The translations under genes and the position numbers were made by a program. Shown here one piece after another: positions 1 through 37,281 of a stretch of DNA of 37,281 bases. The notes beneath the pieces were generated by a model that did not search any database, was not told where the DNA came from, and saw only the letters and a list, made by a program, of their open reading frames with translations. Origin of the DNA: an uncultured Subdoligranulum sp. (GTDB lineage Bacteria > Bacillota_A > Clostridia > Oscillospirales > Ruminococcaceae); contig NZ_CALADU010000087.1 of NCBI RefSeq assembly GCF_937890665.1, positions 1 to 37,281 on the forward strand. The letters run 5' to 3'. Positions within the stretch are counted from its first letter, which is position 1. The number at the start of each line of letters is the position of its first letter.

Positions 1-2
1 TG

Positions 3-83
3 GGCCTGATCGGCGCCGGCAACAACCCGATGGTCGGTATGACCGTCGCCTGCGCGGTGGCTGCTTCTCAGGTCAACGCCTAA
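3..83 (+). CDS. C-terminal fragment of an unidentified hydrophobic protein
   Basis: The frame ending in TAA at 81-83 is open to the left edge and gives 26 residues that are mostly Gly, Ala and Val and end in AASQVNA. Only the tail is present. It could be the last membrane segment of a transporter or ion-pump subunit, but I do not recognise the family. It is supported as a real gene end by the strong terminator that follows 26 bases later. Confidence 0.5.
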   Translation, partial: GLIGAGNNPMVGMTVACAVAASQVNA

Positions 84-109
84 TCTCCTTTGCAAACTGC
101 ATACTAACT

Positions 110-145
110 GCCGCCGCCCGGTCGCAAGCCGGGCGGCGGCTTTTT
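110..145 (+). terminator. Rho-independent terminator of the upstream gene
   Basis: A perfect 12-bp GC stem (110-121 with 129-140, seven-base loop) is followed directly by five T residues. It closes the gene ending at 83. Confidence 0.9.
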
Positions 146-179
146 GCCTTTGAAAGATTTGTAAACTCTGCGGCAATAC

Positions 180-208
180 TTGCTCAAAGGGTTTGCAGGG
201 TGTATAAT
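180..208 (+). promoter_or_regulatory. Sigma-A-type promoter of the WYL regulator
   Basis: A perfect -10 TATAAT lies at 203-208 with a weak -35 TTGCTC at 180-185, spacer 17. The gene start is 38 bases downstream of the -10 box, after a GGGAGGG ribosome binding site near 230-235. Confidence 0.6.
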
Positions 209-245
209 AGGACTGTATATGTGAAAATCGGGAGGGTGCTGGGAC

Positions 246-1241
246 ATGCCGCGCAAAGAAGGTCAAAAACGCAAATTGCTGGTCCTTTTGGAAATTTTGT
301 GCCGTGAAACAGACGAAAAGCATCCGTTGAGTGTGCCGCAGTTGGTCGAAAAATTGCAGGAGCGGGGCATCGAGGCGGAGCGTAAAAGCGTATACGGCGA
401 CTTGAATACTTTGAACAGTATGCCCGGCGCCCCTTATGAGATCGTGCAGCTACGGGGACGGGGCGGCGGTTACTATATGACCGACGCGCTGTTTGAACTA
501 GCGGAGCTGAAACTTTTGGTGGATGCGGTATACGCCAGCAAGTTCATTACGGCGCGCAAATCCAAAATCCTCATCGATAAGCTGGGGCAGTTTACCTCCC
601 GGTATCGGCAAGATGAGCTGGACCGCAAGGTGTTGGTCAGCGGCCGAATCAAGAGCACGGACGAGAAAATCCTCTACACGGTGGACGCACTGCATGCAGC
701 CATCACGGCAGGGGAGCAGGTGTCCTTCAAATACTGCGATTGGAACCTGCAAAAGAAGATGACGCCCCGCCATGACGGACAACTTTATCGGGTCAGCCCG
801 TGGGTGCTGGTGTGGGAGAGCGGCAACTACTACCTGATTGCCTATACCGAAGGCCGCCTAAAGCATTACCGTGTGGACAAGATGCAGAATGTCCACCAAC
901 TGGCGGGTACCAGCCGGGAAGGCGCGGCGGAATATGCGGCCTTTGATGTGAATACCTACATGCAGCAGATGTTCGGCATGTTTAACGGCCCGCTGAAAAA
1001 AGTGACCTTGCTGTGTGAAAACCGGTTTGCCGGGGCGATGATCGACCGCTTTGGCACCGGTCCGATCCTGAATCCCTGTGAGGATGGGGAACACTTTACC
1101 ATGACTGCGCAGATTCAAGTCAGCCCCCAGTTTTTTGGTTGGGTGGCTGGGTTCGGCCCCGGCGTTGTGGTGGCCGGCCCGCCGGAAGTCCGCGCCGAGA
1201 TGAAAAAGACGCTGGACCGCCTGCAGGATCTTTACCGTTGA
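246..1241 (+). CDS. HTH/WYL-domain transcriptional regulator
   Basis: This 331-residue protein has the usual architecture and length of the WYL family. A DeoR/HTH_11-type winged helix lies at about residues 5-70 and includes the segment ERKSVYGDLNTL, which resembles the recognition helix and wing. A WYL sensor domain lies at about 140-220, with SPWVLVWESGNYYLIAY, and a WCX-like C-terminal extension follows. Such proteins bind DNA and sense a small ligand or nucleic acid through the WYL domain. ATG 246 has a good GGGAGGG site and its own promoter. The gene stands alone between a terminator and the promoter of the glycan operon, so it may control that operon, but nothing in the sequence proves this. 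Confidence 0.9.
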   Translation: MPRKEGQKRKLLVLLEILCRETDEKHPLSVPQLVEKLQERGIEAERKSVYGDLNTLNSMPGAPYEIVQLRGRGGGYYMTDALFELAELKLLVDAVYASKFITARKSKILIDKLGQFTSRYRQDELDRKVLVSGRIKSTDEKILYTVDALHAAITAGEQVSFKYCDWNLQKKMTPRHDGQLYRVSPWVLVWESGNYYLIAYTEGRLKHYRVDKMQNVHQLAGTSREGAAEYAAFDVNTYMQQMFGMFNGPLKKVTLLCENRFAGAMIDRFGTGPILNPCEDGEHFTMTAQIQVSPQFFGWVAGFGPGVVVAGPPEVRAEMKKTLDRLQDLYR

Positions 1242-1270
1242 TTGCAAATAGATGGGAAATATGGTATGGT
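1242..1270 (+). promoter_or_regulatory. Probable promoter of the surface-glycan operon
   Basis: TTGCAA at 1242-1247 and TATGGT at 1265-1270 are separated by exactly 17 bases. They lie immediately after the WYL regulator stop codon, with a leader of about 90 bases before the GTG start at 1365. No terminator is visible between the regulator and this site. Confidence 0.5.
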
Positions 1271-1364
1271 AATACGATACGCTCTATGTATCCTATCGGA
1301 ACAGGTCTGTCATGGTGAAAATCCGGCAGGGCAGAGCAGCAACATCTAAGGGAGGGCACCACCG

Positions 1365-2777
1365 GTGCTGGAAAAAAACCAACGTTACAAAAGTATACTC
1401 AGCGGATTGCTGGATGCCGCACTTCTGTTTGTCGGCTTTTTGCTGGCCAACTATGTGCGCTTCAACTATGTCCGCTTTTTTGAACCGGGCGGTGCCGGTC
1501 CGGCGCTGGATGTGGCGCGGGACCCCCGCAACATTTTGGCCGGGGTGGCTACGTCGCTGCTGCTGGTAGTTGCCTATTGGGTGGCAGGGATTTACAGCAA
1601 TTCTCGGCTTCATGGCTTGTCGGAGCGCTGCACCCGTATTGCCATCATCAACGGCGGCGGCATTTTAGGGTTCGTATTTATCCTTTACCTGCTCCATTTG
1701 GACGATTACTCCCGTGTGGTATTGGGCCTGTTCTACTTCTTTGCCACCGTGTTGGTAGTTGCCAAGCGGATGATCCGCCGTTGGTACGACCGTGCCCGCC
1801 GCCGCAAGGGGCTGGGGCTGCGGCATATCCTGCTGGTGGGCGGCGGCAAATCGGCGGCCCTCTACCTGCGGGCACTGGAACACAATCCTTACTACGGTTT
1901 TGTGGTGGACGGGTATCTGGCACCGATGGAGGAGCCGGGGTTGGGCGTGCCCTACTTTGGCAGCTATGACAAGCTGGACGAATGTTTGGAAAGCCCCCTT
2001 GTGGATGAAGTGGTGGTGGCGTTGGAAGCCGACGAAATTCAGATGCTGCCCCACACCTTTGCTGCCTGCGATAAGCATGGTACGCGCATCACCATGGTGC
2101 CTTTTTACAGCGATTATCTGCCCGCACGTCCCACCATCGACGTGCTGGATGAGTGCAAGCTCATCAATGTGCGGCAGACCCCCTTTGACAACATATTGAA
2201 CGCCGCCGTTAAGCGGGGGTTGGATATTGTGGGCAGTTTGGTGCTCATCGTGCTGACCAGCCCGGTGATGTTGGTCACGGCCATCGGCGTTAAGCTGTCT
2301 AGCCCCGGACCGGTGATTTTCCGGCAGGAGCGCATCGGCTTGAACAAGAAGCCCTTTATGATGTATAAGTTCCGTTCCATGCGGGTCAATGCCAAGCAGG
2401 AAACGGGCTGGTCCACCGACTATGATCCCCGCAAGACGCGGTTCGGCAGTCTGATCCGCAAGTTTAGTCTGGATGAACTGCCCCAGTTCTTCAATGTACT
2501 GAAAGGGGATATGTCCTTGGTGGGCCCACGGCCTGAAGTGCCCTTCCATGTAGAGCACTTCAAGGAGGAGATCCCGCGGTATCTGGTGCGCCAGCAGGTG
2601 CGCCCCGGCTGTACCGGCTGGGCGCAGATCCATGGTCTGCGGGGCGACACCGACATTGCGGAGCGTATCCGCTATGATATCTGGTATATCGAAAACTGGA
2701 CCGTGGCACTGGATATCAAGATCATCTTCCGCACGGTATTCGGCGGCAAGATGATCAACGACGAAAAATTACAGTGA
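1365..2777 (+). CDS. Polyprenyl-phosphate sugar-1-phosphate transferase (WcaJ/CpsE type), priming glycosyltransferase
   Basis: This 470-residue membrane protein starts the glycan by moving a sugar-1-phosphate from a nucleotide sugar to undecaprenyl phosphate at the inner face of the membrane. Four N-terminal membrane helices lie at about 11-133. A Rossmann-like CoA_binding_3 domain follows (HILLVGGGKSAALY, about 154-167). A further helix at about 286-308 leads into the bacterial sugar transferase domain, which has the family motifs KFRSMR (335-340), DELPQ (370-374) and GDMSLVGPRP (381-390). The length is typical of the WcaJ/CpsE group. The GTG start at 1365 is chosen because AAGGGAGGG lies at 1348-1356. 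The sugar cannot be read from the sequence; Glc or Gal is usual. It is first in a six-gene operon. Confidence 0.93.
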   Translation: MLEKNQRYKSILSGLLDAALLFVGFLLANYVRFNYVRFFEPGGAGPALDVARDPRNILAGVATSLLLVVAYWVAGIYSNSRLHGLSERCTRIAIINGGGILGFVFILYLLHLDDYSRVVLGLFYFFATVLVVAKRMIRRWYDRARRRKGLGLRHILLVGGGKSAALYLRALEHNPYYGFVVDGYLAPMEEPGLGVPYFGSYDKLDECLESPLVDEVVVALEADEIQMLPHTFAACDKHGTRITMVPFYSDYLPARPTIDVLDECKLINVRQTPFDNILNAAVKRGLDIVGSLVLIVLTSPVMLVTAIGVKLSSPGPVIFRQERIGLNKKPFMMYKFRSMRVNAKQETGWSTDYDPRKTRFGSLIRKFSLDELPQFFNVLKGDMSLVGPRPEVPFHVEHFKEEIPRYLVRQQVRPGCTGWAQIHGLRGDTDIAERIRYDIWYIENWTVALDIKIIFRTVFGGKMINDEKLQ

Positions 2778-2802
2778 TCCCACTGGAAACCGGGTGAGAG
2801 TT

Positions 2803-3957
2803 ATGAGCAAGACCGAACCGAAAGTTGCCATTGTGCATGACTGGCTGGTGACCTATGCCGGGGCGGACCGCGTGGTGGATTGTATGCACCATGTGTTTCC
2901 CAACGCGGTGATTTATACACTGGTCTATGATGAAAAAAAGATGCCAGCGTGGTTCAAGGACTATGACATCCGCACCACCTGGGTGCAGAAGCTGCCCTTT
3001 GCTACCAAGCTGTATAAAAGTCTGTTGCCGTTGATGCCCGGGGCGTTTGAGGCGCTGGACCTGTCGGAGTACGATCTGGTCCTGTCGTCGTCGTCGTCCT
3101 GCTCCAAGGGGGTCATCACACGGCCCGATGCGGTACATATCTGTTATTGCCATACGCCGATCCGGTATGTGTGGGATTTTTATTATACCTATCGGGACAA
3201 TGCCAACTGGCTGGTACGGGCGGTGATGCCGCATCAGATGCACAAGATGCGCATTTGGGATAAATGTGCCGCTGATCGGGTGGACTATTTTATCGCCAAT
3301 TCGCATTATATCGCCCAGCGCATCAAAAAATATTATCGCCGGGACAGCGATGTGATTTATCCTTGCTGCCATATCAATGAGGCTCCTTTCGTCAAGAAAG
3401 AGGACTTCTATCTGGTGGTAGGACGCCTGACTTGGTATAAGCGCATCGATCTGGCAGTGGCGGCCTGCACCAAGCTGGGCAAGCGGCTGGTGGTCATCGG
3501 CGGCGGCAGCGAGGAAGGAAAACTCAAATCCATTGCCGGTCCTACCATCGAATTCAAGGGTGGCGGTTTGAGCGACGAAGAGGTGCGCAGCTATTATCTG
3601 CGTGCCAAAGCGTTCCTCTTCCCCGGCGAGGAGGACTTCGGCATCACGCCGGTAGAAGCCCAATCGGCAGGAACGCCGGTGTTGGCCTATGGCCGGGGCG
3701 GCGCCTGCGAAACGGTGCTGCCGGGCAAGACCGGTTATTGGTTCCATGAGCAGACGGTTGAGAGCCTGATGCGCTGCATGGAACTGTTTGAACGGGACGG
3801 CGTGGCGTATACCAAAGAAGAAATTCGAGACCATAGCCGTTCTTTCAGCGAGGAACGGTTTGAAAACGAGCTGCGCGACTATTGCGCCCGTCGTATGGCA
3901 GACTGGAAACAGGAACTGCTGGACTGCTCCCACTGGGATAAGGAGGAACTGGATTGA
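2803..3957 (+). CDS. GT4-family glycosyltransferase
   Basis: A cytoplasmic GT-B-fold glycosyltransferase of 384 residues from ATG 2803. The N-terminal half contains VAIVHDWLVTYAGADRVV, the usual start of this retaining GT4 branch. The C-terminal nucleotide-sugar site carries the EX7E-type motif EEDFGITPVEA and then the glycine-rich AYGRGGACETV. An in-frame GTG at 2794 is possible, but GGGTGAG just before ATG 2803 fits better as a ribosome binding site. It probably adds the second or a later sugar of the lipid-linked unit. The stop overlaps the next gene by four bases, so the two are translationally coupled. Confidence 0.9.
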   Translation: MSKTEPKVAIVHDWLVTYAGADRVVDCMHHVFPNAVIYTLVYDEKKMPAWFKDYDIRTTWVQKLPFATKLYKSLLPLMPGAFEALDLSEYDLVLSSSSSCSKGVITRPDAVHICYCHTPIRYVWDFYYTYRDNANWLVRAVMPHQMHKMRIWDKCAADRVDYFIANSHYIAQRIKKYYRRDSDVIYPCCHINEAPFVKKEDFYLVVGRLTWYKRIDLAVAACTKLGKRLVVIGGGSEEGKLKSIAGPTIEFKGGGLSDEEVRSYYLRAKAFLFPGEEDFGITPVEAQSAGTPVLAYGRGGACETVLPGKTGYWFHEQTVESLMRCMELFERDGVAYTKEEIRDHSRSFSEERFENELRDYCARRMADWKQELLDCSHWDKEELD

Positions 3958-5006
3958 ACCCCATCGTCATCAACGGCACCGTGCTGTGCGATAATATTAC
4001 CGGTATTCCGCGCTATGTGTACGAGACGGTTACCCGGTTGGACGCCTTGCTGGAAGGTACCGGCCTTGATGTGCGGATCGCCTACCGGGACGACGGGCGG
4101 CCCATCCATCTGCCTAAGCTGAAAAACATCCAGCTAGTTCCCCTGAAAGCCGTCAAGTACTTTTACAATATGGCGGTATTGCCGGCTTATCTGCGGCGCA
4201 ACCATGCGTTTTTTGTGGGGTTGGCCAGTGATATGCTGATGACCCGCCGCAGCGTAGTGGTGCTGCACGATATTCGCCCGCTGGTCATGGATACAGACCG
4301 GGGCTTTTTCCGGTTTAAGTTCTGGGTACATTGCCTGTCTACCAAATGGTTTGCCCAAAAGGTGTATACCGTCAGTGAAGACCAACGCCGTCTGATTAGC
4401 AAAAAGCTCCGTATTCCCATGGACAAGATCGGTGTGACCTACAATGGGTGGGAGCATATGCGCAAGGTGGTCCCCGATGAGGGAATCTTTGACAAGCTGC
4501 CCGGGGTTACCAAAGGCGAATATTTTTATGCATTGGGAAGCCTCGCCAAGCACAAAAACTTCCAATGGATCCGCGAAGTGGCCCGTCGGAATCCTGACAA
4601 AACCTTTGTGGTGGCAGGCGGCAAGGACTTGCGGGCCTTCGGGGATGATACACAGGCGAAAGATACCGATAATGTGTTTTACCCCGGCTATGTCAGCGAT
4701 GAGGAAAATGCGGCCCTGATGCAGCATTGCAAGCTGTTTTTGCACCCGGCCATTTTTGAAGGGTTTGGAATCCCGCCGCTGGAGGCGCTCTCGCTGGGGG
4801 CACCCATTGCGCTGGCACGGGCGAGCTGCCTGCCGGAACTCTACGGGGATACTGCCCGTTATTTTGATCCTTATGACTACGACGTAGATCTGGATGCATT
4901 GGCGGCTCAGCCGGTGGCGCCGCCGGATGCTGTACTCGAAAAATACAGCTGGGATAAAACAGCCGCCTTCTGGTTGGAACAGATTCAAAAATACGCGCAG
5001 GAATGA
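3954..5006 (+). CDS. GT4-family glycosyltransferase (second)
   Basis: A 350-residue GT-B glycosyltransferase. The C-terminal donor-binding half has FLHPAIFEGFGIPPLEALSL, containing the EX7E motif, followed by SCLPELYGDTARYFDP, which is typical of mannosyl- or rhamnosyl-transferase-like GT4 enzymes. The N-terminal segment GIPRYVYETVTRL is the usual acceptor-side opening. The start is TTG 3954 within a TTGA overlap with the previous gene, supported by AAGGAGG at about 3940-3946. Donor and acceptor cannot be assigned. It is unrelated in detail to its neighbour, so the two are not a recent duplication. Confidence 0.9.
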   Translation: MNPIVINGTVLCDNITGIPRYVYETVTRLDALLEGTGLDVRIAYRDDGRPIHLPKLKNIQLVPLKAVKYFYNMAVLPAYLRRNHAFFVGLASDMLMTRRSVVVLHDIRPLVMDTDRGFFRFKFWVHCLSTKWFAQKVYTVSEDQRRLISKKLRIPMDKIGVTYNGWEHMRKVVPDEGIFDKLPGVTKGEYFYALGSLAKHKNFQWIREVARRNPDKTFVVAGGKDLRAFGDDTQAKDTDNVFYPGYVSDEENAALMQHCKLFLHPAIFEGFGIPPLEALSLGAPIALARASCLPELYGDTARYFDPYDYDVDLDALAAQPVAPPDAVLEKYSWDKTAAFWLEQIQKYAQE

Positions 5007-5060
5007 CGGATATTTTCTGTACAGAATGTATTTTGCGCAAGGGAAAGAGGACAGGCAACC

Positions 5061-7460
5061 ATGTGGATTCTGGCGTTTCCGGTGACCGCGCTCCTCGCGG
5101 GGGCCGCGGGAGTGGCACCGGCATGGCTGGCACACCGTAAAGCGTGCCGAAGGGATCTGGTCTGGGCGGTAGGTCTATGGCTGGCCGTCTGGCTGTTTTG
5201 CCTGTGTGCTTACCATCGCCCCGGACTGACGATTGGCTTTGATGCGTTCCGTCTGGCGGCTATGGCGGCGCTTACTTTGTGGGCAGGAGCTTGCACCGCA
5301 GGACTGCGGCTTTTGGGGCGCAAAGGGGCGCGGGCAGTGCTGCCGCTGCTGTTGGTGGTGGCGGTAGGCGCGGAGTTGTTTGTATGCAATATCGCCTATT
5401 TTAACACCCATAGTTATAAGCCCTTCCAGCTTATGGACTATCTGGACCCCAACATCAATGTGGGGCGGGGAAATGGGAGCTGGTCTTTGGACGAAAAACG
5501 CCCCTATCTCCGTTTTCTGGAGATCAACCAGCCCATCTACAACCTGCATCTGGACAATCTTACCAACGATGATCCGGACCCGCTCCATGCTGACAGCACC
5601 TTTACCTTTGATGTGGGCGCTACCGACGAGGCCAATGGCGCATTGAACGGCTTTGGCACGTGGGATGTGGCTGTACAGGCGGAGAGGACCCAAACCATCA
5701 GTCTGGACATGACCGGGCAGGTGGGGACGTTGACTCTCAAGGCGCATGCCTACGGCACCACCTATGCCCAGTACCCGCTGGCCTTTACCATTACAGGTAT
5801 TACAGCCAACACGCCGCGCCCGCTGCAATGGTCGTGGCTTCGCATGTTGGCGATATGGCTGATACTGGGAGCTTTGTATCTGCTGCGTCCTCACAGTGGT
5901 TTGTGGCAGCGACGCTGGCTGGCCGGCAATCTGTGTGATCGCGGAGCAGCAGTTGTGTTGGGCGTGATCTTGGCAGCCTTTGTGGTCACCGTGCCTTTTT
6001 GGGAACCGACCAATTCTGGGCTGGCCACATCCTTCTATAATACTGCCAGCTGGGATGGGGAGAGTGCTATCACCTTTTCCTATCAACAGTATGGTGCGCT
6101 GGCGCACAGTTTGCTGAACGGGCGACTGGATTTGGAAGCGGATCCGCCCGCGGAATTGATCGCCATGGACAATCCTTATGACGCCACGGCTCGGGACGCG
6201 ATGGGGCTGCAGGGCGTGCTATGGGATCATGTCTACTATCAGGGACGGTATTATGTTTATTTTGGCATCGTACCGTGTCTGTTGTTCCAACTGCCCTTTG
6301 AAGCCATTACCGGCATTCAGAACTTGGCGTGTGCCCCTTGTATGGTCATTTTGGGGCTGGTGTTCCTGCTTAGCTGCTTCGGCATTATGGGACAGGTCAT
6401 CCGCCGGTGGTTCCCCGCGACGCCTACGGCTGCGTATCTGCTGTGTACCGCCGCGCTGGTTTTGGGTAGTCAGCTCTATGTGCTGCTGGAACGTCCTTTT
6501 ATCTATGAATATGCCATTGTCTGTGGGGCGGCTTTGCTAATGCTGGGTCTGTGGCTGTGGCTGGCGGCTGCCGCTACACCCGTGGAGCACGGCGGTGTGC
6601 TGACATTGCGGCTGACGCTGGGAAGCTTGTGTGTGGCGTTGGTTGCGGGATGCCGCCCGCAGATGGAACTGTTTGCACTGCTGGCTTTGCCGATTTTCTG
6701 GCATCGATATGGAACCCAGCGTCGGCTTTTCAGCCGGGCCGGTGTGCGGGAGGCTGTGGCCTTTTTGCTGCCGGTTGTGTTGGTAGCCGCGGGGCTGATG
6801 TGGTACAACTATGCCCGCTTTGGCTCGCCCTTTGATTTCGGTGCCAACTATAATATCACCGGCAACGATATGACCAAACGCGGCTTCAATGTGGTGCGCA
6901 TTGGTCCGGCGATTTTTACCAGCTTGTTGGATCCGCCGCGGTTGAGTGGTATCTTCCCGTATCTATCGGAAACGGAGGTACAGACCAACGCACTGATTCA
7001 TACCATCAGTGAACGATTTGCCGGGGGAATGTTGGCTTCTACGCCTTTTACATGGGCGCTTTTGCTGCCGGTAGTTCCTTTGGCGCGGCGCAGCTTGCAT
7101 CGTCGCCGGGGCGCGGCGGCAGTGGTTTATGGCTCTGTGGCGGCTATGCTGCTTATCACGGTAGTAGATTGCCAGATGGCCGGGGTTTTGTACCGATACC
7201 TAATGGATTATAGCCCCGTTTTGCTGCTGGGAGCGGCGCTGTGTTGGCTGTTGGCCGATACGGCACTGGCTCGCCGTGCCGAACAGGGGGAGACGCTGGC
7301 GGTTTCTCTGCTGCCCGTTTTGCGGATGGCCATGGTGGCTGCAGCGGCTTGGAGCGTTTTCTACCGGTTCAGTACCTTGTTTGCGATGGAACCGTGGCTG
7401 CGGGGATTGAATCCCTCGCTGTACTACACGGTCAACCGTTTGGTTCAATTCTGGATGTAA
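5061..7460 (+). CDS. Large multi-span membrane protein, GT-C-like, surface-glycan operon
   Basis: A 799-residue integral membrane protein. Helices are visible at about 1-20, 33-52, 62-82 and 91-112. A hydrophilic segment of about 145 residues (113-257), probably outside the cell and beta-rich, follows. Many further helices run to the C-terminus. The motifs YYQGRYYVYFGIVPCLL (about 392-408) and WYNYARFGSPFDFG recur, as I recall, in uncharacterised Firmicutes membrane proteins of glycan loci. The overall plan resembles polyprenyl-sugar-dependent GT-C enzymes, but I see no defined catalytic motif. It could be a GT-C transferase, a polymerase or a glycan-modifying enzyme. It lies between two glycosyltransferase genes, 54 bases after the first. 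Confidence 0.7.
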   Translation: MWILAFPVTALLAGAAGVAPAWLAHRKACRRDLVWAVGLWLAVWLFCLCAYHRPGLTIGFDAFRLAAMAALTLWAGACTAGLRLLGRKGARAVLPLLLVVAVGAELFVCNIAYFNTHSYKPFQLMDYLDPNINVGRGNGSWSLDEKRPYLRFLEINQPIYNLHLDNLTNDDPDPLHADSTFTFDVGATDEANGALNGFGTWDVAVQAERTQTISLDMTGQVGTLTLKAHAYGTTYAQYPLAFTITGITANTPRPLQWSWLRMLAIWLILGALYLLRPHSGLWQRRWLAGNLCDRGAAVVLGVILAAFVVTVPFWEPTNSGLATSFYNTASWDGESAITFSYQQYGALAHSLLNGRLDLEADPPAELIAMDNPYDATARDAMGLQGVLWDHVYYQGRYYVYFGIVPCLLFQLPFEAITGIQNLACAPCMVILGLVFLLSCFGIMGQVIRRWFPATPTAAYLLCTAALVLGSQLYVLLERPFIYEYAIVCGAALLMLGLWLWLAAAATPVEHGGVLTLRLTLGSLCVALVAGCRPQMELFALLALPIFWHRYGTQRRLFSRAGVREAVAFLLPVVLVAAGLMWYNYARFGSPFDFGANYNITGNDMTKRGFNVVRIGPAIFTSLLDPPRLSGIFPYLSETEVQTNALIHTISERFAGGMLASTPFTWALLLPVVPLARRSLHRRRGAAAVVYGSVAAMLLITVVDCQMAGVLYRYLMDYSPVLLLGAALCWLLADTALARRAEQGETLAVSLLPVLRMAMVAAAAWSVFYRFSTLFAMEPWLRGLNPSLYYTVNRLVQFWM

Positions 7461-7481
7461 AGAAAAAGGGAGGACCCGTTT

Positions 7482-8420
7482 ATGGATAAAATTGCTGTTT
7501 TGATCCCCTGTTATAATGAGGCAAAAACGGTAGAAAAGGTAGTGACCGATTTCCGGCGTGTGCTGCCGGAGGCAACAATTTATGTCTATGACAACAACTC
7601 CACCGACGGTACCGCAGAGTTGGCGGCAAAAGCCGGCGCCGTGGTACGGCACGAGTATCAGCAAGGCAAGGGCAACGTTATGCGGCGGATGTTCCGAGAG
7701 ATCGAAGCCGAAGCCTATGTGCTGGTAGATGGCGATGACACCTATCCGGCGGAGGCAGCCCCCGAAATGGTGGCGGCGGTAACCCAGCGGCAGGCAGATA
7801 TGGTGGTGGGGGACCGGCTTTCCAGCACCTACTACACCCAGAATAAACGTCCGTTTCACAACTTTGGCAACGACTTGGTACGCTTTTGCACCAACCATCT
7901 GTTCGGCGGCAAAATCAAGGACATCATGACTGGGTACCGCGCCTTCAGCTACCAGTTTGTCAAAACTTATCCGGTGCTCTCTCGAGGGTTTGAAATCGAG
8001 ACCGAGATGACCATCCATGCTTTGCAGCGCAATATGCAGGTGGATAATGTGGTCATCGAATATCGGGACCGCCCGGAAGGATCGGAAAGTAAACTCAATA
8101 CCTATTCCGACGGCTTCAAGGTGTTGGGAACGATTCTGCGCCTTTTCAAAAATTACCGGCCCTTCGCCTTCTTTGGGGTGTTGGCCGCTGTATTGGCCGT
8201 GTTGGGTGTTGCCTTTATGGTGCCGGTGCTCAACGAGTATTTCCACACCGGGCTGGTACCTCGTTTCCCCACGCTGATTGTTTGCTGCTTTGTTTTGGTG
8301 GCGGCCTTGCTGCTCTTTATCTCGGGGGTAATTCTCTCCAGCCAGTTGGCCAAAGACGCGCGGGACTTTGAATTTCAACTGCAAACCGTGCAGCATTGGC
8401 AGCGCACGGACGAAGAGTAA
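7482..8420 (+). CDS. GT2-family glycosyltransferase, DPM1/GtrB-like with two C-terminal membrane helices
   Basis: A 312-residue protein with an N-terminal GT-A domain: IAVLIPCYNEAKTVEKVV at the start, DNNSTDGT for nucleotide binding, and the metal-binding VDGDDTYP. Two hydrophobic segments lie at the C-terminus (about 228-250 and 263-288). This plan fits polyisoprenyl-phosphate glycosyltransferases, which make undecaprenyl-phosphate sugars as donors for GT-C enzymes at the outer membrane face. That would give the preceding 799-residue protein its donor. GGGAGGA lies seven bases before the ATG. The partnership is inferred from adjacency only. Confidence 0.9.
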   Translation: MDKIAVLIPCYNEAKTVEKVVTDFRRVLPEATIYVYDNNSTDGTAELAAKAGAVVRHEYQQGKGNVMRRMFREIEAEAYVLVDGDDTYPAEAAPEMVAAVTQRQADMVVGDRLSSTYYTQNKRPFHNFGNDLVRFCTNHLFGGKIKDIMTGYRAFSYQFVKTYPVLSRGFEIETEMTIHALQRNMQVDNVVIEYRDRPEGSESKLNTYSDGFKVLGTILRLFKNYRPFAFFGVLAAVLAVLGVAFMVPVLNEYFHTGLVPRFPTLIVCCFVLVAALLLFISGVILSSQLAKDARDFEFQLQTVQHWQRTDEE

Positions 8421-8452
8421 GAAGGAAGATCGTATTCTAGGAGGAAACCGTC

Positions 8453-9559
8453 ATGTATGACTATCTGATTGTGGGGGCCGGGTTGTTTGGCGCGGTATTT
8501 GCCCACGAAGCAACGCAGGCGGGAAAGCGGTGCCTTGTCATCGACAAGCGGGACCATATCGCCGGTAATATCTATACCGAGAACATCGAGGGAATTGCTG
8601 TGCATCGCTACGGCGCGCATATTTTCCATACCAACAATAAGGAAGTGTGGGATTACGTCAACCGGTTTGCGGTGTTCAACCGATATACCAACTCTCCGGT
8701 GGCTAACTATAAGGGTGAGCTGTATAACATGCCCTTCAACATGAACACCTTCCATGCCATGTGGGGGGTCATCACGCCGGCACAGGCGCAGGCGAAAATC
8801 GAGGAGCAGCGCGCCGCCCACTATACGCCCAATCCCCAAAATTTGGAAGAACAGGCCATCAATCTGGTGGGCATGGATATCTACGAAAAGCTCATCAAAG
8901 GCTATACCGAAAAACAGTGGGGTCGGCCTTGTACGGCGCTGCCTGCCTTCATCATCAAGCGGCTGCCGGTGCGCTTTACCTTTGACAACAACTATTTCAA
9001 TGCGCTGTATCAGGGCATTCCCAACGAGGGGTACACTGCACTGGTTGCCAACTTGCTGCAAGGCATCGAAGTGCGTCTCAACACCGACTATCTGGCCGAT
9101 CGGGCGGAGCTGGATGCCTTGGCCCGCAAGGTGGTGTACACGGGGCCCATCGATGCCTATTTTGGCTATCAGCTGGGAGCTTTGCAGTATCGCAGCGTGC
9201 GGTTTGAAACCGAAACGTTGGATATGCCCAACTATCAAGGCAATGCCGTCGTGAACTATACGGATGCCGAGACGCCCTACACGCGCATTATCGAGCACAA
9301 ACACTTTGTGTTCGGTTCCACCGAACCGGGTACCAAAACGGTAATCAGCCGAGAATATTCGGCGGAGTGGAAACCCGGCGATGAACCCTATTATCCCGTC
9401 AACGACGAGGCCAATGGGGCGTTGTATGCCCGGTACAAAGAACTGGCGGACGCACAGCCCCGTGTGTTGTTTGGCGGTCGTCTGGGTGAGTACAAATACT
9501 ACGACATGGATCGTGTCATTGAGGTGGCGTTGGAACGAGTACGCGCCGAATTGGCCTAA
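8453..9559 (+). CDS. glf: UDP-galactopyranose mutase
   Basis: A flavoenzyme that converts UDP-galactopyranose to UDP-galactofuranose, the donor for galactofuranose-containing glycans. The 368-residue length is normal. The N-terminus has the FAD-binding YLIVGAGLFGAVFAHEA, then VIDKRDHIAGNIYTE and YGAHIFHTNNKEVW, all hallmark Glf segments. The conserved C-terminal signature FGGRLGEYKYYDMD is also present. AGGAGGAAA precedes the ATG. As the last gene of the glycan operon it suggests that the polymer contains galactofuranose and that one of the local transferases uses it. Confidence 0.96.
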   Translation: MYDYLIVGAGLFGAVFAHEATQAGKRCLVIDKRDHIAGNIYTENIEGIAVHRYGAHIFHTNNKEVWDYVNRFAVFNRYTNSPVANYKGELYNMPFNMNTFHAMWGVITPAQAQAKIEEQRAAHYTPNPQNLEEQAINLVGMDIYEKLIKGYTEKQWGRPCTALPAFIIKRLPVRFTFDNNYFNALYQGIPNEGYTALVANLLQGIEVRLNTDYLADRAELDALARKVVYTGPIDAYFGYQLGALQYRSVRFETETLDMPNYQGNAVVNYTDAETPYTRIIEHKHFVFGSTEPGTKTVISREYSAEWKPGDEPYYPVNDEANGALYARYKELADAQPRVLFGGRLGEYKYYDMDRVIEVALERVRAELA

Positions 9560-9579
9560 GAACGAGCTTCATACAAAAA

Positions 9580-9619
9580 ATACCGCAGAGCCGCTGCAAG
9601 GCGGAACTGCGGTATTTTT
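9580..9619 (+). terminator. Terminator of the glycan operon
   Basis: Outer stem ATACCGCAG (9580-9588) pairs with CTGCGGTAT (9607-9615). A nested CCGC/GCGG pair lies inside, and a T-run at 9615-9619 follows. It sits 20 bases after the glf stop. Confidence 0.88.
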
Positions 9620-9644
9620 GACGGTAGGGGAGAAGGAGGCCGCC

Positions 9645-9673
9645 TTGCTTTTTCCCCGTTGATGGGCTATAAT
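9645..9673 (+). promoter_or_regulatory. Promoter of the rpe-rnf-like operon
   Basis: TTGCTT at 9645-9650 and a perfect TATAAT at 9668-9673, spacer 17, lie between the glf terminator and rpe. Transcription should start near 9680, about 60 bases before the ATG. Confidence 0.75.
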
Positions 9674-9741
9674 AATCTAGTATATCGCTGCGCCGCATGC
9701 AAGGTGCAGTGACTTGTGGGAAAGATAAAGGGAGAAATATT

Positions 9742-10398
9742 ATGACCAAAATTGCCGCATCGATTCTCTCGGCAGATTTTGCCAATTTGCAGCAGGATTG
9801 CACCCGTCTGTTGAACGAAGGCGTGGACTTGCTGCACTTCGACGTGATGGATGGGCACTTCGTACCCAACATCAGCTACGGCGCGCCGGTATTGACCAGC
9901 CTGCATGCAGCCCTGCCCGACGTGTATTATGATGTTCACCTGATGATCAGCGACCCGGCACGGTACGCCGCTGATTTTGCCAAGGCGGGTGCCAACCTGA
10001 TCACCTTCCATCTGGAGGCTGTTCCCAATACGGCGGAGGAGGTTATCGCTGCGATTCGGGCCACCGGCTGTCAGGTGGGATTGAGCATTCGTCCCGGCAC
10101 CCCGGTAGAAGCGGCGTTCCCCTATCTAGACGTGGTGGATCTCATCCTTGTGATGAGCGTGGAACCGGGCTTTGGCGGTCAAAAATTCCTGCCGGCTACC
10201 CCGCAGCGGTTGGCTGCCTTGGATGCAGAGCGCAAACGTCGGGGCTGCACGACCTTGTTGGAGGTAGACGGCGGCATCAATGCCGAGACCGGTCCGCTTT
10301 GCGTACAGGCCGGTGCCGACTGGTTGGTGGCCGGTAATTCGTTGTTCCGCGCAGCGGACCCCACCGCCATGGTACGTCTGCTTCACGGCCAAGCCTGA
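9742..10398 (+). CDS. rpe: Ribulose-phosphate 3-epimerase
   Basis: A TIM-barrel enzyme of the pentose phosphate pathway that interconverts D-ribulose 5-phosphate and D-xylulose 5-phosphate. From ATG 9742 it has 218 residues, the usual size. It starts with KIAASILSADFANL and contains LLHFDVMDGHFVPNISYG (metal and catalytic Asp), HLMI, the phosphate-binding VMSVEPGFGGQKF and EVDGGINAET, and ends with AGNSLFRA. An in-frame start 45 bases upstream is rejected because AAAGGGAGA lies directly before 9742. It is the first gene of a seven-gene operon. Its link to the membrane genes downstream is not obvious. Confidence 0.96.
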   Translation: MTKIAASILSADFANLQQDCTRLLNEGVDLLHFDVMDGHFVPNISYGAPVLTSLHAALPDVYYDVHLMISDPARYAADFAKAGANLITFHLEAVPNTAEEVIAAIRATGCQVGLSIRPGTPVEAAFPYLDVVDLILVMSVEPGFGGQKFLPATPQRLAALDAERKRRGCTTLLEVDGGINAETGPLCVQAGADWLVAGNSLFRAADPTAMVRLLHGQA

Positions 10399-10424
10399 AC
10401 AAACCAAAGGAGAAGCCAAACCCC

Positions 10425-11447
10425 ATGCCCAACCATATGAAAATTGAGCACAGCGAAAACTACGATTACTATCGTGACCTGCTGTGGTGTGCCGTCCCGC
10501 TGGCCGGGATGGCATGGTATTACTATGGCCCGCGTCCGGTGCTTTTGTTGTTGGCCGGATTGCTTACAGCCTATCTGTGTGACTGCGCGTTGGCACCGCT
10601 GCACGGGGCGGGGTATCATCCCCATGAACCGTCCAGCGAGTGCTTTGCGGCACTGATCGTTTTGATGATGCCGGCCACCGTGCCCTATGCGGTGGTGGTA
10701 GCAGCGGTCATTGCGGCCGTACTCGTCAAGGAAGCCTTCGGCGGTGAGGGACACTATCCCTTCCATCCGGCGGCGGTAGGCATGGCGGTGGCGGGAATCT
10801 CGTGGCCCGGCAGCGTATACAGCTATCCTACCCCCGGCAGTTGGCTGCCGGTGTTCGGCAGCATAACCGATGTGACGATGAACGAAGGAATGAACGCTAC
10901 CCTGCGGGATGGCGGTCTGCCCAGTGCCAGCACGATGAATCTGTTGACCGGCAACGTGCCGGGCGGACTTGGAACCAGTGCCATTCTGGTTATTGTAGCT
11001 TGTGGTCTGTTTTTGTTGGTAAGGGGACATGTTAAGACCACCGTGTTGGTTCCGTTCCTGATTTTCTGCATTGGGTTGCCGTGGCTGTTGCCCCAGCTCA
11101 ATGAGCTGCCTGTATTCAGCTGGCCCTGGGAATTTATCCGCCAGCGCATTTATCTGGAAAAATACGTCATTCTCTCGGGAACGGTGCTGTTTGGCGGCCT
11201 GTTCCTGATCTGTGAACCCGTTACTATGCCCAACCGCACCAGCAGCCGAATTTTGTATGGTGCAGCGCTGGGTATTGCCACCCATGCGTTCCGCGTGTTC
11301 AGCCCCTACGAAAGTGCAGTCTGTTTCGCACTGCTGATCGTGAGCGCCATCCCCGAATGGCTGGATTTGGTCAGCCACCGCACCGAGCGTATCCGCTTTA
11401 TGAGGAAGGAGGAACGGCGCCTTGCCCAATTCACAAAACCGGAATAA
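10425..11447 (+). CDS. RnfD/NqrB-family membrane subunit, divergent
   Basis: A 340-residue polytopic protein of the RnfD/NqrB/RsxD family. Family signatures are GGEGHYPFHPAAVGMAV (canonical form roughly GGxGxxxFNPAxVGxA), LLTGNVPGGLGTSA and LICEPVTMPN. In true Rnf complexes this subunit carries FMN bound through a Thr in an S/T-GAT motif well before the LxLGN segment. Here the only candidate is SAST, about five residues before LLTGN, so covalent flavinylation is doubtful. The gene follows rpe by 26 bases with AAAGGAG at about 10406-10412. Its 3' end overlaps the next gene by 26 bases. The usual rnfC, rnfG and rnfB neighbours are missing from the operon. Confidence 0.85.
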   Translation: MPNHMKIEHSENYDYYRDLLWCAVPLAGMAWYYYGPRPVLLLLAGLLTAYLCDCALAPLHGAGYHPHEPSSECFAALIVLMMPATVPYAVVVAAVIAAVLVKEAFGGEGHYPFHPAAVGMAVAGISWPGSVYSYPTPGSWLPVFGSITDVTMNEGMNATLRDGGLPSASTMNLLTGNVPGGLGTSAILVIVACGLFLLVRGHVKTTVLVPFLIFCIGLPWLLPQLNELPVFSWPWEFIRQRIYLEKYVILSGTVLFGGLFLICEPVTMPNRTSSRILYGAALGIATHAFRVFSPYESAVCFALLIVSAIPEWLDLVSHRTERIRFMRKEERRLAQFTKPE

Positions 11448-12777
11448 CCGCCGCAAGCAGCGTAAAGGGGAATCCGAAACGCTGATCATTCCCCATATTA
11501 CCAAAGAAATGCTGGAAAAGGCCCGCACTATGGCGGAGAGCGGGGCATCCAGCGCCGAGATTGAGCAGGCCATTGCCCAGATGCAGGCTGCGCAGAACCG
11601 CACAACGCCCCCTCCTGCGCAGGAAACCACATCGGAAGGGGAACCACATCGGATCATTCCCACCAGTCGGCCTCGTTATACTGAGGAAGAACGCAAAGCT
11701 CTGTTGGAGCAGATGCAGCAAGAGCAGGAACAGAAGCAGGCGGAACGGCGTGCGGAAGCCACCCGTCGGACAGAACGTCAGGCTTGGAAGATTCCCACGC
11801 CGAAGGCACCCCGCGTATTGAACCGTCCAGCCGCCTCCGTGCGTCCGACGGAACCGGAAGCCGAACCGCCGAAAACGGAGGCACAGCCGCAGCCTTCTCA
11901 GCCCCAGCCTTCTCAGCCCCAGCCTTCTCAGCCGGTGGCAGAGGAGCCGACCCGGACGGTGACCCTGAACCAGCCTGCGGCGTCGGTGGAAGAACCTACC
12001 CGCACGATGGAACCGCCCCGCCCGGCAGCACCCAAGCCAGCGGCGAAGCAACCTGCCGTGTCCGAGACACCCTCGCAACCTGCCCCGGCGGCTGTGTCCA
12101 AACGGCAGGCAGGGCTGCTGCACAACCGTGCCGAGGCAGAGGCACGCCTCAAAGAAAAAATCCGCAGCGATCATATTTGGCTTTCCAACCCGGTGATGGT
12201 ACGTGGTCTGGGCTTGGCGCCTGTGGTAGGGGCTGCGTTGGACGGCGAACGGGCGTTGATGCTCTGTTTGGCCTGTCTGCTGCTGATTACCTTTACCCGC
12301 GTTTTCGCCGTGGCGATCTGCCATCTCACCGGCAACCGCTTTCGGCCGGCGATTTATTGCTATACCGCAGCGGTTTTGTACATCCCTGTGTATACGTTGC
12401 TGTACAATCTATTCGGCAACGACCTGTCCATATTGGGCATCTATCTGCCGATTCTGGTGGCAGAGCCCGCAATTGTCAAACGAATGGAATTTACCGAACT
12501 GGAACCGGTTCGGGATGCACTCCGCCATGGCTTCAACAACGGTATTGGCATGTGCGTAGCGCTGCTGATCGTGGGTTGTCTGCGAGAGCTGTTGGGATCG
12601 GGTGCGCTGTTCGGCCATGCGGTTCTGAGCACGGCTCCGTTGCCTTTGGCCTCCCAGCCGGCAGGCGGATTTGTTCTGTTAGGTGTGATCGCTGCAGTGT
12701 GGTGTGCGGTCGCCAATGCCTACACCGACTATAAGCAGGAGGAGGTGCGCCGTCTGTATGCCGATCGCAAACATTGA
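11422..12777 (+). CDS. RnfE/NqrD-like membrane protein fused to a long disordered N-terminal region
   Basis: A 451-residue protein, about twice the normal RnfE length. Residues 1-250 are charged, then Pro/Gln/Ala-rich and disordered, with coiled-coil-like KALLEQMQQEQEQKQ and three QPQPS repeats. Residues 254-445 form the membrane domain, starting LSNPVMVRGLGLAPVVGAA and ending near YKQEEVRRLYADRKH. Canonical RnfE/NqrD reads roughly NPVFVLVLGMCPTLAVT and IPLIVVNCIILGRAE, with one Cys in each half binding a [2Fe-2S] cluster. Here those positions are Ala266 and Pro349 (LPILVAEPAIVKRMEF). Other cysteines exist but elsewhere. The TTG start at 11422 is supported by AAGGAGG at 11406-11412. The 3' end overlaps the RnfA-like gene by 20 bases. 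Confidence 0.8.
   Translation: MPNSQNRNNRRKQRKGESETLIIPHITKEMLEKARTMAESGASSAEIEQAIAQMQAAQNRTTPPPAQETTSEGEPHRIIPTSRPRYTEEERKALLEQMQQEQEQKQAERRAEATRRTERQAWKIPTPKAPRVLNRPAASVRPTEPEAEPPKTEAQPQPSQPQPSQPQPSQPVAEEPTRTVTLNQPAASVEEPTRTMEPPRPAAPKPAAKQPAVSETPSQPAPAAVSKRQAGLLHNRAEAEARLKEKIRSDHIWLSNPVMVRGLGLAPVVGAALDGERALMLCLACLLLITFTRVFAVAICHLTGNRFRPAIYCYTAAVLYIPVYTLLYNLFGNDLSILGIYLPILVAEPAIVKRMEFTELEPVRDALRHGFNNGIGMCVALLIVGCLRELLGSGALFGHAVLSTAPLPLASQPAGGFVLLGVIAAVWCAVANAYTDYKQEEVRRLYADRKH
11884..11928 (+). repeat. Three 15-bp tandem repeats encoding QPQPS
   Basis: Units at 11884-11898, 11899-11913 and 11914-11928 differ only by one synonymous base in the first copy. They lie in frame in the disordered part of the RnfE-like protein and may vary in number between strains. 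Confidence 0.9.
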
Positions 12778-13411
12778 GTGGTATCCCGTGCTGCGCGGCG
12801 CGCTGCAATTCATCAGCTATATGGGGCTGGCCATTTTTGCGGAAAACATTATTTTAGCCCGGGCACTGGGCGTTACCCGCTTACTGAAACTGGTCCCCGA
12901 CCATAAGGCCCCGGTTTGGGATTTCGGACTGCCGCTGATTTTGGTCATGGGGCTGTCTGCCCCGCTGGGGTGGGCCGCGCACAATCTGCTGTTCCCGTGG
13001 CTGCGGAACTATCTGCCGGCATGGCTGCCGATTTCGGCCCTGCGGCCGCTGGTGTATCTCAGCTGCGGCAGTGCAGCGATGATTGTCACATGGCTGTTGC
13101 TCTTTTTGTTGCCCCGCCGTCACCGGCAGGCTTGTCACAGCCAGCTTACCCTGACAGGGTTCAGCACGGCGGTGCTGGGCACACTGCTGATTTGTGCCAA
13201 CCAGAATTATACGATGCTGCAAAGCATTGCCTTTGGAATTGGCAGTGCCTTGGGCTATGTATTCATTATCTTTGTCGTGCGGGAAGGCCGTCGCCGTCTG
13301 CGCAGTAAAGACGTACCGGCAATCTTTCAGGGCTTGCCCAGTTCTTTGATTTACATCGGCATCTTGTCGCTGGCCATCTACGGGCTGGTGGGACATGCCG
13401 TCGTTCTGTAG
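12758..13411 (+). CDS. RnfA/NqrE-like membrane protein lacking the expected cluster cysteines
   Basis: A 217-residue protein with about six membrane helices, close to the normal RnfA/NqrE length. It begins LRGALQFISYMGLAIFAENI, followed by ILARALGVTRLL. Canonical RnfA reads about NFVLSQFLGICPFLG, so the first ligand Cys corresponds to Thr40. The second canonical segment TTNCAVLG corresponds to GFSTAVLG, with Thr137 replacing Cys; a Cys seven residues later (TLLIC) is not at the ligand position. ATG 12758 is preceded by AGGAGGAGGTG, and longer starts add a sequence that overlaps the upstream gene. It forms a D-E-A block with the two preceding genes. Confidence 0.82.
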   Translation: MPIANIEWYPVLRGALQFISYMGLAIFAENIILARALGVTRLLKLVPDHKAPVWDFGLPLILVMGLSAPLGWAAHNLLFPWLRNYLPAWLPISALRPLVYLSCGSAAMIVTWLLLFLLPRRHRQACHSQLTLTGFSTAVLGTLLICANQNYTMLQSIAFGIGSALGYVFIIFVVREGRRRLRSKDVPAIFQGLPSSLIYIGILSLAIYGLVGHAVVL

Positions 13412-13423
13412 GAGGCTTTTGCT

Positions 13424-14710
13424 ATGGCTCTGCCATGTTTTGTCGCTGCCGATATTCTGCTCCCCGCGGCAGGTACGCCGCTGGACCCGTGGGCCTGCAT
13501 TGCGGTAGACCAGTTTACCTCGCAGCCGGAATACTGGCAGCGTGCCGAGGCTCTCGCACAGGGAAAGCCCAGCACACTGCATATCGTTTTGCCCGAGGCG
13601 TATCTGGGCACTCCGCAGGAGGCAGACCGTCTGGAGAGCATCCGCCATACAATGGAAAACTACCGTGCCGAGGTCTTGACCCGGCAGGTACACGGCTATG
13701 TGTATGTGGAGCGCACCCAGATGGATGGCAGCATCCGGCAGGGCTTGGTAGGCGCAGTGGATCTGGAGGCCTATGACTATGCCTCCGGAACCAAACCGGC
13801 GATTCGCCCCAGCGAAAGTACGGTGGTGGAACGCATCCCACCGCGCTTGAAAGTGCGGCGTGGCGCGTTGTTGGAAACACCGCATGTGATGATGTTGGCA
13901 GACGATTCAAGCAAGACGCTTATTGAACCCATCGGTCTGCAAAAGGAGAAGCTGCCGCTTTTGTATGATGGGGAACTTATGCTGGGGGGCGGTCATCTTC
14001 GCGGCTGGGCCGTAGAAGATCCTGTGTACATTGCCCAGATTGACGCAGCCTTGGCAGCCTTGGCGGACCAAGCTGCCTTTGACCGCCGTTGGCCTGCCGC
14101 TGCGGGGCAAACACCCATGGTATTGGCGGTAGGGGATGGCAACCACAGTCTGGCTACGGCCAAAGCCTATTGGGAAGAACTGAAACCCACACTCACCGAG
14201 GAAGAACGGCAGCATCATCCGGCGCGCTGGTGTTTGGCGGAAGTCTGCAACGTCCACAGCCCGGCCATTGAGATTGAACCCATCCACCGGGTGGTATTTG
14301 GCGTTTCGGCGCAGGAGTTGTATGAGGCGTTGGACCGTTGGGATCAGGCGCAGGGCCGCCGTACCGAGCCGTCTGCCCAGCGTTGTAAGCTGGCCGACCG
14401 GCAGGGAGAAATCGAAGTGGCGCTGCAAAATCCGCCGGCGCCGCTGACGGTAGGCAGCGTGGAAGCCTTCTTAGAGGAATGGCTGCCTCAGCATCCCCAA
14501 GCGCATGTGGATTATATTCATGGCGCTTCCACCGCGTTGTCCTTGGCTGCCCGCCCCGGAACGCCCACCACAGCCATTTTGCTGCCGGATTTTGCGAAAG
14601 CAGATTTGTTCCGCGGTGTGGTGCTGGGTGGTGTGCTGCCGCGCAAGACCTTTAGCATGGGCCACGCAGAGGAAAAACGGTATTATAATGAATGCCGAGT
14701 CATCGGCTGA
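13424..14710 (+). CDS. DUF1015 family protein (COG4198)
   Basis: A 428-residue protein, the normal size for the DUF1015 family. Features are FVAADILLPAAGTPLDPWAC at the N-terminus, HLRGWAV in the middle, the strongly conserved VLAVGDGNHSLATAKAYWE, and KTFSMGHAEEKRYYNECR at the C-terminus. No biochemical function is established for the family that I can name. The start at ATG 13424 follows TAGGAGG, 12 bases after the RnfA-like stop, so the genes are co-transcribed. Whether it acts with the Rnf-like proteins is unknown. Confidence 0.9.
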   Translation: MALPCFVAADILLPAAGTPLDPWACIAVDQFTSQPEYWQRAEALAQGKPSTLHIVLPEAYLGTPQEADRLESIRHTMENYRAEVLTRQVHGYVYVERTQMDGSIRQGLVGAVDLEAYDYASGTKPAIRPSESTVVERIPPRLKVRRGALLETPHVMMLADDSSKTLIEPIGLQKEKLPLLYDGELMLGGGHLRGWAVEDPVYIAQIDAALAALADQAAFDRRWPAAAGQTPMVLAVGDGNHSLATAKAYWEELKPTLTEEERQHHPARWCLAEVCNVHSPAIEIEPIHRVVFGVSAQELYEALDRWDQAQGRRTEPSAQRCKLADRQGEIEVALQNPPAPLTVGSVEAFLEEWLPQHPQAHVDYIHGASTALSLAARPGTPTTAILLPDFAKADLFRGVVLGGVLPRKTFSMGHAEEKRYYNECRVIG

Positions 14711-14726
14711 AGAATTCAGGTGAAGT

Positions 14727-15230
14727 ATGGAAAAAACTGCACAGAATACATCCGGCGCGCCGCGCCGTCGCCGTCGTCGCCGGGGTTCCGGTTCGGGGGC
14801 GGCGCAGGCAGCTTCCACCCAGCAGGAAACCACCAAGACGACCCAACAGGCTACCCCGGCTAAATCTTCCCGCGGTCAAACGCCGCGGAAAGAGGGAAAG
14901 GAATCGCCTAGCAATAGTCGCAACCGTCACCGCGGTTCGCAAAGCGAGCCGGCACCGCAACAACCGGCGAGCCGCCGCAATCGAGGCGGGGCACAGGCTC
15001 CCAATCGGGAGGCAGCCCACAACGCCAAACCGGCCCAGAAGCCTGCCCGTCCGCGGCATACAGCCGAGGAGGAGCCGGGGCTGGAATTGATTGCTCGCCG
15101 CCCGCCGAAGCAGAAATTTGCCAATTTTGAGGAATATTTGGCGGCCCATGGCGGCATGACAGTACCGCTGCCGGAGGAAACCCCGGTGGAGGACGGAACG
15201 GCTGCCTTGTCGGACGGAGTGACGGAATGA
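14727..15230 (+). CDS. Arg-rich, disordered hypothetical protein
   Basis: A 167-residue protein starting MEKTAQNTSGAPRRRRRRRG, then low-complexity Ser/Gln/Pro/Arg/Asn sequence to about residue 110. A short less-disordered tail holds KFANFEEYLAAHGGMTVPLP and an acidic end. The polyarginine and RGG-like composition suggests RNA or ribosome binding, which fits its ATGA overlap with the RlmA-type rRNA methyltransferase gene. No known domain is visible. Start ATG 14727 lies 16 bases after the DUF1015 stop. Composition biases caution, but position and coupling support a real gene. Confidence 0.65.
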   Translation: MEKTAQNTSGAPRRRRRRRGSGSGAAQAASTQQETTKTTQQATPAKSSRGQTPRKEGKESPSNSRNRHRGSQSEPAPQQPASRRNRGGAQAPNREAAHNAKPAQKPARPRHTAEEEPGLELIARRPPKQKFANFEEYLAAHGGMTVPLPEETPVEDGTAALSDGVTE

Positions 15231-16045
15231 CCCCGGCATTGGCAGCGGCGCTGCGTTGTCCTGTGTGTGGCGGACCGTTGCTGTTGGTGGGGCGCACGCT
15301 GCGGTGTCCCAAGGCGCACAGCTTTGATTTGGCCAAAGAAGGCTACGCCAATTTGTTGGCGATTCAGAAAAAGCATGCGGTAGACCCCGGCGACGGCAAA
15401 GAGATGGTCCGTGCCCGCCGCGCCTTTCTGGCCGCGGGACACTATGCGCCGTTGATGCAGGCGCTGGCGGCACTGGCTGCGGAACTGCCGCATACCCACA
15501 TCGTGGATGCGGGGTGCGGGGAAGGCAGCTATGACCGGTATCTCTGTGATGCGTTGGGGGAGATGCAGTTGGTGGGATTCGATCTTTCCAAAGAAGCCGT
15601 GCGGTTGGCCGCAAAACGAGTCCCTGAAGCGGCCTTCTGCGTAGGAGGCAGCTTCAGCGCACCGGTACGGGACGGCTGGGCGGACCTTCTGCTCAACATT
15701 TTTTCCCCTTTTGCGGGGGCGGAATTTCACCGCATGCTGCGTCCCGGCGGACATCTGATCTACGCGGTTCCCACTGCGCGGCATCTGTACGGTCTTAAGG
15801 AAGTGCTCTATACCACGCCTTATGAAAATGAGGTCAAGCAGACAGCCTACGACGGCTTTGCTTTTGCGGAAGAACGGCAGGCGACGGCGACCCTAACTTT
15901 ACAGGGAGAGAGTGTTCAGCAGCTCTTTGCCATGACGCCCTACTACTGGAATACACCTGCGGACGGCGCTGCCCGTTTGGCGGCCTGCGATACTTTGACG
16001 ACGGAGATCGGTTTTCGATACCTTGTCTATCGCAAAGAAGCCTGA
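15227..16045 (+). CDS. RlmA-type 23S rRNA (guanine-N1)-methyltransferase
   Basis: A 272-residue SAM-dependent methyltransferase of the RlmA family; members methylate N1 of G745 or G748 in 23S rRNA. An N-terminal zinc finger (CPVCGGPL with Cys11 and Cys14, then Cys27 and His31 in CPKAHSFDLAKEGY) is diagnostic. The SAM-binding motif I HIVDAGCGEGSYDRY starts at residue 91. The segment NIFSPFAGAEFHRMLRPGG matches the family's post-IV region. Which of the two guanines is modified cannot be told here. It is the last gene of the operon, overlaps the previous stop by four bases, and is followed by a strong terminator. Confidence 0.9.
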   Translation: MTPALAAALRCPVCGGPLLLVGRTLRCPKAHSFDLAKEGYANLLAIQKKHAVDPGDGKEMVRARRAFLAAGHYAPLMQALAALAAELPHTHIVDAGCGEGSYDRYLCDALGEMQLVGFDLSKEAVRLAAKRVPEAAFCVGGSFSAPVRDGWADLLLNIFSPFAGAEFHRMLRPGGHLIYAVPTARHLYGLKEVLYTTPYENEVKQTAYDGFAFAEERQATATLTLQGESVQQLFAMTPYYWNTPADGAARLAACDTLTTEIGFRYLVYRKEA

Positions 16046-16052
16046 TAAAATC

Positions 16053-16087
16053 AAAAGGTCCTCTGCCTTAGGGCAGGGGACCTTTTT
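16053..16087. terminator. Bidirectional terminator between convergent genes
   Basis: AAAAGGTCC (16053-16061) pairs with GGACCTTTT (16078-16086), with an inner CTGCC/GGCAG stem (16063-16067 with 16072-16076). The A-run and T-run at the two ends let it work on both strands. It ends the rpe operon and the small minus-strand gene at 16090-16395. Confidence 0.9.
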
Positions 16088-16089
16088 GG

Positions 16090-16395
16090 TTACAGATCGT
16101 CAGCGTCCTGTGTGGGGGTCTCGTACTGGTTTTCACTGGGGACACCGGTCCAGCTACCCAGCGGGTCCTGATGACTGGAAAGTTCCTCTTCGGGCGGCAT
16201 CGGCGGCACGGCCTGCAGGGAATCCGGCTGATTACGGGGACCATGTTTGGCGTGGTTCATAGCCACTGTGCGGCGAGAGGCGGTGCCGGTCTCGGGTTCT
16301 TCCCGGTAGGCAGCATCCGTCACTTCGCCCAGATCAGTCCAGAAGGTATCGCGCTCATCCTCAGCGCCTCGGGGCCCAAACGGTTCATGCAACAT
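16090..16395 (-). CDS. Small acidic, disordered hypothetical protein
   Basis: A 101-residue protein on the minus strand, beginning MLHEPFGPRGAEDERDTFW and ending in TQDADDL. It is hydrophilic, rich in Glu, Asp and Pro, and has no membrane segment or known domain. It is supported as a real gene by a perfect AAGGAGG eight bases before the ATG, by an extended -10 promoter upstream, and by ending exactly at a bidirectional terminator. I do not recognise a function. Confidence 0.72.
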   Translation of the reverse strand: MLHEPFGPRGAEDERDTFWTDLGEVTDAAYREEPETGTASRRTVAMNHAKHGPRNQPDSLQAVPPMPPEEELSSHQDPLGSWTGVPSENQYETPTQDADDL

Positions 16396-16439
16396 AACTA
16401 CAACCTCCTTGTGGTATACAGGCGGGCTATATGGCCCAC

Positions 16440-16448
16440 ACTATACCA
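16440..16448 (-). promoter_or_regulatory. Extended -10 promoter for the small minus-strand gene
   Basis: On the minus strand TATAGT (16440-16445) is preceded by TGG, giving a TGnTATAGT extended -10 about 45 bases upstream of the ATG. No good -35 box is present. Confidence 0.45.
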
Positions 16449-16476
16449 TAGATTTTGACACAAAGAGGTGTTGTTT

Positions 16477-17352
16477 ATGCGTTCACGCGGCGCTGTTTTT
16501 TGGTATAGTTTAGGGTTGACCCTGCTGTTGCTGCTGCCTATGATCGGGGTGACTTTCTTTTTCGTGAACCAGCGCCAGCAGCAGGAGGAACTGCGGCAGG
16601 CGGCAGCGGAGCGCGGCGGACTGCCCATCGAACAAGGGGCGCAGGATACGTGGCGGGTGCTATTGGTGGTCCAGCAGGAAGAACCCGGTTTTGTATTGGC
16701 GCGGGTAGATGGTCCTGCACAAAGGGTCACCCTCTGCGCGCTGCCGGGCACATTGCAGGTACAGGCTCCGGCTGGAACCACCACCTTGGCAGACTGTACA
16801 CTTACAGCGGGGCCGGGGCGAGCCGCCCAACTGCTGACACAGACGGTGGCTACCGGTGAAACGGCCATGCCTACCCTTTACTATCTGGCAGCCACGCCGG
16901 ATTGTTGGGCGTCCTGCGCAGGCGAGGAAGCCGTGGCACGATTGGATACAGCAGCGCTGCTCACCAAGGCCCAGCGGGAAAGCATTGGGTATGGGGAGGA
17001 TTCGGTGGCCGAGGCCAGCGCACAGGAAGCCGCGGAACTGATCGATCAACTTCAGTCCTGTTTGGAAGCACCGGAAAAGAAAGCGGATGTAAGGGCGGCT
17101 GTGTGGGAAGCCTTTGCACGGCAAAATGCTGGGCTGTTGGAATCTTTGCCTGAAGGGTGGCGAACATACAGCGCACGCACTTTAACAGATTTGCTGGCCA
17201 CCGATTTGGCCGGGCTGGAGGCGACCCTTCGCTACGTGAGTAAGCAGCCCGGTTTGACGGTGGAATACCGTTCGGTGGCTGTGCAGACCGCCGGTAGGGA
17301 AGTGACGCTGACCGAGGACGGAGCCCAATTCTTGTGTACACTGCTGCAATAA
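16477..17352 (+). CDS. Membrane-anchored protein with a degenerate LytR-CpsA-Psr-like domain
   Basis: A 291-residue protein with one N-terminal membrane helix (about 6-30, VFWYSLGLTLLLLLPMIGV) and an outside domain. The segments WRVLLVVQQEEPGFVLARVD, TLCALPGTLQV and GPGRAAQLLTQTV follow the order of LCP-domain motifs (a LLIG-type strand, an IPRDT-type strand, a GGPxL-type helix). The Arg and Asp residues needed for pyrophosphate binding in LCP ligases are not evident. It may therefore be a non-catalytic relative or a distinct family. ATG 16477 has AAGAGGTG six bases upstream; a GTG at 16468 lies inside that site and is less likely. It is divergent from the small acidic gene. Confidence 0.6.
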   Translation: MRSRGAVFWYSLGLTLLLLLPMIGVTFFFVNQRQQQEELRQAAAERGGLPIEQGAQDTWRVLLVVQQEEPGFVLARVDGPAQRVTLCALPGTLQVQAPAGTTTLADCTLTAGPGRAAQLLTQTVATGETAMPTLYYLAATPDCWASCAGEEAVARLDTAALLTKAQRESIGYGEDSVAEASAQEAAELIDQLQSCLEAPEKKADVRAAVWEAFARQNAGLLESLPEGWRTYSARTLTDLLATDLAGLEATLRYVSKQPGLTVEYRSVAVQTAGREVTLTEDGAQFLCTLLQ

Positions 17353-17540
17353 AAAAGTGAGCCGGTTATGCGCGGGGGCCTATTTGCTCAGGCACTGCAC
17401 AACAAAGTTCGCCCGGTCGTCAAGGCGGTTCAAACACAGGAAGCTATGACCGCCTTGTTGCGGTAAGCATCGGGGTAAGGCCCGATGGCGTGTTGGGGAC
17501 CCGGCGGACAAGGCTGCGGGGCTGGGGCCAGCGCCGATAA
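17353..17540 (+). ncRNA. Gene-poor stretch with strong hairpins, candidate structured RNA
   Basis: The 330 bases between 17352 and 17683 hold no convincing long gene. Two good hairpins lie here: CAAGGCGGT (17421-17429) with ACCGCCTTG (17449-17457), and CATCGGG (17468-17474) with CCCGATG (17481-17487). A longer-range pairing of TTATGCGC near 17366 with GCGC-CG-ATAA near 17531 could close the element. The direction of transcription is unclear, because the hairpins form on either strand and the terminator at the right end points leftward. Class unknown; it matches no RNA family I know. Confidence 0.3.
17368..17466 (+). CDS. Possible 32-residue small ORF inside the structured stretch
   Basis: ATG 17368 to TAA 17466 encodes 32 residues containing LFAQALHNKVRPVVKAVQ and ending EAMTALLR. 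It is basic and would form an amphipathic helix. There is no clear ribosome binding site; GTGAGCCGG is the nearest purine-rich stretch. It overlaps the 17421-17457 hairpin. It could be a small protein, or a chance frame in a conserved RNA or repeat element. Confidence 0.25.
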   Translation: MRGGLFAQALHNKVRPVVKAVQTQEAMTALLR

Positions 17541-17543
17541 TAC

Positions 17544-17578
17544 AAAAGCCCCGATATTCTTGCGGAATACCGGGGCTT
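17544..17578 (-). terminator. Terminator of cstA
   Basis: AAGCCCCG-ATATTC (17546-17559) pairs with GAATA-CCGGGGCTT (17565-17578) with one mismatch and a five-base loop. On the minus strand the stem is followed by TTTTGTATT, so it terminates transcription coming from cstA. Confidence 0.75.
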
Positions 17579-17682
17579 GCGCTGTCAGATGGCACGTTGC
17601 GTCGTCATGCCGTTGCAGCGATAGAAAGTTTGTATGGTATCGGTTCGGGTGGGGCCAAAAGCGTCTTTATCGTAGAACGCTT

Positions 17683-19410
17683 TTAGTGGGCAGCGGTCTT
17701 TTCGCTGTCTTTTTCACTGGCGGCATAGACGCGCAGCGAATTCACAACAATGATAACACCCAAGGCGATGAGCAGAATAGCTAAAATCAACTGCAGACCC
17801 TGCATCAAGAAGGTGGCACTGCCTGCGGTGTATGCCTGAACGCAGCCGGCCAGAATCTGGACCAGCGCGGTGAAGGTCACACAGAGCATGATGACCAGCG
17901 GCGGGAAGAGCATCTTGTTGCTGCGGCCGGTTACTTTCAGGAAAACGCAGAGCGTCACCAGCACCAGCGCGCTGAGCAACTGGTTCGCAGAGCCGAAGAG
18001 CGGCCAGATGTTGCTGTATCCGATCTTGGCCAGAATGTAACCGAAGAGCAGCGTGATGATGGTGGAGAAGTAGGTGTTGCAGAACAGCTTCCGCCAACCT
18101 TCGGCGTGTTCCATATCGTCCACGCTGAACAGTTCCTGAAAACTCATACGGCCGATACGGGCCACGGCGTCCAGACTGGTCAGTGCCAGCGCCGAAACAC
18201 ACATCGTCATAAAGACGGTGGCAGCATAGACGGGCACGCCGAACATTTCAAAGAAACCGGCTACACCGTTGCTGAACACTTGGAAGGGGGTGCCGGCGGC
18301 AGGGGTGCCGTCCGCCGCAGCGGAAGCACCGGCCACACACAGAGCCAGTACAGCCAACAGGCTTTCCAGCACCATGGCGCCGTACCCCACCTTGAGCATG
18401 TCTTTTTCGTTCTCCACCGTTTTGGAGGACGTGCCGGAGGATACCAAACTATGGAAACCGGACACGGCACCGCAGGCCACCGTAACGAAGAGGATGGGGA
18501 AAAGACTGCCGCTGATCAGGCTGCCGTTTTCCCCCTTGACCACGTTCCAAGCGGTAAACGCGTGGAGATTCATGGTGGGGTGAGCCACCAGCAGACCGAT
18601 GGCCGCGCCGGCAATCATAGCAATGAACATAAAGGTAGTCATGTAGTCCCGGGGCTGTTTGAGCAGCCACATGGGCAGGACTGCCGCGAAGAAGATATAA
18701 ATAAAGGTAATATAGATCCAGCCTTCTTTGGCGAGGATGATCGGGAAGTTCGAGCCAATGAGGAAGGAGAGCACGATAAAGACAATGCCCAGTACCGCTT
18801 CCTTCCAACCGTCAAAGTTGAACTTTTTCTGGATCAGGCCGAACACCACGGCAAAGACCATAAACATGATGGAAACCATGCCGGCGGCGCCGTTGGTAGT
18901 GGCCGCCGCAGCCAGCGAGGTGACCCCGTCGGTGGTGGTGTAGGCATTAAAGGTGTCGGCTACCATGTCGGCAAAGGCTGCGATGACCAGCAGGGTGAAC
19001 AGCCAGCAGAACAGCAAGAACAAGCGGCGGCCCAATTTGCCGATGTATTTCTCGATCAGCATGCCCATGGATTTGCCGTCGTTCTTGACGCTGGCATACA
19101 GCGCGCCGAAGTCAGTCACCGCACCGAAAAAGATGCCGCCCAGCAGCACCCAGAGCAACACCGGCAGCCAACCGAACGCCGCAGCCTGAATGGCACCGGT
19201 GACGGGGCCTGCACCCGCGATGGACGAGAACTGATGGCTGAACACGGTCCAGCCGTTGGTGGGTACGTAGTCTTTGCCATCTTCCAGCCGCACAGCAGGA
19301 GTTTTGGCGTTGGGGTCAATGCCCCACGATTTGGCGATCCAGCGACCATATCCGGCGTACGCACATACCAGACAGACCGCTGCGATCAAGACGATCACAA
19401 GCGTATTCAT
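17683..19410 (-). CDS. cstA: CstA-family carbon starvation protein, peptide/pyruvate transporter
   Basis: A 575-residue polytopic membrane protein of the CstA family, whose members import peptides or pyruvate. The N-terminus has a first helix, then YVPTNGWTVFSHQFSSIAGA, GPVTGAIQAAAFGWLPVLLW and the conserved GGIFFGAVTDFGAL. Further conserved parts are VACGAVSGFHSLVSSGTSSK and LTSLDAVARIGR. The length matches the shorter Firmicutes form rather than the roughly 700-residue enterobacterial CstA. The ATG is preceded by AGAAAGAGGGAG. It is monocistronic, with its own promoter and terminator. It is divergent from the alpha-glucosidase gene. Confidence 0.93.
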   Translation of the reverse strand: MNTLVIVLIAAVCLVCAYAGYGRWIAKSWGIDPNAKTPAVRLEDGKDYVPTNGWTVFSHQFSSIAGAGPVTGAIQAAAFGWLPVLLWVLLGGIFFGAVTDFGALYASVKNDGKSMGMLIEKYIGKLGRRLFLLFCWLFTLLVIAAFADMVADTFNAYTTTDGVTSLAAAATTNGAAGMVSIMFMVFAVVFGLIQKKFNFDGWKEAVLGIVFIVLSFLIGSNFPIILAKEGWIYITFIYIFFAAVLPMWLLKQPRDYMTTFMFIAMIAGAAIGLLVAHPTMNLHAFTAWNVVKGENGSLISGSLFPILFVTVACGAVSGFHSLVSSGTSSKTVENEKDMLKVGYGAMVLESLLAVLALCVAGASAAADGTPAAGTPFQVFSNGVAGFFEMFGVPVYAATVFMTMCVSALALTSLDAVARIGRMSFQELFSVDDMEHAEGWRKLFCNTYFSTIITLLFGYILAKIGYSNIWPLFGSANQLLSALVLVTLCVFLKVTGRSNKMLFPPLVIMLCVTFTALVQILAGCVQAYTAGSATFLMQGLQLILAILLIALGVIIVVNSLRVYAASEKDSEKTAAH

Positions 19411-19460
19411 GATTCTTACTCCCTCTTTCTTACAACAGATTTACAATCGCTTGCTTCATT

Positions 19461-19489
19461 ACTTTAGCGCGCTGATGTGCGCATGTCAA
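19461..19489 (-). promoter_or_regulatory. Promoter of cstA
   Basis: On the minus strand a perfect -35 TTGACA (19484-19489) and -10 TAAAGT (19461-19466) are 17 bases apart, about 50 bases upstream of the ATG. Confidence 0.75.
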
Positions 19490-19515
19490 CAATTTGTTAA
19501 TATTTTGTCGGAATG

Positions 19516-19527
19516 ACAAATATTTGT
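19516..19527. promoter_or_regulatory. Perfect palindrome in the cstA / GH13 divergent region, possible operator
   Basis: ACAAATATTTGT is a perfect 12-bp palindrome. It lies 27 bases upstream of the cstA -35 box and 45 bases upstream of the GH13 -35 box, in an AT-rich block. It could bind a regulator acting on both genes. No binding protein can be assigned. Confidence 0.35.
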
Positions 19528-19572
19528 GAAAAAAGTAGAAAATATATGGACTGTTTTGTGTAAGCTGCGGCA

Positions 19573-19601
19573 TTGACAACAAGGGGGTCAGTGGATAGTA
19601 T
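19573..19601 (+). promoter_or_regulatory. Promoter of the GH13 gene
   Basis: A perfect -35 TTGACA (19573-19578) and -10 TAGTAT (19596-19601), spacer 17, lie about 50 bases before ATG 19654. Confidence 0.7.
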
Positions 19602-19653
19602 AAAGAAAAACGGGCGGTATCGTACCGTGCCTATGAAAATTGGGAGGGATATC

Positions 19654-21222
19654 ATGAAACAATGGCTCAAAGATGCGGTTTTTTATGAAATCTATCCGCA
19701 GAGCTTCCGGGACAGCAACGGCGACGGCATTGGCGATCTGCCGGGCATTGTTTCCAAGTTGGATTACATCAAAACGTTGGGGTGCAATGCCCTGTGGATC
19801 AATCCCTGTTTTGATTCGCCATTCAAAGATGCGGGCTACGACGTGCGGGATTATAAAAAGATCGCCCCTCGCTATGGCACCAATGAGGATGCAGCCCAGT
19901 TGTTCCGTGCGGCCCACGAGAAGGGAATCCATGTGCTGTTGGATCTGGTGCCGGGCCATACCAGTGAGGAACACCCTTGGTTTCAGGCCAGTTGTAAGGC
20001 GGAGAAGAATGAGTATTGGGGACGTTATGTTTGGACCGACCACTGCTTTGCCAGCGGTGACGGGATGCCCTTTATTGGCGGCGAAACGGAGCGCAACGGA
20101 ACCTATATTCTGAATTTCTTTAAATGCCAGCCGGCGCTGAACTATGGGTACGGCAAGATCCATGAACCTTGGCAGCAGCCTACCGATGCACCGGACTGCA
20201 AAGCGACGGTGGAGGCCATCAAGGACGTGATGCGGTTCTGGCTGGCAATGGGCTGCGATGGGTTCCGAGTGGATATGGCATCCAGTTTGGTAAAGAACGA
20301 CACGCACCACAAAAAATATACCTGTGCAATCTGGCGGGACATTGCGGCGATGCTGCAGAAAGAATATCCGCAGGCAGTGCTGATCAGCGAATGGAATGGT
20401 CCGCGGATGGCGCTGAAGAATGGTTTTGACATGGATTTCATGCTCAGCCAGACCGGTAATGGATACGATTGGCTGATGCGCGCCTACGACGGCACCATGG
20501 ACTCTGACCCGCACAACATTGGCAAGGCCTACTTTTGTAAGGATTCCGGCACCGGTATCGATAAGTTCTTGGACGACTGGCTGCCCAGTTATAAGGCGAC
20601 CCATAAGGATGGTCTATATTGCCTGATTACCTGCAACCATGATACCATCCGTCCCTCGGCAGGATTGACCACCGAAGAGCTGCGTATCGCTTACGCTATG
20701 CTGTTTACTATGCCCGGCGCCCCGTTTTTGTATTATGGGGACGAGATTGGCATGCGGTACCAGAAGCTGCCCACCAAGGAGGGCGGTTACTTCCGCACCG
20801 GTTCCCGCACCCCCATGCAGTGGACGCAGGGGAAGAATCTGGGCTTTTCCGAGGCGGAACCGGAAGCGTTGTATCTGCCGGTGGACCCGTCGCCGGATGC
20901 GCCCACGGTGGAAGCCCAGCAGGCGGACCCGAATAGCTTGTGGCATACGGTACAGGCACTGCTGACTTTCCGCCATGCCCACCGTGATTTGGATTCCGAC
21001 GCTCCCTTCAAGGTGTTGTTCGCCCCGAAGGCGAAGGGAGATTACCGGCCCTTTGCATGGCGCCGCGGTTCGTTGATTTGTGCAGTCAACCCGGCGGGTG
21101 CCGCGGCGGACCTGCCGCTGAAATTGTCGGCGGATGCACGGCCCCTCTTTGTCATTGGTACTGCGCAGGTACGGGATGGCATGTTGGTGCTGGGACCGCA
21201 GAGCTTTGCCGTAGTGGGTTGA
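19654..21222 (+). CDS. GH13 glycoside hydrolase, alpha-glucosidase/alpha-amylase type
   Basis: A 522-residue cytoplasmic retaining alpha-glucan hydrolase; no signal peptide is present. The four GH13 regions are visible: DLVPGHTSEEHPW (region I, atypical GHTS where many enzymes have NHTS), GFRVDMAS with the nucleophile Asp207, LISEWNG with the acid/base Glu246, and TCNHDTIRP with the transition-state Asp330. The N-terminal FYEIYPQSFRDSNGDGIGDL is typical of oligo-1,6-glucosidase/alpha-glucosidase relatives. Start ATG 19654 follows GGGAGGG; an earlier in-frame start would lie ahead of the likely transcription start. It probably degrades imported malto-oligosaccharides. It is monocistronic. Confidence 0.93.
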   Translation: MKQWLKDAVFYEIYPQSFRDSNGDGIGDLPGIVSKLDYIKTLGCNALWINPCFDSPFKDAGYDVRDYKKIAPRYGTNEDAAQLFRAAHEKGIHVLLDLVPGHTSEEHPWFQASCKAEKNEYWGRYVWTDHCFASGDGMPFIGGETERNGTYILNFFKCQPALNYGYGKIHEPWQQPTDAPDCKATVEAIKDVMRFWLAMGCDGFRVDMASSLVKNDTHHKKYTCAIWRDIAAMLQKEYPQAVLISEWNGPRMALKNGFDMDFMLSQTGNGYDWLMRAYDGTMDSDPHNIGKAYFCKDSGTGIDKFLDDWLPSYKATHKDGLYCLITCNHDTIRPSAGLTTEELRIAYAMLFTMPGAPFLYYGDEIGMRYQKLPTKEGGYFRTGSRTPMQWTQGKNLGFSEAEPEALYLPVDPSPDAPTVEAQQADPNSLWHTVQALLTFRHAHRDLDSDAPFKVLFAPKAKGDYRPFAWRRGSLICAVNPAGAAADLPLKLSADARPLFVIGTAQVRDGMLVLGPQSFAVVG

Positions 21223-21243
21223 TTTCCCGTTTCAAACAAATAC

Positions 21244-21279
21244 AAACGTCCCCGACCAAAATGGTCGGGGACGTTTTTT
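21244..21279 (+). terminator. Terminator between convergent GH13 and nitroreductase genes
   Basis: A perfect 15-bp stem (21244-21258 with 21262-21276) and AAA loop end in six T residues on the plus strand. On the minus strand the stem is followed by TTTGTATTTG, so it may also end the nitroreductase transcript. Confidence 0.92.
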
Positions 21280-21285
21280 ACTCGG

Positions 21286-21861
21286 TTACAGCGTTTTCAG
21301 AAGGACTTCCTCCAGCGGGCGCTTGGGAACACAGTAGTCCCGGGCATCATCCAGATAGTATTTGGTATCGCCGTTCTGGGCGGTGACCAGATGGCTCTGG
21401 TGGCTGGGATAGCCAAATGCTACCATATACCGCAGCTTTACGCCCTCAGGCAGCGCCAGCAGCTTGCTCAGCGCCGGGCGGTCGATGGAACCCATCATGC
21501 AGCTTCCCACTCCATGGGCCCAAGCGGCGGCAGTCATATTGCCCATGGCAAGCCCGACATCAGTATCGCTGCAGCCGGGAATGCGCTCATCCTGCAGTAC
21601 TGCAACGAAAGCTACCGGCTGCTCGTCAGGTTTGGGCGTACCCTGCTCAGGGGGCAAGCTGGCCGCCCAGTGTACCAACGGCTGCACCGCCGTTACAGCC
21701 TCAGGGCTTTGCACAATCATATACTTCAGGGTCTGGCGATTGTTGCCGCAGCTGGCAATGCGGGCCGCCTCTACCGCTTCGGTCAAAATTTCCTGCGCGA
21801 CGGGACGCTGCTCGAAGCGGCGATAGGTGCGCAAGGTCCGCAAAAATTCCATCATATCCAC
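21286..21861 (-). CDS. Nitroreductase-family FMN-dependent oxidoreductase
   Basis: A 191-residue protein of the nitroreductase family. The N-terminal FLRTLRTYRRFEQRPV carries the Arg residues that hold the FMN phosphate. The segment ARIASCGNNRQTLKYMIV is the usual SxxNxQPW-type region, here with Thr-Leu in place of Pro-Trp. DVGLAMGNMTAAAWAHGVGSC is the conserved dimer helix, and MVAFGYPS follows. It would reduce quinones, flavins or nitro compounds with NAD(P)H; the substrate is unknown. The GTG start at 21861 is the furthest possible in frame; ATG 21855 or 21852 is an alternative. A strong promoter overlaps the end of the upstream gene. Confidence 0.88.
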   Translation of the reverse strand: MDMMEFLRTLRTYRRFEQRPVAQEILTEAVEAARIASCGNNRQTLKYMIVQSPEAVTAVQPLVHWAASLPPEQGTPKPDEQPVAFVAVLQDERIPGCSDTDVGLAMGNMTAAAWAHGVGSCMMGSIDRPALSKLLALPEGVKLRYMVAFGYPSHQSHLVTAQNGDTKYYLDDARDYCVPKRPLEEVLLKTL

Positions 21862-21895
21862 AGTGGATCACATCCTTTGTCTATACGTTTTTTTC

Positions 21896-21924
21896 ATTAT
21901 ACCAGTTGTGCTTTTATTTATCAA
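21896..21924 (-). promoter_or_regulatory. Promoter of the nitroreductase gene
   Basis: On the minus strand TTGATA (21919-21924) and a perfect TATAAT (21896-21901) have a 17-base spacer. The -35 box lies inside the last codons of the preceding gene. Confidence 0.8.
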
Positions 21925-22603
21925 CGACTGTCGGAGTGCGGCCAATCCCCACCGCAGCAGAAGCAATCTTTTTCCAACTGTTGCAGCCGCATATGCCGTC
22001 TGCAGTTAGTGAAAAATCCTTCTGGATCGCTTTCAGCGCGCTTTCGGTGGCGGAACCAAAGATGCCATCCAGTGAGCCGCTGGGATAGCCCAGTGCGTTA
22101 AGTGCATCTTGTAAGATCAGCACATAGGTGTTGCGGCTGCCGCGGCGTACCGTGGGGTAGCCTGCCGTGGTATTGGGGCAGGCGGGGGTACCGTAGCGCC
22201 GGTCGAAGTGTACCCAAGTGGGCGTCATGGAAAGCGGCTCCACATACCCCCAGGCGCCGGTGGCCACAGCGGTGTTGTAGATCTTGCGCCGTGCCGTACT
22301 GCTCAAACTTTGCCCCACGTCAAAGGCGACACCGGCGTAATGCTGGCTGGTGGTGCCGTGACTACCCTCCCAAATGCGTTTGAAAGCATACCCCACCGGG
22401 ATGCCGCTGCCATAGTTGCGGCGGGTCAGGTTCCACGCTTCCATGGCCGCCACCGTCGTCCATAACACGTTGGCTTTGCTGGAACCACGGAATTCCCGTA
22501 CCCGCAGCGTGGTGCCGGAGCTGTAAGGCATAGGATCGTTTTCGCCGAGGGTATAGGTGTAAAACTTGTTGGTGTAGGAATCGTATACAAATACTTTTGC
22601 CAT
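21914..22603 (-). CDS. M15-type peptidase-like protein with a C-terminal peptidoglycan-binding domain
   Basis: A 229-residue protein. Residues 50-137 hold the D-Ala-D-Ala carboxypeptidase (M15) pattern SQHYAGVAFD (86-95), giving His88 and Asp95 as metal ligands, and WVHFD with His132 as the third. A PG_binding_1 domain lies at about 149-215 (LQDALNALGYPSGSLDGIFG). The predicted role is cutting peptide stems of peptidoglycan. There is no signal peptide, which is odd for a wall enzyme. It begins four bases after the stop of the SpoIID-like gene, with a GGAGGGTTG site inside that gene's end, so the two form one operon. Confidence 0.85.
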   Translation of the reverse strand: MAKVFVYDSYTNKFYTYTLGENDPMPYSSGTTLRVREFRGSSKANVLWTTVAAMEAWNLTRRNYGSGIPVGYAFKRIWEGSHGTTSQHYAGVAFDVGQSLSSTARRKIYNTAVATGAWGYVEPLSMTPTWVHFDRRYGTPACPNTTAGYPTVRRGSRNTYVLILQDALNALGYPSGSLDGIFGSATESALKAIQKDFSLTADGICGCNSWKKIASAAVGIGRTPTVVDK

Positions 22604-22607
22604 TGTC

Positions 22608-25262
22608 TCAACCCTCCTGCATGCCCCGACAGGTACTGCACAGTGCCTGCGCTGCCTGTTGTAAGCTCTCCCAAGTATCGGCGTCTACCACACCCAGTGT
22701 GGGCAGACCGGCGGTCAGTTGGTAACTCTCTAAGGCGTCTTGTGTGGCGGCGTCCAGTTCACCGGTTTCCGGAACAAAGTTGTATCCCTGATCTACCGTG
22801 GCGATTAGATTCAACCAGTGCTGCACCTGCAATACCGCCGGACCGGAACTGCCCAAAGCTAGGCCGGAAGCCGGCCAAATCCCGGCGGGTTCTGGGGCAG
22901 CGGCTGCCGGGTTGACCTCTGCCAGTGCTTGTGCAGCCTGCTTAAACACCGACCAGTTGGCAGCGGTGACGGCGCCGGTCTCGGGGAGTCCAAAATAGCG
23001 TTGGGCACTGCGCACGGCGATTTCCAGATTGGATGTGAACTCCGAAGTGGGAATGTCGCTGCCTAAAAAGTTGATTTCCGGGATCCATCGGCTCAAGAAT
23101 AAGAGCAGACGGCTCAGACGAGCGACACTGGTACCACTGTCGCCTACCTCTAAAGTGGTGGACGGTGCAGGCAGGGAAGCGGTTCGCACGACGGGGCCGC
23201 TGGTTTGCAGTTGCTGGGCGGCGTTGTACAGACTGTTCCAGGTCAGTTGCCCCACTACGCCGTCTACCGTCAACCCTGCCCGCGCTTGCCATGCTTTGAC
23301 GGCGCGGGTAGTGGCAGCACCAAAGACGCCATCCACGGTGACCGAAGGAATATCGCTGTAATAGGCAGAAAGCCGGCGGATATAGTACTGCACCGCCCGT
23401 ACTGCAGTGCCGCGGCTGCCCTCCCGCACGGTGCTGGTAAATTGGCCGGGCGCAATGTTCGGGTCTACAATTTCATTGGCTACCGCCAGTGCTACTTCGT
23501 TTAATTTATTCCAAGTGGCGCGGCCTACCAAACCGTCTGCCGTTAGGCCGAATAGGTTCTGAAAAGCAGTGACGGCTTTCTCGGTGGCAGGGCCGAAGCT
23601 GCCGTCTACACTGACAGCCGAAAGCGCTGTATAGTTGTCGGCTGCCAACCGCAGCCAGAACTGCACAAGACGCACTTCCATACCGGTATCCCCCCGGCGC
23701 AGCACCGTGCCGGGCCAAGCCGTGCCGCCCAGATCGCTCTGCATATCCAACCAGGCGGCATACAGGGCATCCCACGTGGCCTGCCCGACCACACCGTCTG
23801 CGGTCAATCCCTGTTCCTGTTGGAAAATTTTCACGGCCCGCTCGGTGGCGGCGCCAAAGTTCCCATCTACTGTCAGGTTGGGCAAAGCGCTGTTGAACTG
23901 CGCCAATTCCGAAAGCCAGAACTGCACCTGTTCCACGTCGCTGCCGGTAGAACCGCGGCGCAGCACCGTGCCGGGCCAACCGCCGGTGCTCTCGGTACCA
24001 GTGGCGGTCTCGCCTTCGCTGGTCAGTTCGGCCAGATCCTTAACACTGACGTAGATGTAGCTGACTTTATACCACGTAGCCTTGCCCACCAGACCGTCGG
24101 CCGTCAAGCTGAATTGCTTCTGGAAATTTTTTACGCACTGTTCGGTGGCGGCGTCAAACGTACCGGTGACTTCGGGCTTGCCGAAAGAGGGGTAGTCCTT
24201 GGCAATGCGGGAAAGCTGCCGCTGTAAGATGCTGACACTGGTGCCGGTAGATCCTCGCTTTAGGGTGACGCCCGGCCAGCTGGAAGGGATGGAAGCAATA
24301 TTGTTGGTGGTTACTAGTTGAACCCGGTCGCCGTAATAGTAGCGCAGGATCTGCAAAGCGTTTTTTCCCTCGTTGGCACGATCTACGGTGCCCCACTGCT
24401 TCATGCCGGGACAGGTTACCGTTTTGCCGTCGCAATATTCGGTGAAGTAGGGCTCTTGGTCGCCGGAACGGCGAACGTAGGTGTTAAACAGCTCTGCGGT
24501 AAGGCGTTCCATTACAGCAAAAACCGTGCGGCCTTCCACGTAGGCTTGGTCATAGCCCGGCGAACCGGTGATGTTAAAGGAGTACCCGCGGCTGGGATAC
24601 CATTCGGTCCAGATGCGGTTGAGGGCCAGACTGATTTGCGCCAAAATGTTTGCGCGGAGGGCCTCTTCCGGCCAAGTGGGGTAGACTTCGCTGGAGGCTA
24701 CGTTGGCGATATATTCCTGAAAGCCTACGGTTACATTGCTGACATTGGCGGAAGGTTTGCCCAGATGCACGGTGATTTTCTTCGGGATCACCACCTCGGT
24801 CAGCACACGGGCATTGGGATTTTCTTCTGGAGTGGGGCCGCTGCCGCCGCCTCCAGCAAAAAGAGCGTGGGGAGGAATGGTGATAACCTCGCCGTTTTGT
24901 TCTTCGCTGCGGATGTCCGCCAAGGAAGGATTGTCGGCGGTGGCGGCAGGCAAAAAGTTCAGGCGGGCCACCGTTTGCTGGCCGTCAAAAATCTGCACAC
25001 CGTCCAAGATTTGTGTTTGCCAACCATCTGCTTGTGCCGTCAGGCGGTAGACGGAATAGGGCCGCACGGTTTGGTTGTTCTCATCCAGACTGTAAGAAGC
25101 GTCCGGGGCGGGAAGAAAAAGCGCTTCGCTGGCACCGGATGCATCGGTGGCAAGGCGCGCTACCACTGCGCCCGATTCGTCCAGTACCGCCAACTGCACG
25201 CCGGGCAGAGGCGCCGCCTGTCCGGCGACTGAAGCGTATACAAGTAAGGTTCCATTGGGCAT
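22608..25262 (-). CDS. SpoIID-like protein with six peptidoglycan-binding repeats
   Basis: An 884-residue protein from ATG 25262, which follows GGAGGTG; longer frames lack support. Residues 5-105 look like a carboxypeptidase-regulatory or Ig-like beta domain (GVQLAVLDESGAVVARLATD). A Gly-rich linker lies at 136-142. Residues 178-315 match the SpoIID/amidase-enhancer domain (TVGFQEYIANVASSEVYPTW, ALRANILAQISLAL). Six PG_binding_1 repeats follow at about 329-400, 429-503, 517-588, 609-680, 700-775 and 795-872. The last two are divergent. SpoIID proteins are lytic transglycosylases of engulfment. There is no signal peptide or membrane anchor, so secretion or mother-cell action is unexplained. 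Confidence 0.87.
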   Translation of the reverse strand: MPNGTLLVYASVAGQAAPLPGVQLAVLDESGAVVARLATDASGASEALFLPAPDASYSLDENNQTVRPYSVYRLTAQADGWQTQILDGVQIFDGQQTVARLNFLPAATADNPSLADIRSEEQNGEVITIPPHALFAGGGGSGPTPEENPNARVLTEVVIPKKITVHLGKPSANVSNVTVGFQEYIANVASSEVYPTWPEEALRANILAQISLALNRIWTEWYPSRGYSFNITGSPGYDQAYVEGRTVFAVMERLTAELFNTYVRRSGDQEPYFTEYCDGKTVTCPGMKQWGTVDRANEGKNALQILRYYYGDRVQLVTTNNIASIPSSWPGVTLKRGSTGTSVSILQRQLSRIAKDYPSFGKPEVTGTFDAATEQCVKNFQKQFSLTADGLVGKATWYKVSYIYVSVKDLAELTSEGETATGTESTGGWPGTVLRRGSTGSDVEQVQFWLSELAQFNSALPNLTVDGNFGAATERAVKIFQQEQGLTADGVVGQATWDALYAAWLDMQSDLGGTAWPGTVLRRGDTGMEVRLVQFWLRLAADNYTALSAVSVDGSFGPATEKAVTAFQNLFGLTADGLVGRATWNKLNEVALAVANEIVDPNIAPGQFTSTVREGSRGTAVRAVQYYIRRLSAYYSDIPSVTVDGVFGAATTRAVKAWQARAGLTVDGVVGQLTWNSLYNAAQQLQTSGPVVRTASLPAPSTTLEVGDSGTSVARLSRLLLFLSRWIPEINFLGSDIPTSEFTSNLEIAVRSAQRYFGLPETGAVTAANWSVFKQAAQALAEVNPAAAAPEPAGIWPASGLALGSSGPAVLQVQHWLNLIATVDQGYNFVPETGELDAATQDALESYQLTAGLPTLGVVDADTWESLQQAAQALCSTCRGMQEG

Positions 25263-25284
25263 ACAAAAAACACCTCCTGCCCAC

Positions 25285-25310
25285 AGGCTATGCTGCGATA
25301 GGGCAGAAGG
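25285..25310 (-). promoter_or_regulatory. Possible sporulation-sigma-like promoter before the SpoIID-like gene
   Basis: On the minus strand CATAGCCT (25285-25292) fits the CATAnnnT -10 pattern of sigma-K/E promoters, with an AC dinucleotide 17 bases upstream. No sigma-A promoter is visible in the 71 bases before the gene. The pattern is short and could be chance; read-through from the SDR gene is the alternative. Confidence 0.2.
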
Positions 25311-25333
25311 TGATGCAAAAGAAAAAGAGAAGC

Positions 25334-26083
25334 TTAATAGCCGTACGCCAAAGCGCCGCCATCTACGGCAAAATCCTGACCGGTGATGTAGGCAGCTCCG
25401 GGACCACAAAGGAAGCAGGCCATGGCGCCCAGATCACGGGTGTCGCCATAAGCGTGCAGCGGCATGCGGTTCAAGATTTTTTGCTCGCGTTCCGGGTCCA
25501 CAATGGCTTCGGTCATCTTGCTGCGGAACCAGCCGGGTGCGATGCTGTTAACACAGATATTGTCCTGTGCCCATTCCACCGCCAAACCACGGGTCAAAGC
25601 CAGTACGGCGCCCTTGCTGGTGCAGTAGGGGATGACCAGAGAAAAGCCCAGATGCGCACTCATGCTGGTGATGTTGATGATGCGTCCGCGGTCGGCCGAC
25701 TTCTTCAGGTAGGGATAGCAGAGCTGGCTCATGCGGAATACATATTTGACATTCACATCCATGATATGATCGAATTGATCCATGGGGAAGTCCTCGGCGC
25801 GGCACTTGTAGGAGGCGCCGGCGTTATTCACAAGGAAGTCGATGCAACCGCCGTTGTCGGCAGCGATCTGCGCGATCAGCGTCTGCATGGCGGCGTCATC
25901 CCCGATGTCGCCTTTCACATGGCGCACGCCCGGCGCGCTTTCTCCAACGCCTTCCTTCGGGGCGCCGGTACGGCTGATGTTATAGACCGTGGCGCCGTTT
26001 TCGGCCAGAACATTGGCGATCTGGAAACCAATGCCGCTGCTGCCGCCTGTGACAATACCGACCTTGCCGCTTAATGATGCCAT
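25334..26083 (-). CDS. SDR-family oxidoreductase, gluconate 5-dehydrogenase-like
   Basis: A 249-residue classical short-chain dehydrogenase. It has the cofactor motif TGGSSGIG (12-19), NNAG (86-89), and the catalytic residues Ser140, Tyr153 and Lys157 (PYCTSKGA). The tail ITGQDFAVDGGALAYG is typical of classical SDRs. The family includes gluconate 5-dehydrogenase and fructuronate-type reductases. Its place, divergent from the LacI regulator and next to sugar-acid genes, suggests a keto-aldonate/aldonate redox step. ATG 26083 is preceded by GGGAGGTATATC. The lacI-side operator at 26115-26130 lies about 40 bases upstream, so the same repressor probably controls it. Confidence 0.88.
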   Translation of the reverse strand: MASLSGKVGIVTGGSSGIGFQIANVLAENGATVYNISRTGAPKEGVGESAPGVRHVKGDIGDDAAMQTLIAQIAADNGGCIDFLVNNAGASYKCRAEDFPMDQFDHIMDVNVKYVFRMSQLCYPYLKKSADRGRIINITSMSAHLGFSLVIPYCTSKGAVLALTRGLAVEWAQDNICVNSIAPGWFRSKMTEAIVDPEREQKILNRMPLHAYGDTRDLGAMACFLCGPGAAYITGQDFAVDGGALAYGY

Positions 26084-26109
26084 ATGATATACCTCCCAAT
26101 AAAAGTTTG

Positions 26110-26138
26110 TTTTCAGAAAAAGGTTTTTGTTGTATAAT
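26110..26138 (+). promoter_or_regulatory. Promoter of the LacI-family regulator
   Basis: A perfect -10 TATAAT lies at 26133-26138 with a weak -35 TTTTCA at 26110-26115, spacer 17. The operator-like repeat at 26115-26130 fills the spacer, which suggests autorepression. Confidence 0.65.
26115..26130. promoter_or_regulatory. LacI-type operator candidate 1
   Basis: AGAAAAAGGTTTTTGT: an AAAAA/TTTTT inverted repeat around GG. It matches three related repeats at 28473-28727 and lies between the lacI -35 and -10 boxes and upstream of the divergent SDR gene. Confidence 0.55.
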
Positions 26139-26199
26139 ACTTTTTAGTAAGAGCAGGATAGTGGACCTGCACCAAAATTTATGCGATGAGGGAAAAACA

Positions 26200-27273
26200 G
26201 TGGACAAAAAAGTTACCATCCGCGACGTGGCGGCCAAAGCAGGTGTCTCGATCAGTTCCGTTCATTTCGCATTGAATGGACAGTCCGGCGTTAGCGAGGA
26301 GACCCGCAGCAGGATTCGCCGTGTGGCGCAGGAAATGGGGTATCAGCCCAATCCGTTGGCCTCCAACCTCAAGCGCCGTACCCAGCGCATTGCCATCTTG
26401 CTGCCCAGTGATGAAGGGGAAGGGCAGTACTATTACCAGACCATGTGGTTTGGCGTTCGGGATTACATTGCTAAAGCCAACGTTAAACTGGACCCGGTGG
26501 AATTGCCCTTCTCGGATCACAATAAGATAGAGCGATTTCAGCAGATGGCAGCTTTGGCGGAAACCGGCGAACTGCATGGGATTTTAACGGTAGGTCATAT
26601 AGACGAAGCCGAAACCGAAGCCGGGTGGCGTGCGGTGATGGCCAAGGACATTCCCGTGGTCAGTATCGGCTCCGATCTGATGCGCTGCCATTGCTTGTGC
26701 TGCATCCAGCCGGAATATGATGTAATAGGCCGTACCATGGCACAGCTTATTACCGACCACATTCCGCCTTTCGGCAGCATTCTGCTTTGCGCCGGCAACC
26801 CCAAATGGGCGGCACACACCTTGGTCGTGCGGGGGTTTGAGGATTACATGCGAGAAAACGGCTGCGAAAACCTTGTCTACCGGGACAACTCCTGGCTGAT
26901 CAGCCAGAAAAACTACGAAAAAATCTTTGAAAAATTGTCCCGCCCGGATATTGCAGCCGCTTGTTGTGTTTACTCGCAAGGTACGGTCATGTTGGGACAG
27001 GCTTTGGAGGAAAGCCGTAAGGCATCCCGCATTTATGCTGTCGGTTCCGACCTACCGGAAACCACAGCAGATCGGATTCGACGCGGCGTCATCAACATTG
27101 CCATCCAGAAAAATCCCTATGCCCAAGGGTATGTGGGCATCCGCTATCTGGTAGAATATCTTTCTTCCGGTAAAATCCCGGAGGAAGACCGCATCTATGT
27201 GGGCAGCGAGGTAGTGCTGAAAAGCAACTTGATGATGTATGAAAACGAACACTACCGGTATCTGTTGCAGTGA
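26200..27273 (+). CDS. LacI-family transcriptional regulator
   Basis: A 357-residue repressor-type protein. The N-terminal helix-turn-helix is canonical: VTIRDVAAKAGVSISSVHFA, then the hinge region NPLASNLKRRTQRIAILLP. The periplasmic-binding-protein-like sensor domain spans about 60-345. GTG 26200 is chosen because it starts exactly at the HTH and has GAGGG upstream; longer frames would run through its own promoter. It is divergent from the SDR gene and convergent with the enolase-superfamily gene, which stops seven bases away. Operator-like repeats in its own promoter and at the two divergent catabolic promoters make it the likely local regulator, with a sugar acid or pathway intermediate as inducer. 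Confidence 0.93.
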   Translation: MDKKVTIRDVAAKAGVSISSVHFALNGQSGVSEETRSRIRRVAQEMGYQPNPLASNLKRRTQRIAILLPSDEGEGQYYYQTMWFGVRDYIAKANVKLDPVELPFSDHNKIERFQQMAALAETGELHGILTVGHIDEAETEAGWRAVMAKDIPVVSIGSDLMRCHCLCCIQPEYDVIGRTMAQLITDHIPPFGSILLCAGNPKWAAHTLVVRGFEDYMRENGCENLVYRDNSWLISQKNYEKIFEKLSRPDIAAACCVYSQGTVMLGQALEESRKASRIYAVGSDLPETTADRIRRGVINIAIQKNPYAQGYVGIRYLVEYLSSGKIPEEDRIYVGSEVVLKSNLMMYENEHYRYLLQ

Positions 27274-27279
27274 CGGGGG

Positions 27280-28404
27280 TTATTTCCCGTATTCCTGACA
27301 GATGTAGTTGTGGCAGGCCGACTCGATCAGAGGCCAATCCAGTTCTACGCCGATTCCTGACGCATTGGGTACGTGGATGATGCCGTTTTCGTCGATGGGC
27401 AAGTCGCCTTTCATGGGAAGGCGATAGTTGTCCTCCGGCACAAAATATTCGAAATATTCGCAGTTCTTGATCGCGCAACTGACGTGAAGGTTGACGATAT
27501 CCATATAATTCATGGTAGTCGTATGGATTTCGCAGTTCAAACCAAAGCCTTCCGCCATGTGCGCGATTTTTAGTGTGCCGGTCACGCCGTCCTTCCAGCT
27601 TACGTCGGCACGGACGATGTCGGCAGCCCGCTGGGCGATGACCTGCGCGACACCCCAATGGCAGCCGCGGGTGGTTTCGGTGGCGGCGATGGGAATATCC
27701 AGCACACGGCAAAGCTCGGTGTACTTATACAGCTCGAAATCCCGGAAGGGCTCTTCGAACCATTTGTAGTTCAGCTTTTCAAGCTGACGTCCTACACGGA
27801 TGGCCTCGTCCAAGGTGTAGTCGCCTACGGGATCGGTCATCAACACGTAATCGTCGCCCACGGCCTCCCGCACGGCGGCGTGAACCTTCATGTCGAATTC
27901 GACAGGGCCTGCCGGATGAGCTTTGTAGCCTTTGATGCCCTTGCTCTTGTAGTAAAGGGCTTCTTTTACATAATCTTCCACCGTGGGAAGGAAGTTGCTG
28001 CTGGCATAGACGGGCAGACTGTCACGGTAGGCGCCAATATACTTATAAAGAGGCAACCCGGCTTCTTTGGCGCAAATATCCCACAGGGCAACATCTACCG
28101 GGCCGGGCAGGAATACCGGGAAGAATGCTTCGTGCCGGTCGATGACCCACAGCGCTTGGAAAATGGCTTCGCGGTCGTGGGGGTCCCGGCCAAGAACGAC
28201 GGGGGCGATGGTCTCTTGCAGATACGATTCGCTGACAGCACCGCTGCGTGCAGCCATGCAGGTTGCCACGCCTTCGATGCCGGTGTCGGTCGTCAACTTG
28301 ATGACCAGCACATCCCAGCCCATCTTGGCACCGCCTTGACGGCGTTCGTCGAACAGGCATTTGCCGCGTTCGACCCACCAGCTTTCAAATTTTGTGACGA
28401 TCAT
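27280..28404 (-). CDS. Enolase-superfamily (mandelate racemase subgroup) sugar-acid dehydratase-like protein
   Basis: A 374-residue protein with an enolase N-terminal cap and a (beta/alpha)7 barrel. The metal ligands are Asp191 (MTDPVGDYT), Glu217 (WFEEPF) and Glu243 (ATETTRG). The Asp267-His294 pair (RADVSWKDG, EIHTTT) matches the His-Asp dyad of mandelate racemase. The usual Lys-x-Lys at the end of the second strand is Lys161-Ala-His163 here (GYKAHP). Such enzymes abstract the alpha-proton of a sugar acid, usually dehydrating it to a 2-keto-3-deoxy acid. The exact substrate is unknown. It has its own promoter with an operator at the transcription start, divergent from the TRAP operon. Start ATG 28404 has AAGGAAGGG upstream. 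Confidence 0.9.
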   Translation of the reverse strand: MIVTKFESWWVERGKCLFDERRQGGAKMGWDVLVIKLTTDTGIEGVATCMAARSGAVSESYLQETIAPVVLGRDPHDREAIFQALWVIDRHEAFFPVFLPGPVDVALWDICAKEAGLPLYKYIGAYRDSLPVYASSNFLPTVEDYVKEALYYKSKGIKGYKAHPAGPVEFDMKVHAAVREAVGDDYVLMTDPVGDYTLDEAIRVGRQLEKLNYKWFEEPFRDFELYKYTELCRVLDIPIAATETTRGCHWGVAQVIAQRAADIVRADVSWKDGVTGTLKIAHMAEGFGLNCEIHTTTMNYMDIVNLHVSCAIKNCEYFEYFVPEDNYRLPMKGDLPIDENGIIHVPNASGIGVELDWPLIESACHNYICQEYGK

Positions 28405-28472
28405 AAGGTGAATCCCTTCCTTTATGTGATGCTTTTATGACATTTTTTAAATTTTTGACGAACAAAGGAATA

Positions 28473-28484
28473 AAAAACGTTTTT
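28473..28484. promoter_or_regulatory. LacI-type operator candidate 2 (enolase-superfamily gene)
   Basis: AAAAACGTTTTT, a perfect inverted repeat centred on CG, begins five bases downstream of the -10 box on the minus strand and so covers the expected transcription start. Confidence 0.7.
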
Positions 28485-28488
28485 CTTA

Positions 28489-28517
28489 ATTTTAGCAATT
28501 CGACAAGGAAGTGTCAA
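28489..28517 (-). promoter_or_regulatory. Promoter of the enolase-superfamily gene
   Basis: On the minus strand a perfect -35 TTGACA (28512-28517) and -10 TAAAAT (28489-28494), spacer 17, drive the gene starting at 28404, leaving a leader of about 80 bases. The 361-base gap 28405-28765 holds this promoter, the divergent TRAP promoter and three operator repeats, and no gene. Confidence 0.82.
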
Positions 28518-28629
28518 TATTCTTTTGGTGTTTGGCTTTTGAATTGGCAAGGTTAATAAAAGCCGCCATGCTGATTTGTGGAAAAATGACTAAATTTAAA
28601 ACTAAACAGAGGAAAAACAATAAACATAT

Positions 28630-28658
28630 TTGACAAAAGAAAGGAACGGTGCTATGAT
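28630..28658 (+). promoter_or_regulatory. Promoter of the TRAP/sugar-acid operon
   Basis: A perfect -35 TTGACA (28630-28635) and -10 TATGAT (28653-28658), spacer 17. Transcription should start near 28665, about 100 bases before dctP. Confidence 0.82.
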
Positions 28659-28670
28659 TGACTCAACAAA

Positions 28671-28686
28671 AGAAAAACGTTTTGGT
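28671..28686. promoter_or_regulatory. LacI-type operator candidate 3 (TRAP operon)
   Basis: AGAAAAACGTTTTGGT, one mismatch from the perfect repeat at 28473, begins 13 bases after the -10 box, covering the first transcribed bases. Confidence 0.65.
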
Positions 28687-28714
28687 AGCGCATGCTCCTT
28701 TTTGTAGCACCAAC

Positions 28715-28727
28715 GAAAACGGTTTTC
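28715..28727. promoter_or_regulatory. LacI-type operator candidate 4 (TRAP operon leader)
   Basis: GAAAACGGTTTTC: GAAAAC and GTTTTC form a perfect inverted repeat around one G, 39 bases upstream of dctP. It is one base longer in the centre than sites 2 and 3. It may act as a roadblock or a second loop-forming site. Confidence 0.55.
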
Positions 28728-28765
28728 TGAATTGCGGATATTCAATTTAAAGGGAGGCAAACACA

Positions 28766-29854
28766 ATGAAGAAAAAGAGAATTTTGGCGGCGGCAATGGC
28801 GACCTGCATGACGGTTGCTTTGGCGGGCTGCGGCGGAAGCGCCACTTCTACCTCGGCCGGGGCTACGTCCACCGAAACGGCTGAGCCTTCTTCCGAAGCA
28901 GCCGCCAGCGGGGATCAGATCGTCCTGACCTGGAACGAAGTCAACGGCGAAGATTACGGCGGCACGGTCGGTGCGCACACCTTTGCCGAGAAGCTGGAAG
29001 AACTTTCCGGCGGACAGATCGTTGTTGAGCTGTACCTCAATGGTACGCTGGGCAACGAGGCCGAGTCCATGCAGGGCATCCAGATGGGCACGCTGGACAT
29101 CTTCCGCGGCAACGCTTCTTCGCTGTCCAACTACGGCGCCACCGAGATCAGCCTGACCGGTGCTCCTTTCCTCTTTAAGGATATGGAGCAGTTCCAGCAG
29201 ATGGCGGAAAGTGATCTGGGTCAGGAACTGCTGGATTCTGTCGACGAAGCGGATTGCGGCTATGTCGCTTTGGGCTGGCTCACCGAGAGCCCCCGCCAGA
29301 TGTTCATCACCGAGAACACCTACAAGGCATTGGGCAGCCCCAGCGAATTTACGCTGGATATGATGAAGGGCCTGAAGATTCGCGTGCCCGAGACCGATTT
29401 GATGGTTAACACCATCAGCGCGCTGGGTGCTTCTGCTACGCCCATCGCCTACGCGGAACTGTACACCTCGCTGCAGTCCGGCGTTGTGGATGGTGCCGAG
29501 AACGACATCGTCAACTATCTGGCCAACTCTTACAACGAGGTCGCGCCCTACTTCATCACCGATGCGCACACCTTCGGCTGCGGCGTCATCCTGATGAACA
29601 AAGACCGCTGGAACTCCTTCACCGATGAGCAGAAGGGCTGGATTGCCGAGGCTGCCGACGCTGCCAGCGCTGCTTGCTACGAGTACAACGTCCAGAAGGT
29701 GGAAGAATGCTATGCCCAGTTTGAAGAGAAGGGCGTCACGGTTCTGGAAGTACCCGATCTGACCGATTGGTCCGCTGCCTGTGAGAGCGTCTACGCCACC
29801 TATGACGAGGAGAGCCAGGCTGTGATCGAGCGTCTGAAGAACGCCGATTATTGA
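28766..29854 (+). CDS. dctP: TRAP transporter substrate-binding lipoprotein
   Basis: A 362-residue secreted binding protein. A lipoprotein signal peptide ends in the lipobox LAGC, with Cys22 to be lipidated. A Ser/Thr/Ala-rich linker runs to about residue 50. The DctP fold follows, with ELYLNGTLGNEAESMQGIQM and the substrate-contacting segment MKGLKIRVPETDLMVNTISA, where the Arg usually binds a carboxylate. YTSLQSGVVDGAENDIVNY is also conserved. The protein captures an organic acid outside the cell for the DctQM permease; cluster context points to a uronate or aldonate. GGGAGG precedes the ATG. It is first in the operon, downstream of two operator repeats. Confidence 0.93.
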   Translation: MKKKRILAAAMATCMTVALAGCGGSATSTSAGATSTETAEPSSEAAASGDQIVLTWNEVNGEDYGGTVGAHTFAEKLEELSGGQIVVELYLNGTLGNEAESMQGIQMGTLDIFRGNASSLSNYGATEISLTGAPFLFKDMEQFQQMAESDLGQELLDSVDEADCGYVALGWLTESPRQMFITENTYKALGSPSEFTLDMMKGLKIRVPETDLMVNTISALGASATPIAYAELYTSLQSGVVDGAENDIVNYLANSYNEVAPYFITDAHTFGCGVILMNKDRWNSFTDEQKGWIAEAADAASAACYEYNVQKVEECYAQFEEKGVTVLEVPDLTDWSAACESVYATYDEESQAVIERLKNADY

Positions 29855-29926
29855 TGAAAACCGTGTAATCTGTCCGACATAAGCGGGGCAGAGAATCCGG
29901 CGTGCATCGTGCACACTGAAACTCAG

Positions 29927-29950
29927 GGGGCGCCGAAAGGCGCCCCTTTC
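29927..29950 (+). terminator. Attenuating terminator between dctP and dctQ
   Basis: A perfect 8-bp GC stem (29927-29934 with 29939-29946) with a GAAA tetraloop is followed by only TTTCT. The poor T-run suggests partial termination or 3'-end protection, giving more dctP than permease mRNA. Confidence 0.6.
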
Positions 29951-29980
29951 TACTAAAAGTGGAAAGGATTCACTACGCGT

Positions 29981-30487
29981 ATGGAAAGCTTCAAAAAAGT
30001 GTGGATGGCGATTGACAAAGTGGTGTTCGGCATTGTGAAGCATGTTTGCGTTATCATGTTGGCCGCACTGGTCGCCGTAGTCTTTTATATCTTTTTAGGT
30101 CGTTATGTATTGCATGCCTCTCCTGCGTGGGGCGAGCCGCTCTCGCTGCTGCTGCTGACTTGGATGAGCATTTTGGGATCTACGCTGGTTCTGCGTACCA
30201 ACGAACATCTGCAAGTGACCATGTTCGACGAAAAAATGTCGGAGCGGCAAATCTTTGCCACCGATGTACTGGCCACCGTCTGCATCTTCTGCTTTGCGGT
30301 TTTTATGATCGTGTACGGCATTCAGCTTATGCAGCAGTCCCGCAATAATACCATGGCGGGTTTAAATATTCCGTATATGGTGATGTATCTCTCGCTGCCG
30401 GTATCGGGCGTACTGCATCTGGCGGGGCTGGTTTCCGGTTGGTTCTATCGCATGGATAAAAAGGAAAAGGAGGCAACCGAAAAATGA
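29981..30487 (+). CDS. dctQ: TRAP transporter small membrane subunit
   Basis: A 168-residue protein with four membrane helices, the standard size and topology of DctQ (about 20-42, 55-73, 92-118 and 133-155). The conserved segment WGEPLSLLLLTWMSILGSTL, with WGEPL in place of the usual W.EE, and LRTNEHLQVTMF (usually R.GxHxxV) are family signatures. It partners DctM in a sodium-coupled importer. The stop overlaps the dctM start in ATGA, and GGAAAGGA precedes the ATG. Confidence 0.92.
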   Translation: MESFKKVWMAIDKVVFGIVKHVCVIMLAALVAVVFYIFLGRYVLHASPAWGEPLSLLLLTWMSILGSTLVLRTNEHLQVTMFDEKMSERQIFATDVLATVCIFCFAVFMIVYGIQLMQQSRNNTMAGLNIPYMVMYLSLPVSGVLHLAGLVSGWFYRMDKKEKEATEK

Positions 30488-31785
30488 CGACAACGATGAT
30501 TGCAACGCTGCTTTTGGTCGGCGTATTTCTGGCGCTTGTCTTTTTGCGGGTGCCGGTGGTCTATGCCATTGGTACTTCGTCGCTGCTGGTATTTTTCTAT
30601 CTGGGCATCAACCCGATGCAGATGGCTCTGCGTTTTGTAACAAACCTGAACTCTTACACCTTGTTGGCGGTTCCGTTCTTTATTCTCATGGGCGAATTGA
30701 TGGGCGCCGGCGGTGTTACCGAAACGCTGATCGACTTCTCCCGAGAACTGGTCGGCTGGATTCGCGGCGGCGCGGCGATGGTCAACGTAGTGGCCTCCTT
30801 CTTCTTCGGCGGCATCTCCGGTTCCTCTTCTGCGGACTGTGCTTCTCTGGGCCCCATCGAAATCAAAATGATGGAAGAACAGGGCTATGACCGTGCGTTC
30901 TCTACCTGCTTGACGATGGCCAGCTCGGTGGAAGGCATTCTGGTTCCTCCCAGCCAAAACATGGTTATCTATACTTTGGCAGCAGCTGGTGTCACCAGCG
31001 TTTCCATCGGCCAGTTGTTTTTGGCCGGTTATGTCCCCGGCGCGGTGCTCTCCATCGTGCTGATGATCTACTCCTACTATTACTCCAAAAAGATGAATAT
31101 CCCCGTCACCGGCAAATTCAATTTGATCGCATGCATCAAATCGTTGGGCCGTGCCATCTGGGGCTTGCTGGCCGTGCTGATCGTGGTCGTGGGCGTTATT
31201 ACCGGTGTGTTTACCACCACCGAATCCGCCGCTTGCGCCGTGGTCTGGTCTCTGGTCGTAGGTTTGTTCATCTATAAAGGCTTTAAGCTGCGGGATATCC
31301 CCAATATCTTCCACAACGTTACCATGACCTTGGGCAAGGTGCTGATCCTCATCGGTGTGTCCGGATCCTTTACCTACCTGCTGACCTACCTGAAGGTGCC
31401 CACGATGGTCTCTACGGCACTGTTCAACCTGACCGACAACAAGATCGTGATCTTGATCATGCTCAACATCCTCATGCTGGTTCTGGGCTGCTTGGTCGAA
31501 ATGGCCTGCCTGATCCTGATGCTGACGCCGGTTATCCTGCCCATCTGGATGTCGCTGGGTCTCTCTCCCATTCATCTGGGCATTGTGATGGTCCTCAACC
31601 TTGGCATTGGCTTGCTGACCCCGCCGGTTGGTTCTACGCTGTTCATCGGCAGTGCAATCTCGGGAATCCGAATCGAAAAGCTGGCCAAAAAGATGATTCC
31701 GTTCTATGCTGTAATGGGCATTGCGCTGTTGATTTTGACCTACTTCCCCCAGAGCTTTATGTGGCTGCCTGAGATGATGATGTGA
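30484..31785 (+). CDS. dctM: TRAP transporter large permease subunit
   Basis: A 433-residue protein with about twelve membrane helices. DctM signatures are AVPFFILMGELMGAGGVTE, FGGISGSSSADCASLGPIEI with the Ser-rich sodium/substrate-site segment, SSVEGILVPPSQNMVIY, and LNLGIGLLTPPVGSTLFIGS near the end. It forms the elevator-type transport core with DctQ and takes cargo from DctP. AAAGGAGG precedes the ATG, and the gene overlaps dctQ by four bases. Length and motifs are complete, so the transporter should be functional. Confidence 0.95.
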   Translation: MTTTMIATLLLVGVFLALVFLRVPVVYAIGTSSLLVFFYLGINPMQMALRFVTNLNSYTLLAVPFFILMGELMGAGGVTETLIDFSRELVGWIRGGAAMVNVVASFFFGGISGSSSADCASLGPIEIKMMEEQGYDRAFSTCLTMASSVEGILVPPSQNMVIYTLAAAGVTSVSIGQLFLAGYVPGAVLSIVLMIYSYYYSKKMNIPVTGKFNLIACIKSLGRAIWGLLAVLIVVVGVITGVFTTTESAACAVVWSLVVGLFIYKGFKLRDIPNIFHNVTMTLGKVLILIGVSGSFTYLLTYLKVPTMVSTALFNLTDNKIVILIMLNILMLVLGCLVEMACLILMLTPVILPIWMSLGLSPIHLGIVMVLNLGIGLLTPPVGSTLFIGSAISGIRIEKLAKKMIPFYAVMGIALLILTYFPQSFMWLPEMMM

Positions 31786-31809
31786 CAGCTCGGAAAGGAT
31801 GACGATACT

Positions 31810-32517
31810 ATGCCGATGTGGAAAAACGATGAGGAAATGTTCCGCCTCATGAAAGAAAAGCTGTATACCCCGGTGGTGGGGGATATCTTGGACCAGATGG
31901 GATATAAACATCAGTTCCTTCCGGCCGAGATCCGCCCCTTGGAATCGCTGGTCCCTGCCGATGCGTTCATTGACCGCACCCAGCAGGACAACCGTCTCAA
32001 GATTGCGGGGTATGCCTGCACGGTGCTGGAAAACGATGTCTTTGACAACCCCAAAAAGCCGTTCGGTTACCTGACCGAAGCACTTGACCAACTGCAGCCC
32101 AATGAAGTTTATGTGGCTACCGGTGCGCACAACAGTGCACTGTGGGGCGAGCTGCTTACCGCTACCGCCAAGGCGCGCGGCGCGGTGGGCGCGGTGGTGG
32201 ACGGTTACAGCCGGGACACCCCGCAGGTGCTGGAACAGAACTTCCCGGTGTTCTGCACCCACTGCTGGGCGCAGGATTCCTCGGTGCGCACCTATGTGTT
32301 TGACTACCGCTGCACCATCGAGATCGGGCAGGTCACCATTCATGACGGCGACCTTGTCTTTGGCGATATTGACGGTGTGCTGATCATCCCGCGTCAAGTC
32401 AAGGATGAGGTTCTGGAACGTGCACTGGAAAAAGCCAGCGCTGAAAAGACGATGCGCCGCGCCATTGAGCAGGGCATGTCTTCCACTGAGGCTTTCCGTA
32501 CTTTCGGCGTGCTGTGA
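31810..32517 (+). CDS. RraA-family protein, possible 2-oxo acid aldolase/decarboxylase
   Basis: A 235-residue protein of the RraA/MenG-like family. The core motif [20 protein letters not shown] and the following [14 protein letters not shown] hold the metal/pyruvate-site Gly-Glu and Arg-Asp residues of 4-hydroxy-4-methyl-2-oxoglutarate aldolases. The family also includes RNase E inhibitors in proteobacteria, which is unlikely here. Between a TRAP transporter and a dehydratase, a C-C lyase or decarboxylase acting on the dehydrated sugar acid is the best guess. GGAAAGGATGACG precedes the ATG, 24 bases after dctM. Confidence 0.85.
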
Positions 32518-32529
32518 AAGAGGTGCGAT

Positions 32530-32868
32530 ATGCAAAAGGAGATCGTCGCATTTCAGATTGATTTGCAGGACAACGTTGCCACAGCGCTGGATCCCATTGC
32601 AGAAGGGGATTCCGTTGTTCTGACCGGCGAGCATACGATTCCTTCGCTGGTTGCGGTCGGCGATATTCCGGTAGGGCATAAAATTGCACTGTGTGCCATA
32701 CGAGCCGGAGAGGATATTGTGAAATACGGTGTGGTCATCGGCCGTGCAACGGTGGACATCCCGGCGGGGAGCTGGGTGCACCTGCATGTGATGCACAGCA
32801 TCTATGACGAGCGCTCGGGACATCTGGACGTAAATACCGGTGCGCCCAAAGATACCAAGTATGAGTGA
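32530..32868 (+). CDS. UxaA-type dehydratase, small (SAF-domain) subunit
   Basis: A 112-residue SAF-domain protein like the N-terminal part of altronate/galactarate dehydratases. Visible motifs are AFQIDLQDNVATALDPIAEG, ALCAIRAGEDIVKYG and GRATVDIPAGSWVHLHVMHS; the latter matches the consensus 'IGxAxxdIxxGxhVHvHN'. It would pair with the next gene's product to form one iron-dependent sugar-acid dehydratase. Spacing and overlap show tight coupling: GAAAGAGG before the ATG and an end that lies 11 bases before the most likely start of the large subunit. Confidence 0.88.
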   Translation: MQKEIVAFQIDLQDNVATALDPIAEGDSVVLTGEHTIPSLVAVGDIPVGHKIALCAIRAGEDIVKYGVVIGRATVDIPAGSWVHLHVMHSIYDERSGHLDVNTGAPKDTKYE

Positions 32869-32878
32869 GGTACAGCAT

Positions 32879-34102
32879 ATGGATGCAATGCAGCAAAAAT
32901 GGCAAGGGTATCGCAGACAAAGCGGACCTCCGGGCATCCGCAACCGGGTGCTGGTTATTTACACCGTCAAGTGTTCTGAGTTTGTGGCGCGCCGCATTGT
33001 GGAGCAAAGCGCTCATCCTGATGTGGAACTGATCGGCTTTGACGGCTGTACGGACAACCAATATGCTGTCGATCTGCTCATCAGCCTGATTCGTCACCCC
33101 AATGTGGGTGCGGTTTTGGCCGTGGGGCTGGGATGTGAGTATATCCAGCCCCAATGGCTGGCCGACATTGCCGAGCATGCGGGAAAACCTGCGCGCTGGA
33201 TGTTCATTCAGCAGCAGGGCGGTACAGCGCCTTCCATTGAAAAGGGACTGTGCTGGGTGAAAGAACTGCTGCAGGAACTGCAAAACACGCCGCGGGTGGA
33301 GATGGGCATGTCCGATCTGATCATCGGTGCAGAATGCGGCGGCAGTGACTATACCAGCGGCTTGGCCGGCAATGTGGTGGTAGGACGCTTTTTTGACCGC
33401 TTGGTGGATGCAGGCGGTGCGGCGATTTTTGAGGAAATCGTCGAGGCCGTCGGTCTGGATAAGTTGTTGGTGGGACGTGCTGCCAATGAGAAGGCTGCGC
33501 AGGAGATTCGCTACACCTACGACAAAGCACTGGACTATTGCCGCTCGGTACGGCAGTATTCCGTCAGCCCCGGCAACTTTGCCGGAGGACTTTCCACCAT
33601 TGAAGAAAAGAGTATGGGCGCGGTGATCAAAAGCGGGTCCCGCCCCATCCAAGGGGTACTGAAAGTTTCGGTACAGCCGCCGCAGCACGGATTGTGGCTG
33701 CTGGATTCTACGCCGGACCCCCACTGGATGCAGTTTGGAATCACCAACCCCAACGACAACGAGGGGCTGATGGACCTTGCAAGCTGCGGTGCCCACATTG
33801 TGTTCCTCGTTACTGGACGGGGCAGCGTGGTGGGCAGCGCGGTGGCGCCCTGCATCAAGATCACCGGCAATCACGAGACCTTCACCCGCATGGCGGGCGA
33901 TATGGAGTTCGATGCCAGCCCGATTCTGCGCGGCGCTGTCACGCAGGCGGAACTCACCGAACAACTGGCGCAGTATGTGGCGCAGATCGCCGCAGGAACC
34001 CAAACGAAGAGTGAAGCGCTGGGTCATCGAGAATTTTTTATCCCTTACAAATATCAAGAAAAGCAAGTGGCATTCCAGCGTGCTTGCGAGATCGACAAAT
34101 AA
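32879..34102 (+). CDS. UxaA-type dehydratase, large subunit (altronate/sugar-acid dehydratase family)
   Basis: A 407-residue protein of the UxaA/GarD C-terminal family. Conserved segments include GIRNRVLVIYTVKCSEFVA, IGFDGCTDNQYAVDLL, GAVLAVGLGCEYIQPQ, QQQGGTAPSIEKGL, IIGAECGGSDYTSGLAGN and ITGNHETFTRMAGDMEFDAS. The Cys residues in these positions probably bind the labile iron. It removes water from a sugar acid such as altronate to give 2-keto-3-deoxy-gluconate. ATG 32879 is chosen for the GAGGT seven bases upstream; ATG 32861, overlapping the small-subunit stop, is possible. Substrate is inferred from context only. Confidence 0.88.
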   Translation: MDAMQQKWQGYRRQSGPPGIRNRVLVIYTVKCSEFVARRIVEQSAHPDVELIGFDGCTDNQYAVDLLISLIRHPNVGAVLAVGLGCEYIQPQWLADIAEHAGKPARWMFIQQQGGTAPSIEKGLCWVKELLQELQNTPRVEMGMSDLIIGAECGGSDYTSGLAGNVVVGRFFDRLVDAGGAAIFEEIVEAVGLDKLLVGRAANEKAAQEIRYTYDKALDYCRSVRQYSVSPGNFAGGLSTIEEKSMGAVIKSGSRPIQGVLKVSVQPPQHGLWLLDSTPDPHWMQFGITNPNDNEGLMDLASCGAHIVFLVTGRGSVVGSAVAPCIKITGNHETFTRMAGDMEFDASPILRGAVTQAELTEQLAQYVAQIAAGTQTKSEALGHREFFIPYKYQEKQVAFQRACEIDK

Positions 34103-34126
34103 TGTCGAAAAAGGAGGCAAATCTTT

Positions 34127-34927
34127 ATGGCTGCGTTTACGCAAGAACAGATGCAAAACTTTGCTATGGCAAAGTGGTATGATTTGACGGGCCGTGTGGC
34201 GATTGTGACGGGTGGCTCTACCGGTTTGGGTCTGGCCATCACCCGCTGCTTGGTGAGCGCCGGCGCGAAGGTGTGTGTGGTCAGCTTCGAGGCACCGGAG
34301 CAGGCTGCCGATGCTTTGGCGGAGTTTGGCGATCAGGCGGCATTTTACCAGTTTGATATTACCGATACCGACAATGCACAGGCCCTTGTGGACCGTATCG
34401 TGCAGGAGCAGGGCCGCATTGACATTCTCATCAACAATGCGGGCAACCACTGCAAAAAGTTCATCTGGGATATGACGGTGGAAGACTACAAGCGCGTGCT
34501 GGATGTCCACCTCGTCGGCTCTTTTGCGATGACCAAGGCGGTTGTGCCTTACATGAAAGAGCAGAAGTATGGCCGCATCGTCTTCCAGGCCAGCATGACG
34601 AGCTACATTGGTCAGCCGCAGGTGGCGGGCTATTCTACCGCCAAGGCAGGCTTCTTGGGCATGATCCATACGCTGACGGCCGAATTGGCAGAGTACGGCG
34701 TTACGGTCAATGCCATTGCACCGGGCTGGATCGACACGCCGATGTTCCACAAGGCTACCGATAATGACCCGCCGCGTTTGGCGAAGATCATGGGCCGTAT
34801 TCCCGCTAAGACGGTGGGCGATCCCATGGACGTGGGTATGTGTGCGGCCTTCCTGTGCAGCGATGCGGCACGGTATATCAGCGGTAGCTGCATCCCGGTA
34901 GACGGCGGTGCTTTGATCGGTTTTTGA
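34127..34927 (+). CDS. SDR-family oxidoreductase (second)
   Basis: A 266-residue classical short-chain dehydrogenase with an extra N-terminal stretch of about 20 residues. It has TGGSTGLG (28-35), NNAG (103-106), and catalytic Ser156, Tyr169 and Lys173 (AGYSTAKAG). The family branch includes gluconate 5-dehydrogenase and 2-deoxygluconate dehydrogenases. It probably reduces the keto-uronate product of the isomerase encoded next, in place of UxaB or UxuB, which are from another family. AAGGAGG precedes the ATG. Its sequence differs enough from the SDR at 25334-26083 that the two probably act on different steps. Confidence 0.88.
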   Translation: MAAFTQEQMQNFAMAKWYDLTGRVAIVTGGSTGLGLAITRCLVSAGAKVCVVSFEAPEQAADALAEFGDQAAFYQFDITDTDNAQALVDRIVQEQGRIDILINNAGNHCKKFIWDMTVEDYKRVLDVHLVGSFAMTKAVVPYMKEQKYGRIVFQASMTSYIGQPQVAGYSTAKAGFLGMIHTLTAELAEYGVTVNAIAPGWIDTPMFHKATDNDPPRLAKIMGRIPAKTVGDPMDVGMCAAFLCSDAARYISGSCIPVDGGALIGF

Positions 34928-34942
34928 GTGGAGAGGAAACGT

Positions 34943-36349
34943 ATGAATACAAAATTCAACGAAGAACTGTTTCTGACCAACGAAACCGGCCGGATGCTCT
35001 ATCATAAGTATGCGGAGCCGATGCCGATCATCGACTATCACTGCCATCTGCAGCCGGTGGAGATCTACGAAAACAAAGAGTTTGAAGATCTGGGCGAAAT
35101 GTGGCTGCGTGGCGACCATTACAAATGGCGGGCCATGCGTACCTTCGGCATTGCGGAAGAGTATATCACCGGTTCGGCCAGCTATCATGACAAGTATCTG
35201 GCTTTCGCAGAGATTTTGCCCAAATTGGTGGGCAATCCCATCTATATCTGGTGTGCGCTGGAGCTGAAACGCTATTTTGATATTGATGAGCCTCTTTGCG
35301 CGGAAAACGCGGAGGAGATCTATCAAAAGACCACCCGGATGATCCACGAAAAGCACATGACCCGCCGTTGGTGCATGGAGCATTCCAACGTGCGTCTTGT
35401 CAGCACCACCGAAGATCCCGTCGATGATCTGCGGTATCACATCGCCCTGCAAAAGGAAGAGATGTTTACGCGGGTGATCACGGCGTTCCGTCCTGACAAA
35501 GCGATGTTTGTGGGATTGGAGAGCTTCTCTGCCTACTTGGAAAAGCTGGCGCAGGTGTCGGGCGTGGCCATTGATTCCTTTGCCACCATGTTGGACGCGC
35601 TGGAAGCACGGCTCCGGTTTTTCCAGCAGACGACGGGAACCACCGTCAGCGACGACGGAATCCCGCACTTTACTTGGGCGGATTACACCGACGCAGAGAT
35701 CGAGGAGATCTTCCGCAAAGGCCGTGCCAATATTCCGCTGACCGACCACGAAGTGGATCAGTATCAGAGCGCCTTCCTGTACGAGATGGCGCGCCGGTAT
35801 AACCGCAACGGGTATGTCATGCAGCTGCATATCGGCACCTACTTGGACGCCAACACCACCGGTGTACAGCGGGTCGGTCAATCCACCGGCTTTGACTGCG
35901 CCGATGACCAGTGCTCTGTGACCAGCGTCGGAGAGCTGCTGAACCGGCTGACCATCGCAGGGGAACTGCCCAAAACCATTCTGTACCCGTTGGACGGTAC
36001 AAAAATCGAGACCTGGGCCATTTTGGCGGCGGGATTCTGCGACAACGGCACCAAAGCAAAGGTACAGTTGGGTGCTCCTTGGTGGTTCAACGATCAGGCC
36101 TTTGGCATTCAGCGGCAATTCGAGGCCTGCGCCAACCTGTATCCCGTCAGTCTGTCGGTGGGCATGCTGACCGACAGCCGGAGCTTTATCTCCTACCCGC
36201 GGCATGAACTTTACCGCCGCGTCCTGTGCAACTATCTGGGCCAGTTGATCGAGCGGGGCGAGTATTTCTCCGGCGAAGAAGCGATTCGCCAAGTCATTGA
36301 GGACGTATGTTTCCGCAATGCGAATGAATTTTTCGGGTTTGGCGTATAA
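34943..36349 (+). CDS. UxaC-family uronate isomerase, divergent
   Basis: A 468-residue amidohydrolase-superfamily protein, the usual UxaC length. It has the metal motif DYHCHLQP (His33, His35), the substrate segment GAPWWFND (377-384), and VGMLTDSRSF. UxaC isomerises glucuronate to fructuronate or galacturonate to tagaturonate. Three usual UxaC positions are changed: TTDDP is TTEDP (Glu157), the RNNNTRMF loop is LDANTTGV (301-308), and the L(N)PxxN segment is YPLDGTKIET (348-357). A different uronate-like substrate is therefore plausible. ATG 34943 follows GAGAGGAAAC; GTG 34928 overlaps the SDR stop and is less likely. Confidence 0.85.
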   Translation: MNTKFNEELFLTNETGRMLYHKYAEPMPIIDYHCHLQPVEIYENKEFEDLGEMWLRGDHYKWRAMRTFGIAEEYITGSASYHDKYLAFAEILPKLVGNPIYIWCALELKRYFDIDEPLCAENAEEIYQKTTRMIHEKHMTRRWCMEHSNVRLVSTTEDPVDDLRYHIALQKEEMFTRVITAFRPDKAMFVGLESFSAYLEKLAQVSGVAIDSFATMLDALEARLRFFQQTTGTTVSDDGIPHFTWADYTDAEIEEIFRKGRANIPLTDHEVDQYQSAFLYEMARRYNRNGYVMQLHIGTYLDANTTGVQRVGQSTGFDCADDQCSVTSVGELLNRLTIAGELPKTILYPLDGTKIETWAILAAGFCDNGTKAKVQLGAPWWFNDQAFGIQRQFEACANLYPVSLSVGMLTDSRSFISYPRHELYRRVLCNYLGQLIERGEYFSGEEAIRQVIEDVCFRNANEFFGFGV

Positions 36350-36388
36350 ACCGGTTGGGCCGATACCATCATGAAAGGAGACAGTCTG

Positions 36389-37192
36389 GTGGAATGGGAA
36401 CAACGCCTACATAAGGCTGCAGAAGGGCAGGGGCATCTGAAAGGCAACGTGGTGCTCTGCCCCGGCGGCGGCTATGAATGGCTTTCCCCTCGGGAAGCAC
36501 AGCCGGTGGCCGATGCCTTTGCCGCCGACGGCTGGACAGTGTGGGTGTTGTCCTATACGCTGGCAGCTCCTCAGGTGACACCGGGCAAGGCACCGTTGTG
36601 CCAACTGGCAGAAGCGGTGCGGCAGGTGCGAAGCCGGCAGCCGGAAAAACCGGTTGTGGTGTGCGGTTTCTCGGCAGGCGGCCATGTGGCGGCCAGTCTG
36701 GCTGTTCACTGGCAGGATGTTCAAGACCCGGCTATGCCGGATCGTACAGTACGACCCGATGCCGTGGTGCTGGGGTATCCGGTCATTACGGCGGGAACCT
36801 ATGCGCACCGTCCCAGCTTCGAGGCCCTGTTAGGCCCTAAACCGCAGGGAACTGCGTCGGCTGATTGGGAGCGGCAGGCACAGTATTTCAGTTTGGAACG
36901 CCATGTTACCCAAGAAACACCTCCGGTTTTTCTGTGGCACACGGCGGCCGATGAACTGGTTCCGGTACAGAATAGCCTGCTGTTTGCCCAGCAACTGGCG
37001 GAACAAAAGGTTCCATTTGAAATGCACATTTACCCCTACGGTGTGCATGGTCTTTCCTTGGCTACTCCGCCGGTGGAAGAACCGGAAAAGCAGCGTTGGG
37101 CGGACCCCCACGTGGCGGAATGGTTCGCCGATTGCCTGTACTGGCTGGATCTGGTGCTGTTTCCCCAGAAGGGGAAGCAAGAACAAGGCTGA
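36389..37192 (+). CDS. Alpha/beta-hydrolase, acetyl-esterase-like
   Basis: A 267-residue cytoplasmic alpha/beta hydrolase. The oxyanion segment VVLCPGGGYEWLSPREA resembles the HGGG-type acetyl-esterase family. The nucleophile elbow is GFSAGGH, the acid is in HTAADELVP, and the catalytic His is in YPYGVHGLS. In this operon it may remove acetyl groups from pectin- or glycan-derived uronates. GTG 36389 has AAAGGAGA eight bases upstream, whereas the in-frame ATG 36371 has no ribosome binding site. It is the last gene of the operon and precedes tandem hairpins. Confidence 0.88.
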   Translation: MEWEQRLHKAAEGQGHLKGNVVLCPGGGYEWLSPREAQPVADAFAADGWTVWVLSYTLAAPQVTPGKAPLCQLAEAVRQVRSRQPEKPVVVCGFSAGGHVAASLAVHWQDVQDPAMPDRTVRPDAVVLGYPVITAGTYAHRPSFEALLGPKPQGTASADWERQAQYFSLERHVTQETPPVFLWHTAADELVPVQNSLLFAQQLAEQKVPFEMHIYPYGVHGLSLATPPVEEPEKQRWADPHVAEWFADCLYWLDLVLFPQKGKQEQG

Positions 37193-37234
37193 CCCGGTAT
37201 ATAAGCGAAACGCACCGGAAACGATGTAAATCAT

Positions 37235-37258
37235 AACCCCACGTTGAACGTGGGGTTT
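37235..37258 (+). terminator. Probable terminator of the sugar-acid operon
   Basis: AACCCCACG (37235-37243) pairs with CGTGGGGTT (37249-37257) around TTGAA, followed by only three T residues in a row. A second hairpin begins eight bases later. Confidence 0.6.
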
Positions 37259-37265
37259 GCAAAAC

Positions 37266-37280
37266 GGCCCCATAGGGGCC
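37266..37280. repeat. Second hairpin at the right edge
   Basis: GGCCCC (37266-37271) and GGGGCC (37275-37280) form a 6-bp stem with an ATA loop. The window ends here, so a T-run or further repeat cannot be judged. Confidence 0.5.
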
Positions 37281-37281
37281 A

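Follow-up and report, generated by a model that had tools for sequence, protein, structure and literature searches.

A Divergent RnfD-RnfE-RnfA-Like Gene Trio in the Gemmiger Group Has Lost the Four Cysteine Ligands of the Intramembrane [2Fe-2S] Cluster

What can an Rnf-type membrane core do once the cysteines of its intramembrane [2Fe-2S] cluster have been replaced? Three genes raise this question in a 37,281-nucleotide stretch of DNA (the window) from an uncultured Subdoligranulum sp., which was placed in the Gemmiger group of gut bacteria. A sequence-only reading had recognized them as RnfD-, RnfE- and RnfA-like genes that keep the canonical order and the family signatures, and both points were borne out: the proteins match PF03116, PF02508 and PF02508, respectively, above the gathering scores, and the relative gene order is that of Rnf. 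Against the NCBIfam rnfD, rnfE and rnfA models, every match falls under the cut-off (for example, 99 bits to TIGR01946 rnfD, whose cut-off is 207), and window D carries no Pfam domain besides PF03116 except for a Dak1 match below its cut-off. The features discussed below, with positions in the window, are as follows.

9697..10398, + strand: rpe, ribulose-phosphate 3-epimerase, conserved upstream neighbour (PF00834, 219.7 bits)
10425..11447, + strand: RnfD-like subunit, 340 aa (PF03116, 148.8 bits)
10764..10766, + strand: His114 of the RnfD-like subunit, aligned with A. woodii Asn123 of the riboflavin site (alignment, codon checked)
10887..10889, + strand: Gly155 of the RnfD-like subunit, at the position of the FMN-attachment Thr156 (the alignment here leaves an uncertainty of 4 residues)
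11214..11216, + strand: Glu264 of the RnfD-like subunit, aligned with A. woodii Asp249 of the riboflavin site (alignment, codon checked)
11422..12777, + strand: RnfE-like subunit, 451 aa (PF02508 at residues 249-423, 91.7 bits)
11422..12156, + strand: N-terminal extension of the RnfE-like subunit, mostly predicted at low confidence except for helices at residues 28-60 and 88-120
12157..12774, + strand: membrane part of the RnfE-like subunit, approximately residues 246-451
12217..12219, + strand: Ala266 at the first RnfE cluster Cys (structure-chain and multiple alignments, codon checked)
12343..12345, + strand: retained Arg308, aligned with RnfE Arg67 of A. woodii, a member of the Na+-path ion pair
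12463..12465, + strand: Glu348, column of RnfE Asn107, adjoining the lost cluster
12466..12468, + strand: Pro349 at the second RnfE cluster Cys (structure-chain and multiple alignments, codon checked)
12487..12489, + strand: retained Glu356, aligned with RnfE Glu115, the other member of the Na+-path ion pair
12758..13411, + strand: RnfA-like subunit, 217 aa (PF02508, 65.7 bits)
12875..12877, + strand: Thr40 at the first RnfA cluster Cys (structure-chain and multiple alignments, codon checked)
13166..13168, + strand: Thr137 at the second RnfA cluster Cys (structure-chain and multiple alignments, codon checked)
13424..14710, + strand: DUF1015 gene, which follows the trio in the Gemmiger clade (PF06245, 192.8 bits)

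The cluster ligand columns

In Acetobacterium woodii, the cluster ligands are C25 and C113 of RnfA and C25 and C108 of RnfE (PMC11889175, in its accessible part). The start codons of the window genes (TTG at 11422 for E, ATG at 12758 for A) agree with the ends of the homologues, so the residue numbering of the sequence-only reading is correct, as the codon checks also indicate. When the window proteins were compared by phmmer with solved RnfA, RnfE, NqrD and NqrE chains, the four residues which that reading had named faced the cysteines, and a multiple alignment with canonical proteins of related genomes gave the same assignment, with Ala and Pro at the first and second RnfE sites and Thr at both RnfA sites. 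Pairwise structure, multiple and profile alignments all place a residue other than Cys in the four ligand columns, as had been claimed.

The sequence-only reading had also proposed a search for orthologues with the same substitutions, and these are readily found, so the substitutions are no accident. Among the best 120 of 456 hits of the E protein, the two sites hold Ala in 120/120 and Pro in 120/120. For the A protein, Cys occupies the first site in 0/110 aligned proteins (best 120 of 263 hits) and in 0/120 (best 120 of 1697 hits), and the second site in 28/118 and 49/119 aligned, respectively. We then tabulated 124 loci, grouped by the presence of RnfG alone: 101 D-E-A loci without RnfG (divergent; scored as 32 Gemmiger-type and 69 other divergent) and 23 loci with it. 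The RnfG-bearing loci hold four cluster cysteines in 22 cases and two in one; the divergent loci hold none in 51, one in 48 and two in 2. A single cysteine stands at the second RnfA site or, in a few, at the first RnfE site, and the two distant loci with a pair retain exactly these two. Because relatives retain one cysteine and two distant loci two, the loss of all four in the window is the end point of a graded loss. Orthologues that keep the cysteines had been named as evidence against the loss; such retention does occur for one or two of the residues, in the numbers just given, while three or four are retained in 0/101. In a tree, a branch with an SH-aLRT of 99 splits the canonical rows from all 83 divergent rows.

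Partner subunits, flavin sites and neighbourhood

Beside the window trio, none of RnfG, RnfB and RnfC was found. Profile searches detected neither RnfG nor RnfC at the window locus, and RnfG in 0/101 divergent loci; an RnfB-like open reading frame, defined by two Cys motifs and lying at most 1.5 kb downstream of A, is present in 0/101 divergent loci (98 of which have more than 900 nt of room) vs 20/23 canonical loci. The FMN-attachment column of RnfD holds Thr in 23/23 canonical loci, 8/69 other divergent and 0/29 Gemmiger-type loci; for the window protein, the multiple alignment gives Gly there and one pairwise alignment Thr151, a residue which is not conserved in Gemmiger. Electron transfer via RnfA/E is very unlikely.

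The E and A reading frames are open in 101/101 divergent loci and D in 98, the D match being missing at L014 and L023, which begin within E, and at L018, which begins shortly before it. In eight comparisons (dS 0.8-1.7), dN/dS was 0.05-0.13 for D, 0.07-0.14 for E and 0.06-0.15 for A, and the genes appear to be under purifying selection. Among loci with more than 1200 nt upstream, rpe precedes the trio on the same strand in 29/29 Gemmiger-type and 61/64 other divergent loci, vs 0/6 canonical loci (1/23 canonical overall, L155). DUF1015 follows in 32/32 Gemmiger-type loci. The neighbours rpe, DUF4015, DUF1015 and MecA give no hint of ion transport.

By match counts, a second, divergent RnfA/E pair occurs in up to 147/197 sampled genomes of Gemmiger's GTDB family, 130 of them together with a strong pair, as checked in 20, and 17 with the weak pair alone. 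The sequence-only reading had asked whether a normal rnf operon exists elsewhere in the genome; in relatives it does, since the five Gemmiger genomes checked first all carry a canonical set with four cysteines. As the stripped trio mostly stands beside a normal Rnf in its many relatives, its role is probably another one, for instance ion transport.

The Na+ path and a proposed function

The accessible part of the structural study on A. woodii proposes that the RnfA/E [2Fe-2S] cluster acts as the gate linking electrons with Na+, and the roles of the Na+-path residues considered here are taken from it (PMC11889175). RnfE Arg67 is kept in 59/69 other divergent and 29/32 Gemmiger-type loci, and RnfE Glu115 in 43/69 and 32/32. 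RnfA Asn112 is kept in 69/69 other divergent but only 15/32 Gemmiger-type loci, and the window RnfA has Ser there; RnfA Glu88 (4/69 and 0/32) and RnfA Thr111 (0/69 and 1/32) are nearly gone. RnfE column 107, where the window has Glu348, holds Glu or Asp in 32/32 Gemmiger-type loci but in only 12/69 of the others. We ranked retention among the columns with an identity of 95% or more across the canonical proteins. For the 69 other divergent loci, Arg67 lies at the 87th percentile, Asn112 at the 100th, Glu115 at the 69th and RnfA Leu108 at the 56th, and the cluster cysteines at 22 (C25 of RnfE), 2 (C108 of RnfE), 12 (C25 of RnfA) and 64 (Cys113 of RnfA); in the Gemmiger-type loci, Arg67 and Asn112 are at the 64th and Glu115 at the 100th. 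Judged by these columns, the Na+ path is retained in part only, and unevenly. In single-chain predictions, the RnfA and RnfE folds are retained, with helix breaks directly before the ligand positions (residues 36-38 and 135-136 of A, 262-264 and 347-348 of E). The RnfE gating positions remain hydrophobic.

The three genes encode a putative D-E-A membrane complex that descends from RnfD, RnfE and RnfA; that the subunits assemble is presumed because the genes are adjacent and homologous to those of Rnf. The sequences show its Rnf electron route to be cut, with the A/E cluster ligands gone and RnfG, RnfB, RnfC and the FMN-attachment Thr of RnfD missing at the locus. In the Rnf model, the reduced cluster would pull Na+ into a buried RnfA-RnfE site, and alternating access would carry it across; in D-E-A, this redox gate is gone while RnfE Arg67 and Glu115 persist, and Glu348 of the Gemmiger clade, beside the lost ligand, could substitute for the negative charge of the cluster. 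We favour a decoupled cation-moving complex because retention is higher at some positions of the Na+ path than at most redox positions. From these comparisons, we give about an even chance that the trio is a cation-moving or cation-coupled transporter through which no electrons pass by the Rnf route. The wider scenario is more tentative: in Oscillospiraceae and their relatives, a clade-wide Rnf-derived family may have shed its whole transmembrane electron wire and changed from a Na+ pump driven by redox chemistry to a cation transporter that needs none, the Gemmiger RnfE carboxylate replacing the cluster charge. The earlier claim of a repurposed membrane complex thus holds in part. Cluster loss and repurposing are well supported, and beyond what that reading had noticed, by the absence of RnfG and RnfB, the lost FMN-attachment Thr of RnfD, the loss of RnfC or its motif, the low dN/dS and the synteny, whereas ion or small-molecule transport is suggested only by the uneven retention of the Na+ path.

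Alternative readings and known systems

It is unlikely, though worth considering, that the trio keeps a residual redox role on the cytosolic side, with electrons passing from a soluble donor through an RnfC-like [4Fe-4S] protein and RnfD riboflavin to a target at or in the membrane, bypassing RnfA/E. Some relatives do have RnfC-like partners, with both CxxCxxCxxxC [4Fe-4S] motifs in 28/28, and the riboflavin-site columns hold Asn in 47/69 and Asp or Glu in 63/69 other divergent loci. However, those partners have lost the GxGGxGFP motif (0/28 vs 17/22 canonical RnfC), an RnfC-like gene is missing from the stretch read in 41/69 other divergent and 32/32 Gemmiger-type loci, the one RnfC_N match over cut-off in each of seven Gemmiger-type genomes sits at the canonical operon, and the riboflavin columns of the window are His and Glu. 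That D-E-A serves a canonical Rnf of the same cell, borrowing its RnfB, RnfC and RnfG or regulating it as an inactive partner, would suit the 130/197 family genomes with at least four PF02508 matches and the strong pair (185-236 bits) accompanied by a weak pair of no more than 106 bits in 20/20 checked; it is quite unlikely, given that 17/197 genomes have a weak pair only and that in genome G010 every PF02508 match is weak and FMN_bind has none, though draft genomes may miss genes. In genome G209, where a single contig covers 1.94 Mb of roughly 2.0 Mb, one E-type query match (E<=1e-18) was found, with no FMN_bind and no RnfC_N match at E<=0.001.

A rather improbable reading is a structural or regulatory membrane scaffold with no transport, anchoring, for example, the DUF4015 protein or the RnfE-like N-terminal arm. 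DUF4015 lies downstream on the same strand in 51/64 other divergent loci with room, and the arm, 245 residues long in the window and differing in length between homologues, has confidently predicted helices (pLDDT 89-97 in blocks 31-60 and 91-110). On the other hand, PF13200 (DUF4015) has no match in 7/7 Gemmiger-type genomes searched, all of which retain D-E-A, and DUF4015 also follows the canonical rnf loci L155 and L161, which may make it a long-standing neighbour rather than a partner. Stepwise loss of cofactor and subunits might look like decay of a non-functional Rnf copy, but the low dN/dS, the open frames, the broad presence in the family and a synteny held despite great sequence divergence make this very improbable. 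Hardly credible is a genuine Rnf with cysteines misplaced by alignment: a Cys does adjoin the ligand column in RnfA-like proteins of relatives (e.g., CST, NSC), but the three kinds of alignment concur, neither RnfE site is Cys in the 120 best homologues, and RnfG and RnfB are missing too.

The favoured cation-moving complex can be set against known systems. With Rnf (RnfABCDGE; A. woodii, Clostridium tetanomorphum), the trio shares homologous D, E and A subunits in the same relative order, a similar predicted fold of A and E and the helix breaks at the ligand sites, but its locus is without the four-Cys cluster, RnfG, RnfB, RnfC and the FMN-attachment Thr. The NqrBDE core of Na+-NQR is likewise homologous; NQR has been proposed to be a doubled rnf in which rnfB was lost and RnfC turned into NqrA (PMC4014512, accessible part). 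Yet NQR retains NqrC and the cluster within the membrane, and it acquired NqrF, whereas no NqrF, NqrC or NqrA was found beside the trio by Pfam matches of 15 window genes and an RnfG/NqrC-type search. The two-subunit NQR/RNF-like systems described by Meheust et al. also have an RnfD-like membrane protein without the FMN-attachment Thr, which, in the available portions of PMC8238504 and PMC10979944, is fused to an NAD-binding domain and has an FMN-binding partner. The trio differs in that window D has neither a PF00175 fusion nor an RnfG-type FMN-binding protein beside it, and in retaining RnfE and RnfA.

A cluster-free family in which the RnfA/E fold persists along with some of the ion path offers a natural test of ion-moving vs gating parts. 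It also bears on annotation. Faecalibacterium duncaniae A2-165 rnfDEA (CG447_09840-830), probably the same gene trio, is named one of two putative rnf operons and described as encoding NADH:ferredoxin oxidoreductase in the accessible text of PMC10781979. In gut bacteria, second "rnf operons", including one called energy-conserving in that text, may not encode ferredoxin:NAD oxidoreductases, and counting Rnf by PF02508 or gene name can make energy conservation look greater than it is in Gemmiger's GTDB family. Ser stands in both ligand columns of P0324, a protein of a Faecalibacterium sp. that bears the name RnfA.

The D-E-A genes and their cluster ligand columns

The RnfD-, RnfE- and RnfA-like genes of the window (D, E and A) overlap one another (D with E, E with A), and only short gaps separate the trio from rpe and from a DUF1015 gene:

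9697-10398, + strand, rpe
10425-11447, + strand, D, matching PF03116 above the Pfam cut-off
11422-12777, + strand, E, matching PF02508 above the Pfam cut-off
12758-13411, + strand, A, matching PF02508 above the Pfam cut-off
13424-14710, + strand, DUF1015 gene

The NCBIfam scores of the three proteins fall far under the cut-offs (rnfD 99/207, rnfE 70/213, rnfA 64/229 bits). By comparing E and A with the chains of 9eri, 8ahx, 7xk3 and 7zc6 using phmmer, we found that Ala266 and Pro349 of E and Thr40 and Thr137 of A stand opposite the structure cysteines, and the same four columns were recovered on alignment with the canonical proteins of the relatives' genomes. These columns (sites 1 and 2 of each protein) are those of the cysteines holding the intramembrane [2Fe-2S] cluster, which two papers give as RnfA C25/C113 and RnfE C25/C108 in A. 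woodii (PMC11889175) and as RnfA C25/C113 and RnfE C26/C109 in C. tetanomorphum (PMC9588780).

Among the best 120 of 456 matches to E, all 120 carry Ala at site 1 and Pro at site 2. For A, Cys occupies site 1 in 0 of 110 and site 2 in 28 of 118 aligned proteins among the best 120 of 263 matches; in a second list (best 120 of 1697), site 1 is Ser in 120/120 and site 2 is Cys in 49 of 119 aligned. Five genomes of Gemmiger loci (G001-G005) each hold two PF02508 matches of 175-223 bits, which are canonical with all four Cys, and also two weaker ones of 62-100 bits, which are of the D-E-A kind. Window A is 89% identical to its counterpart in Gemmiger formicilis An723, and the closest named relatives place the window with Gemmiger.

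Between the window and eight relatives, dN/dS is 0.05-0.13 for D, 0.07-0.14 for the last 235 residues of E and 0.06-0.15 for A, at dS values of 0.8-1.7 that are close to saturation. The N-terminal arm of E (11422-12156, 245 residues) is confidently predicted to form a helical hairpin (28-60) and a helix (88-120); in two Gemmiger-type loci (L028, L030), it is instead the RnfD-like protein that has a long arm, at its C-terminus and carrying a similar short motif. Upstream of the trio, positions 1365-9559 hold a polysaccharide cluster with a bacterial sugar transferase, two group-1 glycosyltransferases, a family-2 glycosyltransferase and UDP-galactopyranose mutase.

Loss of cofactors and subunits across loci

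We tabulated 124 loci and regrouped them by RnfG into 32 Gemmiger-type loci (the window and L001-L031) and 69 other divergent loci, all without RnfG, and 23 canonical loci with it. Among the 101 RnfG-less loci, 51 retain none of the cluster cysteines, 48 retain one, two (L032 and L033, at RnfE site 1 and RnfA site 2) retain two, and none retains three or four; the cysteine is found at RnfE site 1 in 7/101, at RnfA site 2 in 45/101, and at RnfE site 2 and RnfA site 1 in 0/101. All four are present in 22 of the 23 canonical loci, and two in the remaining one. An RnfB-like ORF 3' of the trio was found in 0/101 RnfG-less loci, 98 of which have more than 900 nt of room, versus 20/23 with RnfG. The FMN-Thr column of RnfD is Thr in 23/23 canonical, 8/69 other divergent and 0/29 Gemmiger-type loci, and in the same loci the riboflavin columns are better retained: the Asn123 column (A. 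woodii numbering) is Asn in 47/69 other divergent loci and His in 26/29 or Asn in 3/29 Gemmiger-type loci, while the Asp249 column is Asp in 48/69 or Glu in 15/69 of the former and Glu in 29/29 of the latter.

An RnfC-like gene is present in 28/69 other divergent loci and absent from the stretch read in the other 41 and in 32/32 Gemmiger-type loci. All 28 proteins keep two CxxCxxCxxxC motifs, and GxGGxGFP occurs in 0/28 of them versus 17/22 canonical RnfC proteins. Seven Gemmiger-type genomes have a single RnfC_N match above cut-off each, and in every case it belongs to the canonical operon; G005 has a further, short match that falls under the cut-off. The nearly closed genome G209 holds a divergent C-D-E-A set (L096) with no FMN_bind and no RnfC_N match, and is possibly a natural host without canonical Rnf.

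One canonical locus, L152 (3212-7862; G028, contig C9, 69000-77500), has RnfC, RnfD with its FMN-Thr, RnfG, E and A, yet only two of the four cluster Cys, with Gly at RnfE site 2 and RnfA site 1. The tree places it among the canonical loci, and it is possibly a second route towards an altered cluster.

A candidate cation path

Electron transfer through A/E is excluded in the divergent complex with much more confidence than attaches to the cation reading given below. According to PMC11889175, the reduced A/E cluster of A. woodii is proposed to pull Na+ into a site made by the backbones of RnfE V106 and RnfA T111; leucines and an ion pair of RnfE R67-E115 with RnfA E88 would gate this site. Among the 101 divergent loci, RnfE R67 is retained in 88, RnfE E115 in 75 and RnfA N112 in 84; RnfA E88 and T111 are mostly lost (kept in 4 and 1). 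Columns with 95% identity or more among canonical proteins served as the reference for ranking retention. In the 69 other divergent loci, R67 (87th percentile) and N112 (100th) rank near the top, three cluster Cys (2nd, 12th and 22nd) in the lower part, and the fourth, RnfA C113, at the 64th percentile. For the Gemmiger-type loci, the ranks are 100th for E115 and 64th for both R67 and N112, and the RnfE N107 column is Glu or Asp in 32/32 of them. On this pattern, the divergent D-E-A complex may be a cation path released from redox control, a reading to which we give about even odds.

The literature offers neighbouring cases: NQR is proposed to stem from a doubled rnf with rnfB lost (PMC4014512), and two-subunit NQR/RNF-like systems have lost the RnfD FMN-Thr (PMC10979944). 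Both retain an electron path, and the literature searched gave no account of the missing cluster. We therefore count the trio as kin of Rnf by descent and a non-member by its defining cofactors. In a transcriptome paper, F. duncaniae rnfDEA is named one of two putative rnf operons, as NADH:ferredoxin oxidoreductase (PMC10781979).

Gene neighbours, spread and origin

Where there is more than 1200 nt of room, rpe precedes the rnf or rnf-like genes in the same orientation in 29/29 Gemmiger-type, 61/64 other divergent and 0/6 canonical loci. DUF1015 follows in 32/32 Gemmiger-type loci, DUF4015 in 51/64 other divergent loci with room and 2/23 canonical ones, and a MecA-like gene lies upstream on the opposite strand in 39/69 other divergent loci. 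Two canonical four-Cys rnf loci with RnfG, from close kin, speak against a strict tie between these neighbours and the divergent kind: L155 (G057) has rpe upstream and DUF4015 downstream, and L161 (G013) has DUF4015 downstream. Since they hold canonical rnf amid divergent-type neighbours, they hint that this neighbourhood may mark an ancestral site, where the divergent complex descended from a standing rnf operon.

Gemmiger's GTDB family was sampled with 197 genomes: at least four PF02508 matches occur in 130, three in two, a strong pair only in 27, a weak pair only in 17, one weak match in six and none in 15. We looked match by match at 37 of them, made up of 20 with at least four matches and every one of the 17 with a weak pair only. 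Their strong pairs lie at 185-236 bits and their weak pairs at 41-112; a single locus could be read for 36 of these 37 weak pairs, and all 36 loci are divergent and RnfG-less. Extrapolated from checked to unchecked genomes, up to 147 family genomes would hold a divergent pair; G436 has six matches, including two strong pairs. In 149 phylum genomes, PF02508 matches occur in 80 and at least four in 7, where at least two (G611, G624) have a second pair of canonical strength; matches in G613 and G716 are weak or middling only. From these counts, the divergent family is centred on Gemmiger's GTDB family and order. The names among protein homologues are Gemmiger, Subdoligranulum, Ruthenibacterium, Pygmaiobacter, Allofournierella, Faecalibacterium and Oscillospiraceae bacterium, gene context having been read for part of these only.

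A tree built from E and A after masking the ligand columns sets all 23 canonical rows apart by a branch with SH-aLRT 99, which fits a single origin of the divergent family; the 14 Gemmiger-type rows form a single group (support 99). Outside Gemmiger, the RnfA-like gene of most divergent loci is followed by the DUF4015 gene (e.g., L102, 6175-7428), a putative glycosyl hydrolase domain, and the sole paper found naming DUF4015, on sporulation, does so in a legend.
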